Positions 1-64,000 of a DNA stretch of 64,000 bases are shown piece by piece. A model generated the notes under the pieces. It saw nothing but the letters and a program-made list of their open reading frames with translations, did no database searches and was not told where the DNA came from. Source of the stretch: Sphingosinicella sp. (GTDB lineage Bacteria > Pseudomonadota > Alphaproteobacteria > Sphingomonadales > Sphingomonadaceae); contig NZ_JACESP010000002.1 of the NCBI RefSeq assembly GCF_013911755.1, forward strand, positions 62,001-126,000, written 5' to 3'. Position numbers and translations under genes: made by a program. Every line of letters starts with the position of its first letter. Position 1 is the first letter of the stretch.

Positions 1-1
1 C

Positions 2-478
2 GCCGCGACGCTGAAAGTGGCGCCCGCCGAGCTCCCCGCGCGCGTGCAGGCGCTCGTCGATGAGCGCCGCCGCCTGGAGCGCGAGCTTGCCGATGCCAGG
101 AAGGCGCTGGCGCTTGGCGGCGGGGGTACCGCCCCGGCGGCGGAAGCCGAGGAGGTCGCGGGCACGAAGTTCGTTGCGCGCGTCGCCGAAGGGCTCGATC
201 CTAAGGATCTGCGCGGTGCGGTTGATGACGCGAAGAAGCAGGTCGGCTCGGGCGTTGCCGCGATCGTGGCAGTGAACGAGGGCCGCGCGAGCATCGCCGT
301 CGGCGTCACCGATGACCTGATCCAACGCTTCAATGCGGTCTCGCTCGTGCAGGCGGGCGTTGCGGCGCTCGGCGGCAAGGGTGGAGGCGGACGCCCAGAC
401 ATGGCGCAGGGCGGTGGTCCTGATGGCGACAAGGCGGCGGAGGCCATCGCGGCGGTGAAGGGCGTGCTCGCGACCTGA
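2..478 (+). CDS. alaS: Alanyl-tRNA synthetase, C-terminal fragment
   Basis: This is the 3' end of alanyl-tRNA synthetase, which charges tRNA-Ala in the cytoplasm; the gene begins before the window. The visible ~158 residues match the C-terminal DHHA1-type region: a coiled-coil-like stretch rich in Glu, Arg and Ala, then a compact alpha/beta domain with the glycine-rich segment GGKGGGGRPDMAQGGG that is characteristic of AlaRS C-termini. The catalytic and editing domains are off the edge. It ends 5 bases before the convergent antiporter gene, with no obvious terminator between them. The assignment rests on the glycine-rich motif and overall similarity and is considered secure. Confidence 0.93.
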   Translation, partial: AATLKVAPAELPARVQALVDERRRLERELADARKALALGGGGTAPAAEAEEVAGTKFVARVAEGLDPKDLRGAVDDAKKQVGSGVAAIVAVNEGRASIAVGVTDDLIQRFNAVSLVQAGVAALGGKGGGGRPDMAQGGGPDGDKAAEAIAAVKGVLAT

Positions 479-483
479 GGAGC

Positions 484-2277
484 CTACTCCGTCGTTTCCT
501 CGTCGCTGCGACGCAGGCGTGACGCGGCTTTCAGCGGCTCGCGCGGTAGATCCGGGACCATGGCCTTGATCTTGTTGCGCTTGATCTCGCGCATCTCGTG
601 AATCGATGCGATGACGAGGCCCATCGGCCGTCCGATGTCGACAAGCACGGCTTCGGCCAGCTGAAGCGAGGATTCCAGCGTTTCCGGCACGGCATCCGTG
701 GCGCCCGCTCGGTAGAGCTGGGCGGCATGCTCTGCGTCCTTCGCGCGGGCGATAATGCAAAGGTTGGGGTAGGCTGCGCGCACGTCGCGCGTCGTCGCCA
801 CGAGCTGGACCGGATCGTCCATGGTCAGCACGATCGCGCGCGCGTTCGCGATGCCGAGATGCTCCAGCAGCCCCGAGCGGCCGACGTCGCCGAAAACGAT
901 TTCGTGCCCGCGCTTGCGGCCGAGTTCGACCATGTCGATGTCCGCATCGACGATCACGAAGGACTGTTCATGGCGCACCAGCATATCCGCCACCATCTGG
1001 CCCACCCGGCCATAGCCGGCGACGATCGTACATCCGCTGTTTTCGGAAGGTTCCCGGGCCGGTTCGCGCGCCGCCGGGTCTACGCGCCGCGCCGTGTCGC
1101 TGCCGATCCGTGCCAGCAGCGGCGTAGCGGTAAGGCCGACAGCGGTGACGATCTGCCAGAAAGCGGCGGTGTCGGTGTCGATCACGCGCGCCTGTACGGC
1201 CGCGGCGAGCACGATGAGCGTGGTTTCCGATGGTGACGCCATCAGCACGCCGACATTCGCGGCAACGCCCCGGGGAGCGCCCGAAAGGCGGAGGAGCCCG
1301 CTTGTTACGAATGCCTTCACGAGGATGATGCCGACGATCGCGAGCATCAGGAACGGCCACATCCGGGCGATGAGTTCAAAATCCAGGCTCATGCCCACCG
1401 TCATCAGGAAGACGCCGAGCGCCAGGTTCTTGAACGGCTCGACGGTGACTTCCACCTGCATCCGGTATTCCGTCTCGGCGATCACCAGACCGGCGACGAG
1501 CGCGCCGACGATGGGCGAAAGACCGACCGCGCTGGTCGCAAGGCTGGCGCCCATGACGACGACCATGGAGACGGCAAGAAAAAGCTCCGGGCTTTTGGTA
1601 CGGGCCGCCTGCCGGAATAGGCGTGGCAGCAGCAGCTTTCCGAGCCCCAGGAGCGCGACCACCACCAACGCACCGAGCACCACCGTTCGGGTAAGGTCGC
1701 CTGCGTCATCGCTGCCCGGAAGCGGGCTGATGACGCCCATCACAAAAATGATGGGAACAATCGCCAGATCTTCGAACAACAGCATTGCGAAGGCAGGCTT
1801 GCCGATCGCGCTCTTGGTACCTGTCATCGGCAGCACGAGCGCGGTGGAGGACATCGCGAGCGCAATGCCGAGCATCAGCGAAACCACCGCCCCAAGATCG
1901 GTGAACTGATGGAGTAGGACGCCGATGAGGCCGCCCGATATGGCGAGTTCCGCCGGGCCGATGATGAACACCAGCCCGCGCAAATCCCAAAGGCGCCGGA
2001 ACGAAAGCTCGAGGCCGATCGAAAACAGCAGCAGGATGATGCCGATCTCGGCAAAAGGATCGATGACCTCACGATCATCGATCGAAATATGCCGAACCCA
2101 GGGCAAAGCTTCACCCAGCCGCCCGAGCCCGGCGGGGCCTATAAGGAGCCCGACGAGGATAAACCCGATGACCGGGCTGATCCGAAGACGATGAAACGCG
2201 GGTATGACAAGGCCGGTCGCGCCCAGAATAACAAGCGCATCACGAAAACCGGGGGAAAAGAGCGGATCTGCGGCCAC
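484..2277 (-). CDS. KefB/YbaL-type monovalent cation:proton antiporter (CPA2 family) with RCK domain
   Basis: A 597-residue inner-membrane antiporter of the CPA2 family, expected to exchange K+ or Na+ for protons. Residues ~10-395 form about a dozen hydrophobic helices, including the family segments GFILVGLLIGPAGLG and LFSIGLELSFRRLW near the N terminus. From ~415 there is a cytosolic TrkA-N/RCK Rossmann domain with the nucleotide-binding loop GYGRVG. The start is GTG, giving (M)AADPLFSPGF. It lies convergent to alaS and 55 bases downstream of icd on the same strand. Whether glutathione adducts gate it, as in KefB/KefC, cannot be seen; the arrangement is closest to YbaL. Confidence 0.88.
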   Translation of the reverse strand: MAADPLFSPGFRDALVILGATGLVIPAFHRLRISPVIGFILVGLLIGPAGLGRLGEALPWVRHISIDDREVIDPFAEIGIILLLFSIGLELSFRRLWDLRGLVFIIGPAELAISGGLIGVLLHQFTDLGAVVSLMLGIALAMSSTALVLPMTGTKSAIGKPAFAMLLFEDLAIVPIIFVMGVISPLPGSDDAGDLTRTVVLGALVVVALLGLGKLLLPRLFRQAARTKSPELFLAVSMVVVMGASLATSAVGLSPIVGALVAGLVIAETEYRMQVEVTVEPFKNLALGVFLMTVGMSLDFELIARMWPFLMLAIVGIILVKAFVTSGLLRLSGAPRGVAANVGVLMASPSETTLIVLAAAVQARVIDTDTAAFWQIVTAVGLTATPLLARIGSDTARRVDPAAREPAREPSENSGCTIVAGYGRVGQMVADMLVRHEQSFVIVDADIDMVELGRKRGHEIVFGDVGRSGLLEHLGIANARAIVLTMDDPVQLVATTRDVRAAYPNLCIIARAKDAEHAAQLYRAGATDAVPETLESSLQLAEAVLVDIGRPMGLVIASIHEMREIKRNKIKAMVPDLPREPLKAASRLRRSDEETTE

Positions 2278-2319
2278 GACGGCATCCTAACGGGGAGGCC
2301 GCCGCGGCGTCAGCAGAAA

Positions 2320-2334
2320 AGCGCCTAAAGCGCT
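2320..2334 (-). terminator. Short hairpin overlapping the icd stop codon
   Basis: Read on the minus strand, the stop codon of icd runs into AGCGC, a five-base loop, GCGCT and then TTTC. This could be a weak intrinsic terminator for icd. The stem is only five pairs and the T-run is short, so readthrough into the antiporter gene is likely. Confidence 0.3.
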
Positions 2335-3553
2335 AGAATTCCTTGCTCATCGCGGTTTCGAGGTTCTCCACGATCTTCTCGAAGAACTGCTCGGTGGTCA
2401 TCCACGCCTGATCCGGACCGATGAGGAGCGCGAGATCCTTCGTCATGTGACCCTCTTCGACCGTCTCGACGCAGACGCACTCGAGCAGCTCACCGAATTT
2501 GGTGACCTGCGGCGTGTTGTCGAGCTTGCCGCGGTGCTTGAGGCCGCCCGTCCACGCGAAGATCGAGGCGATCGGGTTCGTCGAGGTCGCCTTGCCCTGC
2601 TGGTGCATCCGGTAGTGGCGCGTCACGGTGCCGTGCGCCGCTTCGGCCTCCACGGTCTTGCCGTCGGGCGTCATCAGAACCGAGGTCATCAGACCAAGCG
2701 AACCAAAGCCTTGCGCGACGGTATCGGACTGAACGTCGCCGTCGTAGTTCTTGCAGGCCCAGACAAACTTGCCGCTCCACTTCAGCGCCGACGCCACCAT
2801 GTCGTCGATCAGACGGTGTTCATAGACGATTCCAAGCTTGTCGAACTGTGCTTTGAATTCCTTGTCGAAAACCTCCTGGAACAGATCCTTGAAGCGGCCA
2901 TCATAGGCCTTGAGGATGGTGTTCTTGGTGGAAAGATACACCGGCCACTGGCGCGCGAGGCCGTAGTTGAGCGAGGCGCGCGCGAAGTCGCGGATCGAAT
3001 CGTCGAGATTGTACATGCCCATCGCGACGCCGGCGGTCGGGAATTCGAACACCTCGTGCTCGATTGTCTCACCGTTCTCACCGGTCCACTTCATCGTCAG
3101 CTTGCCGGCGCCCGGGATCAGGAAGTCGGTGGCCTTGTACTGGTCGCCGAACGCGTGGCGGCCGATGACGATGGGGTCGGTCCAGCCTGGCACGAGGCGC
3201 GGCACGGATTTGATGACGATCGGCTCGCGGAACACGACGCCGCCCAGGATGTTGCGGATCGTACCGTTCGGCGACTTCCACATTTTCTTGAGGTTGAACT
3301 CTTCGACGCGCGCTTCATCGGGTGTAATCGTCGCGCACTTTACGCCGACGCCGAACTCCTTGATGGCGTTCGCGGATTGCACGGTCACCTTGTCATCGGT
3401 GGCGTCGCGGTTCTCGATGCTGAGATCGTAATATTTGAGGTCGACGTCGAGGTACGGGAGGATCAGGCGCTCGCGAATCCACTGCCAGATTATCCGCGTC
3501 ATCTCATCGCCGTCGATCTCGACGATGGGGTTCTCCACCTTGATCTTCGCCAT
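2333..3553 (-). CDS. icd: NADP-dependent isocitrate dehydrogenase (eukaryotic-like type)
   Basis: A 406-residue cytosolic TCA-cycle enzyme that oxidises isocitrate to 2-oxoglutarate and CO2 with NADP+. It begins [20 protein letters not shown] and carries the substrate loop [12 protein letters not shown] (residues ~94-105) and the [10 protein letters not shown] segment near the coenzyme site. Both are typical of the homodimeric, eukaryotic-like class common in Alphaproteobacteria rather than the E. coli Icd class. The length is as expected for that class. The gene is transcribed divergently from psd across a 159-base gap. The start codon is ATG. Confidence 0.97.
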
Positions 3554-3675
3554 CGATACCTCTTGGTCGTGTATGGATTTTTACTCGCGCACGCTCTTGG
3601 CGGAAACGAGGGCCAAGATCAACAGGCGGCGGGGTTGCGACAGGACGCTTTGCCAGCTTTCTCATAAGCTGCGCG

Positions 3676-3705
3676 TTGTCATCATACCTGCGCAGGGGCT
3701 AAAGA
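3676..3705 (+). promoter_or_regulatory. Predicted promoter of psd, possibly leaderless
   Basis: TTGTCA (3676-3681) and TAAAGA (3700-3705) are separated by 18 bases. Transcription would start six to eight bases downstream, essentially at the psd ATG (3713). No Shine-Dalgarno sequence precedes that ATG, which fits a leaderless transcript. This is a pattern match by eye only. Confidence 0.35.
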
Positions 3706-3712
3706 TAGGCGC

Positions 3713-4519
3713 ATGAACGACACAACACCCCCCGAGACGCCCGCAACGCCACCTGAAGCGACCACCGTTCCGACGCCGGCGCCGGCTGCGCCCGTGCCTG
3801 CCGAAGCCGCTGCGACCTACAAGTTTCCGCCTTCCATCCATCCGGACGGCAACAAGTTCGTGGTGCTTGCAGCGGTTCTAACCGGATTTTTCTGGTTCGT
3901 CGTCGATTGGGACATTCTCGGCTGGCTTTCGGCGGCTCTCACGTTCTGGACCTTCGCCTTCTTCCGCGACCCCCAGCGCGTTACGCCTGAAGGAGCGGGA
4001 CTCGTCGTTTCGCCTGCCGATGGCCTGGTGTCGCAGATCATGGAGGTGCCGGCACCGCGCGAGATTTCCGGCAGCGAGCGCGGCATTGGCGAGGGAACCT
4101 TCACGCGCGTCTCGATTTTCATGAGTGTGTTTGATGTGCATGTGAACCGCTCCCCGATCGCGGGTACGCTACGCGATATCGTCTATGTCCCCGGCAAGTT
4201 CGTGAACGCCGAGCTCGACAAGGCGAGCGAGCACAATGAGCGGCAGTATTTCGTTGTTGAAAGCGCCGATGGGCGCCGCATCGGCTTCACGCAGATTGCC
4301 GGCCTCGTCGCGCGGCGGATTATCAAATTTGTGAATACAGGTGAAAGCGTGGGCGCGGGCCAACGTGTCGGCCTCATCCGCTTCGGCAGCCGCGTCGACG
4401 TGTACCTGCCCGCAGGCACAGTTCCCGCCGTGGCGGTCGGACAGCGTGCAGTCGCCGGCGAAACCGTGATCGGCCGTCCGGGCGGCCCCGGTGATCGGCT
4501 GCGCGGCGTCCGCCAGTGA
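3713..4519 (+). CDS. psd: Phosphatidylserine decarboxylase
   Basis: A 268-residue membrane-bound enzyme that decarboxylates phosphatidylserine to phosphatidylethanolamine. Residues 1-35 are an unusual Pro/Ala/Thr-rich extension. A hydrophobic stretch follows (~47-83, [15 protein letters not shown] and neighbours), then the catalytic domain with the [13 protein letters not shown] motif. Self-cleavage to form the pyruvoyl group should occur at Gly-Ser in [12 protein letters not shown] near residue 223. This is the short, two-subunit class lacking the classical LGST. The gene overlaps pssA by four bases (GTGA), so the two enzymes of the pathway are translationally coupled, but in the order decarboxylase then synthase. 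Confidence 0.93.
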
Positions 4520-5370
4520 AGGTCGACCACGAGCGTCCGCGCAGGCTGAAACGGGTCATCCCGATTCGGGTGCTGATCCCAAACGCGATCACCATCGCCG
4601 CGCTCTGCGCCGGGCTCACCTCCGTGCGCCTCGCCATCGCCGGGGATTTTGACCGGGCGATCCTTGCGATTGTCGTGGCGGGCGTGCTCGACGGTATCGA
4701 CGGGCGCGTTGCACGTCTGCTGAAAGGCGCAAGCCGCTTCGGCGCCGAGCTTGATTCGCTGTCCGACGTCACGGCGTTCGGCGTCGCGCCCGCCCTCGTC
4801 ATCTATTTGTGGACGCTGGAGCAGCTTCCGGGCGTGGGCTGGATCGTAGCGCTCGCCCATGTCGTCTGTTGCGCGCTGCGGCTCGCGCGTTTCAACGCTA
4901 GCCTCGACGTCACCGACCAGCCGCACAAGCAGCACGGTTTCCTCACGGGCATTCCCGCGCCTGTGGGGGCGGGGCTGACGCTGAGCCCGATGTTTCTTTA
5001 TTACTGGCTGGAGCCGACCCGTTTCGCCCATTATTCGGAGGTCGGCACCGCTGCCACCGCCATCGTCGTCGGCACGGTCGCCTTCCTGATGGTCTCGAAC
5101 CTGCCGACCTATTCGTGGAAATCGGTGCGCATCCGTCCCGAATACCGCATCATGACACTCGTCGGCGTAGCGTTGTTTGCAGGGGCGTTGCTTTCGGCGC
5201 CGTATATGACGCTATCGCTGATATCCGTGGTCTATGCGGCGACGATCCCGATGGCGATCCTGTCGTACCGCAAGGTCAGGCGGCAAGCGGTAGCGGCTGC
5301 CATTCCCGATACCGCGGAGCCGGGCACGGGCGCGGCATCGGCTCAACAGCCGTCACCAGACGCTCCGTAA
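4516..5370 (+). CDS. pssA: CDP-diacylglycerol-serine O-phosphatidyltransferase
   Basis: A 284-residue integral-membrane CDP-alcohol phosphatidyltransferase that joins CDP-diacylglycerol and L-serine to make phosphatidylserine. The family signature is complete: DGRVAR (62-67), G76, D80 and D84. About seven hydrophobic helices follow. The GTG start overlaps the psd stop. The C-terminal ~30 residues are hydrophilic and rich in Ala, Pro and Thr. Its 3' end overlaps, antisense, the last 95 bases of a small minus-strand gene (5276-5500). Confidence 0.93.
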
Positions 5371-5500
5371 TCACGGCCTCGATTTCGCCGCGAAGCGCCC
5401 GCGCGATGGCCAGGCGCGCATCCGCGAACATGCGAGCAACCACGGCGAAGCTTACGAAAAGCAACAGACTTGAAAGCGTGGCAGAGAGCATGAAGGCCAT
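5276..5500 (-). CDS. Small single-span membrane protein behind tandem LexA boxes (candidate SOS protein)
   Basis: A 74-residue protein with no family I recognise. Residues ~4-23 (MLSATLSSLLLFVSFAVVAR region) form one hydrophobic span. A basic, probably cytoplasmic segment follows (RLAIARALRGEIEAV), then a Pro-rich tail with one Cys and one Trp. A good ribosome-binding site, AAGGGG, sits seven bases before the ATG. Two adjacent GTTC-N7-GTTC LexA boxes lie 16 to 49 bases upstream, with a consensus TTGACA -35 just beyond them. Size and topology recall the small SOS or damage-induced division inhibitors of Caulobacter (SidA, DidA), but there is no sequence argument for homology. The last 95 bases overlap pssA in antisense. 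Confidence 0.6.
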   Translation of the reverse strand: MAFMLSATLSSLLLFVSFAVVARMFADARLAIARALRGEIEAVITERLVTAVEPMPRPCPAPRYREWQPLPLAA

Positions 5501-5515
5501 GTTTGAACCCCTTTT

Positions 5516-5530
5516 GTTCTTCTCATGTTC
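5516..5530 (-). promoter_or_regulatory. LexA box 1 (GTTC-N7-GTTC)
   Basis: On the plus strand GTTC (5516-5519), seven bases, GTTC (5527-5530), matching the direct-repeat SOS box of Alphaproteobacteria exactly. It is the copy nearer the start codon of the small membrane protein gene. Confidence 0.75.
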
Positions 5531-5534
5531 GCTT

Positions 5535-5549
5535 GTTCCATATTTGTTC
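5535..5549 (-). promoter_or_regulatory. LexA box 2 (GTTC-N7-GTTC), tandem copy
   Basis: A second exact GTTC (5535-5538)-N7-GTTC (5546-5549), four bases from box 1. On the minus strand a perfect -35 hexamer TTGACA lies at 5561-5556, so this box falls between -35 and -10 and box 1 falls near the transcription start. Bound LexA should block the promoter firmly. Confidence 0.75.
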
Positions 5550-5639
5550 TCTCATTGTCAAGAGGTGGTGTTGTCGGCGCCGGATTGATTGGCGGCGGGG
5601 CTCCGGCTAGCCTCTGGCCGCTCTTTGGGAGGAGTCACC

Positions 5640-7271
5640 ATGTTAGGCGGAATGCAGGACTGGCCTTTGCTGGTCTGGAAACTCATTGACCACGCAGCGC
5701 TCAATCACGGCACGCGGGAGATCGTTACGGCGCTCGTCGAGGGCGGCGAAGCCCGTTCGAATTGGCGCGAGGTGCGCGACCGTGCGCTCAAGGTTGCGCA
5801 GGCGTTGAGCCGTCTGGGCATCCGGCTTGGCGATCGCGTAGCGACGCTCGCGTGGAACACGCAGCGCCATGTAGAGTGCTGGTACGGCATTTCGGGCATG
5901 GGCGCGGTCGCGCACACTGTGAACCCGCGCCTGTTCGAGGAGCAGATCGTCTACATTATCAACCATGCGGCCGACCGCGTGCTGTTCTTCGATCTCACCT
6001 TCGTGCCGATCGTGGAACGGATCGCTCCGAAGCTGAACACAGTCGAACACTATGTGCTGATGACTGGGCGCGAGCACCTGCCCGAGACAAGTATTCCGAA
6101 CCTTCTCGCCTATGAAGACCTGATCGCCGAGAGCGACGGCGATTTCGAATGGGCCAATATTGACGAGCAGACGCCCGCTGGGCTCTGCTACACCTCGGGG
6201 ACGACGGGCAATCCCAAGGGCGTGCTCTACACGCACCGCTCGAACGTACTTCACACGCTCGGCGGGAACTCGGCCGATGCGCTCGGCCTCACATCTTCGA
6301 CGTCGATCCTGCCGGTCGTGCCGATGTACCATGCGAACGCGTGGGGCGTGCCCTATGCCGCCGCTGCCGCGGGCGCGAAGCTGGTGATGGGCGGCGCGCA
6401 TTTCGACGCGCCGACGCTGCACGGCCTCATCCTTCGCGAGAAGGTGACGCTCACCGCTGCCGTTCCCACCGTCTGGCTTTCGATGCTCCAGCACCTCGAA
6501 AAGACTGGCGAGGGGCTCGGTGAACTCAAACGCGTCGTCATCGGCGGCTCCGCCGTGCCGCGCTCGATGATCGTCGATTTCAAGCAGAAGTATGACGTCA
6601 CGGTCTGCCACGCGTGGGGCATGACGGAGATGTCACCGCTCGGCACGCTCGGCTCGCTTTCCGCCGAGGCGCTCGAAAAGCCGCAGGAAGAGCAGTTCGA
6701 TATCCAGACCAAGCAGGGCCGCTCGATCTTCGGTGTCGAGATGAAGATCGTGGACGACAACGGCGACGAAATGCCCCGCGACGGCAAGGCGTTCGGGCAC
6801 CTGATGGTGCGCGGACCCTGGGTTGTGCGCGAATATTACGCAGGTGACGGCGGCCACGTACTCGATGCCGACGGCTGGTTCGACACGGGCGACGTCGCCA
6901 CGATCGACGCTTCCGGCTACATGCAGATCACCGACCGCGCGAAGGACGTGATCAAGTCCGGCGGCGAGTGGATCAGCTCGATCGAGCTCGAAAACGAGGC
7001 TGTCGGCCATGCCGCTGTGGCCGAGGCGGCGGTGATCGGCCTGCCGCACCCGAAGTGGGACGAGCGGCCGCTTCTCATCATCGTGCTGAAGGCGGGCACA
7101 AACCCGAGCAAGCAGGAGCTTCTCGATCACCTCGAAGGCCGCGTCGCCAAGTGGTGGATGCCCAACGACGTCGTCTTCGTGGAGGAAATCCCCCACACGG
7201 CAACGGGCAAGATCCAGAAGCTGACGCTGCGCCAGCAGTTCAAGGACTACCGCTTCCCCGACGCCGCCTAA
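5640..7271 (+). CDS. Long/medium-chain fatty-acid-CoA ligase (AMP-forming)
   Basis: A 543-residue member of the ANL adenylate-forming superfamily that activates a carboxylic acid, probably a fatty acid, to its CoA thioester. The AMP-binding P-loop [11 protein letters not shown] is at 184-194. The A5-like GMTEMSP motif, the A7 GWFDTGD motif and the A8/A10 region with [15 protein letters not shown] and the catalytic Lys in TGKIQK all follow. The start is the ATG preceded by TTGGGAGGAGTC, an excellent ribosome-binding site; an upstream in-frame start at 5589 is less likely. It resembles AlkK-type synthetases. Chain-length specificity cannot be read from the sequence. Its stop overlaps the next, convergent gene by four bases. 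Confidence 0.9.
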
Positions 7272-8332
7272 AACAGGGAAAACTGCCTGCCGCGCGGGCT
7301 GAACAGGTCCGTGCGCAGCGGGATGTCGCGGCGGGTGAGCCCGAAGCGGCGGCAGCCGGCCTGAAAACGTGCGCGGATCATTGCGGCGTAGGCGCCCTGC
7401 GGCTTGAAGCGCGCGTGGAAGCCGCCCTCGTTGTCCTTGCCGCCGCGCATTTCCCGTATGTGCGCCATCACCCGCGCGGCGCGGTCCGGCATGTTCGCGT
7501 CAAGCCACGCGCGAAAGATCGGCGAGACCTCGTGCGGCAGGCGGATGAGGATCATGGAGGCCATGCCCGCGCCTGCCTTTGCCGCCGCCTCCAGGATCGC
7601 CTCGATCTCGTGGTCGTTGATGGCCGGGATGAGTGGGGCGAGCGACACGGAAACGGGCACGTGGGCTTCGACGAGCGCCTTTACCGCCGCGATGCGCCGA
7701 TGCGGAGCGGTAGCGCGGGGCTCCAGCGTCTTCGCGGTCTCGGGATCAAGCGTGGTAACGGACACCATCACCGCGGCAAGGCCGCGTTCCGCCATAGGGG
7801 CGAGGATATCGATATCGCGCATCACGCGTGCGGACTTGGTGGTGATCATCACGGGGTGATTGGTTTCCGACAAGATTTCGAGTATTTTCCGCGTAGTGCC
7901 GTACTTTCCTTCCACAGGCTGGTAAGGGTCGGTGTTGGTGCCGAGTGCCATCGGCCGGCATTCATAGCGCGGATTCTCCAGCTCCTTCCTGAGCAGTTCG
8001 GGAATGCTCTTCTTCACCGTCAGCCTGCGCTCGAAATCGAGCCCGGGCGAAAGGCCGAGGTAGGCATGGGTCGGCCGCGCGAAGCAATAGACGCAGCCGT
8101 GCTCGCAGCCGCGATAGGCATTGATCGAGCGGTCGAAGGAGAGGTCGGGCGAGGTGTTGCGCGTGATCGCGGTGCGCGGTGTTTCATAGCTGATCTCGGT
8201 GCGGAACGATGGCAGGTCGTCCTCGGCCACTGAGTCCAGCCAATCGCCGTCCGCCTCACGCGCCAGATCGTCGAAGCGGGTGCTGGTTGTGTTCAGGGTT
8301 GCGCCGCGCGCGGCGTTGACGCGTCTCGACAT
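7268..8332 (-). CDS. SplB-like radical SAM protein (PA0069 family)
   Basis: A 354-residue radical S-adenosylmethionine protein. The [4Fe-4S] ligands are the cysteines of CEHGCVYC (C76, C80, C83), a CxxxCxxC motif preceded by SINAYRG. The C terminus is [10 protein letters not shown], a conserved ending in this family. The family is related to spore photoproduct lyase, which repairs UV-induced thymine dimers, but the reaction of this branch is not established. The ATG at 8332 was chosen because it lies just after the predicted promoter; an upstream in-frame extension would run through the LexA box. A LexA box upstream makes a DNA-damage role plausible by inference. Confidence 0.8.
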
Positions 8333-8338
8333 TGACAA

Positions 8339-8367
8339 ATTATGCGCGCAGGTTAAGAACAAATCAA
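8339..8367 (-). promoter_or_regulatory. Predicted promoter of the SplB-like gene, overlapped by a LexA box
   Basis: On the minus strand TTGATT (8367-8362) and CATAAT (8344-8339) are spaced by exactly 17 bases. The expected start point falls at about 8332, the A of the ATG, so the mRNA may be leaderless. The -35 hexamer lies inside the LexA box. Confidence 0.4.
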
Positions 8368-8371
8368 GAAC
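8357..8371. promoter_or_regulatory. LexA box (GAAC-N7-GAAC) between two divergent genes
   Basis: GAAC (8357-8360), seven bases, GAAC (8368-8371) exactly matches the alphaproteobacterial SOS box. It overlaps the -35 of the minus-strand SplB-like gene. It also lies 19 bases after a plus-strand TTGACA (8333-8338), where a -10 for the VOC gene would be expected, so both genes could be repressed. Confidence 0.65.
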
Positions 8372-8387
8372 AATGAGAGGAATGGAG

Positions 8388-8723
8388 ATGGCGCGCTTCA
8401 ACTACGTGGAACTGCCGACGCGCGATATCGCGAAGGCCAAACGCTTTTACGCGGGCGTGTTCGGATTCAAGATCAACGACTTCGGGCCGGATTATGCCGC
8501 GACGGTAACAGGCGACACGGACATCGGCTTCAACGGCACGGGCGAACACGTAACCGCGCATGTGCTGCCGGTGATAGAAGTCGACGACCTGGAAGCGGCA
8601 CGGGAAGCCGTGATTGCAGCAGGCGGTATAATCAGCCTCGACATTTTCCCGTTCCCCGGCGGTCGCCGCTTCCACTTCGTCGATCTCGAAGGGCACGAGC
8701 TTGCTGCGGTGAAGAGCGACTAG
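8388..8723 (+). CDS. VOC family (glyoxalase/bleomycin-resistance-like) protein
   Basis: A 111-residue protein of the vicinal-oxygen-chelate fold. It opens with the typical beta strand and helix [20 protein letters not shown] and ends with [13 protein letters not shown], where the Glu of GHELA is the usual metal ligand. The substrate is unknown. The ATG at 8388 follows GAGAGGAATGGAG; in-frame ATGs at 8373 and 8382 are alternatives. It is divergent from the SplB-like gene with a LexA box between them. The stop overlaps convergent moaB by four bases. Confidence 0.8.
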
Positions 8724-9247
8724 CGCTCCCGCAGCCTCGGCATCAGTTCCACGAAGTTGCAGGGGCGGTGGCGGCTGTCGAGCTGCGCTGCAAGAATGCC
8801 GTCCCAGCCATCCTTCACTGCGCCGGTCGAGCCGGGCAGGGCGAAGATGTAGGTACCGCGTGCAACGCCTGCTGTGGCGCGCGACTGCACGGTGGACGTG
8901 CCGATCGACTGGAAGCTGAGCCAGCGGAACAGTTCGCCGAAGCCGGGGATGTCCTTCTCGCAGACCTCGGCAAGTGCTTCGGGCGTGACGTCGCGGCCAG
9001 TGACGCCGGTGCCGCCCGTGGTGATCACGCAGTCGATCTCGGGGTCATCGATCCATGCCGCGAGCTGTTCGACGATAGTCCCGACGTCATCCTTCACGAT
9101 TTCGCGTGCCGCGAGCACGTGCCCGGCACCCTCCAGCCGCTCAACGAGCGTAGCCCCCGAACGATCGTCGGTGAGGCTGCGCGTGTCGGAGATGGTAAGC
9201 ACGGCGATACGGACCGGAAGGAAGGGCAGGCTTTCGTCAATCGGCAT
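8720..9247 (-). CDS. moaB: Molybdenum cofactor biosynthesis protein MoaB
   Basis: A 175-residue cytosolic protein of the MoaB/Mog family that binds molybdopterin and, in organisms using MoaB instead of Mog, is thought to adenylylate it before molybdenum insertion. The signature [11 protein letters not shown] is at residues 76-86. The ATG start overlaps the end of the upstream uracil-DNA glycosylase gene by 11 bases, so the two are co-transcribed. mobA, acting later in the same pathway, is elsewhere in the window. Confidence 0.9.
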
Positions 9248-10010
9248 CGAGCTTGGCTTTCACGGCGAGGAGATCGGCCCACGCCAGGCGCTTCGCTTCC
9301 GGCTGGCGCAGCAGGAATGCGGGGTGCAGCGTCGGCAGGATCGGAAAGTCCGTGCCTTCCACGGAAATCGTACGCCATTGGCCGCGCAGCCGCATGATCC
9401 CGGTGACGTCACCCGTCAGCGCGCGCGCCGCGCAGGCACCGAGCGCGACGATCACCTTCGGGCGCACGAGCGCGATGTGGCGGCGCACGAACGGCATCGT
9501 CGTCTCCACCTCCGCGGGGGTCGGCGTGCGATTGCCGGGCGGCCGCCAAAAGGTGACATTCGTGATGTAGGCGGTCGTGCGGTTGCGGCCGATCGCCGCG
9601 AGCATCCGGTCGAGAAGCTGGCCAGCAGGCCCCACGAAGGGCAAGCCCATGCGATCTTCCTGCGCGCCGGGCGCTTCACCGATTAGCATTAGGTCGGCCT
9701 CCGGATTGCCGTCCGCGAAGACCGTGCTGACGTTCCCGGTGCGCAGCGGGCAGCCTTCGAAGATTTCGACCGCGTGGCGCAGTTCGCCGATTGTCGTGGC
9801 CGTGACGGTCGCCGGCGGGCTTGCTGTGCCGGTACGTAGCACAAGCTCCGGCTCGGGTAAGGACGCGGGGATCTCGCGAATCGTGGCGCGCGGCGGCGGC
9901 GTGCGCCAGTCGCGCGGGGACGCGTCGACGAGCGTATCCACGCCCGCCTCGACCCACCAGCCGAGCGTGGCAAGCAGTTCGTCGCGCTCGCTCCCCTCCA
10001 ACACTCGCAT
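9237..10010 (-). CDS. Family-4-like uracil-DNA glycosylase without Fe-S cysteines
   Basis: A 257-residue uracil-DNA glycosylase relative that would remove uracil from DNA. Motif 1 is GEAPG (111-115), followed by [16 protein letters not shown]; motif 2 includes the HP of [10 protein letters not shown] (229-230). The ~80-residue N-terminal region is poorly conserved. Only two cysteines are present (C87 and C192). The other three positions where classical family 4 enzymes bind a [4Fe-4S] cluster appear replaced, for example by FW in [11 protein letters not shown]. The ATG at 10010 was preferred, with GAGG upstream, over a TTG at 10019. Confidence 0.8.
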
Positions 10011-10141
10011 GTTCCTCAACTCTTCAATCCGCTCTGGCCAAGCTCGGCCTTGCGACCTATCAAACCCGCCAAAACCATTATTGTGTCGTATGCCATAAGG
10101 CGCACGGCTAGAGTTGCAAACGGGGGAAAGGGAAGGAAGCC

Positions 10142-11794
10142 ATGAGCGAACGCGAATCGATGGCCTATGACGTCGTCATTGTCGGCGGCGGACCGGCGGG
10201 TCTCGCGTCGGCGATCCGGCTGAAGCAGCGCGCGCAGGCGGCAGGGCAGGAGATTTCGGTCTGCGTGCTCGAAAAGGGCTCGGAGATCGGCGCGCATATC
10301 CTTTCGGGCGCGGTGTTCGATCCGCGCGGCCTTGATGAGCTGCTGCCGGACTGGCGCGAGATGGACGGTCATCCGATGACGGTCGAGGTGTCGTCCAACC
10401 ATCACTGGATCCTGACGAAGAACCGAAAGTTCGACTTCCCGCATATCCTGCTGCCGCCGTTCATGGACAATGACGGCTGCTATACTGGCAGTCTCGGCAA
10501 CCTCTGCCGCTGGCTGGGGTCCCAAGCGGAAGCGCTCGGCGTTGAGATCTTCCCCGGCTTTCCGGCCTCGGAGGTTCTATTCGACGAGAATGGAGCTGTG
10601 CGCGGGGTGGCTACCGGCGATTTCGGCATCGCGCGCGACGGAAGCCACAAGCCGTCGTATCAGCCGGGCCTTGAACTTCATGCGAAGTATACGTTCTTTG
10701 CGGAGGGAGTACGCGGCCATCTGACCAAGCAGCTCAAGAAGCGCTTCGCGCTCGATGCGAGCAGTGAGCCGCAAGTCTATGGAATCGGTATAAAAGAGCT
10801 GTGGGATGTCGATCCCGATAACCACGATGAGGGCTGTGTCATCCATACGCAGGGCTGGCCGCTCGACGATGCCAACGGCGGCGGCTTCATCTATCATCAG
10901 GCGAACAACCAGATTGCGCTCGGCTTCGTGACGTGGCTCAATTACCGGAACCCGCATCTCTCGCCCTTCCATGAAATGCAGCGCTGGAAGACGCATCCTG
11001 CGATTGCGAAAATGCTCAAGGGCGCCCGCCGCGTATCTTACGGCGCGCGTGCGATTAACGATGGCGGCTACCAGGCTGTGCCGAAGCTGGTGTTCCCGGG
11101 CGGTGCGCTCGTCGGCTGCGCGGCGGGTTTCGTCAACGTGCCGCGCATCAAGGGCTCGCATACCGCGATCAAGACCGGGATCATGGCTGCGGACGCTGCA
11201 TTCGATGCCGTCACCGCCGGACGCGCGCAGGATGAACTTTCCGCCTACACCGTCGCTTACGACGAAAGCTGGGTGAAGAAGGAACTCTACATCGTCCGCA
11301 ACACGCTCCCCCTTGTTGAAAAATTCGGCAATTTCGTCGGTACGCTGCTTGCGGGCGCGAGCATGTGGCTCGAACAGTACGGCATCCATCTGCCGTTCAC
11401 GATGAAGCACCACCCCGACAACGAGCAGCTCTGGCGCAAGGAGCACTGCAAGAAGCCGGATTACCCCAAGCCTGATGGCGTGCTGACCTTCGATCGTCTC
11501 TCCTCGGTGTTCCTGTCGAACACCAACCACGAGGAGGACCAGCCGGTCCACCTGCAGCTCAAAGACCCGTCGATCCCGATTTCGTACAACCTGCCGCTCT
11601 ACGACGAGCCCGCGCAGCGTTACTGCCCGGCGGGCGTTTACGAGGTCGTGGGCGAGGAAGAGGGCAATCCGCGCTTCCAGATCAACGCGCAGAACTGCGT
11701 CCACTGCAAGACCTGCGACATCAAGGATCCGACGCAGAACATCAACTGGGTCACGCCCGAGGGCGGCGGCGGTCCCAATTATCCCAATATGTAG
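10142..11794 (+). CDS. Electron transfer flavoprotein-ubiquinone oxidoreductase
   Basis: A 550-residue inner-membrane flavoprotein that moves electrons from reduced ETF, fed by acyl-CoA dehydrogenases, to ubiquinone. The FAD-binding Rossmann motif GGGPAG is at 15-20. A ferredoxin-like cluster domain closes the protein, with C-x2-C-x2-C in NCVHCKTCDIKDP and the ending GGGGPNYPNM typical of ETF-QO. The 131-base gap before it separates it from the divergent glycosylase gene. The acyl-CoA dehydrogenase most likely to feed it from this window is ivd (28011-29174). Confidence 0.96.
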   Translation: MSERESMAYDVVIVGGGPAGLASAIRLKQRAQAAGQEISVCVLEKGSEIGAHILSGAVFDPRGLDELLPDWREMDGHPMTVEVSSNHHWILTKNRKFDFPHILLPPFMDNDGCYTGSLGNLCRWLGSQAEALGVEIFPGFPASEVLFDENGAVRGVATGDFGIARDGSHKPSYQPGLELHAKYTFFAEGVRGHLTKQLKKRFALDASSEPQVYGIGIKELWDVDPDNHDEGCVIHTQGWPLDDANGGGFIYHQANNQIALGFVTWLNYRNPHLSPFHEMQRWKTHPAIAKMLKGARRVSYGARAINDGGYQAVPKLVFPGGALVGCAAGFVNVPRIKGSHTAIKTGIMAADAAFDAVTAGRAQDELSAYTVAYDESWVKKELYIVRNTLPLVEKFGNFVGTLLAGASMWLEQYGIHLPFTMKHHPDNEQLWRKEHCKKPDYPKPDGVLTFDRLSSVFLSNTNHEEDQPVHLQLKDPSIPISYNLPLYDEPAQRYCPAGVYEVVGEEEGNPRFQINAQNCVHCKTCDIKDPTQNINWVTPEGGGGPNYPNM

Positions 11795-11804
11795 CGAGGT
11801 TTCC

Positions 11805-13478
11805 ATGCGTGCAGCCGTAGCCTTCCTCCTCGCATCCGCGCTCGCGGCGCCCTCGGCGCAGGCGACTGTGATGCCCGCGCAGGAGGCGGACTACGGCAGC
11901 TACGTGCAGGGCCACCTCGCGCTCGCGAACGGTGAACTCGGGCGGGCAGCCGACTATTTCGCGGGCGCGCTCACCTATGCGCCCGACGATCCGCAACTGC
12001 TGCGGCAGACCTTCGATCTTGCCATCGCGGCGGGCGACGAGGCGCTTGCCATCGGCGTCGGCGAGCGGCTGGCGCGGCAGGACCGCTTCGACAGCGGCGT
12101 TACGCTGCTGCTCGTCGCGAACGCGATCAAAACGCGGAAGTGGAACGATGCCCGCGAGGCGACGGCGCGGCTCACCGATGCGGGGTTCGGCAGCTTCATC
12201 GTGCCGATCATCGATGCGTGGATCGACGAGGCGCGCGGCAAAACTGCAGAGGGCATCCGCAAGCTCGACACGGAAAAACTCGAGGGGTTCGCGCGCACCT
12301 ATGTTCTCGAACACCGCGCACATCTGCTGTTCCGCGCGAAGCGCTACGCGGAAGCCGCTGAAATCTATGACCAACTGACCATGGATGACGGTGGCCGCAA
12401 CATCCGGATGCGGATCGCCGCAGCGCGCGCGCTGCAGGCCGAAAAGCAGCCTGAGGAGGCACTGAAGCGGCTGACGGAGTCGGCCGGGCACACCGATGTC
12501 GAGACGGCGAAGGCCGCGCTTGCGGCAGGCACGCCGATCGTCGGCATTCCTGCAAACGCCAGCGAGGGCGTCGCGCTGCTCGCGCTGCGCATGGCGGCGG
12601 ACCTTTCGCGCGAACGGCCGATTCCGGTCGCGCTCACGCTGGCGCGCATCGCCACGATGCTTGCCCCCGATCAGGCATCGGGCTGGCTGCTGACGACCGA
12701 ACTTCTCGCTGCTTCAGAGCGTTATGAAGCGGCGCTCGATGCCGTTCGCAAGGTGCGCGGCAGCGACGACGAGAAAGCGATGGCGCTGGGGCAGGAGGCG
12801 GCGATCCTCGCGCGGCTCGACCGCGAGCCCGAAGCGATGCAGCTGCTGGAGACCGCCGCGAACGCACCGGGCGCCCGCGCCGAGGATCTCGCGCGCTATG
12901 GTGACGCGCTGCAATCGGCGAAGCGTTTCCTCGATGCGGCCGCGGCCTACGACAAGGCGCTCACGCTCGGCCCGGCGGACCCGGCAATCGTCTGGCGACT
13001 GCATTTCCTGAAGGGTTCGGCGCTCGAACAGGGCGGCAAGTGGCCCGAGGCGGAGGCGTCGCTGCGCGAGGCGATCCGGCTACAACCTGCGGATGCGACA
13101 CTGCTGAACTATCTCGGCTACGCCCTCCTCGATCGCGGGCTTTCGAAGCCGGAAGCGCGCCTTCTCATCGAAAAGGCGCACAGCCTCGCGCCGGAAGACG
13201 GCTACATCACCGACTCGCTCGGCTGGGCGCAGTATCAGGCTGGCGAATATGCGGCTGCCGCCGCCACGCTGGAGCAGGCGGTCGCGGCGGTTGCCGACGA
13301 TCCCGTCATCACCGAACATCTTGGCGATGCCTACTGGATGGTGGGCCGCCGTATCGAGGCGCGCCACCGCTGGAAGGCCGCGCTCGACGCCGATCCGACG
13401 CCGGAGCGCAAGGGAACGCTCGAGACCAAGTACGACTACGGCCTCGATCTCGCGCTGAGGGATACCGCGAAGAAGTGA
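11805..13478 (+). CDS. Exported tetratricopeptide-repeat protein
   Basis: A 557-residue protein with a signal peptide (MRAAVAFLLASALAAPSAQA) and then TPR-type helical repeats throughout. The clearest are in the C-terminal third, for example ANYLGYALLDRG-like and DSLGWAQYQAGEYAAA segments. TPR arrays mediate protein-protein interaction; no catalytic motif is visible. It should be periplasmic or bound to a membrane. It starts 10 bases after the ETF-QO gene and overlaps ispE by four bases, so it is in the same transcription unit. The function is unknown. Confidence 0.85.
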   Translation: MRAAVAFLLASALAAPSAQATVMPAQEADYGSYVQGHLALANGELGRAADYFAGALTYAPDDPQLLRQTFDLAIAAGDEALAIGVGERLARQDRFDSGVTLLLVANAIKTRKWNDAREATARLTDAGFGSFIVPIIDAWIDEARGKTAEGIRKLDTEKLEGFARTYVLEHRAHLLFRAKRYAEAAEIYDQLTMDDGGRNIRMRIAAARALQAEKQPEEALKRLTESAGHTDVETAKAALAAGTPIVGIPANASEGVALLALRMAADLSRERPIPVALTLARIATMLAPDQASGWLLTTELLAASERYEAALDAVRKVRGSDDEKAMALGQEAAILARLDREPEAMQLLETAANAPGARAEDLARYGDALQSAKRFLDAAAAYDKALTLGPADPAIVWRLHFLKGSALEQGGKWPEAEASLREAIRLQPADATLLNYLGYALLDRGLSKPEARLLIEKAHSLAPEDGYITDSLGWAQYQAGEYAAAAATLEQAVAAVADDPVITEHLGDAYWMVGRRIEARHRWKAALDADPTPERKGTLETKYDYGLDLALRDTAKK

Positions 13479-14320
13479 CCGGCGAAGCGGCCGCCGAGAC
13501 CGGCTGGGCGAAGATCAACCTCGCGCTCCACGTGCGGCAGCGCCGCGCGGACGGCTATCACGACATCGAAGCCATCTTCGCATTCGCGGATTTCGGGGAC
13601 ATTCTCTCCGTGCGCGTGGCGGATGACGTCACGCTGGCCATTGGCGGCCCCTTCGGCGCGGGCCTGCCTGCGGACGAGAGCAACCTCGTGATGCGTGCAG
13701 CGCGCGCGCTTGCAAGCGCTTACGGGGTGAGGGCGGGCGCGGCGCTCACGCTCGACAAGCGGCTGCCGGTCGCCTCTGGTATCGGCGGGGGCTCGGCGGA
13801 CGCAGCGGCGGCGCTGCGCCTTCTCAACCGTTTTTGGGGAATCGATGCCGACGCGGCGGCACTGTGCGCGATTGCTGCCTCACTGGGTGCAGACGTGCCC
13901 GCGTGCGTCGGCAGCCGCACACAGCGCGGCGCCGGAGTAGGGGAGCAGCTTTGCACGCTCGCCGACGCCGACCTGCGCGGCAAAGCCGTATTGCTCGTCA
14001 ATCCTGGCGTACCGCTCGCGACCGGACCCGTGTTCGCGGCGTGGGACGGCATCGACCGGGGCGCGCTCGCAGACGGTCCGCCACTCGCTTCCGCGCTGGT
14101 GGGGCGCAATGATCTCGAAGCGCCCGCGGTTTCGCTGTGCCCGGTGATCGGCGCGGTTCTTGATGCGCTCGATCAGCGTGGTGCCGCGCTCGCGCGCATG
14201 TCAGGCTCTGGCGCGACCTGTTTCGCCCTGTTTGATGCCGCTGCGGACGCGGAAGCGGCCCGCGCTGCGATCGCGGCCGGGCATCCGGGCTGGTGGGCGG
14301 TGGCGGGACGACTGCGCTGA
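13475..14320 (+). CDS. ispE: 4-diphosphocytidyl-2-C-methyl-D-erythritol kinase
   Basis: A 281-residue cytosolic GHMP kinase of the MEP isoprenoid pathway that phosphorylates CDP-methylerythritol. The ATP-binding loop PVASGIGGGSADAAA and the C-terminal GHMP motif RMSGSGATCFALF are intact. The GTG start overlaps the stop of the TPR gene (GTGA) and places AKINLALHV at the expected N-terminal position; a longer frame extends upstream but lies inside the TPR gene. dxr, another MEP enzyme, is at 21031. Confidence 0.94.
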   Translation: MTGEAAAETGWAKINLALHVRQRRADGYHDIEAIFAFADFGDILSVRVADDVTLAIGGPFGAGLPADESNLVMRAARALASAYGVRAGAALTLDKRLPVASGIGGGSADAAAALRLLNRFWGIDADAAALCAIAASLGADVPACVGSRTQRGAGVGEQLCTLADADLRGKAVLLVNPGVPLATGPVFAAWDGIDRGALADGPPLASALVGRNDLEAPAVSLCPVIGAVLDALDQRGAALARMSGSGATCFALFDAAADAEAARAAIAAGHPGWWAVAGRLR

Positions 14321-14401
14321 CTGTCCCGAAATGGGGCTGACGGCACAGAATCATCAAAGTGACGTCATTCGCAAATCATTGATTTAAAACAATTGATGTT
14401 C

Positions 14402-14416
14402 TGGCACTGCCCTTGC
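14402..14416 (+). promoter_or_regulatory. Sigma-54 (-24/-12) promoter core
   Basis: TGGCAC (14402-14407), five bases, TTGC (14413-14416). The invariant GG and GC are exactly 10 bases apart, as RpoN promoters require. The predicted start is near 14428. AT-rich, partly palindromic DNA (AATCATTGATT at 14373-14383) lies immediately upstream and could bind IHF or an activator. The -12 element also belongs to a small perfect inverted repeat (CCTTGC-TGAA-GCAAGG, 14411-14426), so coincidence is not excluded. Confidence 0.6.
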
Positions 14417-14427
14417 TGAAGCAAGGC

Positions 14428-14552
14428 TGGCAGCGCGAGGATGTCTGTATGGACAGGCCCCGCAGCTTTCGGTCTGGGTCGATTGCCTGAGCTGACCCAC
14501 ACCGAGAAACTGACGGCGGAACGCATTGAGTTTGCGTCCGCCGTTTTTTTTT
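14428..14552 (+). ncRNA. Candidate sigma-54-dependent small RNA
   Basis: About 125 nucleotides between a strong sigma-54 promoter core and a strong intrinsic terminator, in a 287-base gap between ispE and the CHAD gene. No protein-like reading frame is contained in it. Internal structure is visible: TGTC-N6-GACA near the 5' end and TGGGTC...GACCCA in the middle. A 13-codon frame (ATG at 14449, TGA at 14488) follows GAGG at a good distance and might be a leader or micropeptide. I do not recognise an Rfam family. The ntrBC, ntrYX and hfq genes in the same window make nitrogen control plausible. Confidence 0.5.
14513..14552 (+). terminator. Strong Rho-independent terminator
   Basis: ACGGCGGAACGCA pairs with TGCGTCCGCCGT (12 pairs, one bulged A) around a seven-base loop, followed by nine T. 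It faces the plus strand and closes the candidate small RNA unit. It lies 55 bases before the CHAD gene. Confidence 0.85.
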
Positions 14553-14607
14553 GTGCGCCAAGCGCCTATAGCAGCGTGCTGAAACAAGGGCGGAGCGACA
14601 TCGACCT

Positions 14608-15474
14608 ATGGCCTATCGTTTCGCGCCGGGCGACGCTGGCATCGAAGCCGCGCTGCGCCGGATCGCGGCCGAGCAGCTTGACGGCGCGCTTGCGGCGCTG
14701 GCGAGTGCGGACGCTGATCTTGAACGCAGCGTCCACGGCGTCCGCACGGCAACCAAGCGGATACGCGCGCTGCTGCGGCTGCTGCGCGCGGTCTTTCCCG
14801 GCTATTCCGAAGCCAACGCGGCGCTACGCACGCTCGCAGCAAGGCTTGCCGACGTGCGCGAGGCGCAGGTGCTGCTCGCGACGTTCGACAGCGTTGCGGG
14901 CGAAAGCGGCGGCAAGACGCTCGCCGCCTTTCGCACCTCGCTGGAGGCGGATGAGCAAACGGCGGCTCTGCGCGTGCGCGGCGCTGTGCTTGAGGATGCG
15001 CGCGCACGGCTCCTCGCGCTGCGGGCGGCGTCCGGTGACTGGCGGCTCGAACGCGACGGTTTCGGCGCGCTTCGCAAGGGTTTGCGGCGGACCTGCCGCA
15101 AGGCGACGGCACTGATGGCCGAGGCGGCGGGCGGCGATATCGAAGCCTTCCACGAGTGGCGCAAGCACATCAAGGACCACGGCTTTCAGGTGCGCCTGCT
15201 CCACGACATCGATTCAGGCCTCGCCGCGCGTGGCGAGATGCTGGGCCGGCTCGGCGATCTTCTTGGCGAACAGCACGATCTCTGCGCGCTCGAGGCGCGG
15301 CTCCACGACCGCAAGGAGAAGGCGCTCAGGCGTCTCGAAAAGGCGGCCATCGAACGACGGCAGTCGCTCGAAAAAGAGGCGCTGAAGCTCGGCGCCGTCC
15401 TGTTCGAAGAACCCTGCAAGGCCCGCCTCCGCCGCTGGGAGCGCGCGTGGGACGACTGGCGCGACGCCGGCTGA
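14608..15474 (+). CDS. CHAD domain protein
   Basis: A 288-residue, all-helical protein rich in conserved His, Arg and Lys, matching the CHAD family. Two repeats are visible: one begins near residue 40 (ERSVHGVRTATKRIRALLRLL) and a second near residue 175 (EAFHEWRKHIKDHGFQVRLL). CHAD domains bind polyphosphate through their basic surface and often accompany CYTH domains. Here the CYTH partner is the next gene, overlapping by one base (TGATG), so the pair looks like a split form of the common CYTH-CHAD fusion. Confidence 0.88.
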   Translation: MAYRFAPGDAGIEAALRRIAAEQLDGALAALASADADLERSVHGVRTATKRIRALLRLLRAVFPGYSEANAALRTLAARLADVREAQVLLATFDSVAGESGGKTLAAFRTSLEADEQTAALRVRGAVLEDARARLLALRAASGDWRLERDGFGALRKGLRRTCRKATALMAEAAGGDIEAFHEWRKHIKDHGFQVRLLHDIDSGLAARGEMLGRLGDLLGEQHDLCALEARLHDRKEKALRRLEKAAIERRQSLEKEALKLGAVLFEEPCKARLRRWERAWDDWRDAG

Positions 15475-15947
15475 TGGGGACGGAGATCGAACGCAAGTTC
15501 CTGGTGACGGGAGACGGCTGGCGCGCGAACGTCGTGCGCAGCCGGGCGATGGCGCAGGCCTATATCGCGCGCGGCGAGCACGCTTCAGTGCGCGTTCGGG
15601 TCATCGATGATGCGGGCGGCAGGCTCACCATCAAGGGCCGGGTCTCCGGCCTTTCGCGTGACGAGTTCGAATATGATGTGCCGCTCGAAGATGCGCGCGC
15701 GCTGATCGCGCTGCGCAGCGGGCGGCTGCTCGCCAAACGGCGATATGACGTCATCGAGGATGGGAGGCTGTGGGAAGTCGATGTTTTCGAAGGCGAGTTT
15801 TCAGGCCTCGTGATCGCGGAATGCGAACTGGAGAACGAGGATGAGGCCGTGATCCGCCCGGCGTGGCTGGGCCGCGAAGTGACCGCCGACCCGCGCTACT
15901 ACAACGCGGCCCTCGCCGTGCATGGACCTCCGCCTCCGGGTCAGTAA
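15474..15947 (+). CDS. CYTH domain protein (inorganic triphosphatase-like)
   Basis: A 157-residue triphosphate-tunnel-metalloenzyme domain protein. It opens with EIERKF (residues 4-9), the ExExK signature, and contains the expected basic and acidic strands (SVRVRV, LTIKGR, EVDVFEGEFSGLVIAECEL). Proteins of this group hydrolyse inorganic triphosphate or act on related substrates. The ATG at 15474 overlaps the CHAD stop. Co-translation with CHAD suggests a shared role in polyphosphate or triphosphate handling, which is inference. Confidence 0.9.
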   Translation: MGTEIERKFLVTGDGWRANVVRSRAMAQAYIARGEHASVRVRVIDDAGGRLTIKGRVSGLSRDEFEYDVPLEDARALIALRSGRLLAKRRYDVIEDGRLWEVDVFEGEFSGLVIAECELENEDEAVIRPAWLGREVTADPRYYNAALAVHGPPPPGQ

Positions 15948-16153
15948 ATGGTGAACACCGGTTTGCTGCGGCGTGCGGACGATGCTTTCGGCGCTTCGAG
16001 GGGACAGGCGCGTGTTCCGGTGTTGATCTGAATCGTTGGTGCGCCGCCGCTGAACAGTACGAACACACTGTTTCGGTCGGCCCGCCCCGTCTCGGGAGCC
16101 GTCGACCCCGCCGCCGTGGCGGCCATGCCGAGAATGAACGCGGACTTGAGCAT
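15941..16153 (-). CDS. Small hypothetical protein, possibly exported
   Basis: A 70-residue frame of unknown function. Translation support is the strong ribosome-binding site GGGAGG seven bases before the ATG. Residues 1-20 (MLKSAFILGMAATAAGSTAP) could be a weak signal peptide. The remainder is polar with FVLFSGGAPTIQIN and a basic end. It is convergent with the CYTH gene (seven-base overlap) and divergent from rpsB. No homology is recognised. Confidence 0.45.
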   Translation of the reverse strand: MLKSAFILGMAATAAGSTAPETGRADRNSVFVLFSGGAPTIQINTGTRACPLEAPKASSARRSKPVFTIY

Positions 16154-16228
16154 GTCGTCCTCCCAAGACGATCTTTGCGCCTGATACGCAATACGCCGCT
16201 TTCGTCCCCCGGACAATCCGGCGCCCCC

Positions 16229-16257
16229 TTGCATTTGCCGCCGCGCGGCGCTAAAGG
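16229..16257 (+). promoter_or_regulatory. Predicted promoter of the rpsB operon
   Basis: TTGCAT (16229-16234) and TAAAGG (16252-16257) are spaced by 17 bases and lie about 90 bases upstream of the rpsB ATG. The 5' leader would be about 85 bases, long enough for autoregulation by S2, though no specific structure was proven. Confidence 0.35.
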
Positions 16258-16347
16258 CCGCCGCATTCCACAGATGCGGGAACATATCCGGTGGGCAGCC
16301 TGCTGCCTTCCTCCTGCATCGAGGTCAAACCGGAAGGAGAAACGATT

Positions 16348-17097
16348 ATGGCGGCACCCGTCGTCACGATGGCGCAGCTTTTGGAAGCTGGCGCCCACTT
16401 TGGTCACCAGACGCACCGTTGGAACCCGAAGATGAAGCCTTACATCTTCGGTGACCGCAATGGCGTGCACATCATCGATCTGTCGCAGTCCGTCCCGCAG
16501 TTCGCGCGTGCGCTCGAATTCGTCCGCGCCACGGTTGCGGCCGGCGGCAAGGTACTGTTCGTCGGCACCAAGCGCCAGGCGCAGGAGCCGATCGCGGAGG
16601 CCGCGCGCCGTTCGCGTCAGCACTTCGTGAACCACCGCTGGCTGGGCGGTATGCTCACCAACTGGAAGACGATCTCGCAGTCGATCCGCAAGTTCAAGCA
16701 GCTCGAAGAGCAGCTTGCCGGCGACACGCACGGCCTCACCAAGAAGGAAGTGCTGAAGATGACGCGCGAGCGCGACAAGTTCGAAGCCTCGCTTGGCGGT
16801 ATCCGCGACATGGGCGGCCTGCCCGACGTCATGTTCGTAATCGACACGAACAAGGAAGATCTCGCCGTGAAGGAAGCCAACGTGCTTGGCATCCCCGTGA
16901 TCGCGATCCTCGACACGAACAGCGATCCGAGCGGAATCGCGTTCCCGATCCCGGGCAACGACGACGCCTCGCGCGCCATCCGCCTTTACTGCGACGCGAT
17001 TGCGGATGCGGTTCTCGGCGGCAACCAGAACCGTCAGCGCGATCTGGGCGCGGACCTCGGCGCAGCGGCCGAGCCGCAGGCCGAAGTCGCCGCCTGA
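16348..17097 (+). CDS. rpsB: 30S ribosomal protein S2
   Basis: A 249-residue small-subunit ribosomal protein. The conserved N-terminal region ([20 protein letters not shown]) and the [11 protein letters not shown] and [13 protein letters not shown] segments are intact. The ATG follows GGAAGGAGA; an upstream in-frame start at 16291 is not needed. It heads a long cluster of translation, isoprenoid and envelope genes running to fabZ. Confidence 0.97.
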
Positions 17098-17103
17098 CGC
17101 CCC

Positions 17104-17169
17104 ACACGCCGCTTTTCGAGCGGTGTGTCACAAAACGGAAGGGGCGGCGCCGTAACGGGCAGCCGCCCC
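17104..17169 (+). other. Two hairpins in the rpsB-tsf gap
   Basis: The first stem pairs ACACGCCGCT (17104-17113) with AGCGGTGTGT (17119-17128, one G-T pair). The second pairs GGGGCGGC (17141-17148) with GCCGCCCC (17162-17169). Neither is followed by a T-run. They may protect mRNA ends or attenuate transcription between rpsB and tsf. Confidence 0.4.
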
Positions 17170-17200
17170 GCCTCATTCAAAGACAGAAGGGATTAAGCAC

Positions 17201-18127
17201 ATGGCCGAGATCACGGCACAGCTTGTGAAGGACCTGCGCGAGCGCACCGGCGCCGGCATGATGGACAGCAAGAAGGCGCTCACCGAAACCGGCGGCGACT
17301 TCGAAGCTGCGGTCGACTGGCTGCGCGCCAAGGGCCTCGCTACTGCCGCCAAGAAGGCCGGCCGCACGGCCGCCGAAGGCCTCGTCGGTGTCGCCACCAG
17401 CGGCACGAAGGGCACGGCGGTCGAGGTGAACTCGGAAACCGACTTCGTCGCGAAGAACGAGATTTTCCAGGGCTTCGTCCGCGAAGTGACCGACCTCGCG
17501 CTGGCCAGCGGCACGACGGACGTCGCCGCGCTCGGCGCGCAGACCACCGCCGCCGGCAAGCCGGTTTCGGAAGCGCTGACCGACAACATCGCGAAGATCG
17601 GCGAAAACCAGTCGCTGCGCCGCATTGCGCAGGTTTCGGTCTCGTCGGGCGTCGTGTCGTCTTACGTGCACAACGCCGCCGCGCCGGGTCTCGGCAAGAT
17701 CGGCGTGCTCGTCGCGATCGAATCGACGGGCGATGCCGCCCAGCTCGAGGCGCTCGGTAAGCAGCTCGCCATGCACATCGCCGCCGCAAACCCGCTGGCG
17801 CTCGACGAGACGGGCGTTGACCCGGCGGTTGTCGATCGTGAGCGTTCGATCGCCCGCGAGAAGGCCGCGCAGTCGGGCAAGCCTGCCGACATCGTCGAGA
17901 AGATGGTGGAAGGCGGCGTCCGCAAGTTCCTCGGCGAATCGACGCTGCTCGGCCAGATCTTCGTGATCGATGGCAAGAGCAAGGTCTCGGACGTGGTCGC
18001 CAAGGCTGCGAAAGACCTCGGCACGCCGGTGAAGATCGCCGAGTTCGTGCGCTTCCAGCTCGGCGAGGGCATCGAGAAGGAAGAGACCGATTTCGCGGCG
18101 GAAGTCGCCGCCGCCGTCGGCCGTTAA
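17201..18127 (+). CDS. tsf: Translation elongation factor Ts
   Basis: A 308-residue guanine-nucleotide exchange factor for EF-Tu. The N-terminal UBA-like domain reads [20 protein letters not shown] with K in DSKKAL, followed by the core region with [14 protein letters not shown] (residues ~69-82) that contacts EF-Tu. The length is typical. It lies 103 bases after rpsB, separated by two hairpins, the usual rpsB-tsf arrangement. Confidence 0.97.
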
Positions 18128-18134
18128 AATTTCA

Positions 18135-18175
18135 GCCGGACGCGGGGTGGCGGCGCTTGTCCGCCCCCCGCCGGC
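18135..18175 (+). other. GC-rich hairpin between tsf and pyrH
   Basis: GCCGG...CCGGC encloses a second stem of the CGGGGTGGCGG / CCGCCCCCCG type. There is no T-run, so it is more likely an mRNA-stability or partial-termination element than a full terminator. Confidence 0.35.
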
Positions 18176-18218
18176 CAACTAAGGTGCGCCCCGCGTATCG
18201 GGAGGCGCGACAAAACGT

Positions 18219-18938
18219 ATGTCATCGAAGCCGTTCAAGCGCATTCTTCTGAAACTGTCGGGCGAGGCGCTTATGGGCGACCAGACGTTCGGCATCGATA
18301 CCGTCACCGTCAACCGCGTTGCCGATGAAGTCCGCATCGCCAAGGAAGCCGGATTCGAGCTTTGCCTCGTTGTTGGCGGCGGCAACATCTTCCGCGGCCT
18401 CGCGGCGGCCGAGCAGGGCTTCGACCGTGCGAGCGCCGACTACATGGGGATGCTCGCGACCGTGATGAACGCGCTCGCCGTGCAGAACAGCCTCGAACGC
18501 ATGGGCGTCGATACGCGCGTCCAGTCCGCGATCCCGATGTCCAGCGTCTGCGAGCCCTACATCCGCCGCCGCGCCGTGCGGCACATGGAAAAGGGCCGGA
18601 TCGTCATTTTCGCGGCGGGCACCGGCAATCCCTATTTCACCACCGATACCGCCGCTGCGCTGCGTGCGGCGGAAATGCAGTGCGACGCACTGTTCAAGGG
18701 CACCAGCGTCGACGGCGTCTACAACGCCGATCCGAAGAAGGACAAAAGCGCGACGCGCTATGAGTCGCTCAGCTACGACAAGGTGCTCGCCGACAATCTC
18801 AAGGTGATGGACGCGTCCGCCGTCGCGATCTGCCGTGAGAACGCCATTCCGATCGTCGTCTTCAATATCCGGGAACACGGCAACCTTGCGCGGGTTCTTG
18901 CGGGCGAAGGCGTCTCCACGATCGTGCGCAACCAATAG
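18219..18938 (+). CDS. pyrH: UMP kinase
   Basis: A 239-residue cytosolic kinase of the amino-acid-kinase fold that converts UMP to UDP. The N-terminal [13 protein letters not shown], the glycine-rich [10 protein letters not shown] and the [14 protein letters not shown] region are all typical. It follows tsf by 91 bases and precedes frr by 17, the conserved bacterial order. Confidence 0.97.
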
Positions 18939-18955
18939 ATCCGAAGGGACTGAGC

Positions 18956-19510
18956 ATGAGCTATAACAAGGCTGATATCGAACGCCGCATGGCAGGCGCA
19001 CTCGACGCGCTGAAGCACGATCTCGGCGGCCTGCGCACGGGCCGCGCCTCCACGTCGCTGCTCGACCCCGTGAACGTCGAGGTTTACGGCGCGCACATGC
19101 CGCTCAATCAGGTCGCGACGGTGACGGCGCCCGAGGCGCGAATGCTCGCCGTGCAGGTGTGGGACCGCAGCAACGTGCAGCCGGTCGAAAAGGCGATCCG
19201 CGCCGCCGGCCTCGGCCTCAACCCCATTGTCGACGGCCAGACGCTGCGCCTGCCGATCCCCGACCTCACCGAGGAACGCCGCAAAGAACTCGCCAAGCTC
19301 GCCTCCCAGTACGGCGAGAAGGCGAAGATCGCTGTCCGCAACGTCCGCCGCGACGGCATGGACGCGCTGAAGGCCTCTGAAAAGAAGGGCGAGATCGGCA
19401 AGGACGAGGAAAAGCGCCTCGAAACCGAAGTCCAGAAGCTGACCGACAAGGCGATCGCCGATGTGGACAGCATCTGCGCCGCCAAGGAAAAGGAAATCCT
19501 CGGCCAGTGA
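18956..19510 (+). CDS. frr: Ribosome recycling factor
   Basis: A 184-residue factor that, with EF-G, splits post-termination ribosomes. It is a helical protein with the standard segments [18 protein letters not shown] and the Arg-rich helix [16 protein letters not shown]. The length matches the family. The stop overlaps the uppS GTG start by four bases. Confidence 0.97.
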
Positions 19511-20256
19511 CATCGCCCGCCGTTCCGCCAGCCGCGCTTGCGGGCAGTGGACAGGAGTCCGTGGGGCCGCGCCATGTCGGCATCATCATGGACGGCAACG
19601 GCCGCTGGGCAAAGGCGCGCCGCCTGCCGCGCATCGCCGGGCACAAGTCCGGCGTCGAAGCGGTGCGCAAGGTTGTCGAGGCGGCGCCCGATCTCGGCGT
19701 CGAGGTGCTTACGCTCTACGCCTTCTCCTCGGAAAACTGGAAGCGGCCGGAGGACGAGGTCGGCTATCTGATGGGTCTGCTCAAGCAGTATCTGCTGAGC
19801 GAGATCGCGGAGCTGGACCGGAACGGCGTGCGGCTCAGCTTCATCGGTGATTACAGCCGCCTGTCACCGGATATTCTTGCGCTGCTTGAAGGTGCGAAGA
19901 CGCGAACAGCGGGCAATCGCAAGCTACGCCTCGTCATTGCGCTCAACTACGGTTCGCAGGATGAGATCACGCGCGCCGTGCGCAGCATCGCCCGCGACGT
20001 CGCCGCCGGACGCATGGCACCGGATGACGTGACGCCCGCGGACATCACGGCCCGGCTCGATACTGCCGAGCTCCCGCAGCTAGACCTCGTGATCCGCACC
20101 TCGGGCGAGCAGCGCCTCTCGAACTTCCTGATGTGGCAGGCGGCATACGCGGAACTGGTGTTCACCGAGCAATACTGGCCGGATTTCGACGGCGAGTCGC
20201 TGCGCCGCGCCGTCGAGGCGTTCGGTGCGCGCGAACGGCGCTATGGCGGGCTCTGA
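19507..20256 (+). CDS. uppS: Undecaprenyl diphosphate synthase
   Basis: A 249-residue cis-prenyltransferase that makes the C55 lipid carrier precursor for peptidoglycan. The catalytic loop [18 protein letters not shown] and the C-terminal [16 protein letters not shown] motif are intact. The GTG start overlapping frr (GTGA) gives a ~19-residue Ala/Pro-rich lead before the conserved core; an in-frame GTG at 19558 is possible but less well placed. Confidence 0.95.
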
Positions 20257-21034
20257 GCCTGCCGTGAAGCCGGGGTCGCGCTACGGCGATCTCTTGCCGC
20301 GCATCCTTGTCGGTATCGCACTCATCGCGCTTGCGCTCGGCGCCGTGTGGCTTGGCGGCGTCGCTTTCGCGCTGCTCGTCGCCGTCGTCGTGCTGCTCAT
20401 CTACGGCGAATGGTGCGCGATGCACCGCGCCGGCCGCACAGTTCGGCTGGCCGGCATGTTCGCGCTTGCCGGGGCGGTGCTGTTCACGCACCTCGGCTAC
20501 CTCGCTTATGCGCTGCTGCTCGTCGGCGTGACGGCGGCGAGCCTGTTCTTCCTTGCCCGCATTGCGGCATGGGGTGTGCTTTATGCGGCATTTCCGGGTA
20601 TCGCGCTCGTCTGGCTGCGCGCGGAGCCGCTCGGCGCACAGCTTGTGATCTGGACGCTGGCGATCGTCTGGGCGACCGACATCGCCGCCTATTTTTCGGG
20701 CCGCACCATCGGTGGACCCAAGATCGCCCCGCGCATCAGTCCTTCGAAAACGTGGGCTGGGCTTGGCGGCGGCATGGTCGCCGCGGCGCTCACCGCGTGG
20801 CTGCTTTCCCGCCAGTTCGGCCTCGCGCTCGAACCCCTGTTCGCGGCAGCGCTCGGCGCGGTGCTTGCCGTCGCGGCGCAGGTCGGGGACTTTTTCGAAA
20901 GTCACCTGAAACGCCGCGCGGGCGTGAAGGATTCCGGCAGCATCCTCCCCGGGCACGGCGGCATGATGGACAGGCTGGACGGCGTCGTGCCGGTGAGCGT
21001 GCTCGTGGCCTTCGCCATTGGCCTCACGCGATGA
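20243..21034 (+). CDS. cdsA: Phosphatidate cytidylyltransferase
   Basis: A 263-residue integral-membrane enzyme that makes CDP-diacylglycerol from CTP and phosphatidic acid, the substrate of pssA in this window. Several hydrophobic helices precede the family signature near the C terminus, SPSKTWAGLGGG and KDSGSILPGHGGMMDRLDG. The ATG at 20243 overlaps the uppS stop by 14 bases; the first codons give [12 protein letters not shown]. The stop overlaps dxr (ATGA). Confidence 0.93.
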   Translation: MAGSEPAVKPGSRYGDLLPRILVGIALIALALGAVWLGGVAFALLVAVVVLLIYGEWCAMHRAGRTVRLAGMFALAGAVLFTHLGYLAYALLLVGVTAASLFFLARIAAWGVLYAAFPGIALVWLRAEPLGAQLVIWTLAIVWATDIAAYFSGRTIGGPKIAPRISPSKTWAGLGGGMVAAALTAWLLSRQFGLALEPLFAAALGAVLAVAAQVGDFFESHLKRRAGVKDSGSILPGHGGMMDRLDGVVPVSVLVAFAIGLTR

Positions 21035-22194
21035 CGGCGCGCACGATCAGCATTTTCGGCGCCACCGGTTCGGTCGGCCGTTCGACGATCGACCTCGTGG
21101 CGCGGGAACCGGAGCGCTGGTCGGTCGACGTGCTCACCGCGAACCGCGATGTCCGTGGCCTTGCTGCCGAAGCGCGCCGCCTCGGCGCCCGCATGGCGGT
21201 CGTCGCAGACGACGATGCCTACGCCGACCTCAAGGATGCGCTCGCAGGCTCGGAGATCGAAGCGGCCGCAGGTGCGCGGGCGCTCAGCGATGCCGCCGAC
21301 GTGCCCAGCGACATCGTCATGGCGGCGATTGTCGGCGCCGCGGGGCTCCCTCCGACGCTGCGTGCCGTCGAGCGGGGCGCGTGCGTGGCGTTCGCCAACA
21401 AGGAGACGCTCGTTTGTGCCGGCGAACTGGTGAATGCGCGCGCAAAGCTGAGCGGCGCGCGTCTGCTGCCCGTCGATTCCGAGCATAACGCCATCCACCA
21501 GGTCTTCGACTTCGAAAACCCTGAACGCGTCGCACGCATCATCCTTACGGCGAGCGGGGGACCGTTCCGTACGCGCAGCCTTTCCGAGATGGCCGCCATG
21601 ACGCCGACGCAGGCCGTCGCGCATCCCGTGTGGTCGATGGGCGCCAAGATTTCGGTCGATTCCGCCACGCTGATGAACAAGGGATTGGAGCTCATCGAAG
21701 CGTATCACCTGTTCCCGGTGGAGGAGAGGCAGCTGGACGTCATCGTGCACCCACAGTCGGTGGTTCACAGCTTTGTCGAGTATGTCGATGGCTCGATGCT
21801 CGCGCAGCTCGGGTCGCCCGATATGCGGATTCCCATTGCCTATGCGCTCTCGTGGCCGGACCGGATGGCGACGCCGTGCGCACGGCTCGATCTCGCGCAG
21901 GTCGCGCGGCTCGATTTCGAGGCGCCTGATCCTGCCCGTTTCCCGGCGCTCCGCCTTGCGCGCGAGGCGCTTGTCAGCGGCGGTTCATGTCCCACAGTGT
22001 TAAACGCCGCCAATGAAGTGGCGGTCGCGGCATTTCTGGAGGGTCGAATCGGCTTCCTCGATATTGCCGCGATTGTGGAGCAAACGATGGAAGCTGTCGG
22101 CGGTCACGCCGTCGAATCGCTCGATGACGTGCTGGCCTGCGACAGCGAGGCGCGGCGTGTCGGCGAGACGCACATAAGAGGTCGCGCACACTGA
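21031..22194 (+). CDS. dxr: 1-deoxy-D-xylulose 5-phosphate reductoisomerase
   Basis: A 387-residue cytosolic NADPH enzyme, the committed step of the MEP isoprenoid pathway. The Rossmann motif GATGSVGRST is at 10-19. The metal-binding acidic residues lie in LLPVDSEHNA, and the catalytic loop PVWSMGAKISVDSATLMNKG follows. The true start is the ATG overlapping the cdsA stop; the open frame continues upstream only as a shadow of cdsA. It overlaps rseP by one base. Confidence 0.97.
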   Translation: MTARTISIFGATGSVGRSTIDLVAREPERWSVDVLTANRDVRGLAAEARRLGARMAVVADDDAYADLKDALAGSEIEAAAGARALSDAADVPSDIVMAAIVGAAGLPPTLRAVERGACVAFANKETLVCAGELVNARAKLSGARLLPVDSEHNAIHQVFDFENPERVARIILTASGGPFRTRSLSEMAAMTPTQAVAHPVWSMGAKISVDSATLMNKGLELIEAYHLFPVEERQLDVIVHPQSVVHSFVEYVDGSMLAQLGSPDMRIPIAYALSWPDRMATPCARLDLAQVARLDFEAPDPARFPALRLAREALVSGGSCPTVLNAANEVAVAAFLEGRIGFLDIAAIVEQTMEAVGGHAVESLDDVLACDSEARRVGETHIRGRAH

Positions 22195-23330
22195 TGGAAA
22201 TCCTGCCGTCCCCGGGGATCCTGTTCACGATCCTGATGTTCGTGGCGATGATCAGCCCGCTCGTGTTCATCCACGAGATGGGCCACTACCTCGCGGGGCG
22301 CATGTTCAACACGGCGGTGGACAGCTTCTCGATCGGCTTCGGCCGCGAGATCTTCGGCTGGACGAACCGGCGTGGAGAGCGCTGGAAGGTCGGCTGGCTG
22401 CCGCTCGGCGGCTATGTGAAGTTCACCGGCGACGCCAACGCCGCGAGTATGCCGCAGGAGGCGGCGCGCGTCGATCCGGCCGAAAAGCCGTTCCTGTTCG
22501 CCTTCAAGCCGCTCTGGCAGCGCGCGATCATCGTCTCGGCGGGGCCGTTCGTGAACTTCGCGGCGGCGATCCTGATCTTCGCGACCTTCATCGCCATCTA
22601 CGGCCAGAGCTACACCTCGCCGGTGGTTTCGAACATCGTGACGGAATCTGCGGCGGACCGCGCGGGCCTTGCCCCCGGCGACCGCATCCTGAAGGTGGAC
22701 GGCAAGGCGATCGAGCGTTTCGAGGACATCATCGGGGTGGTGATGATCAATCCCGGCACGCCCGTTTCGGTCGATTTTGAGCGCGCCGGCGCCGTGCGCA
22801 ACATCGTGCTGACCCCCGACCTGATCGAAGAGAAGGACCGCTTCGGCAAGACCTTCAAGATCCCCCGCATCGGCCTCATCGGTCAGGAGCGCGGCGTTAT
22901 CGAGCGCGGGCCGGTGGAAGCGCTCTGGTACGGCACCGAAGCCGTGTTCGACACCACAGGCATGATGGTGGAGGGCCTCGTCCAGATCATCACCGGTCGC
23001 CGCTCCATGAAGGAGCTTGGCGGGCCGCTCAAGATCGCCGAGGTTTCAGGGCAGGCGGGCACAATGGGCATCGAGGCCTTCGTGAACCTGATGGCCCTCG
23101 TCTCGATCAACCTCGGCTTCATCAACCTGCTTCCCATCCCGATGCTGGACGGGGGGCACCTTGCGATTTACGCGGCGGAGGCCGTGCGCCGGAAGCCGAT
23201 TCCGCCGCAGGTGCAGGAGTGGGCATTCATGACCGGCTTTGCACTTCTTATCTCCTTCATGCTGATCGTGACCTGGAACGACCTTGCATCTTTTGGCGTG
23301 TTCAAGCATGTCGCCGGGCTAATCGGCTGA
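22194..23330 (+). CDS. rseP: RIP metalloprotease RseP/MmpA (site-2 protease)
   Basis: A 378-residue inner-membrane zinc protease that cleaves membrane-spanning substrates such as anti-sigma factors. The zinc motif HEMGH (H27, E28, H31) lies in the first helix; the third ligand is in PMLDGGHLAIY near residue 320. One PDZ domain sits between them (~125-200, SPVVSNIVTESAADRAGLAPGDRI). Four membrane spans are expected. It precedes bamA as in most Proteobacteria. Confidence 0.95.
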   Translation: MEILPSPGILFTILMFVAMISPLVFIHEMGHYLAGRMFNTAVDSFSIGFGREIFGWTNRRGERWKVGWLPLGGYVKFTGDANAASMPQEAARVDPAEKPFLFAFKPLWQRAIIVSAGPFVNFAAAILIFATFIAIYGQSYTSPVVSNIVTESAADRAGLAPGDRILKVDGKAIERFEDIIGVVMINPGTPVSVDFERAGAVRNIVLTPDLIEEKDRFGKTFKIPRIGLIGQERGVIERGPVEALWYGTEAVFDTTGMMVEGLVQIITGRRSMKELGGPLKIAEVSGQAGTMGIEAFVNLMALVSINLGFINLLPIPMLDGGHLAIYAAEAVRRKPIPPQVQEWAFMTGFALLISFMLIVTWNDLASFGVFKHVAGLIG

Positions 23331-23367
23331 GATGCGGCCTAAAGATTTGAACGAGAGTGGGGAACCT

Positions 23368-25938
23368 GTGGGCCAACAGACGCTGATGCCGGCCGCCATG
23401 CATCGTAACTGGGTCTCCGCGCTGCTCCTCGGCAGTGCGCTCGGCCTCTCGCAGCCCGCGCTGGCGCAGGACGCGCAGCCTGCGGAAGCCGCGCCTTCGG
23501 CGCCTGCGGCTGTCGCCGAGCAGTCCGGCACGGTGCGTTCGATCACGATCCGCGGCGCGGAACGCCTGGAGCCGGAAACGGTGCGTTCGTACGTGGGTCT
23601 GTCGGCGGGCGACAGCTACGACCGCAACCGACTCGACCGCGCGCTGAAGGACCTCTACGCGACCGAGCTCTTCGCCGACGTGACGATCCGCGACCGGCAA
23701 GGCGAGCTGATCGTCGATGTGCGCGAGAACCCCGTCGTCAACCGCATCGTGCTTGAAGGCAACAAGCGCGTGAAGGACGAGAAGTTCAAGGACGAGATCA
23801 AGCTCGCGCCGCGCCAGATCTTCACGCGCTCCAAGGCGCGCGCGGACGTCGCCCGCATCCTTGAGCTCTACCGGCGCCAGGGCCGCTTCGCCGCCGCCGT
23901 CGAGCCGAAGATCGTCCAGCTCGACCAGAACCGCGTCGACGTGGTGTTCGAGATCGACGAGGGGCCGAAGTCCAAGGTTCGCCGCATCAACATCGTCGGC
24001 AACACCAAGTTCTCGGACGGCGACCTGCGCGGCGAAATGGCCACCAAGGAAGCCAAGTGGTACAAGTTCTTCACCTCGAACGACACGTACGACCCTGATC
24101 GTTCGGCCTATGACCAGCAGAAGCTGCGCCAATATTACCTGACGCAGGGCTATGCGGACTTCCGCGTGGTTTCGTCGGTCGCCGAGCTGACGCCGGACCG
24201 CAAGGACTTCATCATCACCTACGTGGTGGAGGAAGGCGAGCGCTACAAGTTCGGCGAGGTCGACCTTGAAAGCCAGATCCGCGACATCAAGGAAGAGAAC
24301 TTCAAGCGCATGCTTCCGATGAAGCAGGGCGACTGGTACAACGCCAAGGAGATCGAGGACACGGTGACGAGCCTGTCGGAATCGGTCGGCCTCCTCGGCT
24401 ACGCGTTTGCCGACATCAACCCCCGCTTCAACCGCGACAAGGAAAAGCGCGAGATGGGGGTGACGTTCGTCATCAACGAAACGCCGCGCGTCTATGTCGA
24501 GCGTGTCGAGATCAACGGCAACACGATCACCAAGGACCACGTGATCCGCCGCGAGTTCCGTCTTGCGGAAGGCGATGCCTTCAACAGCTTCCGCGTGAAG
24601 CGCTCGCGCGACCGCATCCAGAGCCTCGGCTATTTCCAGGAAAACCTGGAAATCCAGCAAAAGCAGGGCTCGGGGCCGGACAAGGTGATCCTCGAAGCCA
24701 ACCTCGAGGAGCAGGCGACCGGCGAACTTCAGGTTTCGGCGGGCTATTCGAGCCTCGAGAACTTCCTCGTCAACCTGTCGATCCGGCAGCGCAACTTCCG
24801 CGGCATGGGCCAGGAGCTGCGCGCCTCGGTCAACTGGTCCAAATATTCGCAGTCGGCGGAAATCGGCTTCACCGAACCGTACCTGTTCGGTCGCAACCTC
24901 GCACTCGGCGGCGACATCTTCCGGCGCGATTACAACAGCTTCCGCTTCCTCGGAAACGGCGACCGCGACACCACCTACGAGCAGTCGACGACCGGCTTCC
25001 AGATCCGCACGGGCTTCCCGATCACCGAGTTCTGGTCGGCGTCGTTCCGCTACGGTCTGAGCTACGACGACGTGTCGCTCGATGAGAGAACATTCTATAC
25101 GAACGGCGTCTGCGATCCCCTGCGCGCGGGTCGCTTCCTCTGCGATGCGGTCGGCAAGCGTACAACCTCGTCGCTCGGCTACTCGATCGCCTACGACACG
25201 CGCAACAATGCGATCCGGCCGAGCGCGGGCCACCGCTTCATGATCAGCCAGGACATCGCGGGCGTCGGCGGCAGCGTGCAATACGTGCGCTCGCGCCTCA
25301 ACGCCGACAAATACTGGCGCCTGTTCGGCAGCGGTTTCATCCTGAACCTCGGGCTCGAAGCCGGCTACATATTCGGCTGGGGCGGCGACAACATCCGCCT
25401 CACGGACCGCTTCTTCCTGGGCGAACCGCGTATGCGCGGCTTCGACATCCGCGGCATCGGCCCGCGTGTGATCCGTCAAGCCTACACGAACCCCACGAAC
25501 TCGAGCAATCCGCTGGATTATGTTCTCGGCGCTGAGAGTAACCAGAGGCAGGATGACTCGATCGGCGGTGAAACCTATTATCAGGTACGCGCCGAGGTCC
25601 AGATCCCGCTCAGCGCAGGGGCGGCGGAGATGGGCCTGCGTCCGTCGGTGTTTGTCGATGTCGGCGCGCTGTGGAACACGGATTTCAATCCGGCTACGGA
25701 CCTGCAGGATATCCGGCAAATTCAGACCGGCGTCGATGCCAACGGTGATCCGACGTATCAACTCGGCTTCAAGGAATTCTACCTGGGCGACACTTGGAAG
25801 CCGCGTGTCGCTGTTGGCTTCGGCGTCAACTGGAACTCTCCATTCGGCCCGTTCCGTATTGACGTTGCCAAGGCACTCGTCAAACAGGATGGCGATGACA
25901 CCAAATTGTTCCAATTCAACGTAGGGACCCAATTCTGA
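23368..25938 (+). CDS. bamA: Outer membrane protein assembly factor BamA
   Basis: About 856 residues: a signal peptide (HRNWVSALLLGSALGLSQPALA), five POTRA domains over roughly the next 400 residues, and a C-terminal 16-strand barrel ending in GDDTKLFQFNVGTQF with the terminal Phe. It inserts beta-barrel proteins into the outer membrane. The GTG at 23368 was chosen because GAGTGGGGA lies five bases before it and it gives a normal signal-peptide N region. An ATG at 23332 would add 12 acidic residues. The barrel loop-6 motif is RMRGFDIRGIGPR. Skp, its chaperone partner, follows directly. Confidence 0.95.
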   Translation: MGQQTLMPAAMHRNWVSALLLGSALGLSQPALAQDAQPAEAAPSAPAAVAEQSGTVRSITIRGAERLEPETVRSYVGLSAGDSYDRNRLDRALKDLYATELFADVTIRDRQGELIVDVRENPVVNRIVLEGNKRVKDEKFKDEIKLAPRQIFTRSKARADVARILELYRRQGRFAAAVEPKIVQLDQNRVDVVFEIDEGPKSKVRRINIVGNTKFSDGDLRGEMATKEAKWYKFFTSNDTYDPDRSAYDQQKLRQYYLTQGYADFRVVSSVAELTPDRKDFIITYVVEEGERYKFGEVDLESQIRDIKEENFKRMLPMKQGDWYNAKEIEDTVTSLSESVGLLGYAFADINPRFNRDKEKREMGVTFVINETPRVYVERVEINGNTITKDHVIRREFRLAEGDAFNSFRVKRSRDRIQSLGYFQENLEIQQKQGSGPDKVILEANLEEQATGELQVSAGYSSLENFLVNLSIRQRNFRGMGQELRASVNWSKYSQSAEIGFTEPYLFGRNLALGGDIFRRDYNSFRFLGNGDRDTTYEQSTTGFQIRTGFPITEFWSASFRYGLSYDDVSLDERTFYTNGVCDPLRAGRFLCDAVGKRTTSSLGYSIAYDTRNNAIRPSAGHRFMISQDIAGVGGSVQYVRSRLNADKYWRLFGSGFILNLGLEAGYIFGWGGDNIRLTDRFFLGEPRMRGFDIRGIGPRVIRQAYTNPTNSSNPLDYVLGAESNQRQDDSIGGETYYQVRAEVQIPLSAGAAEMGLRPSVFVDVGALWNTDFNPATDLQDIRQIQTGVDANGDPTYQLGFKEFYLGDTWKPRVAVGFGVNWNSPFGPFRIDVAKALVKQDGDDTKLFQFNVGTQF

Positions 25939-26507
25939 TGAAAATGCTTACCCGCGCCCTTATCGCCGGCGCTCTCGCGTTCACGGCGCTTCCGACCGTT
26001 GCTCTGGCACAGGCCGCGCCGCCGATCGTCGTTGTCGACATGGGCCGCATCGCCGCTGAATCGGCCGCTTCGAAGAGCGCCGAACCGCAACTGAAGGCGA
26101 AGTTCGAAAGCGTCCAGGCGCGCGCCAAGACGCTCGGCGACCAGTTCCGCGGCGAGTACGAGAGCCTGCAGAAGGCGCAGCCGTCGATGGCGAAGGAAGC
26201 GTTCCAGGCGAAAGCCAAAGAGCTTCAGCAGCGCCAGGTGACCGCCGAGAACGAAGTGCGCGGAAAGGAGCAGGATTATGCCCGCTCCGTGCAGTACGTG
26301 CGCCAGCAGATCCTCGAAGCGGTGAACCCGATCATCACGGCCGTGATGCGCGAAAAGGGCGCCAGCCTTGCGCTCGACCGCGACGTGACGCTCGCTACGG
26401 CGCAGTCGCTCGATGTCACGAACGAGGTGATGACGCGCCTCAACGCCGCGCTGCCGCGCGTCAACGTGAACCCGCCGGCCGCTCCGGCCGCCGCGCCCAA
26501 GAAGTAA
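25938..26507 (+). CDS. skp: OmpH/Skp family periplasmic chaperone
   Basis: A 189-residue periplasmic protein with a signal peptide ending at ALAQA (about residue 24). A long charged helical region (residues ~45-140, rich in Lys, Glu, Gln and Ala) forms the coiled-coil tentacles typical of Skp. It holds unfolded outer-membrane proteins for BamA. The ATG overlaps the bamA stop by one base. The C terminus is Pro/Ala-rich. Confidence 0.9.
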   Translation: MKMLTRALIAGALAFTALPTVALAQAAPPIVVVDMGRIAAESAASKSAEPQLKAKFESVQARAKTLGDQFRGEYESLQKAQPSMAKEAFQAKAKELQQRQVTAENEVRGKEQDYARSVQYVRQQILEAVNPIITAVMREKGASLALDRDVTLATAQSLDVTNEVMTRLNAALPRVNVNPPAAPAAAPKK

Positions 26508-26519
26508 GCGGCGCGCATC

Positions 26520-26990
26520 TTGTCAGGGGGCGAAAGCTTCGACGCGATCGAGGTGGGAGCAGTGATGGCACTGCTCCCGCACCGCTATCCCATGCTGCTC
26601 GTCGACCGCGTGGTCGATTTCGTGCCGAACGAGCGCGCGCGGGGCATCAAGGCGGTCACGATCAACGAACCGTTCTTCCAGGGCCACTTCCCGCAGCGCC
26701 CGATCATGCCCGGCGTGCTGATCGTCGAGGCGCTCGCGCAGACCGCGGGCGTGCTGGCGATGAAGTCGCTCGGTGACGAGGCGCTCGGCAAGCTCGTCTA
26801 TTTCATGGCAATCGAAAACGCCAAGTTCCGTCAGCCGGTCGAGCCGGGCTGCCTGCTGAACCTTGATGTCGAGTTTGTGCAGCGCCGTTCAAGGGTCTGC
26901 AAGTTCAACGGCGTCGCCAGCATCGTCGGCGGCAAGGTCGCGGCGGAATGCAGCTTCACCGCAATGATCGCGGACCCGCCCTCAGCGTAG
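26520..26990 (+). CDS. fabZ: 3-hydroxyacyl-ACP dehydratase FabZ
   Basis: A 156-residue hot-dog-fold enzyme of type II fatty-acid synthesis. The catalytic His and Glu are H56 ([14 protein letters not shown]) and E70 ([12 protein letters not shown]). The start appears to be TTG at 26520, giving (M)[23 protein letters not shown]; the conserved N-terminal helix needs roughly this length. It directly follows skp; lpxD, which separates them in most Gram-negatives, and lpxA/lpxB, which usually follow, are absent. The stop overlaps convergent mobA by nine bases. Confidence 0.93.
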
Positions 26991-27482
26991 ATCATCTGGC
27001 CGATTGATGTTCCGGATCGGCTCCGGCCATTCCAGCATCCTAGCGCCCACGGTTTCGCACCAAGCCCACATGGCGCGCGGCGATCCGCTTTCGAGATAGT
27101 TTGCGAGCGGTTTGGCGAGTGCGCTCGGCCAGAACCCGACCACCGGTAGGTCAGCGACCACGGTGGGCTGCGCTTTGAGCAGCGTTTCGACCAGCGCTTC
27201 GGGCAGTTCCGGCACATCGCACGCCGTCGTCAGCACGGCATCGAAACTATGTTCGGCGCCATAAGCAAGCGCACCGCACAGCCCGCCGAGCGGCCCGAGG
27301 CCGGGGGCAGGGCGATCCGGCACGCCGCCCTCGCGCCCAACGATGACCACGGTTTCACAGAAAGGCGCGATGCTGGCGGTGGCATGGTCGATCAGGCGCT
27401 TGCCATCCAGCAGCGCCTCGGCCTTGTCGCTGCCGAAGCGGCGACTTTCACCGCCTGCGAGCACGGCGCCCAGAATGCGCAT
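26982..27482 (-). CDS. mobA: Molybdenum cofactor guanylyltransferase
   Basis: A 166-residue nucleotidyltransferase that attaches GMP to molybdopterin. The N-terminal GTP-binding signature [14 protein letters not shown] starts at residue 8, and the [12 protein letters not shown] and [10 protein letters not shown] segments follow. It is somewhat shorter than E. coli MobA. Its ATG overlaps the stop of the RidA gene by one base, so it is the last gene of the leucine-catabolism transcription unit by position, although functionally unrelated. Confidence 0.88.
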
Positions 27483-27994
27483 CAGCGCGCGATTTCGATG
27501 GTCGCCTCGATCTCGACCGCATAGCCCGCCGGGAGCGAGGCGACGCCGACGGCCGAGCGCGCGGCGAGCCCCGCGTCGCCGAACGCTGTCTTCATCAGCT
27601 CCGAAAAGCCGTTGATGACTTGCGGCTGCTGCGTGAAGTCGGGCGCGCTGTTGACCATGCCGAGGATGCGCACGAAGCGCTTCACGCGCGAAAGGTCGCC
27701 GCCGAGCGCGTCCTTGATCGTCGCGAGCATACAGAGGCCGACGCGCTGCGCCTCGGCCTTGCCTTCATCGAGCGTCACGTCTGCGCCCACCTTGCCGCGC
27801 TTGCCGCCACCGATGCAGTCGATATGGCCCGAGAGGAACAGCAGGTTCCCGGTCTCGACCGACGTGACATAGGTCGCCGCGGGTTTCGGCGCGGGCGGCA
27901 GGCTATGCCCCGCCGCCGCAAGCCGTCCTTCGGGCGTCTCGGCCAGCGCCGGTGCCGCGATCATCATCAGGAGAAACGGCAGCAGTCGGCGCAT
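27482..27994 (-). CDS. RidA family protein with N-terminal signal peptide
   Basis: A 170-residue protein of the RidA/YjgF/UK114 family. The core matches the subgroup with LPPAPKPAATYVTSVETGNLLFLSGHID and the C-terminal AARSAVGVASLPAGYAVEIEATIEIAR, whose Arg is part of the imine-deaminase site in active family members. Unusually, the core is preceded by MRRLLPFLLMMIAAPALA, a clear Sec signal peptide, implying export. RidA proteins normally act in the cytoplasm on enamine/imine intermediates. It lies between ivd and mobA, transcribed with the leucine genes. Confidence 0.82.
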   Translation of the reverse strand: MRRLLPFLLMMIAAPALAETPEGRLAAAGHSLPPAPKPAATYVTSVETGNLLFLSGHIDCIGGGKRGKVGADVTLDEGKAEAQRVGLCMLATIKDALGGDLSRVKRFVRILGMVNSAPDFTQQPQVINGFSELMKTAFGDAGLAARSAVGVASLPAGYAVEIEATIEIAR

Positions 27995-28010
27995 CGGCGG
28001 TCCTTTCAGG

Positions 28011-29174
28011 TCAGGCGGTTTCCTCGAACAGCTCGCGGCCGATGAGGTAACGGCGGATTTCGCTCGTGCCCGCGCCGATCTCATAGAGCTTGGCGTCGCG
28101 CAGCAGGCGTCCGGTCGGATATTCGTTGATGTAGCCGTTGCCGCCAAGCGCCTGAAGCGCTTCGAGCGCCATCCATGTCGCCTTCTCCGCGGAATAGAGG
28201 ATGCAGCCCGCCGCGTCCTTGCGCGTCGTCTCGCCCCGGTCGCACGCCTGCGCGACCGCATAAACGTAGGACCGCGCCGTGGAGAACGTCACGTACATGT
28301 CGGCGATCTTGCCCTGCATCAGCTGGAAAGTGCCGATCGGCTGGCCGAACTGCTTGCGCTCGTGAACATAAGGCACGGTCACGTCCATGCACGCCGCCAT
28401 GATGCCGAGCGGGCCGCCCGAGAGCACGACGCGTTCGTAATCGAGGCCGGACATGAGGACGTTCACGCCCTTGCCCTCCTGCCCAAGCACATTCTCGTAG
28501 GGCACTTCGCAGTCCTCGAACACCAGTTCGCACGTGTCCGAGCCGCGCATCCCGAGCTTGTCGAGCTTCTGCGCGGTCGAGAAGCCCTTGAAGCCCCGCT
28601 CGATGAGGAAGGCGGTGATGCCGCGCGGGCCTGCGTCCATGTCGGTCTTGGCGTAGACGATCAGCGTATCCGCCTCCGGTCCGTTGGTGATCCACATCTT
28701 ATTGCCGTTCAGGACATAGCAGTCGTTCCTGCGCTCAGCCTTCAGGCGCATCGACACGACGTCGGAACCCGATCCCGGCTCGGACATGGCAAGGCTGCCG
28801 ACATGTTCGCCCGAGATCAGCTTCGGCAGGTACTTCGCCTTCTGCTCAGCCGTGCCCCAGCGCTTCAGCTGGTTGATGCAGAGGTTGGAATGGGCGCCGT
28901 AGCTGAGACCCACGGAGGCCGACGCGCGGCTGATCTCTTCCATCGCCACCACGTGCGCGAGGTAGCCGAGCCCGGCGCCGCCGTCTTCTTCCGACACGGT
29001 GATGCCGTGGAGGCCGAGCGCGCCGAGTTCGGGCCACAGGTCGCGCGGGAACTTGTTCTCGGCGTCGATAGCAGCGGCGCGCGGTGCGATCTTGTCCTGC
29101 GCGAACGCACGTACGCTCTCGCGCAGCATGTCGATGGTTTCGCCGTGGGCGAAGTTCATAAGGGACAGGCTCAT
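28011..29174 (-). CDS. ivd: Isovaleryl-CoA dehydrogenase
   Basis: A 387-residue FAD acyl-CoA dehydrogenase that converts isovaleryl-CoA to 3-methylcrotonyl-CoA in leucine degradation. The family signatures are [14 protein letters not shown] and the C-terminal [20 protein letters not shown]. The catalytic Glu in [16 protein letters not shown] is at the position specific to isovaleryl-CoA dehydrogenases, which supports the substrate call. It overlaps mccA by four bases (ATGA). Electrons would pass through ETF to the oxidoreductase at 10142. Confidence 0.94.
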
Positions 29175-31159
29175 TGGTCCTCGCTTTCGATTTCAACCAG
29201 CAGCGTGCCTTCGGCGACCTGATCGCCCTCCGCCACGCCCACCTTCGCGACCGTGCCCGAAACCGGCGCGGTCATGCGGTTTTCCATTTTCATCGCTTCC
29301 AGCACGAGCAGGCGCGCGCCGGCCTCCACCTTGTCGCCGGGCTTCACGAACACGGCGAGCACTCGGCCCGGCATCGGCGCGGTGATGCGTCCGCTGCCGC
29401 CTTCGGCCGCTTCGGCATCCGGCGCCGAGGTTCCGATGACGAATACACGGCCGCCGATACGCAGTTCGAAGCTGCCGTCGCGCTCCACGATGGTGGCGCG
29501 CACCAGTTCGCCGCCGAGGTCGGCTTCCACGCTCTGCGGTCCTGTCCAGAACAGTGCGCCGGTGACGGGTTCATCGAGGCCGTCGATGCGGTACGCCGCG
29601 CCTTCGGGTGTCAGGCTCAGCGCGCGCTTCTCGCCGCCCTCGGGGAACAGGTCGACGTGGCGGCGGCTCGGCAGGTTCATGCGCCAGGCACCCGCGCGCT
29701 CGAACATCGTCTGCGCGCTTGGCGGGTTATAGCCGCCGACGCGCGTGAGCGCTGCGAGTGCGAGCACACGGTCCGGGATATCGGTGGGCGGTTTCAGGCT
29801 TTCAGCGTGGCGGGCGATGAAGCCCGTGTCCACGTCGCCGTCGCGGAACGCGGCGTGATCGACGAGCCGCGCGAGGAATGCGCGGTTCGTCCGCACGCCT
29901 TCCACGATCGTGGCGTCGAGCGCGCCCACCAGCCGGTCGATGGCGCTCTGCCGGTCGGCGCCGTGCGCGATCACCTTGGCGATCATCGGGTCGTAGTGGA
30001 TGCTGATCTCGCCGCCCTCGACAACGCCGCTGTCGATGCGCACGCCGGGGCGGCCTTCGGGGAACACGAGCTGCCGCAGGCGTCCGGTGGATGGCAGGAA
30101 TCCGCTCTCGGGATCTTCGGCATAGAGCCGTGCCTCGACCGCGTGGCCTTCGATGCGCAGCTGATCCTGCGTCATCGGCAGTTTCTCGCCGCGTGCGACG
30201 CGGATCTGCCACTCGACCAGATCGGTGCCGGTGATGAACTCGGTCACCGGGTGCTCGACCTGCAGCCGGGTATTCATCTCCATGAAGTAGAACTTCGGGT
30301 CGCCGGTGGTGTCGACATCGTCGCAGTCGAGAATGAACTCGATCGTGCCTGCGCCTTCGTAACCGATCGCCGTCGCCGCCTTCACGGCGGCGGCGCCGAG
30401 CGCCTTCCTGAGCGATGCCGACAGGCCGGGTGCGGGGGCTTCCTCGATCACCTTCTGGTGCCGCCGCTGCAGCGAACAGTCGCGCTCGAACAGGTGAACC
30501 GCGTTCCCGTGCCGGTCCGCGAACACCTGTACCTCGACATGGCGGGGACGCAGGATCAGCTTCTCGATCATAACGCCGTCGTTGCCGAACGACTTCTCGC
30601 CTTCGCGCTTTGCCGCAACGAGCGCGTCGGCGAATTCGGACGGATCATCGACCCGCCGCATCCCCTTGCCGCCGCCGCCTGCAACCGCCTTGATGAGGAG
30701 TGGATAGCCGACCGCCTTCGACGCCGCTTCGAGTCGTGCGAGGCTCTGGTCGTCGCCCTGATAGCCGGGGGTGACGGGCACGCCCGCGGTCTTCATCAGC
30801 TTCTTGGCGGTGTCTTTCAGGCCCATCGCATCGATGGCCTTCACCGGCGGGCCGACGAAGGTCAGCCCAGCATCGCGCACCGCGAGCGCGAACTTGGCGT
30901 TCTCCGATAGAAAGCCATAGCCCGGATGCACGGCATCTGCATTCGTGCGCGCGGCGGCATCGAGCAGCCGGTCGACGAGCAGGTACGATTCCGAAGCCGG
31001 TGCCGGGCCGATCAGCACGGCTTGCCCCGCCTCGTGCACGTGCGGCGCGTCCGCATCGGCTTCCGAATAGACGGCGACGGTTTCAATGCCCATCCGGTGC
31101 GCGGTGCGGATGATGCGGCGGGCGATTTCGCCCCGGTTGGCGATCAGCAGCTTACGCAT
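29171..31159 (-). CDS. mccA: 3-methylcrotonyl-CoA carboxylase, biotin-carboxylase/carrier subunit
   Basis: A 662-residue subunit that carboxylates its own biotin. It contains the biotin carboxylase domain (residues 1-~445, including the ATP-grasp loop [12 protein letters not shown] and [14 protein letters not shown]) and a C-terminal biotinyl domain with the attachment site EAMKMEN near residue 625. It pairs with the carboxyltransferase encoded two genes upstream. Propionyl- or acetyl-CoA carboxylase alpha subunits look similar; the leucine-pathway neighbours decide the call. Confidence 0.93.
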
Positions 31160-31964
31160 CGGTCTTCATCCAATATGGCCGGCGTTTCTCAAGAAAGGCG
31201 GTGAGGCCCTCGGCGGCTTCCTCCGTCGCGCGCCGCGCCGCGATGCGGCGTGCACTGTCGGTGCGAAGCTCGGGCGTGATCTCGCGCCCCGCGAAATCGG
31301 TGACGAGCGCCTTGGCGTCGATCACCGCCCCCGGCGCAGCTTCAAGAATGGCATCCACCCAAGCGTCGACCTGCGCGTCGGCGGCGTGAAGATCCGCGAC
31401 GCCGACATGCACCAGCCCCATCTCGCGCGCTTCGGGAAGGCCGAACAGTTCGGCGGTGGTGAACCAGCGCTTCGCCTGACGCGCCCCGATGGCGGCGATC
31501 ACGAAGGGGGAAATCGTAGCGGGCGTGAGGCCGAGGCGCACTTCGGAAAGCCGGAACTTCACGCCGTCGATGCCGACAACCATGTCTGCGCAGGCAACGA
31601 GCCCGACGCCGCCGCCGAAAATATTGCCCTTGGCGATGGCGATCACCGGCACCGGGCAGGCGGCGATGCTGGCGAGCATGTCCGAAAGCCGCTGCCCGTC
31701 GGCGACGTTCTCAACCTCGCTCCACCCTCCAGCGGCGCGCATATATTCAAGGTCCGCGCCCGCCGAGAAGCTCTTGCCTTCGCCCGAAAGCACGACGGCA
31801 CGCACGCCATCCATCTTGCCGATGGCATCGAACGTGTCCTTCAGCGCGCCGATCAACTCGGCGTTGAAGGCGTTGTGGCGCTCGGGGCGGTTGAGCGTGA
31901 CGCGCGCGACGTTGTGCTCGTCGAGCGTGAAGTGGAGTGTGTCGGAGGCGGTGGTGTCGTTCAT
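31152..31964 (-). CDS. liuC: Enoyl-CoA hydratase, probably 3-methylglutaconyl-CoA hydratase
   Basis: A 270-residue crotonase-fold enzyme. The oxyanion-hole segments KSFSAGADLEYMR and GNIFGGGVGLVACAD are present. Between mccB and mccA, the expected reaction is hydration of 3-methylglutaconyl-CoA to HMG-CoA. The sequence alone shows only a crotonase; the substrate is inferred from the operon. It overlaps mccA by eight bases and starts seven bases after mccB. Confidence 0.87.
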   Translation of the reverse strand: MNDTTASDTLHFTLDEHNVARVTLNRPERHNAFNAELIGALKDTFDAIGKMDGVRAVVLSGEGKSFSAGADLEYMRAAGGWSEVENVADGQRLSDMLASIAACPVPVIAIAKGNIFGGGVGLVACADMVVGIDGVKFRLSEVRLGLTPATISPFVIAAIGARQAKRWFTTAELFGLPEAREMGLVHVGVADLHAADAQVDAWVDAILEAAPGAVIDAKALVTDFAGREITPELRTDSARRIAARRATEEAAEGLTAFLEKRRPYWMKTDA

Positions 31965-31971
31965 CGCCGCC

Positions 31972-33561
31972 TCACATCCGGAACGTGCCGAAGCGGGTCT
32001 CGGGCACCGGCGCGTTCAGCGATGCGGCGAGGCCGAGCGCCACCACCGTGCGCGTGTCCGCGGGATCGATGATGCCGTCGTCCCACAGGCGCGCGCTGGC
32101 GTAATAGGGATGACCCTGTTTCTCGTACTGGTCGCGGATCGGCGCCTTGAACGCCTCTTCCTCGGCCTTGGTCTTGAAGCCGCCGCGCTTCACGGTAGCG
32201 AGCACCGATGCCGCCTGCTCGCCGCCCATCACCGAGATGCGCGCGTTCGGCCACATCCACAGGAAGCGGGGCGAATAGGCGCGGCCGCACATGCCGTAGT
32301 TGCCCGCGCCGAAGCTGCCGCCGATCACCACGGTGAACTTCGGTACCGCGGCGCAGGCAACCGCCGTCACCATCTTGGCGCCGTGCCGCGCGATGCCTTC
32401 GTTCTCGTAGCGCCGGCCGACCATGAAGCCGGAGATGTTCTGCAGGAACAGCAGCGGCACCTTGCGCTGGCAGCATAGCTCGATGAAGTGCGCGCCCTTC
32501 TGCGCGCTTTCCGAAAACAGGATGCCGTTGTTGGCGACGATGCCGACGGGATAGCCTTCGATATGCGCGAAGCCGGTGACGAGTGTTTCGCCGTACAGGG
32601 CCTTGAACTCGTCGAGCGCGCTGTCGTCGACGACGCGCGCGATGATCTCGCGCACGTCCACCGGATGCCGCGTATCGGCGGGGACCAGGCCGTAGATCTG
32701 CGAAGGATCGTGGCGCGGCGGCTTTGGCGCCCGCACGGCGATTTCTGGCGCGCGCGGCGCGGGCAGGGTGGCGACGATGTTCCGCGCGATCGACAGCGCG
32801 TGCGCGTCGTCGTTGGCCAGATGGTCGACCACGCCGGAGATGCGCGCATGCACATCGCCGCCGCCAAGGTCCTCCGCCGTCACTTCCTCGCCGGTCGCGG
32901 CCTTCACCAGCGGCGGGCCGCCAAGGAAGATCGTGCCCTGATTGCGCACGATGATGCTCTCGTCGGACATGGCGGGCACATAGGCGCCGCCCGCCGTGCA
33001 GCTTCCCATCACCACCGCGATCTGCGCGATGCCTTCGGCGGACATCGTCGCCTGATTGAAAAAGATGCGCCCGAAGTGGTCGCGGTCGGGGAAAACCTCG
33101 TCCTGGTTGGGGAGGTTCGCGCCGCCGGAATCGACGAGGTACACGCAGGGCAGCCGGTTCTGCCGCGCGACTTCCTGCGCGCGCAGGTGCTTCTTCACGG
33201 TCAGCGGGTAATACGTGCCGCCCTTCACCGTGGCATCGTTGCACACGATCACGCAGGTGCGTCCCGCGATCTGGCCGACGCCTGCGATCACGCCCGCAGC
33301 GGGAATATCGTCCTCGTAGACATCATAGCCCGCAAACAGCGAGAGTTCGAGAAAGGCGGTGCCTGGGTCGAGCAGGCGCTCCACGCGCTCGCGGGGCAGC
33401 AGCTTGCCGCGCGCAGTGTGGCGCTCACGCGAGTCCGCATTCCCGCCGAGCGCGATCTGCGCCGAGCGCTCGCGCAGGTCCGCGACGAGCGCCTGCATCG
33501 CCTCTGCGTTGGCTTTGAATTCCGGGTCGATAGTATTCGCCTGCGTGCCGACTACGGCCAT
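31972..33561 (-). CDS. mccB: 3-methylcrotonyl-CoA carboxylase, carboxyltransferase subunit
   Basis: A 529-residue carboxyltransferase that moves CO2 from biotin to 3-methylcrotonyl-CoA. It has the two crotonase-like halves of the family, with conserved stretches such as [19 protein letters not shown] and [20 protein letters not shown]. It is the first gene of the leucine operon and faces the LysR gene across 99 bases. HMG-CoA lyase, the last enzyme of the pathway, is not in the window. Confidence 0.94.
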
Positions 33562-33646
33562 CGGTCGATCATCCCCTCAGCTTCGTTCAGGGTGGGAATA
33601 GCACGCGAGGAAGATTCGGTCTTAATTGAATGCGCTGTCGGTTTCG

Positions 33647-33663
33647 CATAGATAGCATCTATG
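33647..33663. promoter_or_regulatory. Perfect palindrome covering the lysR start codon
   Basis: CATAGAT, three bases, ATCTATG: seven-base perfect arms, of which the last three bases are the LysR ATG. It has the symmetric T/A ends of LysR-type binding sites. TTGAAT (33626-33631) and TAGATA (33649-33654), spaced by 17, could be the promoter, which would put the operator on the -10 and yield an almost leaderless mRNA. Confidence 0.45.
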
Positions 33664-34508
33664 ATTGACGGCTATCTCCTGCGCTACTTCCTCGCGATCG
33701 TTGAAACGGGCAGTTTCACGGCGGCTGCGGCTCGCGTGAACGTCACGCAGCCGACGCTTTCCGCTGGCGTCGCCAAGCTGGAACGAGAGCTTGGTGTTTC
33801 GCTGTTCCTGCGCTCCGCCCGGCGCGTGGAACTGACCGAGGCGGGCGCCCGCTTTCTCCAGCGCGCGCGCAACATCATGCAGGAATACAACGCCGCGCTC
33901 GGCGAGATCGGCGAGCCAGCCCGCCGCCGCGCGCTGCGCCTCGGGCTGCTGCACACCGTTCCCGCCAGCATCGGCGAGCGGCTGGTGCGCGATTGGCAAT
34001 CCATCGACGGCGCCAATGGCCTGGAGATCGTCGAGGGCAGCGATGCCGAACTCGTCACCCGCCTCGATCAGGGCCGCGTCGACATGGCGCTGACACTGAT
34101 GCGCACGGGCACGGAGAAATATGCGCCGGTCGTGGTGGGGGAGGAGCCTTACCTGCTGATGATGCCCGAAGGCCATCCGCTTGCAGGACAGGATCCGGTG
34201 CCGTCTGACGCGCTGCACAGCACGCCGATGGTCGTCCGCCGCCGCTGCGAGGTGCTGAGCGAGGTCAGCCGGCATTTCACCGGCCACGGGGTCCGTCCGC
34301 CACTGGCCTACCGCACAGTGCAGGAGGAGCGGGCGCTCGCCATGGTCGCCGCCGGGCTCGGTGTTACCGTGATGCCGGCGTCCTATGTGGCGCCCGGCGT
34401 TGTCCAGCGGCGCCTGTCGGGCTTCGACCGCACGCGCACGCTCGCCGTGCTGCAAAGCCCTGTCGCGATGGCGCTGAGAAGCGATGTAGCGCGGATGACG
34501 TCACTCGT

Positions 34509-35206
<698 letters not shown>

Positions 35207-35210
<4 letters not shown>

Positions 35211-36175
35211 GACGGCACCCCGCGCCGTGACAGGATCAGCCAAAGGAAGAACGGCGCCCCCAGCAACGCGGTGACGACCCCGATCGGCAGCGTTTTGCCG
35301 TTCAGCGGGAAGCGCGTGACGATGTCCGCTGCCACCAGCAGCGCCGCCCCTGCGATGGCGCTTGGCAACAGCGCGGGGCCGGGACGGTTCCGTACAAGCG
35401 GCCGCACCAGATGCGGAACGATCAGGCCGACAAAGCCGATGATCCCCGCCACCGCCACCGCCCCGCCCACCGCAATCGCGCTGCCGCCGACGATCCGCCA
35501 GTGCATCGCGCGCACGTCGTGGCCCAGCGTCGCCGCAACGTCCTCGCCGAGCGCTAACGCATCGAGCCCGCGCGCGGCGGAGAGCACGAGCAGGCTTCCG
35601 GCAAGCATGGCGGGAAGGCCGACGCTCAGGTGGCCGAGATTGCGGTCGGCGAACGAGCCGAGCAGCCAGAACATGATGTCGTAAAATGCGAAGGGCGAGG
35701 GCGCGAGCGCGAGCGCGAGGTTCATCATGGCCCCGCCGAGCGCGGAGATCGCAACGCCGGCAAGGATCAAGGTCGCCGACGAGGCGCCGCGCCCGGCCAG
35801 CGCCAGCAGCAGGACGAGCGCGATCAGCGCCCCCGCGATGCCGCCGCCGGCCATCGCGAGTGTGCCTGAAAGCCCAAGGAAATAAGCGGCCACCACCGCG
35901 CCGAGCGCCGCGCCCGCCGAGGTGCCGAGAATGTCCGGCGAGGCGAGGGGATTCCGCAGCAAGCCCTGAAGTGCCGCGCCGCAGAGCCCGAGCGCGCCGC
36001 CCGCCGCCGCTGCGAGCACCAGCCGCGGCAGGCGAAGCTCGAAGATCAGCATGTGTGCGAGCGCCGGATCGCGCTTGAAAAGATCAATGATCGGCACATC
36101 GCCCACCAGCAGCGATGCCGCCGTCACGACAGCCAGCACGCCGCCGAGGATCAGGCAAAGGCGCCGTACGCTCAT
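35207..36175 (-). CDS. btuC: Vitamin B12 ABC transporter, FecCD-family permease
   Basis: A 322-residue inner-membrane permease with about ten hydrophobic helices. The family signature reads LRLPRLVLAAAAGGALGLCG followed by ALQGLLRNPLASPDILGTSAGA. The C-terminal GVVTALLGAPFFLWLIL is also typical. The ATG overlaps the stop of the binding-protein gene (ATGA). It forms a transporter with the ATPase downstream. Confidence 0.9.
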
Positions 36176-36957
36176 GGCCGGGTCTCCTTGCGCAGGCGGG
36201 CGACGTCTGCCGCCGCGAGCGGCCCTGGGCAAGACCAGAGCCGTCCGTCGACATGCGCGGGCCTGCGCCCCGATAGCCGTGTCGCGGTTCCGAGCCAGTC
36301 CAGCGGCAGCGAGAATTGATCGGCGCGGTAGCGGCTGAGGATAAGGAGCGGGGGCGGCGCGGCCACCAGCCCCTCCAGCGTGACGCGGCTCGATGGCATC
36401 GCCATCTGCCGAATACCCGCATGGGCAAGCAGTTCGGCGGCAATCGAATGAACATCGGGCGTGAGGCCGCCCGCCACGATCATCAGCGCATCGCGCGCCT
36501 TGCCCGGAGCCGCGCCGAGTTTTGCGTCCATCCAGCCGATCAGCGCCGCGCCGCGCGCCGGTTGGCCGAGAGCGGCGGCGACCGTCCGGACATTGTTCCG
36601 AAGCTCGGCCAGCGTCAGCGGCGGCGGTACGTCGATCACGCGCGCCCCCGTCCGCTCGGCAAGCTCGCGGGCGAAGCGATTCACGGGGCCGCCCGTGATG
36701 ACGAGGTCGGGCTTCAGATGCGCGACCGAGCTGAACCGTCCATCGTTGCTGTGCAGGCCATGCGCCTTGGGTGCGAGCGGTGTTTCGCGCGCATCATGTC
36801 CAAGGAAGGAAATCGAAACGAGCTGTCCAGGCTCGGCGAGGAGCAGAACCAGTTCATCCGTACAAAGCCCGAGCGAAGCCACGCGCGCGGGCCCTGCTGC
36901 CTCCGCCGCCGTGGCGACGAAGGCAAGCAGACCGAGAAGGGCGATCAGCCGCCCCAT
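36172..36957 (-). CDS. btuF: Periplasmic cobalamin-binding protein (BtuF-like)
   Basis: A 261-residue class III (helical-backbone) binding protein with a signal peptide (MGRLIALLGLLAFVATAAEA). The mature protein begins with the typical VASLGLCTDELVLLLAEP and has SISFLGHDARET, as in BtuF and related metal-chelate binders. It delivers ligand to the permease. It overlaps the receptor gene by 13 bases. B12 specificity is inferred from the riboswitch. Confidence 0.87.
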   Translation of the reverse strand: MGRLIALLGLLAFVATAAEAAGPARVASLGLCTDELVLLLAEPGQLVSISFLGHDARETPLAPKAHGLHSNDGRFSSVAHLKPDLVITGGPVNRFARELAERTGARVIDVPPPLTLAELRNNVRTVAAALGQPARGAALIGWMDAKLGAAPGKARDALMIVAGGLTPDVHSIAAELLAHAGIRQMAMPSSRVTLEGLVAAPPPLLILSRYRADQFSLPLDWLGTATRLSGRRPAHVDGRLWSCPGPLAAADVARLRKETRP

Positions 36958-38816
36958 TTTACACGGATACCGCCGAATGCGGAGATGCCCTGCGTCCGGT
37001 ATCCGAAGGCGTCTTCATAGGTGGCATCGAACAGGTTTTCGATGCGCCCCGTCAACTCGAAGTCACCCCCCAACTTCACACGGCCCGAGAGCGTGGCCAG
37101 CACATAGTCCTTCAAGGTCACCACACGCGCCGGAAAGCTGTCGAAATCCGTGTCCTTCCGGTTGCCCACATAGTTCGCCGCAAACGTCACGGAGGCTGCA
37201 CCCAGATCAGCGGTCGCCAGCAAGCTGCCGCTGTGGCGCGGGCGGCGCGCTTCGCGAACACGCGCGGTCCCGGCGACCTGCGCTTCCTTCGTGTCCAGCC
37301 ACGTATAGCTGGCGCCGAGCGTCAGCCAGTCGAGCGGTTTGGAGTCGAACGACGCTTCGATGCCCTTGCGCTTGCTCTTGCCAGTCGCGTTGGCGACGCT
37401 GGAGAGGAAGGTCGAGGAATCGTAGGTGCCGATGACCTCGTTCTCGAGATCGGCCTGGAACCACGTCACGTCCGCCGAAAAGGCGCCCGTGCGATAGCCG
37501 ACCCCCGCGTCCCAGCCAATCGAGCGTTCCGGCGTCAGATCGGGGTTGCCGACGAAACTGCCTGGGAAGAAGCCGAACATTTCGGTGAAGGTCGGATCGG
37601 TCACGCCCTTGCCCGCGCTCGCGTGCACGGTGAAGCCGTTCTCCAGCGTATAGCGGCCGTTCGCGCGCCACGTCGTCGCGTCCTTGAACGCATCGTTCTC
37701 GTCGCGGCGGACGCTGGCGCCAAGCGTTAGGCCGCCGGCGCTCAGGCCATAATCGAGCACGAAGCTGGTCCGGTCACGCGAGACGCGCTGGTTGGTGCCG
37801 CCGAAATAGGCGGCATCATCGGCGACAAAACGCTGTGTGCGATATTCGATCGCGCCGGTCACCCGGTGCCGGACGGCTTCGCTGCCGAAGTCGATGCCGG
37901 TCTGGTAGCCGGTTTCGAACACCTCTGCGTCGGTGCGGTTCAGGAAGCTGTCGCCATTGCGGTTGATATTGTCCGTGGTCACGAAGTTGCCGAACAGTTC
38001 GTGCCGCCAGCGCCCGTCCAACGTCTCCACGCGCCCGAAGCCGCGCAGCGCGGTCGAGCGGATGCGCGTCGCATGGAGGGTGTCGTCGCGCACGAAAAAG
38101 GCGTTGTAGCCGTCGAACTCGCTCAGCGAATTGGTGTGGCGCACAACAAGCCCAAGCTCACCGTTCTCGGTCGGCCTTACCGAGGCTTTCGCGGAGAGCA
38201 TCAGCGATTCATAGCCGTCGCGCTCCTTGATGCCGCCGCCGAAACTGTCGGTGCCCTTGGTGTCGTACCAGCTCGACTGCACGACAAGACCGCCGCGCTC
38301 GCTGCCGATGCCGGCGCCGCCCGCCGCGTGAAGCGTGCCGAACGAGCCATACTCTGCGCTGCCGAAGATGCGCGTACCGTCCGAAGGCTCCGCCGTGGTG
38401 ACGGAAACGACACCGCCGATCGCTTCGGAGCCCCAAAGTGCCGATTGCGGCCCGCGCAGCACCTCGGCGCGTGTGATTCCGTCGGAGCCGAGCGTTTCCC
38501 AGCGGAACTCGCCGGAGGTCGCGGGGTCATTCATGGCGATGCCGTCGATGAAAACGAGCGTGTGGTTGGCTTCCGCGCCGCGAACACGCACCTGCGTTTG
38601 GGCGCCGGTCGGGCCGGAACGGGCGACGGAAACGCCGGGCGACAGGCGGAGAATATCGACCAGCTGCGGCACCGCCACAGCCTCGATCGTCGCGCCGTCA
38701 ATCACGGTCAGCGCGCCGCCCGTGTCGCCATATGCAATGGGTTCGCGCGCGGCGGAAACGACCAGTGTGCCGTCATCGACAATGGCCGCGGCGGAAAGAA
38801 GAAATACAGCAATCAT
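36945..38816 (-). CDS. btuB: TonB-dependent vitamin B12 receptor
   Basis: A 623-residue outer-membrane receptor. After a short leader the TonB box TLVVSAAREP closely resembles that of E. coli BtuB. The plug domain contains LVDILRLSPGVSVARSGPTG and VFIDGIAMNDP, and a 22-strand barrel follows, ending FGGIRVKWGG. The ATG at 38816 was chosen because GGAGG lies five bases before it; an ATG at 38828 would place that Shine-Dalgarno inside the gene. A cobalamin riboswitch precedes it. The export leader is unusually short. Confidence 0.92.
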   Translation of the reverse strand: MIAVFLLSAAAIVDDGTLVVSAAREPIAYGDTGGALTVIDGATIEAVAVPQLVDILRLSPGVSVARSGPTGAQTQVRVRGAEANHTLVFIDGIAMNDPATSGEFRWETLGSDGITRAEVLRGPQSALWGSEAIGGVVSVTTAEPSDGTRIFGSAEYGSFGTLHAAGGAGIGSERGGLVVQSSWYDTKGTDSFGGGIKERDGYESLMLSAKASVRPTENGELGLVVRHTNSLSEFDGYNAFFVRDDTLHATRIRSTALRGFGRVETLDGRWRHELFGNFVTTDNINRNGDSFLNRTDAEVFETGYQTGIDFGSEAVRHRVTGAIEYRTQRFVADDAAYFGGTNQRVSRDRTSFVLDYGLSAGGLTLGASVRRDENDAFKDATTWRANGRYTLENGFTVHASAGKGVTDPTFTEMFGFFPGSFVGNPDLTPERSIGWDAGVGYRTGAFSADVTWFQADLENEVIGTYDSSTFLSSVANATGKSKRKGIEASFDSKPLDWLTLGASYTWLDTKEAQVAGTARVREARRPRHSGSLLATADLGAASVTFAANYVGNRKDTDFDSFPARVVTLKDYVLATLSGRVKLGGDFELTGRIENLFDATYEDAFGYRTQGISAFGGIRVKWGG

Positions 38817-38904
38817 AATAACCTCCATGACTATGTTTACACATCGTCACAGCGGGCATGACTGCTCGCACGCGATCGGCTGGACCCGGCCGGGCGTGGA
38901 CGAC

Positions 38905-39080
38905 AGACATGGCAGGTTTCCTGACTCGCGGGTCATCGCCTTGCATGTCGCCTTCCCGGTCCCGCCCTTCGGCGCGTCCAGTGGCATTTCGACATGCAGG
39001 CTATCCGCCTACAGTTGCGGGCACAGCGCCGGTTTTTGACCGGCTTCCCTTTTATCCCCGTTGCCGGGGCACCACGTCAC
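38905..39080 (-). ncRNA. Cobalamin (adenosylcobalamin) riboswitch
   Basis: Reading the minus strand, the conserved blocks occur in order: GGTGCC, AAAAGGGAAGCCGGT, CTGTGCCCGCAACTGTA, ATGCCACTG, GGGAAGGCG, GATGACCCGCGAGTCAGG and the B12 box GAGTCAGGAAACCTGCC (complement at 38911-38927). These are the core of the cobalamin aptamer. It lies about 90 bases upstream of btuB and should shut off the btuB-F-C-D operon when cobalamin is plentiful. Aptamer boundaries are approximate. The expression platform was not resolved. Confidence 0.93.
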
Positions 39081-39086
39081 GAGGCG

Positions 39087-39115
39087 GCCATAAGCCCTTG
39101 TCGCATGGCTTGCAA
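39087..39115 (-). promoter_or_regulatory. Predicted promoter of the riboswitch-btu operon
   Basis: On the minus strand TTGCAA (39115-39110) and TATGGC (39092-39087) are 17 bases apart, ending a few bases before the aptamer. The -35 hexamer is its own reverse complement and is shared with the divergent rpmE promoter. Confidence 0.3.
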
Positions 39116-39138
39116 GTCTGCGCGGCGTCGGCTATTGG
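39110..39138 (+). promoter_or_regulatory. Predicted promoter of rpmE
   Basis: TTGCAA (39110-39115) and TATTGG (39133-39138) are separated by 17 bases, about 55 bases before the rpmE start. The -35 element coincides with that of the divergent btu operon. Confidence 0.35.
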
Positions 39139-39193
39139 CCCCGCTTTCCTGGCGGCTGGTCGGAAACCAGTCGCTGACGATGGAGCATAAGAC

Positions 39194-39424
39194 GTGAAGC
39201 AGAACATCCACCCCGACTATCACGCCATCACGGTGCAGATGACCGACGGGACGACCTATCAGACGCGTTCGACGTGGGGTAAGGAGGGCGACACGCTCCT
39301 CCTCGAAATCGACCCGACGACGCACCCGGCATGGACCGGCGGCAACTCGAAGATGCTCGACACCGGCGGCCGCGTCGCGCGCTTCAACAAGCGCTTCGGC
39401 GGGCTCACGCTCGGCAAGAAGTAA
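39194..39424 (+). CDS. rpmE: 50S ribosomal protein L31
   Basis: A 76-residue large-subunit protein. It begins [20 protein letters not shown] and contains [25 protein letters not shown], which is typical of the alphaproteobacterial form. The CxxC pair that binds zinc in the E. coli type is absent. The start is GTG. It is divergent from the cobalamin operon. Confidence 0.94.
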
Positions 39425-39462
39425 GCCCGGTACGGCGGCGGCTCCTGCAGGGACGCGCCGCC

Positions 39463-39876
39463 GTGAACGGCCTCATTCATCACATCGACCTGAACGCGAG
39501 CGATCTCGCGGCCTCGAAGCGCGTCTATGGGCTGCTGCTCGGTGCGCTCGGCTACACGTGCGTGCGCGACGATGGGGAGTGCGAATGGGATATCCGCACG
39601 CCGCAGGGCTTCGCCTCGATCGGGCTGCGGCAGGCGCGGCTATTGGCACCCGCGCACGAACGCTATGCCCCCGGCATCCATCATCTTGCATGGTCGGTCG
39701 ATAGCCGGGCAGAGGTGGACCGCATCCACGTCTTGCTCCGCGATGCGGGGACGCGCATTCTGGAGGCGCCCGCGCTCTATCCCGAATATTCGGCTGATTA
39801 TTACGCGGTGTTCTTCGAAGACCCCGACGGTATCAAGCTCGAGGTGCTGAACGCGCCGAGCTTCTCACAACGCTGA
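39463..39876 (+). CDS. VOC family protein
   Basis: A 137-residue vicinal-oxygen-chelate protein: GLIHHIDLNASDLAASKRVY at the N terminus, HHLAWSVDSRAEVDRIH in the second beta-alpha unit, and the metal-ligand end VFFEDPDGIKLEVL. The substrate is unknown. The GTG start comes directly after a hairpin (GGCGGCG...CGCCGCC, 39434-39462) whose loop contains AGGGA, so the ribosome-binding site may be partly hidden. It lies 38 bases after rpmE and may be co-transcribed. Confidence 0.8.
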   Translation: MNGLIHHIDLNASDLAASKRVYGLLLGALGYTCVRDDGECEWDIRTPQGFASIGLRQARLLAPAHERYAPGIHHLAWSVDSRAEVDRIHVLLRDAGTRILEAPALYPEYSADYYAVFFEDPDGIKLEVLNAPSFSQR

Positions 39877-39944
39877 AACCATTTCGAACTTCCCTCGCGC
39901 CGGCCTCCGGGGCAAGCCGTCAAAAGCCGAAGGGAGGGAGCGGG

Positions 39945-40919
39945 ATGAAGGCGTGGGTCTGCCATCAACTGAGCAACGACCGTTCAGGTTTGCGGTTCGA
40001 AGTTGCGTGGCCTGACGCGCCGCCTCCCGCGCCGGGTGAGGTGCGCGTTGCGCTGTCCGCGGCGGCGCTCAATTTCCCCGATCTCCTGATGCTGGCCGGC
40101 GGATATCAGTTCAAACCGGCACTTCCGTTCGTCCCGGGCATCGAAGCTGTCGGCATCGTCACCGATACGGGCGCTGGCGTCGATAAAACGCGGGTGGGGC
40201 AACGTGTTGTCGTCGGGGCGCGTTCCGGGTGTCTTGCCGAAGCGATCACGCTCGGCGCGGAAAGCGTGCGTCTCGCGCCCAATGGATGCTCGGATGCGGA
40301 AGCGGCATCATACGCGGTCGGCGCGCTCACCGCATGGGTCGGACTCGTGGAGCGCGGACGGCTCGTCAGCGGCGAGACGCTGTTGGTGACAGGCGGGGGC
40401 GGCGGCATGGGGCTTGCGGCGATCACGATGGGGAGGGCGCTCGGCGCGCATGTGGTCGCCGCCGCGTCCGATGAACGGAAATGCGCAGCCGCTCGCGCTG
40501 CGGGCGCCGATGAAACTCTCGTGATTGACCGCGCCGCGCCCGACTTTTCGGCGCTGAAGGACCGCGTCGATGTCGTTTTCGATCCGGTCGGCGGCGTGTT
40601 GTTCGCGTCCGCGGTGCGGACGCTGCGCTGGAACGGGCGTTACCTGCTGATCGGCTTCGCGGGCGGTATCCCGCAGCCGTTCGCGCTCAATGCCGCGCTC
40701 ATCAAGGGGATCGAGATCGTCGGCGTCCGCGCCGGTGAGTTCGGGCGCCGCGATCCGGCGGGCGGCGTGCGGGTCCGCGCGGAGATCGACGCCCTCGTCG
40801 CGTCGGGGGGCTACCGTCCATCCATCGGCATGGAGGTACCGCTTGAGCGCGCCGACGAAGCGTTCGCTGCGATGGCGACAGGAAAGCTGATCGGCAAGGC
40901 CGTGGTCAGGATCCGCTGA
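39945..40919 (+). CDS. Zinc-less alcohol dehydrogenase/quinone oxidoreductase family protein
   Basis: A 324-residue MDR-superfamily NADPH:quinone oxidoreductase-like enzyme. The N-terminal GroES-like domain has ALNFPDLLMLAGGYQFKPALPFVPG. The nucleotide-binding domain has TGGGGGMGLAAITMGRALGA and the C terminus is GKLIGKAVVRI. No structural-zinc cysteine cluster is present, which points to the quinone oxidoreductase branch. The ATG follows GGGAGCGGG. The substrate is unknown. The 3' end overlaps the OsmC gene by 14 bases, convergently. Confidence 0.87.
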   Translation: MKAWVCHQLSNDRSGLRFEVAWPDAPPPAPGEVRVALSAAALNFPDLLMLAGGYQFKPALPFVPGIEAVGIVTDTGAGVDKTRVGQRVVVGARSGCLAEAITLGAESVRLAPNGCSDAEAASYAVGALTAWVGLVERGRLVSGETLLVTGGGGGMGLAAITMGRALGAHVVAAASDERKCAAARAAGADETLVIDRAAPDFSALKDRVDVVFDPVGGVLFASAVRTLRWNGRYLLIGFAGGIPQPFALNAALIKGIEIVGVRAGEFGRRDPAGGVRVRAEIDALVASGGYRPSIGMEVPLERADEAFAAMATGKLIGKAVVRIR

Positions 40920-41313
40920 GCGTCGTTTCGACCGGTACGCCGTTCTTGATCGCGAGCGTCACCGGCGTGCGCTCGGCGATATCCGCGAGCCGCGCGCGCT
41001 GCTCTGCGGAAAGGTTGCCGGTCAGCGTCAGCACGCGCTCGATCCGCGCGGTATCGCCGTCCTTCAGGTGTCGCATCGCGACCTCGGCGCTTTCGAGCGG
41101 CCAGTCCTTGCGCTTCGCGTACATGCGGAGCGTGATCGCCGTGCACGACCCGAGCGCAGCGAGCAGAAGCTGGAACGGCGCCGGTCCCGCATCCTTGCCG
41201 CCCATCTTTTCGGGCTCGTCGGACACGAACGTATGATGCCCGGCACGCACATCGACCTTGTAGTCGTCCGTGCCGATGTCGGCGGTGACGCGCGCAATCA
41301 TGATTTCGGCCAT
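40906..41313 (-). CDS. OsmC family protein
   Basis: A 135-residue OsmC/Ohr-fold protein. The first redox-active cysteine is in LAALGSCTAITLRMYA (about residue 57). The second family cysteine, normally before Pro in the C-terminal helix, appears replaced by Thr in ERTPVTLAIKN, so a classical two-cysteine peroxidase cycle is doubtful. The ATG at 41313 follows AGGAGG. It is adjacent to a pirin gene on the same strand, 56 bases away. Confidence 0.85.
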   Translation of the reverse strand: MAEIMIARVTADIGTDDYKVDVRAGHHTFVSDEPEKMGGKDAGPAPFQLLLAALGSCTAITLRMYAKRKDWPLESAEVAMRHLKDGDTARIERVLTLTGNLSAEQRARLADIAERTPVTLAIKNGVPVETTLSGS

Positions 41314-41369
41314 GTCGCCTCCTGAAGCGGGAAAAGGGAGGCAGACGGTGCGCGCCTGCCTCCCTTCCA

Positions 41370-42230
41370 CTATGCCGCAGCCATCCGGCCGAAGCGACCG
41401 CTGTTGAAGTCGTCGATTGCGGTGCGGATCTCCGCCTCGCTGTTCATTACGAACGGGCCGTAGCCGACGATCGGCTCATCGATCGGTTCGCCGGTGAGCA
41501 CGAGCAGCGTGGTTTCGGCCTCCGCCGTGAACCGCGCGGAGGTTCCCGTCCGGCTCAGCTCAAGCACCTCGGCGCTTGCCGCATCCTCGCCGTTCACGAG
41601 CACCCTGCCCGACAGCACGACGACGAGTGTCGTGTGGCCTTCGGGCAGGTCGAGCGTGACGTCGGCGCCATCATCCAGCCGCACGTCCCAGACGTTGACA
41701 GGGGTGAAGGTCCGCGCCGGGCCGGTCTTGCCGGCGAGCGTGCCTGCGATGATCCGCGCCTTGCCGCCGTCGAGGTCGACGACCGGAATGTCCGCGTCGA
41801 CGATCGACTGGTAGCCGGGCGCCGCCATCTTGTCCTTTGCGGGGAGGTTGACCCACAGCTGGACCACACGGAACGGCCCGCCCGCGCGCGTGAAGCCCTT
41901 CGAGTGAAACTCCTCGTGGAGCACGCCGCCGGCCGCCGTCATCCACTGCACGTCGCCGGGACCGATGATGCCGCCGTTCCCGGCGGAATCTCTGTGCTCA
42001 ACCTCGCCGTCGTAGACGATGGTGACCGTCTCGAAGCCGCGGTGCGGGTGCGTTCCCACGCCGCGCGGGCTTTCGGCAGGCTCGAACACATGTGGGCCGG
42101 CGTAATCGAGCAGCAGGAACGGGCTGATCGCGCTGCCCTGCGCGTGGTAGGAGATCAGCGAGCGCACCGGAAAGCCGTCGCCCACCCAGTGGCGCTGTTC
42201 GTTGGTGTGGCGCGTTGTGATCGTCTTCAT
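41370..42230 (-). CDS. Pirin family protein
   Basis: A 286-residue bicupin of the pirin family. The metal-binding motif is in the N-terminal cupin: GTHPHRGFETVTIVYDGEVEHRDS (first His pair) and GVLHEEF (His and Glu), with GDVQWMTAAGG between. Bacterial pirins have been linked to quercetinase activity and redox or metabolic control, but no specific role can be assigned. It is probably the first gene of a unit with OsmC. Confidence 0.9.
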   Translation of the reverse strand: MKTITTRHTNEQRHWVGDGFPVRSLISYHAQGSAISPFLLLDYAGPHVFEPAESPRGVGTHPHRGFETVTIVYDGEVEHRDSAGNGGIIGPGDVQWMTAAGGVLHEEFHSKGFTRAGGPFRVVQLWVNLPAKDKMAAPGYQSIVDADIPVVDLDGGKARIIAGTLAGKTGPARTFTPVNVWDVRLDDGADVTLDLPEGHTTLVVVLSGRVLVNGEDAASAEVLELSRTGTSARFTAEAETTLLVLTGEPIDEPIVGYGPFVMNSEAEIRTAIDDFNSGRFGRMAAA

Positions 42231-42271
42231 GTCTCATGCTCCTGTGTGCGGAGAGGCAAACCTTCCGCCAT

Positions 42272-42293
42272 CGCGTTCCCATGTAGGAACGCG
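42272..42293. repeat. Perfect 8-bp inverted repeat upstream of the pirin gene
   Basis: CGCGTTCC, six bases, GGAACGCG lies in the 155-base gap between the divergent pirin and UPF0114 genes. It is not followed by a T-run on either side, so an operator is as likely as an RNA hairpin. Nothing else was identified in this gap. Confidence 0.5.
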
Positions 42294-42385
42294 GAAGCAG
42301 GCGGGGAGGGGCCGCGCTTGCAACCCTGGGTTTCCCGCAGCGGAACGGTCTTGGAGAATCGCCGCGTCCTTTGTAGGCCGCTTGC

Positions 42386-42931
42386 ATGTCCGAACCCGAA
42401 TCCGGCGCGTCGTCGCCTCTCCGCCCACTTCCGCTCCTCATCTTCAGCTCGCGCTGGCTGCAGCTCCCGCTCTACCTCGGCCTTATCGTCGCGCAGGGTG
42501 TTTATGTGTTCCTGTTCCTCAAGGAACTCCGGCACCTCGTTCTGCACAGTTGGGAATTCACCGAGCAGCAGATCATGCTCGTCGTGCTCGGCCTCATCGA
42601 CGTGGTGATGATCTCGAACCTGCTCGTGATGGTCATTGTCGGCGGTTATGAGACGTTCGTGTCGCGTCTCGGCCTGAAGGGGCACCCGGATCAGCCGGAA
42701 TGGCTGAGCCACGTGAACGCGGGGGTGCTCAAGGTGAAGCTGGCGATGGCGATCATCGGCATCTCGTCGATCCACCTGCTGCGCACCTTCATCGAGGCGA
42801 GCAACATTGGCATGCCGAACGCGCGCATCACCGAAGCCGGCGTGCTGTGGCAAACGATCATCCACACCGTTTTCATCATCTCGGCGATCGGCATCGCCTG
42901 GGTGGACCGGATGACACAGCAAAAGCACTGA
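42386..42931 (+). CDS. UPF0114 (YqhA-type) membrane protein
   Basis: A 181-residue inner-membrane protein with three or four hydrophobic segments ([79 protein letters not shown]). The [10 protein letters not shown] segment is characteristic of the UPF0114 family. The family function is unknown. It is divergent from pirin and ends 19 bases before the tRNA-Ser gene, which is on the opposite strand. Confidence 0.9.
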
Positions 42932-42950
42932 GCTTCGCGCGAGATATTGG

Positions 42951-43037
42951 CGGACAGGGTGGGATTCGAACCCACGGTACGGTTGCCCGCACGGCGGTTT
43001 TCAAGACCGCTGCCTTAAACCACTCGGCCACCTGTCC
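42951..43037 (-). tRNA. tRNA-Ser (anticodon UGA)
   Basis: An 87-base serine tRNA. On the minus strand the acceptor GGACAGG pairs with CCTGTCC, followed by discriminator G; CCA is not encoded. The D arm starts TGGCCGAG. The anticodon loop is CTTGAAA, giving anticodon TGA. A long variable arm follows (GTGCGGGCAACCGTAC) and the T loop is GGTTCGAATCC. It reads UCA-type codons. Confidence 0.97.
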
Positions 43038-43115
43038 GCTGCGGGCGTCTCATCGCCTATTGGGATTGTGGTTTCAAGCATGTAGGTTGGGCTGCCCGGC
43101 TGAAGGAGAGAAATC

Positions 43116-44189
43116 TTGATCCTGCGCTTTGCGGCAATTGCGCTGGCCCTGCTCGCCCCGGCGGCGTCATCGGCCCAGACGCCGGCGGATGCGGTGACCG
43201 CCGCGGAAGCGCCGCCCGAACCTTCCACGGAGATGCGTTTCCAGACGTGGTTGGCTGATTTTCGCGCCCGCGCGGCGGGGGAGGGGATCAGCGCCGGAAC
43301 GCTTTCGAGCGCGCTCGATCGCCTCACCTACAGCCCGCGCGTCGTGGAACTGGACCGCGCGCAACCCGACGACAGCCGTCCGCAGAGCGTGCCACTATTC
43401 AGCGATTACCTCGCCGCGCGGCTCGTCCCGGCGCGCATCGACCCCGGCAAGCGCCTTGCCGCCGAGCTGGACCCCACGCTCCGCGCCGTCCAGGCCCGTT
43501 ACGGCGTGCCGCCCGAAATCATGCTCGGCATCTGGGGCATGGAGACGAGCTACGGCGGCTACACAGGCAATTTCGATCTCGTCCGCTCGCTCGCCAGCCT
43601 CGCGTTCGATGGCCGCCGCGAAGCGCTCTTCACGCGCGAACTGATCGCTGCGCTGCGCATGATCGACAGCGGCGTGCCGCGCAGCCGCCTGGTCGGCTCG
43701 TGGGCGGGCGCCACCGGAAACCCCCAGTTCCTGCCGTCGTCGTACCTGACGCACGCCGTCGACTTTGACGGAGACGGCACTGCCGACATCTGGCAGAGCC
43801 GGGCCGACACGGCCGCTTCCATCGCCAATTATCTGAAGAACAACGGCTGGGTGACGGGCGGCGACTGGGCGATGCGCGTGTCCGTGCCCGCCGCGCTGGA
43901 CCGGATGCGCGTCATCAACACGATCGAACCCAAAAGCTGCACGCGCGTGCTCGCGAAGCACAGCCGTTGGATCCCGGTGAAGGAATGGCGGGAACTCGGA
44001 CTGCAGCCACAGGACGGCCGCACCTGGCCCGCCGACGATACGCTCGCGACGCTCGTCGAGCCCGACGGCCCCGGCAAGGGGGCATACCTCGCCTACGGCA
44101 ACTTCCGCGCACTCCTCGCCTACAATTGCTCGAACTTCTATGCGCTCTCGGTGGGGCTGCTCGCGGACCAGCTGCGCAGCGGAGGCTGA
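43116..44189 (+). CDS. Lytic murein transglycosylase (MltB family)
   Basis: A 357-residue exported peptidoglycan-cleaving enzyme. A signal peptide (ILRFAAIALALLAPAASSAQ) precedes the SLT2/MltB catalytic domain, with the catalytic Glu in MLGIWGMETSYGGYTG and conserved PQFLPSSYLTHAVDFDGDG. No C-terminal peptidoglycan-binding domain is present. The start is TTG, supported by AAGGAG eight bases upstream; no closer ATG fits the signal peptide. Confidence 0.91.
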   Translation: MILRFAAIALALLAPAASSAQTPADAVTAAEAPPEPSTEMRFQTWLADFRARAAGEGISAGTLSSALDRLTYSPRVVELDRAQPDDSRPQSVPLFSDYLAARLVPARIDPGKRLAAELDPTLRAVQARYGVPPEIMLGIWGMETSYGGYTGNFDLVRSLASLAFDGRREALFTRELIAALRMIDSGVPRSRLVGSWAGATGNPQFLPSSYLTHAVDFDGDGTADIWQSRADTAASIANYLKNNGWVTGGDWAMRVSVPAALDRMRVINTIEPKSCTRVLAKHSRWIPVKEWRELGLQPQDGRTWPADDTLATLVEPDGPGKGAYLAYGNFRALLAYNCSNFYALSVGLLADQLRSGG

Positions 44190-44262
44190 CGCTGCGACTT
44201 GACTAAGCCGCCGTTCGGTGATTCCAGTTCCTCTACCATATGTTCGGCGGGGAGGGGGCTTC

Positions 44263-45015
44263 ATGGCCAGTGTTGTGCGGTTCCGGTCTGGCCTTGTACC
44301 GATCCTGCTGCTGCCGCTGCTCGCCGCGTGCGCCGGGAGCGTGCAGGCGCCCAGGAGCGCGGGCACCTACAAGGTTGGCAATCCTTATCAGATCGCAGGC
44401 AAGTGGTATTACCCATCCGACGATCCGCACTATCAGGAAACCGGCACCGCCTCGTGGTACGGCCCGACGTTCCACGGCAAGTCCACCGCGAACGGTGAGC
44501 GCTTCGACGAGAACGACGTCACCGCCGCGCATCGCACGCTGCCAATGCCGAGCTATGTGGAGGTCACGAACCTCGAAAACGGCCGCAAGCTCGTGGTGCG
44601 CGTCAACGACCGCGGGCCGTTCGCGAAGGACCGCATCATCGATCTGTCGCGCCGTTCCGCGCAGCTTCTCGGCGTCGAGCAGGCGGGCACGGCGCGCGTG
44701 CATGTGAAGCGCATCTATCCGAAGGGCCAACTGCCGGCGGTGGTCGCGGCCGCTCCACCGCCGCCGGTCACAATCGTGCCTGTCGGCGACATCTTCGTGC
44801 AGGTCGCCGCGCTTTCCGATCGCGGCCGTGCTTCTAGCCTTGCCGCGGAACTCAGCCGCTTCGGCGTCAGCAATATCAGCTCCACCGGCACGGGCTTCTA
44901 CCGCGTCCGCGTCGGGCCCTTCGCTGACGAGACGAGCGCGGCAGCGGTGCTGGCGCAGCTTCAGGCGGCGGGCTATGCGGAAGCGCGCGTCGTCGGATCG
45001 AAGCCGACGGCCTGA
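44263..45015 (+). CDS. rlpA: RlpA-type septal lytic transglycosylase lipoprotein with SPOR domain
   Basis: A 250-residue outer-membrane lipoprotein. The lipobox LLAAC at residues ~21-25 follows a hydrophobic leader. A double-psi beta-barrel domain (GTASWYGPTFHGKSTANGE ... VVRVNDRGPF ... IIDLSRRSAQLL) and a C-terminal SPOR domain (~180-250, IFVQVAALSDRGRAS ... RVRVGPF) complete the RlpA layout. The enzyme cleaves denuded glycan at the septum. The ATG at 44263 follows GGGGAGGGGG. Confidence 0.92.
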   Translation: MASVVRFRSGLVPILLLPLLAACAGSVQAPRSAGTYKVGNPYQIAGKWYYPSDDPHYQETGTASWYGPTFHGKSTANGERFDENDVTAAHRTLPMPSYVEVTNLENGRKLVVRVNDRGPFAKDRIIDLSRRSAQLLGVEQAGTARVHVKRIYPKGQLPAVVAAAPPPPVTIVPVGDIFVQVAALSDRGRASSLAAELSRFGVSNISSTGTGFYRVRVGPFADETSAAAVLAQLQAAGYAEARVVGSKPTA

Positions 45016-45037
45016 GTTTCAAAGGAACGGACAACCC

Positions 45038-45856
45038 ATGCGGCTCTTCATTTCCGCCGACATCGAAGGCGTGGCTGGAATCGTCTCGCGCGATCAGGCG
45101 GGGCCGGAAGGCTTCGAATATGCCGCCGCGCGGGAGTTGATGACGAACGAGGTGCTCGCCGTCGTGCGCGGCGCGCAGGCGGCGGGAGTCACCGAATGCG
45201 TCGTCTGCGATTCGCACGGCAACGGGCTTTCGATCCTTGCGGACCGGATGCCGCCGGGCACATGGCTCGTCCGCTCGTGGCCGCGCCCGCTCATGATGAT
45301 GCAGGGGATCGAGGTTGGCGACTATATCGGCGCGATGCTCATCGGTTATCACGCCGGCGCGGCGGACAGTGCCGGCACAATGGCGCACACCATGTCGAGC
45401 CGCGGCATCCGCAGCGTGAAGCTGAATGGCCGCGAAGCTGACGAGGCCTTCATCAGTGCCGCGACCGCAGGCCAGTTCGGCGTCCCGCTGCTGATGATTT
45501 CGGGCGACGATGTGTTCGTCGAAAAGAACGGCCCCGCGCTCGGCCCTGTCGAGCAGGTTGTCACGAAGCGCTCCCTTGGGATGTTCTCGGGCATGTCGCC
45601 GTCTCCCGAAACGGTCTGCGCCGCGCTCGAAGCCGCCGCATCGCGCGCGGTCGCTGCGCGGCAGAAGGCGCCGCTCGTGAAGCAGGACGGTCCCATCGAG
45701 GTGGAACTGACACTGGTCGATCGGCTCGCCGTCGAGGTGCTCGACTTCCTGCCGATGTTCCGCCGCCTCGGCGCGAACACGATCGGCTTCCGCGCGGACG
45801 ACATGGCGGCGCTGAGCCGGGCGTTCGCGTTCCTGCTGTTCTTCAAGTTGTCGTAG
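45038..45856 (+). CDS. M55 family D-aminopeptidase (DppA-like)
   Basis: A 272-residue zinc peptidase of family M55, which typically removes D-amino acids from short peptides and may recycle cell-wall peptides. The metal ligands D8 and E10 are in FISADIEGVAG; further His ligands are in DSHGNG, GYHAGAADSAGTMAHT. The C-terminal part is as expected for the family. The neighbours RlpA and DD-carboxypeptidase also act on the cell wall, supporting a role in muropeptide metabolism by inference. Confidence 0.88.
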   Translation: MRLFISADIEGVAGIVSRDQAGPEGFEYAAARELMTNEVLAVVRGAQAAGVTECVVCDSHGNGLSILADRMPPGTWLVRSWPRPLMMMQGIEVGDYIGAMLIGYHAGAADSAGTMAHTMSSRGIRSVKLNGREADEAFISAATAGQFGVPLLMISGDDVFVEKNGPALGPVEQVVTKRSLGMFSGMSPSPETVCAALEAAASRAVAARQKAPLVKQDGPIEVELTLVDRLAVEVLDFLPMFRRLGANTIGFRADDMAALSRAFAFLLFFKLS

Positions 45857-45966
45857 TCCGCCTGGCTCCGCGCTGGCGAAGCCCCCGGGCGCGGGCTATA
45901 GCTGCGTGAGACTCGTGCGGGTGTCCGATCCCGCCGAAGCCGAATCTAAAGGAGTGAATTCAAGCG

Positions 45967-47121
45967 ATGCGTCTTGCCGCGCCGATCTCGGCCCTCATGC
46001 TGGCTTTCGCCGTCCCCGCCGCCGCCAACTACCAGAGCCTCGCGCCCTTCGCGTACCTGAAGGACATGAGCACCGGCGCCGTGCTCTTTGCGCAGGCCGC
46101 CGATCAGCAGATGCCGCCGGCTTCGATGGCGAAGATGATGACGACGCACGTCGCCTTCGACCTCGTGAAGCAGGGCAAGCTGAAGCTCGACCAGAAGTTC
46201 CGCGTGCGCGCGGAAACATGGGAAAAGTGGCACGGGCCGAAGGCGGGCTCCACGATGTTCCTGTCGGTCGATCAGGAGGTTTCGGTCGAGGATCTCTTGC
46301 ACGGCATCGTCACGCTTTCAGGGAACGACGCCTGCGTGGTGCTTGCCGAGGGAATTTCGGGCACGGAAGAAGCCTTCGCCGATCTGATGAACGCCGAAGC
46401 AAAAAAGCTCGGCCTCAAGGGCTCGCACTTCACCAATTCGAACGGCTGGCCGGACGACCGCCAGGTGGTGACACCCCACGACCTCGCGATCATCGCCGAG
46501 CGGACGATCAAGGACTATCCGGACCTCTACAAGAAGTTTTACGCGGTCGACAGCTTCACCTGGGGCCAGACGATGGGCGGCGCACCGATCACGCAGCCGA
46601 ACCGCAACCCCATTCTCGGCAAGGTGCGCGGCGCCGACGGGCTGAAGACCGGCCACACCGAGGCGGCGGGCTACGGCTTCACCGGCTCGGCCGAGCAGGA
46701 CGGGCGCCGCCTCGTCATGGTCGTCTCGGGCCTCACCTCGTGGGACGAGCGCGTCAAGGAATCGATCCGCCTGATGGAATGGGGCTTCGGCGCGTGGGAT
46801 GCGAAGCCGATCCTCGCAAACGGCAAGGTGGCGCTCCGTGCGCCCGTGTTCCTTGGCGACGCGCCGGATGTGGGCATCACCGCAGCGCCAGGCACGCGCG
46901 TTTCCACGCCGAAAGCGATCGTGACAGGTCTCAATGCGAAGATTGTCTATGATGGCCCGATCGAAGCACCGATCGCCAAGGGGCAGAAGATTGCCGAACT
47001 CGTGCTCACCGTGCCCGGCCTCGCCGAGCAGCGTGTGCCGCTGGTCGCCGCCGAGGCGGTGGAAAAGGCCGGGCCGTTCGGTCGCATGATGGCGGCGTTC
47101 AGGCACGTGTTCGGCGGCTGA
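45967..47121 (+). CDS. dacC: D-alanyl-D-alanine carboxypeptidase (PBP5/6 type, S11 family)
   Basis: A 384-residue penicillin-binding protein that removes the terminal D-Ala from peptidoglycan stem peptides. A signal peptide (MRLAAPISALMLAFAVPAAA) precedes the catalytic domain. The three active-site motifs are intact: SxxK as SMAK (S53), SGN in VTLSGNDACV and KTG in LKTGHTEAAGYG. A C-terminal PBP5-like beta domain follows and ends in a likely amphipathic membrane anchor (RMMAAFRHVFGG). AAAGGAG lies upstream. The choice between DacA and DacC is not certain. Confidence 0.92.
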   Translation: MRLAAPISALMLAFAVPAAANYQSLAPFAYLKDMSTGAVLFAQAADQQMPPASMAKMMTTHVAFDLVKQGKLKLDQKFRVRAETWEKWHGPKAGSTMFLSVDQEVSVEDLLHGIVTLSGNDACVVLAEGISGTEEAFADLMNAEAKKLGLKGSHFTNSNGWPDDRQVVTPHDLAIIAERTIKDYPDLYKKFYAVDSFTWGQTMGGAPITQPNRNPILGKVRGADGLKTGHTEAAGYGFTGSAEQDGRRLVMVVSGLTSWDERVKESIRLMEWGFGAWDAKPILANGKVALRAPVFLGDAPDVGITAAPGTRVSTPKAIVTGLNAKIVYDGPIEAPIAKGQKIAELVLTVPGLAEQRVPLVAAEAVEKAGPFGRMMAAFRHVFGG

Positions 47122-47127
47122 GGCCGC

Positions 47128-47739
47128 GTGGGCGGGCGCTTCATCAGCTTCGAAGGCGGGGAGGGCAGCGGCAAGAGCACCCAGCTCCGCCGCCTCGCCG
47201 CGCGTCTCTCCGCGCAGGACGTTACCGTCATCACCACGCGCGAGCCCGGCGGCACGCCCGGCGCGGAGGATATCCGTCAGCTGCTTGTCGAAGGCGAGCC
47301 GGGGCGCTGGGACGGACGCGTGGAGGCGCTGCTCGTGAACGCCGCCCGCGCCGATCATGTTGCACGCCTCATCCGTCCCGCGCTCGCCGAGGGCAAATGG
47401 GTGCTCTGCGACCGCTATGTGCACTCGACGCTCGCCTATCAGGGCGCGGCGCGCGGGCTTGATGAGGCCGAACTGCGGCAGCTTCACGCGTTCGCGACCG
47501 GCGACCTCTGGCCCGATCTCACTATCGTGCTCGATGTCGACCCCGCACTCGGGCTCGCCCGTGCCGCCGGGCGGGCGGGGGGCGAGGCTCGCTTCGAGGG
47601 TGAGCCGCCCGCCTTCCACAAGGCCGTGCGCGATCGTTTCCTCTCCTTCCCCGAGGTTACCGTGATTCCGAGCGACGCGTCCGTGGATGACGTCACCGGC
47701 GCGGTATGGTCCGTGGTCGCGGAGCGTTTCGGCCTGTGA
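47128..47739 (+). CDS. tmk: Thymidylate kinase
   Basis: A 203-residue cytosolic kinase that converts dTMP to dTDP. The P-loop GGEGSGKST is at ~9-17. The DR(Y/H) motif CDRYVHSTLAYQG follows and the lid region is short. The start is GTG, six bases after the carboxypeptidase stop. It overlaps holB by four bases, a common pairing. Confidence 0.95.
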   Translation: MGGRFISFEGGEGSGKSTQLRRLAARLSAQDVTVITTREPGGTPGAEDIRQLLVEGEPGRWDGRVEALLVNAARADHVARLIRPALAEGKWVLCDRYVHSTLAYQGAARGLDEAELRQLHAFATGDLWPDLTIVLDVDPALGLARAAGRAGGEARFEGEPPAFHKAVRDRFLSFPEVTVIPSDASVDDVTGAVWSVVAERFGL

Positions 47740-48662
47740 GCGGTATCATCGGGCATCAGGCGCAGCAGGAGATGTTCCGCGCGGCGTGGGATCGGGGCAA
47801 GGTGCACCATGCGTGGCTGCTCACAGGTCCGCCCGGCATCGGCAAGGCGAGCGTGGCACAGGCGCTTGCCCGCTTCGTGCTCACCGACGGCAAGGGGGCG
47901 CCGCACCCCGCGCTCGCGCTCATCGAGGCTGGCAGCCATCCAGATCTCAGAATTCTCCAGCGCGGCCTCAACGATCGCGGCGCGCTTCGCGCCGAGATTG
48001 TCGTCGAGCAAATCCGCGATCTGCAGTCGCTGTTCCAGTCCAAGCCCGGTCTTGGCGGCTGGCGTGTCGTAGTCGTCGATGCTGCCGACGAGATGAATCG
48101 CAGCGCTGCCAATGCTTTCCTCAAGAATCTTGAAGAGCCGCCGCAAAAAACACTGTTCCTTCTCGTCAGCCACAGCCCGGTACGACTGTTGCCGACGATC
48201 CGCTCGCGCTGCCGCACGCTCCGCTTCCAGCCGCTCGCCGATGCCGATGTGCGTGCGGTGCTCACCCGCGAACTCGATGACAGCAGCGCGGCGGAGGTCG
48301 AGGCGCTGGTGCCGCTCGCGGAAGGCTCGCCGGGCCGTGCGTTGCGCTTCGCCGGGCTCGATGTCGGCAAGCTCACCGAGGCGCTTGCCGGGCTCGCGAA
48401 GGGGGAGGGCGATGCGATGGCGCTGGCGAAGTCGCTCGCCGGCAAGACCGCGCAGGCGCGCTACGAGGCGTTCGTCGAGCTGGTCCCCGCCTTCATCGCC
48501 GGCGCGGCGCGCGGGCGCACGGGCGCATCGCTTGCACGCGCGCTCCAGCTGTGGGAGAAGGCCCACGCCCTCGCCGCCGAGGCCGTGCCGCTTGCTTACG
48601 ATCCGCAGGTTGTCGCGTTCGAACTGGCGGGATACGTGGGCGAACTCGATAACCCCCGGTAG
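47736..48662 (+). CDS. holB: DNA polymerase III subunit delta prime
   Basis: A 308-residue clamp-loader subunit. The AAA+ fold begins IIGHQAQQEMF; the P-loop region is TGPPGIGKAS and the sensor-1/SRC region is LLPTIRSRCRTLRF. The GTG start overlaps the tmk stop (GTGA). Gene order tmk-holB-metG-tatD is common in Proteobacteria. Confidence 0.92.
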   Translation: MSGIIGHQAQQEMFRAAWDRGKVHHAWLLTGPPGIGKASVAQALARFVLTDGKGAPHPALALIEAGSHPDLRILQRGLNDRGALRAEIVVEQIRDLQSLFQSKPGLGGWRVVVVDAADEMNRSAANAFLKNLEEPPQKTLFLLVSHSPVRLLPTIRSRCRTLRFQPLADADVRAVLTRELDDSSAAEVEALVPLAEGSPGRALRFAGLDVGKLTEALAGLAKGEGDAMALAKSLAGKTAQARYEAFVELVPAFIAGAARGRTGASLARALQLWEKAHALAAEAVPLAYDPQVVAFELAGYVGELDNPR

Positions 48663-48680
48663 CAAAGCAAGCGCCCCCGC

Positions 48681-50240
48681 ATGAGTGCCAAGCGGAAATT
48701 CTACATCACGACCGCCATCTCGTATCCGAACGGCCGCCCGCACATGGGCCACGCCTACGAGGATATCGCGACCGACGTCATCGCGCGTTATCATCGGCTC
48801 GCCGGTGACGACGTGTTCTTCATGACCGGCACCGACGAGCATGGTCTCAAGATCGCTCAGGCGGCCCGAAACGCGGACACTGATCCGCGCACATTCGTCA
48901 ATGGAATGGTTCAGCATTTCAAGGATATGTGCGCGACTCTCAACATCAGTCATGATCGCTTCATCCGCACCACGGAGCCGGCGCACTATGCGTGCGTTCA
49001 GGAGCTGTGGCGGCGCATGGAAGCGAACGGTGATATCTATCTCGGCCGCTACGAAGGCTGGTACTCGGTTCGCGACGAGGCCTATTACGACGAGAGCGAG
49101 CTGGTGCCGGGCGAAGGCGGCGCAAAGCTCTCTCCGCAGGGCACGCCCGTCGAATGGACAGTCGAGGAGAGCTATTTCTTCCGTCTCTCGAAGTACCAGC
49201 AGCCGCTGCTCGACCTCTACGAGCAGAATCCGGACTTCATTCAGCCCGCAACGCGCCGCAACGAGATGCTGCAGTTCGTCCGCGGCGGGCTCAGCGATCT
49301 CTCCGTGTCGCGCACCAGTTTCGATTGGGGCATTCCGGTGCCCGATGCCCCCGGTCACGTCATGTACGTGTGGCTTGATGCGCTCAGCAACTATCTCACC
49401 GGCGCGGGCTATCCCGATGCGTCCTATACGAAATGGTGGCCCGCGGACGTCCACATCATCGGCAAGGACGTGGTTCGCTTCCACACCGTCTACTGGCCCG
49501 CGTTCCTGATGTCCGCAGGCGTCGAACTGCCGCGCAAGGTGTTCGGCCACGGCTTCGTGCTCAACAAGGGCGAAAAGATGTCGAAGTCGCTCGGCAACGT
49601 CGTCGAGCCGCTTGCGATGGCGGAGGAATACGGCGTCGATCAACTCCGCTACTTCCTCATCCGCGACGTACCCTTCGGGCAGGACGGCAGCTACAGCCAC
49701 GAGGCGATCGTCACGCGCACGAACGCTGACCTCGCGAACAGCTTCGGCAATCTCGCGCAGCGGACTTTATCACAGATTTTCAAGAATCTGGATGGCGTTC
49801 TTCCTGTATCGCTCGATCAGAATGAAGCAGATAGGGCATTACTCGCCGCCGTCGATGCTGGCTGCAAGGGCCTTGCCGCTGCGTTCGAAACGTTCGACCT
49901 GTCGCGCGGTGTCGAAACCTGGCTGCACGCCGTCTTCGCCTGCAACGCCTATATCGACGCGCAGGAGCCGTGGAAGCTGAAGAAGACGGACCCGGAGCGC
50001 ATGAAAATCGTGCTCGGCACGCTGTTCGGTGCGATCCATGATCTCGCTGTCGCGATCTCGCCGGTGATTCCGGCATCGGCCGCGAAACTGCTCGATCAGA
50101 TGGGCGTGCCTGCAGTCGACCGCGATTTCGCGAGCCTCGGTAGCGATTGGTATGCGCGTCTCGCCGCGTCCGGTTTCCGCCTTGAAGCCCCGCAGGGCGT
50201 CTTCCCGCGCTATGTCGATGCGGAACCCGATGCCGGTTGA
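48681..50240 (+). CDS. metG: Methionyl-tRNA synthetase (short form without zinc knuckle)
   Basis: A 519-residue class I synthetase that charges tRNA-Met. The HIGH-type motif is HMGH (PNGRPHMGHAYED) and the KMSKS motif is exact. The segment where the zinc knuckle sits in E. coli MetG (EGWYSVRDEAYYDE) has no cysteines, so this is the non-zinc type. The C-terminal dimerisation/tRNA-binding domain is also missing, which is normal for this length class. Confidence 0.95.
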   Translation: MSAKRKFYITTAISYPNGRPHMGHAYEDIATDVIARYHRLAGDDVFFMTGTDEHGLKIAQAARNADTDPRTFVNGMVQHFKDMCATLNISHDRFIRTTEPAHYACVQELWRRMEANGDIYLGRYEGWYSVRDEAYYDESELVPGEGGAKLSPQGTPVEWTVEESYFFRLSKYQQPLLDLYEQNPDFIQPATRRNEMLQFVRGGLSDLSVSRTSFDWGIPVPDAPGHVMYVWLDALSNYLTGAGYPDASYTKWWPADVHIIGKDVVRFHTVYWPAFLMSAGVELPRKVFGHGFVLNKGEKMSKSLGNVVEPLAMAEEYGVDQLRYFLIRDVPFGQDGSYSHEAIVTRTNADLANSFGNLAQRTLSQIFKNLDGVLPVSLDQNEADRALLAAVDAGCKGLAAAFETFDLSRGVETWLHAVFACNAYIDAQEPWKLKKTDPERMKIVLGTLFGAIHDLAVAISPVIPASAAKLLDQMGVPAVDRDFASLGSDWYARLAASGFRLEAPQGVFPRYVDAEPDAG

Positions 50241-51003
50241 TAGCCACTGCCACCTGAATTACCCCGGCCTCGTAGAGGATCAGGCCGGCGTCATCGCGCG
50301 CGCCCGCGAGGCCGGTGTCTCCGCAATGCTGGCCATCTCGACGCGCAGCAGCGAATGGGATGACGTCATCCGCATTGCCGAAGGCACGTCCGATATCTGG
50401 GCAAGCGTCGGCGTTCACCCGCACGAGGCGGACAGCGAGGATATCGAGAAAACACGCCTCGTCGCAGCGACGCAGCACCCGCGCGTCGTCGGCATCGGCG
50501 AAACCGGGCTCGATTATTACTACGACAAGAGCGACCGCGAGCGTCAGCGAGAGAGCTTCCGCCGCCACATCGCCGCCGCGCGCGAAACCGGCCTGCCGGT
50601 CATCGTTCACACGCGCGACGCCGAAGCCGATACGCTGGAGATCATGGAGAGCGAGCTGGGGAAGGGGGCATACCCCGCCGTCATCCACTGCTTCACCGCC
50701 AGCCCGGCGTTCGGCCGCAAGATGCTCGAGCTCGGCTTCTACATCTCCATATCCGGTATCGTCACGTTCAAGAATGCCGCCGATCTTGCTGAATTCGCAA
50801 AGGAAATCCCGGAAGATCGGCTCCTCGTGGAAACCGACGCTCCGTTCCTCGCGCCTGTGCCGAAGCGCGGCAAGACCTGCGAGCCCGCGTTCGTGACGCA
50901 CACCACCGCCTTCCTCGCCGAGAAGCGCGGCGTCCGTTACGGAGACCTCGACCGGGCGACGAGCGAAAACTTCTACCGACTGTTCGCGAAGGCGCGCGCG
51001 TGA
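50230..51003 (+). CDS. tatD: TatD family metal-dependent DNase
   Basis: A 257-residue TIM-barrel hydrolase. Metal-binding residues are in DSHCHLN, SVGVHPHE, GETGLDYYY, VHTRDA, HCFTAS and ETDAPFLAP. Members have 3'-5' exonuclease activity on DNA. The ATG at 50230 gives MPVDSHCHLNY and overlaps metG by 11 bases; in-frame ATGs at 50212 and 50218 are possible. The stop overlaps the next gene (GTGA). Confidence 0.92.
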   Translation: MPVDSHCHLNYPGLVEDQAGVIARAREAGVSAMLAISTRSSEWDDVIRIAEGTSDIWASVGVHPHEADSEDIEKTRLVAATQHPRVVGIGETGLDYYYDKSDRERQRESFRRHIAAARETGLPVIVHTRDAEADTLEIMESELGKGAYPAVIHCFTASPAFGRKMLELGFYISISGIVTFKNAADLAEFAKEIPEDRLLVETDAPFLAPVPKRGKTCEPAFVTHTTAFLAEKRGVRYGDLDRATSENFYRLFAKARA

Positions 51004-51764
51004 AGGTCACCGTCCTTGGAAGCGGCACGTCGAGCGGCGTGCCCCGCATCGGCAACGACTGGGGCGCCTGCGATCCGAATGAGCCGAAGAACCGCCGTCG
51101 CCGCGTCTCCGTGATGGTCGAGGCCGAGGGCCATGTCATCATCATGGACACGAGCCCGGATCTTCGCGAACAGCTCCTCAGCGCGAACGTTTCGCGCATC
51201 GACGCCGTGCTCTACACGCACGATCATGCCGATCATGCCCATGGCATCGATGACTTGCGCCAGATCTTTCATATCATGCGCAAACCCGTCGACTGCTATG
51301 CGACGGCGGACACGTGGCGGGTCCTCAAGGCGCGCTTCGACTATATATTCTCGGGCGGGCTCGGCTATCCGCCGAGCTGCGTGGCGCACGAGCTTGGCGC
51401 CAAGTTCACCGTCGGCCCGATGACGGTGACGCCGTTCGAGCAGGTGCACGGCCCCATCCGTTCCACCGGCTTTCGCGTCGATCACGCCGGTCACTCAATG
51501 GCCTATTCGACCGACATCAGCGACCTGACGCTCTCCGCCGACAATGCCATCAAGGGCGTTGACCTGTGGATCGTTGATGCGCTCCGCCGCAAGCCGCACC
51601 CCACGCACAGCCATCTCGATCGCACATTGTCGTGGATCGCGCGCCTGCGCCCACGCCGCGCAATTCTCACGCACATGGACAATTCCATGGATTATGCAAA
51701 TCTTGCCAAGAGCTTGCCGGCGGGCGTTGAGCCTGGATATGATATGCTGACGGTGGAGCTTTAG
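51000..51764 (+). CDS. MBL-fold metallo-hydrolase (PhnP-like)
   Basis: A 254-residue metallo-beta-lactamase-fold phosphodiesterase-like protein. It starts VTVLGSGTSSGVPRIGNDWGAC, a hallmark of the PhnP-like group. The metal motif HxHxDH reads YTHDHADHAHG, and a further ligand is in PFEQVHGP. The exact substrate is unknown; genes of this type commonly follow tatD. The GTG start overlaps the tatD stop. Confidence 0.88.
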   Translation: MKVTVLGSGTSSGVPRIGNDWGACDPNEPKNRRRRVSVMVEAEGHVIIMDTSPDLREQLLSANVSRIDAVLYTHDHADHAHGIDDLRQIFHIMRKPVDCYATADTWRVLKARFDYIFSGGLGYPPSCVAHELGAKFTVGPMTVTPFEQVHGPIRSTGFRVDHAGHSMAYSTDISDLTLSADNAIKGVDLWIVDALRRKPHPTHSHLDRTLSWIARLRPRRAILTHMDNSMDYANLAKSLPAGVEPGYDMLTVEL

Positions 51765-51768
51765 GCGC

Positions 51769-52362
51769 ATGTTCGAAGCGCTGAGTTCGGGTGAGAAGGC
51801 TGCGCTCATCAGCTCGGTGGGCTTTGCCGTCCTCATCCTGATGAGCCTCGTCCCGCGCCTCCGCGAGGTGGGCGCGGCGAAAACGCTGAAAATGGCGCTG
51901 TCGTGGGTGCTGATCTTCGGCGGTCTCATTTTTCTCGTCACGCAGTGGCCCGCGATCCGCGGCGCGCTCGATCCCGCCAGCCCGCGCACGGAAGGCGAGG
52001 AGATGTTGCTCACCGCGCGCGAAGACGGGCACTTCTATGTGCGCGGCACGATCAATGGCGAAAGCGCACTCTTCATGGTGGATACCGGCGCCACCGACAT
52101 CGTGCTCACCATGGAAACCGCCGCACGCGCAGGCTTCAGCCCGGATACGCTCCGCTTCGACGGCATGGCCCAAACCGCGAACGGCAGCGTTCGTATCGCC
52201 GGTGTCCGGCTCGGCGAACTCACGATCGGGGACATCACGCTGCGCGACATGCCCGCCAGCGTCAATCAAGGCGCGCTCGGCACGAACCTCCTTGGGATGC
52301 GCTTCCTCCGCACGCTGAAAAGCTGGCGCGTCGAGGGCGACACGCTGATCCTGCGGCCCTGA
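51769..52362 (+). CDS. Membrane-anchored retropepsin-like aspartic protease (TIGR02281 type)
   Basis: A 197-residue protein with two N-terminal hydrophobic helices (AALISSVGFAVLILMSLV and MALSWVLIFGGLIFLVTQW). A retropepsin-fold domain follows; its catalytic motif is MVDTGATDIVLT and the second conserved region is LGTNLLGMRFL. The protease domain should face the periplasm. Substrates are unknown. It follows the MBL gene by four bases. Confidence 0.86.
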   Translation: MFEALSSGEKAALISSVGFAVLILMSLVPRLREVGAAKTLKMALSWVLIFGGLIFLVTQWPAIRGALDPASPRTEGEEMLLTAREDGHFYVRGTINGESALFMVDTGATDIVLTMETAARAGFSPDTLRFDGMAQTANGSVRIAGVRLGELTIGDITLRDMPASVNQGALGTNLLGMRFLRTLKSWRVEGDTLILRP

Positions 52363-52371
52363 CGCGCGCCG

Positions 52372-53886
52372 TCACCCTCTGCGCCTGCGCCGCCGGCGCG
52401 CCCTTAGCCGTGCCATGCCTTCCCGCCAGCGCACCCGCAGGCCGCGTTTGTGCAGCGGCTCGAAAAAGCCCTCCGCCTTCTCGGGGTCGAGCAGTTCGTT
52501 ATCGGCAATGAACTGATCGAGCGGCCCCGGCTTTTCGAGGTCGAGCGGCGCGAGCGTCTTGCCGGAGCCGCGCAGCGCCTCGATGGCTTCAACGAGCGAA
52601 CCTGTCGCCTTGAACCGTGCGTCAAACGTGTCGGGCGTCACGTCCAGATGCTCGGCGATCAGCCTGGTGCGCAGCGCTGCGATCGCCGCGCGCGTCCCGG
52701 CGTTGGCGGGGAGGGCGGCATCGATAATGACGTCACACTCGCTGTCGAGCCCCATCGAGCGGTTGTTGAGGTTCGCCGATCCGATCTTGAGCAGCCGGTC
52801 GTCGACGATCGCGACCTTGGCGTGGACATAAATGTCGGCGCCGCTTTTGGTGACGGGCGCATAGATTCGGAAACGATCGTGCCTGTCCGCCTCGGCGATG
52901 GCGCGTGCCAGCTGAACGCGCGCCGCATCCATCGCCTTTTGTTCCAGCCAGCCATCCGCCGTGCGTGGCGTCACCACCACGATTTCCGGCGGGTCGTCAT
53001 CGGCCATGCGCACGGCGATGGCGGCAGCGATTTTCCCCGAGGTCAGATACTGGTTCTCGATATAGATGAAGCGCTGTGCGGCGGCGATCATGTCCAGCCA
53101 CAGCGCCTCGATCTCGCGGACCTCATCGCAATCGCGCCATGCGGCGCGCGTCCGGGCAATGGCGATGTCGACGTCGCGGAAGTCCACGGCTGCATCGTCC
53201 GGCCAATGGTCGTGAGCGTCTTCCGCCGGCAGAAGGTCCTGCCGGGTAGCGTGCCGCCAGCGATCGCGGCCAAGGTCGGCGAGCGCGCGCGCCGCGTCGC
53301 CGTCCAGCATCATGGTGACGTCATGCCATGCACCATATGGCTTGCCGTCAGGGAGCTTCCGCCGCGCGTCGTCGTCCGCGTGGGCATTGGTGTCCCAGCG
53401 CGCGCACGAGATGTCGATGCCGCCGCACACCGCGAAGCGCTCGTCTATCACCACGATCTTCTGGTGGTGGCTGCACCCGATCGGGTGGAAGCTGTCGAAG
53501 CGGAAATCGATCGCACGCGTGAGTTGCCAGCGCAGCAGCATCCACGCCGCACGCGGTCGCAGAAACTGTTTCAGCGCGCCGAAGCTCCATTTCAGGATGT
53601 CGATCTCGCGCTTCGGGTTCTCGCGTGCCAGCCGCAGGAAGAAATGACCCAGGCTTTCCCCTTCGCCGTTCTCATCGGGTTCCAGCGTGATGCGCGTGTC
53701 GAAGTCCCAGCCGATGATGAGGATGCGCCGCCGCGCTGCGATCATCGCCTCGCGCACGTAATGGTAGTAGTCGGCCGCATCGACGACGGCTGCCGCACGC
53801 GCCGACCGCTCGATACGCCAGCAATTGCGGCCGGCCTCAAGGATAGGGGCGAGGGGAACGTCACCGCCCTGCTCTTCGTTTACCAT
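52372..53886 (-). CDS. Phospholipase D family protein (cardiolipin synthase-like)
   Basis: A 504-residue PLD-superfamily protein with two HKD motifs: HHQKIVVIDERFAVCGG (about residue 140) and HAKVAIVDDRLLKIGSANLNNRSMG (about 345; core HxKxxxxD). Such enzymes cleave or transfer phosphatidyl groups. It lacks N-terminal membrane spans, so it resembles soluble PLDs or ClsB-like enzymes more than classical cardiolipin synthase. The C terminus is very Arg-rich (RLRARRRRRRRG). It diverges from the truncated-hemoglobin gene. Confidence 0.88.
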   Translation of the reverse strand: MVNEEQGGDVPLAPILEAGRNCWRIERSARAAAVVDAADYYHYVREAMIAARRRILIIGWDFDTRITLEPDENGEGESLGHFFLRLARENPKREIDILKWSFGALKQFLRPRAAWMLLRWQLTRAIDFRFDSFHPIGCSHHQKIVVIDERFAVCGGIDISCARWDTNAHADDDARRKLPDGKPYGAWHDVTMMLDGDAARALADLGRDRWRHATRQDLLPAEDAHDHWPDDAAVDFRDVDIAIARTRAAWRDCDEVREIEALWLDMIAAAQRFIYIENQYLTSGKIAAAIAVRMADDDPPEIVVVTPRTADGWLEQKAMDAARVQLARAIAEADRHDRFRIYAPVTKSGADIYVHAKVAIVDDRLLKIGSANLNNRSMGLDSECDVIIDAALPANAGTRAAIAALRTRLIAEHLDVTPDTFDARFKATGSLVEAIEALRGSGKTLAPLDLEKPGPLDQFIADNELLDPEKAEGFFEPLHKRGLRVRWREGMARLRARRRRRRRG

Positions 53887-53991
53887 TTGTTCTCCGGCTG
53901 CGTTCCGGTGGCCCCGTACATTTGTGGAACAGCATCGTTAACGCAAAGTCGTGCGTTCGGCTCCCGCAATCGTGGCGGCAAACACAGGAAC

Positions 53992-54005
53992 TTGATCTGG
54001 ATCAA
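53992..54005 (+). promoter_or_regulatory. FNR/FixK-type binding site upstream of the truncated hemoglobin
   Basis: TTGAT (53992-53996), CTGG, ATCAA (54001-54005) is a perfect match to the FNR/Anr/FixK consensus. Its centre lies 41.5 bases before the hemoglobin ATG at 54040. If this is a class II site, transcription starts at that ATG, suggesting a leaderless mRNA. No Shine-Dalgarno sequence is present. Confidence 0.6.
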
Positions 54006-54039
54006 GGAAAGCGCGCCAAAGGCCCGGTTGATCGGTTTC

Positions 54040-54450
54040 ATGAGCGAATCCGGCACGAGCACGACACCATACGAAAGCCTTGGCGGTGAAGCCGCCGTCA
54101 GGCGCTTCGTTGACCGTTTCTACGATCTTATGGACAGCGAGCCCGAATATGCCGCGCTGCGCGCAATGCACGCGCCGGATCTGGCGCCGATGCGGCGATC
54201 GCTTGCAGGATTCCTCACGGGCTGGCTCGGCGGACCGCGCCACTGGTTCGAAGAGAACGTCGGCGTCTGCGTGATGTCGGCGCACGGCGCGCTGCCGATC
54301 AGCGCAGAGACATCGCAGCAGTGGACGGACGCCATGTCACGCGCGCTTTCCGAAAGCGATATCGATGCCGACCTCGCGAGCCGAATGAACGATGCGTTCG
54401 GGAAAATGGCCGGGGGGATGGCCCGAATGGCGGCAAATCGCGATCGTTGA
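54040..54450 (+). CDS. Group II truncated hemoglobin
   Basis: A 136-residue heme protein of the 2-on-2 globin fold. It starts MSESGTSTTPYESLGGEAAVRRFVDRFYDLM, with the PY(E)xLGG entry typical of truncated hemoglobins, and contains FLTGWLGGPRHWFEENVG and the proximal region MSAHGALPIS. Group II members bind O2 and NO and often help with NO or low-oxygen stress. The FNR-type box upstream supports oxygen- or NO-dependent control. It is followed by an AT-rich palindrome and then mazG. Confidence 0.85.
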   Translation: MSESGTSTTPYESLGGEAAVRRFVDRFYDLMDSEPEYAALRAMHAPDLAPMRRSLAGFLTGWLGGPRHWFEENVGVCVMSAHGALPISAETSQQWTDAMSRALSESDIDADLASRMNDAFGKMAGGMARMAANRDR

Positions 54451-54456
54451 TTTAAC

Positions 54457-54470
54457 ATAATATATATTAT
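54457..54470. repeat. AT-rich perfect palindrome
   Basis: ATAATATATATTAT, 14 bases, in an otherwise GC-rich region between the hemoglobin gene and mazG. It could supply a -10 element or a DNA-bending site. It has no adjacent T-run typical of a terminator. Confidence 0.4.
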
Positions 54471-54536
54471 CGTTTTAACACGCAGAGCGTATCAACGCTC
54501 TTTTCCGAATCCCCTCCTGCCGTTACGCGGGCTTCC

Positions 54537-55304
54537 ATGAGCAAGGAAACCGCCGCCGAAGCTTTCGCCCGTCTCGCTGACGTCATGCGCGCGCTGCGTG
54601 ATCCGGCGAGCGGCTGCCCGTGGGATATCGAGCAGGATTTCGCGTCCATCGCGCCGTACACGATCGAGGAAGCCTATGAGGTTGCCGATGCCATTGCGCG
54701 CGGCGATATGGTCGATCTCAAGGGCGAGCTTGGCGACCTCTTGCTTCAGGTCGTTTACCATTCGCAAATGGCGGCCGAGGCCGGGCATTTCGCGCTGGCT
54801 GACGTCACTTCCGCGATTACGGACAAGATGGTCCGCCGCCACCCGCACGTGTTCGGTGACGCCAGCATCGCGGATGCAACTGCCCAGACGGCGGCGTGGG
54901 AGGAGCAGAAGGCCCGCGAACGGGGCGATCAGGGTGCGCTTGCCGGTGTGGCGCTTGGCCTTCCCGCTCTGATGCGCGCGCAGAAGCTGCAGCGCCGCGC
55001 GGCGCGCGTCGGTTTTGACTGGCCGGACGCAACTGGCCCGCGTGCGAAGATCCACGAGGAACTGGCCGAAGTCGAAGCAGCCGACGATGCGTCGCGCGCC
55101 GGCGAGATCGGCGATCTTCTGTTCGCGGTGGTCAATTATGCGCGGCACCTCGGCATCGACGCCGAAGAGGCGCTGCGCACGGCGAATGCCAAGTTCGAAC
55201 GCCGTTTCAACGCTGTGGAAGCGATGGCCGGCAAGGCCTTGCCTGATATGGATATCGATGCGCTCGAAGCGCTGTGGCAGCGCGTCAAGGCGTCGGAGCG
55301 TTAG
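54537..55304 (+). CDS. mazG: Nucleoside triphosphate pyrophosphohydrolase MazG
   Basis: A 255-residue cytosolic enzyme that hydrolyses NTPs to NMP and pyrophosphate, cleaning damaged nucleotides. Two MazG domains are visible: the first with CPWDIEQDFASIAPYTIEEAYE (metal ligands in the EExxE core) and the second near residue 175 with KIHEELAEVEAAD. The ATG is at 54537. The stop overlaps convergent hflX by four bases. It is part of the conserved ntr-hfq-hflX-mazG neighbourhood. Confidence 0.93.
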   Translation: MSKETAAEAFARLADVMRALRDPASGCPWDIEQDFASIAPYTIEEAYEVADAIARGDMVDLKGELGDLLLQVVYHSQMAAEAGHFALADVTSAITDKMVRRHPHVFGDASIADATAQTAAWEEQKARERGDQGALAGVALGLPALMRAQKLQRRAARVGFDWPDATGPRAKIHEELAEVEAADDASRAGEIGDLLFAVVNYARHLGIDAEEALRTANAKFERRFNAVEAMAGKALPDMDIDALEALWQRVKASER

Positions 55305-56665
55305 GGAAGCGCAAGAAAGCGCGATCTGTCTTCGTCGCTGATCCGCACCTGAAGCTCCACGGACTCGCCCTTCGCGCGTCGCTTCAGCACCAGGCCATTA
55401 TTTTCCAGCCACGCGAGCCGCTTGCCGTCGCCGGCGCCCACGACGAAGCTGTGGACACGCGCATCGCGCAGCAGCGTATCGGAAATGAGCTTGCGGAGGT
55501 CGTCCACCCCTTCCCCGCTCACCGCCGACAGAAGCACACTGTTCGGCGCTGCGGCCTGTTCGAGCGCGGCGCCGCGTGCTTCCGCATCGAGCAGGTCCGC
55601 CTTGTTGAGCGCCTCGATGATCGGCCGCCCGCCGTCCGGATCGACGCCCAGTTCGGCGAGCACGTCGATGACGTCACGCTTCTGTGCTTCGGTTTCCGGG
55701 TGCGCGATGTCGCGGACGTGGACGATGATGTCTGCATCGAGCACTTCCTCGAGCGTGGCGCGGAACGCTGCGACGAGCATCGTCGGCAGCTCGGAAACGA
55801 AACCGACCGTGTCGGAAAGGATCGCCTTGTCGATTCCGGGCAGCGCGATCGCCCGCATCGTGGGGTCGAGCGTTGCGAACAGCAGATCTTTCGCCATCAC
55901 CGAAGCGCCGGTCAAACGATTGAAAAGCGTCGACTTTCCGGCGTTCGTATAGCCGACGAGCGCGATCACCGGATACGGCGCCTTCTTGCGCTGGCGGCGT
56001 TGCAGTCCGCGCGTGCGGGTGACCTCGCCAAGGTCCTTGCGCAGCCGCGCCATGCGTTCGCGGATCAGGCGGCGGTCGGTTTCGATCTGCGTCTCGCCAG
56101 GGCCACCGAGGAAGCCGAAGCCGCCGCGCTGGCGTTCGAGATGCGTCCAGGAGCGCACGAGGCGGCTCGCCTGATAGCCGAGGTGGGCAAGCTCCACCTG
56201 AAGCCGCCCTTCCCGCGTCGCTGCCCTCTCCCCGAAGATTTCGAGGATGAGCCCGGTGCGGTCGATCACCTTGGTGCCCGTGCCGGTTTCGAGGTTGCGC
56301 TGCTGCAGCGGAGAGAGCGCACCATCCACGACGGTAAGTTCCGCGCCGGTTTCCTTGGCAAGCTCGGCAATGGCTTCCACCTGCCCTGCGCCGATCAGCG
56401 TTGCGGGTCGCGGCTCGCGGACTCGCAGGATACGCGTCGCGACCACGTCGAGCGTGATTGCACCGGCCAGGCTTTTCGCTTCCTGAAGCCGCGCTTCGGC
56501 ATCGCGGCGCACGGCGGCATCGCGGCGCACGATATCGGGTACGATGACAAGCGCCTTCGTGCCCACGCTGACGCCGCGCACGTCGTCGTGCGCTCCGAAG
56601 CTGTGGAACTGCTTACGCCGTCTGCCCCCGGATAGCGGCGGCGTTCCGGCGTCAGGATCGGTCAA
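55301..56665 (-). CDS. hflX: GTPase HflX
   Basis: A 454-residue ribosome-associated GTPase that splits or rescues stalled ribosomes. The HflX N-terminal domain (~residues 20-200) includes [11 protein letters not shown] and [21 protein letters not shown]. The G domain has the G1 loop [14 protein letters not shown] (G3) and NKAD (G4). The start is TTG, overlapping the hfq stop (TTGA). Co-transcription with hfq is the usual arrangement. Confidence 0.94.
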
Positions 56666-56910
56666 TCGTCGTCGCCGTCTTTCTCGGGCTCAAACAATTG
56701 GACGGGGCTTGCCGGCATGATCGTGGAAATCGCGTGCTTGTAAACGAGCTGCGAATGACCATCACGGCGAAGCAGAACCGAAAAATTATCGAACCAGGTG
56801 ATGACACCCTGCAATTTTACGCCGTTTACGAGAAACATCGTCACCGGCGTCTTGCTCTTACGGACCGCGTTCAGGAACACGTCCTGCAAGTTATTGGCCT
56901 TGTCTGCCAT
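56662..56910 (-). CDS. hfq: RNA chaperone Hfq
   Basis: An 82-residue Sm-like hexameric protein that pairs small RNAs with mRNAs. Sm1 ([21 protein letters not shown], with NGVKLQGVI) and Sm2 ([12 protein letters not shown], with the YKH signature) are intact; the tail is short and acidic (EPEKDGDDD). The ATG at 56910 follows GAGGGGG; a further upstream frame start at 56961 is not supported. The tail lacks the long C-terminal extension of E. coli Hfq, as usual in Alphaproteobacteria. Confidence 0.97.
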
Positions 56911-56962
56911 GTCCCCCTCGAATCCTTTTACACTGCGCCCGATTGCCGTAGGCGCGGGCACA

Positions 56963-56991
56963 CTATTTGGGGGTCAGGCGCTTCCCGTCAA
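56963..56991 (-). promoter_or_regulatory. Predicted promoter of hfq
   Basis: On the minus strand TTGACG (56991-56986) and AAATAG (56968-56963) are spaced by 17 bases, giving a leader of about 45 bases. The -35 element overlaps the ntrX stop codon, so hfq may also be reached by readthrough from the ntr genes. Confidence 0.35.
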
Positions 56992-58391
56992 GTGTCGGAA
57001 TTTACTTCATCGTCTGCTTTTCCGGGATCGGAGAGCCCGAGCGCCTTCAGCTTCCGGTGCAGCGCAGAGCGTTCCATGCCGATAAACACCGCCGTTCGCG
57101 AGATGTTTCCGGAAAAACGACGAATTTGGACGCGCAGATATTCGCGTTCGAAGGATTCGCGCGCTTCGCGCAGCGGCGTGCCCATAATCGATCGCACCGC
57201 CTCGTTCGGCATCAATTTTGCCGGTTCGGCGATGATCTCCGACGGCAGCATGTCCACCTCGACACGCTGCGCCCGCTCGGGCGGCGTCAGGATCAGCGTG
57301 CGCTCGATGATGTTCCGCAGCTGGCGGACATTGCCCGGCCAGTCGTACATCTGGAGCGCCGCCATCGCGTCCTCGCTCATCCGGGGCGTCGGAATCCGGC
57401 GCTCCGCCGAGAGCTTGGCAAGGAAATAGTCGGCAAGCTCGCCGATATCCTCGCGGCGCTCCGAAAGCGGCGGCAGGTGCACGGGCACGACGCTGAGGCG
57501 GTAGAACAGGTCTTCGCGGAAGCGCCCGGCGGCGATTTCCCCTGCAAGATCACGCGACGTGCTGCTGACGACGCGCACGTCGACCTTCACGCTCCTCGCC
57601 CCGCCGACGCGCTGGAACATCTGCTCGGTGAGCACGCGCAGAATGCGGGCCTGCGTCGCAAGCGGCATGTCCGCGACCTCGTCGAGGAACAGCGTGCCGC
57701 CATGGGCCTGCTCGAAGAGGCCGATGCGCACGGGCTGGCCGTCCTCCTCGACGCCGAACAGTTCCTCCTCGAAGCGGTCCGGGTGGAGGCGCGCGGCGGC
57801 GACGACCACGAACGCGCCATTTGCGCGCGGCGACCACTGGTGCAGCAGGCGCGCGGCGACTTCCTTGCCGGAGCCCGGCGGGCCGTCGATCAGCACGCGG
57901 CTGCCGGTGGCGGCAACGCGCTTCAGCGTCGCGCGCACGCCGTTGATCAGCGCGGAGGAGCCGGTGAGTTCGCCCTCGATGCCCGCGCGCGTGCGGAGTT
58001 CCTCATTCTCGCGGCGCAGGCGCTCCGCTTCGGTCGCGCGCTCCACGGTGTGGATCAACTGGTCCGCCTGAAACGGCTTCTCGATGAAGTCGTAGGCTCC
58101 GCGCTTGATCGCCGCGACCGCCGTCTCCACGTTGCCGTGGCCTGAGATCATGATGACCGGGAGCCCCGGATTGCGCTGCTTCACGACCTCCAGAAGCTCG
58201 ATCCCGTCGAGCTTCGATCCCTGCAGCCAGATGTCGAGCACCAGCAGGCTCGGCAGGCGTTCGCTGAGCGCGGCGAGCGCACTGTCACTGTCCCCCGCCG
58301 TGCGCGTTTCGTAGCCCTCGTCATCAAGGACACCTGCGATCAGTTCCCGGATATCGGCTTCATCGTCGACGATCAGAATATCAAGCGCCAC
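56988..58391 (-). CDS. ntrX: Response regulator NtrX
   Basis: A 467-residue response regulator paired with NtrY. The receiver domain has acidic residues DDE near residue 8 and the phosphorylation Asp in LLVLDIWLQG. The AAA+ domain (~140-370) has GPPGSGKEVA and LFLDEVADM. A Fis-type HTH ends the protein (ISRTAVFIGMERSALHRKLK). The GAFTGA loop that contacts sigma-54 is absent: the region reads LFGVEEDGQPVRIGLFEQAHGG, so it probably does not activate RpoN directly. GTG was chosen as the start because it gives (M)ALDILIVDDE. Confidence 0.93.
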   Translation of the reverse strand: MALDILIVDDEADIRELIAGVLDDEGYETRTAGDSDSALAALSERLPSLLVLDIWLQGSKLDGIELLEVVKQRNPGLPVIMISGHGNVETAVAAIKRGAYDFIEKPFQADQLIHTVERATEAERLRRENEELRTRAGIEGELTGSSALINGVRATLKRVAATGSRVLIDGPPGSGKEVAARLLHQWSPRANGAFVVVAAARLHPDRFEEELFGVEEDGQPVRIGLFEQAHGGTLFLDEVADMPLATQARILRVLTEQMFQRVGGARSVKVDVRVVSSTSRDLAGEIAAGRFREDLFYRLSVVPVHLPPLSERREDIGELADYFLAKLSAERRIPTPRMSEDAMAALQMYDWPGNVRQLRNIIERTLILTPPERAQRVEVDMLPSEIIAEPAKLMPNEAVRSIMGTPLREARESFEREYLRVQIRRFSGNISRTAVFIGMERSALHRKLKALGLSDPGKADDEVNSDT

Positions 58392-58395
58392 ACAT

Positions 58396-60666
58396 CTACC
58401 TTTGCTGAACTGCGACTTTTTCGGGAACACCCACGTCCTGCGCGGCATGGGCCTGCAGGGCGGCCAGATCGAAACTCATCACCGCGGAGGCGCCGCCGCC
58501 CTCCACGTCACGCAGATCGAGCACGCCATCGTGCTCCTCCACGATTTTCTTGACGATGGCGAGGCCGAGTCCGGTGCCTTTCGCACGCGTCGTCACATAG
58601 GGTTCGGTCAGCCGGTCGCGCTGGCTTGCGGGAAGGCCGATGCCGTTGTCGGTCACCGTCACCACGAGCGTATCGGGCTCGGCGAAGCGCGCGGTGAGCG
58701 CGATGCGGCCCTGCACCTCGCCGTCCTTGCAGCGCGCGGTAACGGATTCGGCCGCGTTCTTGAGGAGGTTGGTGAGCGCCTGCGCGATCTGGCGGCGGTC
58801 GCAGATGAACGCCGGCAATCCGGAGGGCACATCCATCTCATAGTCGAAATCGCTGTGCGCGACCTCCTGAAGGAAGATCGCCTGCCGTGCGATTTCGAGG
58901 AACGATTCCGGCCTGAACACGGGTTTGGGCATCCGCGCGAACGACGAGAATTCGTCGACCATCTGGCGCAGATCACCCACCTGCCGCACGATCGTCTCGG
59001 TCAGGCTGCGGAACGTGTCCGCCCCCTCCTCGATCTTGTTGCCGTAGCGCCGCTGCAGGCGCTCGGCGGAAAGCTGGATCGGCGTCAGCGGGTTCTTGAT
59101 CTCGTGCGCGATGCGCCGCGCCACATCCGCCCACGCCGCGCGCCGCTGGTCGGCAAGCTGCTGTGTGATGTCGTCGAAGGTGATGACATAGCCCTGGCTG
59201 CCCTCCGAAACGCCGCCCATGCGTACGAGCAGCGTCTGCACGTCGTTGCCGCGCGCGATGCGCACCTGCCCGGATGCCTGTCCGGAGGCGCGCGTTTCTT
59301 CCAGAAGTCCCGAAAACTCGGGCACCGCCTCCTCGATGGTCATCCCGCCAAGCGCCTCTTCGGTCATTTCGAGGAGGTCGGCGGCGGAATGGCTGACGAG
59401 GCGGATGTGCCCCTCTTCATCGATGGAGATCACGCCGGCGGAAACGCTGGAGAGCACCGCCTCGGTGAACTGACGCCGCGCATCGAGCTGTTCGTTGGCG
59501 GCAACAAGCGCGCTCGTCTGCGCCTGCAATTGCCGCGTCATGCGGTTGAAGGTGCGCGCCAGCGTGCCGACCTCGTCCGGGCTGTTGCGAACGGGCACGC
59601 GCGCGGCAAGGTCGCCCGCCCCCACCCTCTCGGCGGCGCGCACAAGCCGCCCGATCGGCGCCACCAGCCGGTTGGCGAGCCACAGCGCCGAAAGGATGGC
59701 GGCGGCAAGGATCAGCAGCGCGATCACGAACAGCGCGAGGTTGAACTGCCATTGCAGGCTCTTGGAGCGTGCGAGCAGCGCGTCATACTCGTTCATCGCG
59801 CCCTCCGCCCGCTGCGCGGACTGGAGCACGGCCGGGTCGACGCTGCGGCTGACGTAAACATAGCGTTCGAGCAGCGGATCGATGCGGACGATCGCCTCGA
59901 CGCGGTCCGAAGCGGTCGCGAGCACGCTCGCCCGGCCCGATCGCGCCCGCGCGATATCCGTGGGCAGGATGCGCTGCTCAAGCGGCGCGCCGCTCATGCC
60001 GACAGATGCGTAGATATGGTAATCCTCGCCGTTCAGCGTGAACACGCTCGCCTCGGTGAGGTTGCGGGCGGCGACCTGGAACGCAAGCCCATCGGCAAAG
60101 CCTGCGGAATCGACGCCGTAACTGTTGGCATATTCGTAGACGTCGGTGCCCATCGCCTCGATGTCCGCGACGATGCGCTGCCGGTTTTCGGCGACGTAGG
60201 AATGCGCAACCTGCTCGGCGTTCTCAAGGACGGTGCGGGCGTTGTCCGAGAACCAGAACTGCGTGCCGAACTGGAAGAGCAGCGAGGCGAATACGACGAC
60301 AAGCAACGTCGGGATCGCGGCGATCGCCGAGAAGAGCGCCACCATGCGCACGTGCATCCGCGCGCCGGCAAGCCCGCGCCGCCGGTTCACGCGCAGGATC
60401 ACGAAGCGGCGACCGATCAGCACGAGCAGCGCCATCAGCGGCACGAGGTTCGCAACCAGGAGGATCGTGCGCCCCGAAGGCGTGTTCGCGGCGGTGAAGA
60501 ACGTGTCGGTCAGAGCGAAATAGCTCGCGCATCCTACCGCGACGGCGATCAGCCCCAGCGCGACCTCCAGCCGCGGGTAGAGTTCGACGCGCGAAACCCA
60601 GCGACTTATGCGGCGACGCAGCCTGCGGTGCGGCGATGGCGGCTTGGGGGATGCAGTCGCGGACAT
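58396..60666 (-). CDS. ntrY: Nitrogen-regulation sensor histidine kinase NtrY
   Basis: A 756-residue membrane sensor kinase. About four N-terminal hydrophobic segments enclose a periplasmic sensing region; a HAMP domain (LANRLVAPIGRLVRAAERVG), a PAS-like segment (~400-510), and the HisKA/HATPase domains follow. The phospho-acceptor His is in [23 protein letters not shown]-binding boxes include DNGIGLP and KGTGLGLAIV. It senses nitrogen or redox state and phosphorylates NtrX. The ATG at 60666 has no strong ribosome-binding site. Confidence 0.93.
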   Translation of the reverse strand: MSATASPKPPSPHRRLRRRISRWVSRVELYPRLEVALGLIAVAVGCASYFALTDTFFTAANTPSGRTILLVANLVPLMALLVLIGRRFVILRVNRRRGLAGARMHVRMVALFSAIAAIPTLLVVVFASLLFQFGTQFWFSDNARTVLENAEQVAHSYVAENRQRIVADIEAMGTDVYEYANSYGVDSAGFADGLAFQVAARNLTEASVFTLNGEDYHIYASVGMSGAPLEQRILPTDIARARSGRASVLATASDRVEAIVRIDPLLERYVYVSRSVDPAVLQSAQRAEGAMNEYDALLARSKSLQWQFNLALFVIALLILAAAILSALWLANRLVAPIGRLVRAAERVGAGDLAARVPVRNSPDEVGTLARTFNRMTRQLQAQTSALVAANEQLDARRQFTEAVLSSVSAGVISIDEEGHIRLVSHSAADLLEMTEEALGGMTIEEAVPEFSGLLEETRASGQASGQVRIARGNDVQTLLVRMGGVSEGSQGYVITFDDITQQLADQRRAAWADVARRIAHEIKNPLTPIQLSAERLQRRYGNKIEEGADTFRSLTETIVRQVGDLRQMVDEFSSFARMPKPVFRPESFLEIARQAIFLQEVAHSDFDYEMDVPSGLPAFICDRRQIAQALTNLLKNAAESVTARCKDGEVQGRIALTARFAEPDTLVVTVTDNGIGLPASQRDRLTEPYVTTRAKGTGLGLAIVKKIVEEHDGVLDLRDVEGGGASAVMSFDLAALQAHAAQDVGVPEKVAVQQR

Positions 60667-60745
60667 ATTCAAGTGCAGCTTAACCACTTTGCCTGTTGCC
60701 GCAAATACACAGTTGCTGCACCCCGGTAACGATCCGAAGCTGAAA

Positions 60746-62215
60746 TCAGCCTGAACGACCGACAGGTGGACCCGCAGGACGCAGCGCCACCGCATCGATC
60801 CCGCGATCGTTCAGCTTCTTGCGCAGCGTGTTGCGGTTGATGCCGAGCAGTTTCGCGGCGCGGATCTGGTTTCCGCGCGTCGCGGCAAGGCTGAGCAGCA
60901 GCAGCGGCTTTTCAAGCTCCGCGAGCACCCGTTCGTAAAGGCCGTCGGGCGGCAGCTCGTCGCCGAACGTATCGAAATAGCGCGCAAGGTGCGACTCCAC
61001 GGAGCCCGCAAGCCCGCGGCTGTCGGTTTCCGCGCGCCCGGCAGGCACGCGCTCGCTGCGCAGCGCCTCGTCCACGCTGGCGGCAGAGATGATGTCGGAG
61101 CGTTCGAGCGCCGCGAAGCGCCGCATCAGGTTTTCAAGCTCGCGCACATTGCCCGGCCAGTCGTGCGCCTGCAGGCGAAGGATCGCTTCGGGCTCCAGCG
61201 TCTTTGCCGGCAGCCCTTCCGCTTCGGCGCGGCGCAGGAAGTGCGTTGCAAGCTCGGCGATGTCGTCGACGCGACTTCTGAGCGGGGGCAGGTGCAGCGG
61301 CACCACGTTCAGCCGGTAGAACAGGTCTTCGCGGAAAAGCCCGGCATCGACAAGGCGGCGCAGGTCCTTGTTCGTGGCGGAAACGATGCGGATATCCGCC
61401 TTGATCGGCCGCATTCCGCCGACGGTCGTGAATTCGCCGGACTGGAGCACGCGCAGCAGGCGTGTCTGCGCCTCCATCGGCATGTCGCCGATCTCGTCGA
61501 GGAACAATGTGCCGCCCTGGGCCTGCTCGAAGCGGCCGATCGCGCGGGCCTGCGCGCCTGTGAAGGCCCCGCGTTCGTGTCCGAACAGTTCGGATTCGAT
61601 GAGTTCGCGCGGGATTGCCGCCATGTTCACCGCCACGAACGGTCCCGTTCGCCGGGAACCAAGGTCGTGCAGCGCCTTCGCCACGAGTTCCTTGCCGGTA
61701 CCGGATTCGCCGAGGATAAGCACGGTGAGGTCGGTGGGCACGACGCGCGCGATCGTACGGTACACCTCCTGCATCGCGGACGAGCGCCCTATGAGCGGCA
61801 GGCCGTCCCCTTCATCTTTCGCCGCCGTCTTGCGTGCGGGCGCCTGCGACTGCTCAAGTGCAGCGGAAACAACGGCTGAAAGCTTGTTGATATCGAAGGG
61901 TTTCGGCAAATATTCGAACGCACCGTTCTCGGTCGCGCGCACCGCCGTCGCCAACGTGTTCTGCGCGCTCATCACGATCACGGGAAGGCCGGGGCGGCGC
62001 GCGAGGATGCGCGGCACGGCATCGAGCCCGTCGGCATCGGGCAGCACGACGTCGGTAATCACCGCGTCCCCCACCCCCGCTTCGATCAGTTGCCAGAGGC
62101 CTGCAACCGTGTCCGTGGTGCGGACCTCATGGCCCGCGCGCACGAGCACCTGCCGCACGACCGTGCGGATCGCGGCGTCGTCGTCGGCGACGATGATCGT
62201 TCCCGTGCGGCTCAC
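60746..62215 (-). CDS. ntrC: Nitrogen regulation response regulator NtrC
   Basis: A 489-residue sigma-54-dependent activator. The receiver domain has DDDAA and the phospho-Asp in [11 protein letters not shown]. The AAA+ domain has [15 protein letters not shown] and an intact GAFTGA loop ([15 protein letters not shown]). The C-terminal Fis-type HTH is [20 protein letters not shown]. It activates RpoN promoters, possibly including the small RNA at 14402. The GTG start overlaps the ntrB stop. Confidence 0.96.
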
Positions 62216-63303
62216 TGGCTGCCCGCCGTCGGCAGCAGCACGCGGAAGATCGTGCGCGGCGGGTTGTTGTGCCGGTCGTACTCGATGAGCCCGCCGTGGT
62301 CGCCCACAAGCTTCGCAACGAGCGCGAGGCCGAGCCCCGTACCGCCGGGCTTCGACGAGACGAACGGATCGAACAGGTGCTCGGCGACGTCCGCCGGCGC
62401 GCCGGGGCCGTCGTCGATCACGCAGACCTCGATGGGCACCGACATGCGCCGCTTGGAGCCCTTCACCGCGACCTTCAGGCCGTGCCGGTAGGCGCTGCGC
62501 AGACGTATCTTGCCTTTGTTCCCCGTCGCTTCGCTCGCATTCTTCACGAGGTTCACGAAAATCTGGATCAGTGCATCGCGGTCCCCGTCCACGTCCGGCA
62601 ACGAGGGGTCGTATTCCTCTTCGAACTCCACGTCGCGCGCGAAGCCGTGCTCTGCGAGGCGGCGCACATGGCCAAGGATCAGGTGGATATTTTCCGGCTG
62701 CCGCTTCAGCGGCCGCGTGTCGGTGAACTCTTCCATCGAATCGATCAACGTGCTGATGCGATCGACCTCGGTGCAGATAAGATCGGTAAGTTCCGGGTCA
62801 CCGTCCTGCGCCAGAAGCTGCGCAGCGCCGCGAATCCCCGAAAGCGGGTTCTTGATCTCGTGCGCCAGCATCGCCGCGACACCCACGGCGGTTTTCGCCG
62901 CGCCCACCTGTTCGCGCTGACGGTTCACCATCGTCGCGGCCGCCCGGCGCTGAAACACCAGCGTCGACCAGCCGGGCGAATCCGGCACGGGTGAAACCAG
63001 CAGGTCGGCCGTGATGCGCCGCCCGCCGATGAATGCGATCTCAAGGTCGTAGGCCGCGAACTCACCGCCGGTGACGACAGCTTCGAACAGCACGGCGCGC
63101 ACGGCGCTGTCCTCGGGGAAGATCGCGCCCCAGCCGCGGTCGACGAGCGCCGGCTCGCTGAGGTTGAACATGTCCTCGGCTGCCGTGTTCATCCGTGCGG
63201 GCGCGCCGTTTGCGTCGATGAGGACAATCGGGATCGGCAGGCTTGCGAGCAGGTCGTCGGCCGATGGCGGCGGAACCAGCGGAACCGCGGGCACAGTGGC
63301 CAT
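62212..63303 (-). CDS. ntrB: Nitrogen regulation sensor histidine kinase NtrB
   Basis: A 363-residue cytosolic kinase/phosphatase of NtrC, controlled by PII. An N-terminal PAS domain ([22 protein letters not shown]) precedes the H-box [19 protein letters not shown] and the ATPase boxes ([26 protein letters not shown]). The ATG at 63303 starts one base after the dus stop. The gene order dus-ntrB-ntrC is the standard one for Alphaproteobacteria. Confidence 0.95.
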
Positions 63304-63304
63304 G

Positions 63305-64000
63305 TCAGGCGGCCGCCCGGGCAAGCCAGGGCGCATAGAACTCGCGGAGCATGGCCTTGACCCGCACGGGATCGCCGACCTGATTGACGCTGTTTCGGAA
63401 TTCGGCGGAGCCGTGCATCCCCTTGGTGTACCAGCCGATATGCTTGCGCGCGAGGTTGACGCCGGTGTCGGTGCCGTAAAGCTCCAGCATCATCTCGTAC
63501 TGCTCGATGATCAGGTGATACTGCTCCTCGATCGTCGGCGCCTTGAAGCGGTGGTCGCAGAGATCGGCCATCACCTCGCCGAGCAGCCACGGCCGGCCAT
63601 AAGCCCCCCGCCCCACCATCACCGCGTCCGCGCCGGACTGTTCGAGCGCGGTGCGCGCGTCCTCCACCGAGCAGATGTCGCCGTTCACCACCACGGGGAG
63701 CAAAACTGCGTTCTTCACATTGCGGACGAATGCCCAGTCGGCGCTTCCCGAATACATCTGGTTGCGCGTGCGGCCGTGCACCGTGATCATCTTCACGCCG
63801 AGGTCTTCGGCGATGCGTGCAAGCTCGGGCGCATTGAGGCTGCCATGGTCCCAGCCCATGCGCATTTTCAGCGTCACCGGCAGGTCTACGGCCTTCACCG
63901 TCGCCTCGATGAGCGAGGCGGCAAGCTTCAGGTCGCGCATCAGCGAGGAGCCGGCGTGGCCGTTCACGATCTTCTTCACCGGGCAGCCCATGTTGATGTC
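63305..64000 (-). CDS. dusB: tRNA-dihydrouridine synthase DusB, C-terminal part
   Basis: The C-terminal ~231 residues of a flavin-dependent tRNA-dihydrouridine synthase; the N terminus lies beyond the window. The first visible residues complete the family motif [11 protein letters not shown] with the catalytic Cys. Further on are [15 protein letters not shown] and the FMN-phosphate site [14 protein letters not shown]. It is upstream of ntrB by one base, so probably transcribed with it. Confidence 0.95.

Follow-up and report, generated by a model that had tools for sequence, protein, structure and literature searches.

A small membrane protein gene behind two LexA boxes

The window, the whole stretch of 64,000 nucleotides of Sphingosinicella sp. 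DNA analyzed here, carries on its minus strand a small gene, P0001, with two LexA boxes ahead of it. Coordinates of the gene, its promoter elements and its neighbors are collected in Table 1. The 3' end of pssA and the final 95 bases of the small gene overlap in antisense orientation. The preliminary description of this DNA had noted tandem GTTC-N7-GTTC boxes with a gap of four bases, a consensus TTGACA -35 element beyond them, and a 74-codon gene with a good ribosome-binding site, and all of these are present in the sequence. It had also assigned the product a single N-terminal transmembrane span, with which both a Kyte-Doolittle maximum of 2.2 at residues 5-21 and the predicted structure (see below) agree.

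Table 1. Features of the small-gene locus and its neighbors, in window coordinates
Feature	Coordinates	Strand	Remarks
Small one-span membrane protein gene P0001, 74 aa	5276..5500	-	ATG at 5500-5498
LexA box adjoining -35, GTTCCATATTTGTTC	5535..5549	-	Exact match; fills the -35/-10 spacer like the family consensus
Second LexA box, GTTCTTCTCATGTTC	5516..5530	-	Exact match; in the promoter-to-ribosome-binding-site interval
-35 element TTGACA	5556..5561	-	Read in the sequence
Ribosome-binding site AAAAGGGG	5508..5515	-	7 bases 5' of the ATG; by eye
Ala-Ala-stop (two final codons and stop)	5276..5284	-	Possible ssrA-like degradation signal
pssA, phosphatidylserine synthase	4516..5370	+	TIGR00473, 106.5 bits against a cut-off of 107; conserved neighbor
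Long-chain acyl-CoA ligase	5640..7271	+	NF004674, 873.9 bits; divergent neighbor in the window's genus, outside the unit
rpsB	16348..17097	+	Divergent neighbor in most other members found (L041-L120, L161-L240)

Exact single boxes are unremarkable in this DNA, with four in the window against a mean of 1.83 in shuffled sequence, and 14 of 100 shuffles reaching four. The tandem arrangement with its exact four-base spacing occurs once in the whole 3.63-Mb genome, and its reversed-pattern control not at all. The lexA gene of the same genome is preceded by a box of its own, GTTCCCCATTCGTTC, which starts 71 bases ahead of the match to the DNA-binding domain. A sigma-70 scan of positions 5200-5750 returned no promoter-like site, presumably because the -10 is poor; a textbook -10 is absent from the region.

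Conservation within the genus

A search for orthologues, and for conservation of the double box, had been proposed as a check on the gene, the reading to be given up if relatives lacked the frame or the boxes. The gene and both boxes were found in all six genus genomes examined, the other five proteins being 81-91% identical to that of the window. The box on the -35 side is identical in all six; the second is likewise exact in all six, with its spacer altered in one. Across the 15 pairs formed by these six orthologues dN/dS is 0.22, with values of 0.19 for codons 1-42, outside the pssA overlap, and 0.27 for codons 44-74, antisense to pssA. These ratios mark purifying selection on the encoded protein.

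A family defined by position in the Sphingomonadaceae

Comparison of sequences and gene order indicates that the small gene is a member of a fast-evolving family found in most Sphingomonadaceae sampled. In the family layout, pssA lies tail-to-tail with the gene for a one-span protein, and a LexA box sits within that gene's promoter. A search with the window protein alone matched 5 of 199 Sphingomonadaceae genomes, two of them weakly, and one of the weak matches, L009, has no exact box at the locus. A reading of the gene as confined to its genus was dropped when the tandem-box pattern, then rpsB, and then the position of pssA revealed the wider family.

The tandem-box pattern occurs in 35 of the 199 genomes, and its reversed control in 4. 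Thirty tandem-box loci outside the genus were read. Eighteen have a small ORF with an N-terminal span on the opposite strand, behind the boxes; these ORFs adjoin rpsB or, in three g21 loci, the ligase. The remaining 12 loci include recA and likely chance matches.

Regions upstream of rpsB were read next, which removed the boxes as a criterion for choosing loci. In the anonymous set, 196 genomes with rpsB yielded 80 regions (69 taken one per genus plus 11 others), of which 79 were usable. An exact box lies within 650 bases of rpsB in 61 of the 79, against 4 of 79 for the reversed pattern. Both a box and a divergent span protein were found in 58 of the 79, while 18 lack such an ORF and 3 have the ORF without a box. 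With one genome per genus (L041-L109), 51 of 68 usable rpsB regions have the exact box and the divergent span protein. A named set, which shares species with the anonymous one, was made from the best 80 of 584 loci, 78 of them usable, and includes Sphingomonas, Sphingobium, Novosphingobium, Sphingopyxis, Erythrobacter, Porphyrobacter and Tsuneonella. Its counts, for this best 80 of 584, are 63 of 78 for the box, 2 of 78 for the reversed pattern, and 54 of 78 for box and protein together. The combined filter for box and ORF was thus failed by 21 of the 79 anonymous regions and by 24 of the 78 named regions drawn from the best 80 of 584. Removal of one identical sequence from 112 proteins left the set of 111 members described below.

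Loci were also defined by rpsB and pssA with boxes left out as a criterion, giving 160 anchored on rpsB and 127 with a usable pssA end. The gene was detected in 121 of these 127, at a threshold of 14.2 bits that was fixed after 14.1 bits was known as the score of the top non-member frame. An exact box lies within 190 bases in 115 of the 121 (reversed control, 2); with one mismatch allowed, the count is 119 of 121 (reversed control, 23). Six pssA loci have no span ORF by the filters used: L105, L168, L183, L187, L234 and L235. Five of the six have exact boxes upstream of rpsB, and the sixth, L187, has a family-like frame of 23.1 bits. Copies that have diverged, or that begin at a different start, may be present at these loci.

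For the outgroup, 40 genomes representing 39 alphaproteobacterial families were taken, for size and completeness, from 187 genomes outside the Sphingomonadaceae. None of the 40 has the combination of box and ORF at rpsB; in one genome a box stands by itself close to the rpsB start.

If the ORF had merely arisen by chance opposite pssA, and its boxes likewise, the near-chance frequency of single boxes in the window would be as expected. That account is refuted by the conservation, the reversed-pattern controls, the dN/dS values and the synteny, and the probability left to it is negligible.

Orthology of the window gene

The small gene is tail-to-tail with pssA in all 53 distinct named members, and likewise in the window. 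The named members have rpsB as their divergent neighbor; in the window's genus and in g21 that place is taken by the acyl-CoA ligase, which also adjoins the gene in L036-L038. In the window rpsB lies about 11 kb from the small gene. A relocation of the gene away from rpsB was considered and then replaced by a description with pssA as the constant neighbor and about 11 kb of genes intervening in the window.

A hidden Markov model of the 111 members, which had been selected by their boxes, was built without the window protein, and it scored that protein at 22.4 bits and three genus relatives at 24-27 bits. On 159 decoy frames the same model gave 13 scores above that of the window protein, the next best being 14.1 bits. 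By arithmetic from frame numbers, these 13 frames, from 12 loci, map 0.2-2.6 kb upstream of rpsB and are read from the opposite strand; because they are upstream of rpsB, in loci previously scored as lacking the gene, they were counted as members post hoc. The scores of three g21 proteins encoded at the pssA/ligase site, 10.5-12.9 bits, fall inside the range of unrelated frames, and these proteins are linked to the family through position only. The window protein shares 15-35% identity with members beyond its genus.

Profile A2, of 42 rows, matched 143 of 199 Sphingomonadaceae genomes at E<=0.01 (76 of 96 genera) and 99 of 199 at E<=1e-5, leaving 56 of 199 unmatched; since it includes the window protein and many members, matches within the family are partly so by construction. 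Outside the family it matched 11 of 187 genomes at E<=0.01 and none of 187 at E<=1e-5, so its weak matches are unreliable. The profile also has false negatives: the gene of G046, for example, was located in L024.

In L192 (Novosphingobium sp. HII-3), two tandem family-like span ORFs occur upstream of rpsB, at about 5181 and 5610 (places by arithmetic), with scores of 24.2 and 26.5 bits. This may represent a duplication.

The family promoter and LexA control

Among the 111 members, boxes read GAAC-N7-GAAC on the gene strand in 136 cases against 3 in the other orientation. TTGAC occurs near the box on the gene strand in 100 of the 111, on the other strand in 5, and as reversed letters in 12, and it mostly starts 9-12 bases ahead of the box. 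The consensus of 95 promoters is cGCTTgaca-N4-GGAACAAA-N4-GAACATA, so LexA would cover the spacer between -35 and -10 and the -10 itself. Two or three boxes are found in 22 of the 111 members. A conserved GTTC-N7-GTTC operator overlapping the promoter, the mark of an alphaproteobacterial LexA regulon, is present in the genus and in the family. By sequence, the window promoter fits the family consensus, with an extra box before the ribosome-binding site; its distance from box to start is 15 bases, against a family median of 93.

Boxes between divergent genes could instead serve the other gene, rpsB or, in the window, the ligase, which starts at 5640, with 90 bases between that start and the nearer box. 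That neighbor varies, however, while box and small gene remain paired; of the 111 members, 100 have the -35 element on the small-gene strand and 5 on the other, and in the window the nearer box is just 15 bases from the start of the small gene. We consider control of the divergent gene in place of the small one very improbable.

Repression by LexA, as the preliminary description had proposed for this gene, thus gains strong comparative support from the conserved boxes, their orientation, and the geometry of the -35 element. LexA control of the small gene is very likely on this evidence, and we infer LexA binding and induction of the gene. The paired claim, that the gene is real and is under LexA control, appears close to certain from the sequence comparisons.

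Features of the encoded protein

Members are 63-101 residues long (median 79, 111 members), with one span near the N-terminus. Lys or Arg precedes the span in 1 of the 111; behind the span these residues average 10.4 per protein, with a net charge of +7. Under the positive-inside rule this distribution places the tail inside, and the Arg-rich tail is predicted to be cytoplasmic; a periplasmic tail is a possible alternative topology. AlphaFold2, run with the window protein and 20 relatives, returned helices at residues 2-36 and 40-50 with a mean pLDDT of 78.5 and a pTM of 0.43. Block values of pLDDT are 93, 98 and 92 over residues 1-30, then 79, then 56-72.

The window protein matched no family in the libraries searched, and no Pfam model at E<=10. 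For 42 members, PHROGs and PADLOC gave no match, and Pfam and NCBIfam gave two weak single-member matches each, those in Pfam being one to DUF6187 and one to DUF3969. The sole match from a PDB search was PscE, at an E-value of 0.034.

An Ala-Ala C-terminus selected within the pssA overlap

The family shows a strong preference at its C-terminus. Ala-Ala ends 98 of the 111 members, and Ala is the last residue in 107; when each genus contributes a single genome, the Ala-Ala count is 47 of 51. The composition of the tails predicts 4.4. The background from named loci is 24 of 505 long open frames, a set left by composition filtering of 1352 stop-to-stop frames of at least 250 codons, some of which are possibly not genes.

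Overlap with pssA in antisense was found for 104 of 110 members, 102 of them in one frame, and it constrains the tail. Because the overlap is so general, Ala-Ala might be the shadow of a pssA motif, Val/Ile-Arg/Lys-Arg. In the main overlap frame the second base of an Ala codon faces the third base of a pssA codon. Where a pssA CGN codon faces the penultimate Ala, N is G in 77 of 82 cases, compared with a G frequency of 34% at the third base of CGN codons in the remainder of those genes; taking a single genome from each genus, the count is 39 of 41. The pssA Arg facing the last residue is AGG in 50 of 52 cases against 47 of 1538 Arg codons elsewhere, a count to be read with the caveat that the first A of this AGG is also required by the stop codon of the small gene. 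Six members, five of them from Sphingobium, lack the overlap; they retain the gene and the box, and five of the six end in Ala-Ala. The codon-bias tests did not uphold the idea of a mere shadow. Together with the non-overlapping members, the codon bias argues that the two alanines are selected as protein, even where they are encoded antisense to pssA. Such selection on the Ala-Ala end of this family, within the pssA overlap, is new here, and it shows clearly how a protein end of just two residues can be under selection inside an antisense overlap.

The same arrangement invites the suggestion that pssA is what the small gene controls. A transcript made after damage would reach the 3' end of pssA and, through antisense pairing or collision, lower the synthesis of phosphatidylserine and PE, or else the protein would bind PssA. 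Tail-to-tail placement in 53 of 53 named members and the 3' overlap in 104 of 110 are what such control would lead one to expect. Purifying selection on the protein frame, however, and selection of Ala-Ala against the codon preference of pssA both point to the protein, and the six members without overlap (five Sphingobium) keep the gene and its box all the same. Control of pssA is therefore an improbable function for the family.

The genome's own tmRNA (ssrA) tag is ANDNEAFAIAA. Its last residues, AIAA, are much like the Ala-Ala with which the family proteins finish, except that the latter is encoded in the gene whereas the tag is added in trans. Ends of this kind are read by ClpXP and ClpAP in the cytoplasm or by Prc/CtpA outside it (for CtpA, PMC6051672). 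By this likeness, we infer that Ala-Ala serves as a degradation signal read by a protease.

Comparison with known SOS division inhibitors

Excerpts of the cited papers describe several small membrane proteins that invite comparison. SidA of Caulobacter crescentus, 29 aa, is controlled by LexA, resides in the inner membrane, binds FtsW and blocks division (PMC4211646); loss of lexA in Caulobacter leads to filaments via SidA (PMC12700426). The present family is likewise alphaproteobacterial, predicted to be under LexA control, and composed of very small membrane proteins. It differs in size, its 74 aa in the window and 63-101 aa among 111 members lying well above the 29 aa of SidA, and in its predicted cytoplasmic Arg-rich tail. 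To our knowledge, SidA has neither an Arg-rich tail nor an Ala-Ala end. It is reasonable, as the preliminary description suggested, to see in the small gene a candidate analogue of SidA, whether unrelated or diverged.

DidA, also of Caulobacter crescentus, is a one-span protein of 71 aa, a division inhibitor induced by damage independently of SOS, via DriD, and acting on FtsN (PMC4211646, in excerpt). The family shares with it small size and a single span. Where DidA is SOS-independent, however, 115 of 121 family loci have an exact LexA box.

In Bacillus, FtsW is bound by YneA, which is cleared by two proteases, one of them CtpA; for ChiZ of Mycobacterium, SosA of Staphylococcus, and SidA, a target in FtsW is predicted with low confidence (PMC13396833 and PMC6051672, excerpts). 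YneA, ChiZ and SosA are SOS-induced small membrane division inhibitors, a description that the family resembles as far as sequence and prediction reach. YneA and ChiZ have a LysM domain, whereas the window protein has no Pfam family and hence no LysM match, and the family differs from all three in having a tail predicted to lie inside. A LexA-boxed small protein with one N-terminal span, the mark of the SidA/YneA-type class, is what sequence and prediction give for this family. SulA (PF03846) had no match above cut-off in 99 Sphingomonadaceae genomes, with one weak match at 3.6e-4, and P0001 itself matched no Pfam model. This absence of SulA above cut-off, taken with the small, late-acting membrane inhibitors found elsewhere, favors reading the small protein as a brake on division.

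TisB is described as a membrane toxin that induces dormancy. It is controlled by LexA. A toxin of the TisB/Hok type, in which a cationic one-span protein lowers membrane potential and brings on dormancy with no specific division target, would likewise be small, with a hydrophobic helix, an Arg-rich tail (here a mean of 10.4 Lys/Arg after the span) and LexA boxes. However, a length of 63-101 aa, a tail that is both long and variable, and selection for Ala-Ala at the C-terminus are more in keeping with a protein that is regulated and quickly cleared than with a short pore-forming peptide. We regard a toxin as unlikely, while granting it a real share of the probability.

Proposed function

The one-span protein, which has LexA boxes, is probably short-lived and occurs in most sphingomonads sampled, is best read as their SOS division brake. 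LexA would repress the gene from the box between -35 and -10, with the window's second box further towards the ribosome-binding site, and given this placement expression without induction should be very low. DNA damage would bring RecA-driven cleavage of LexA and a strong switch-on of the small gene. The product would insert as a single span, N-terminus out and Arg-rich tail inside, and its membrane helix may dock on the late division complex (FtsW/FtsI/FtsN), so that cell division is delayed as by SidA and YneA. The Ala-Ala end would probably mark it for early removal by ClpXP/ClpAP or, should the tail be periplasmic, by a protease of the Prc/CtpA type, and proteolysis of the product would let division resume once SOS ends.

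Analogy with SidA, YneA and SosA makes inhibition of division the preferred, though unproven, mechanism, and the late divisome as its target is conjecture drawn from the same kind of analogy. Its chief competitors are a toxin of the TisB kind and control of pssA. The model as a whole, a LexA-controlled division brake with a proteolytic off-switch, we judge moderately probable. A fuller proposal, which we put forward tentatively and at somewhat under an even chance, would see a sphingomonad-specific SOS checkpoint family: a one-span protein, repressed by LexA and with its Arg-rich tail inside, that blocks the divisome and carries a built-in mimic of the tmRNA tag for removal by ClpXP/ClpAP soon after repair. 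Its signal would be written antisense through the end of pssA in most members, with two alanines kept while nearly all other residues changed.

Few lineages have known SOS division inhibitors, and these proteins have little sequence in common. Gene position and promoter make the present family traceable across the greater part of a large bacterial family, and brake, target and off-switch are therefore testable in harmless, genetically tractable species. Among the matches listed from a search of open-licence literature, nothing concerned the small gene or any sphingomonad SOS division inhibitor. A transcriptome report on Sphingopyxis granuli, in the excerpts available, names the SOS genes lexA, recA, dinG and imuAB-dnaE2 and leaves the small gene unnamed (PMC6472365).

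Other observations in the window

Besides the ligase and a radical SAM protein, the region 5640-16347 encodes, as named by eye, moaB-like and uracil-DNA glycosylase-like proteins, ETF-QO, a TPR protein, ispE, and CHAD and CYTH proteins. Upstream of rpsB, at about 15960-16160 on the minus strand, a small frame looks secretory by eye; no exact LexA box occurs there. A further LexA box, GTTCTTGATTTGTTC, lies at 8357-8371 on the minus strand, 24 bases before the chosen start of a gene at 7268-8332 (minus strand) for a PA0069-family radical SAM protein (NF033668, 462 bits). This box is conserved in all four genus relatives compared, and the radical SAM gene is, by its sequence context, likely a further SOS gene.
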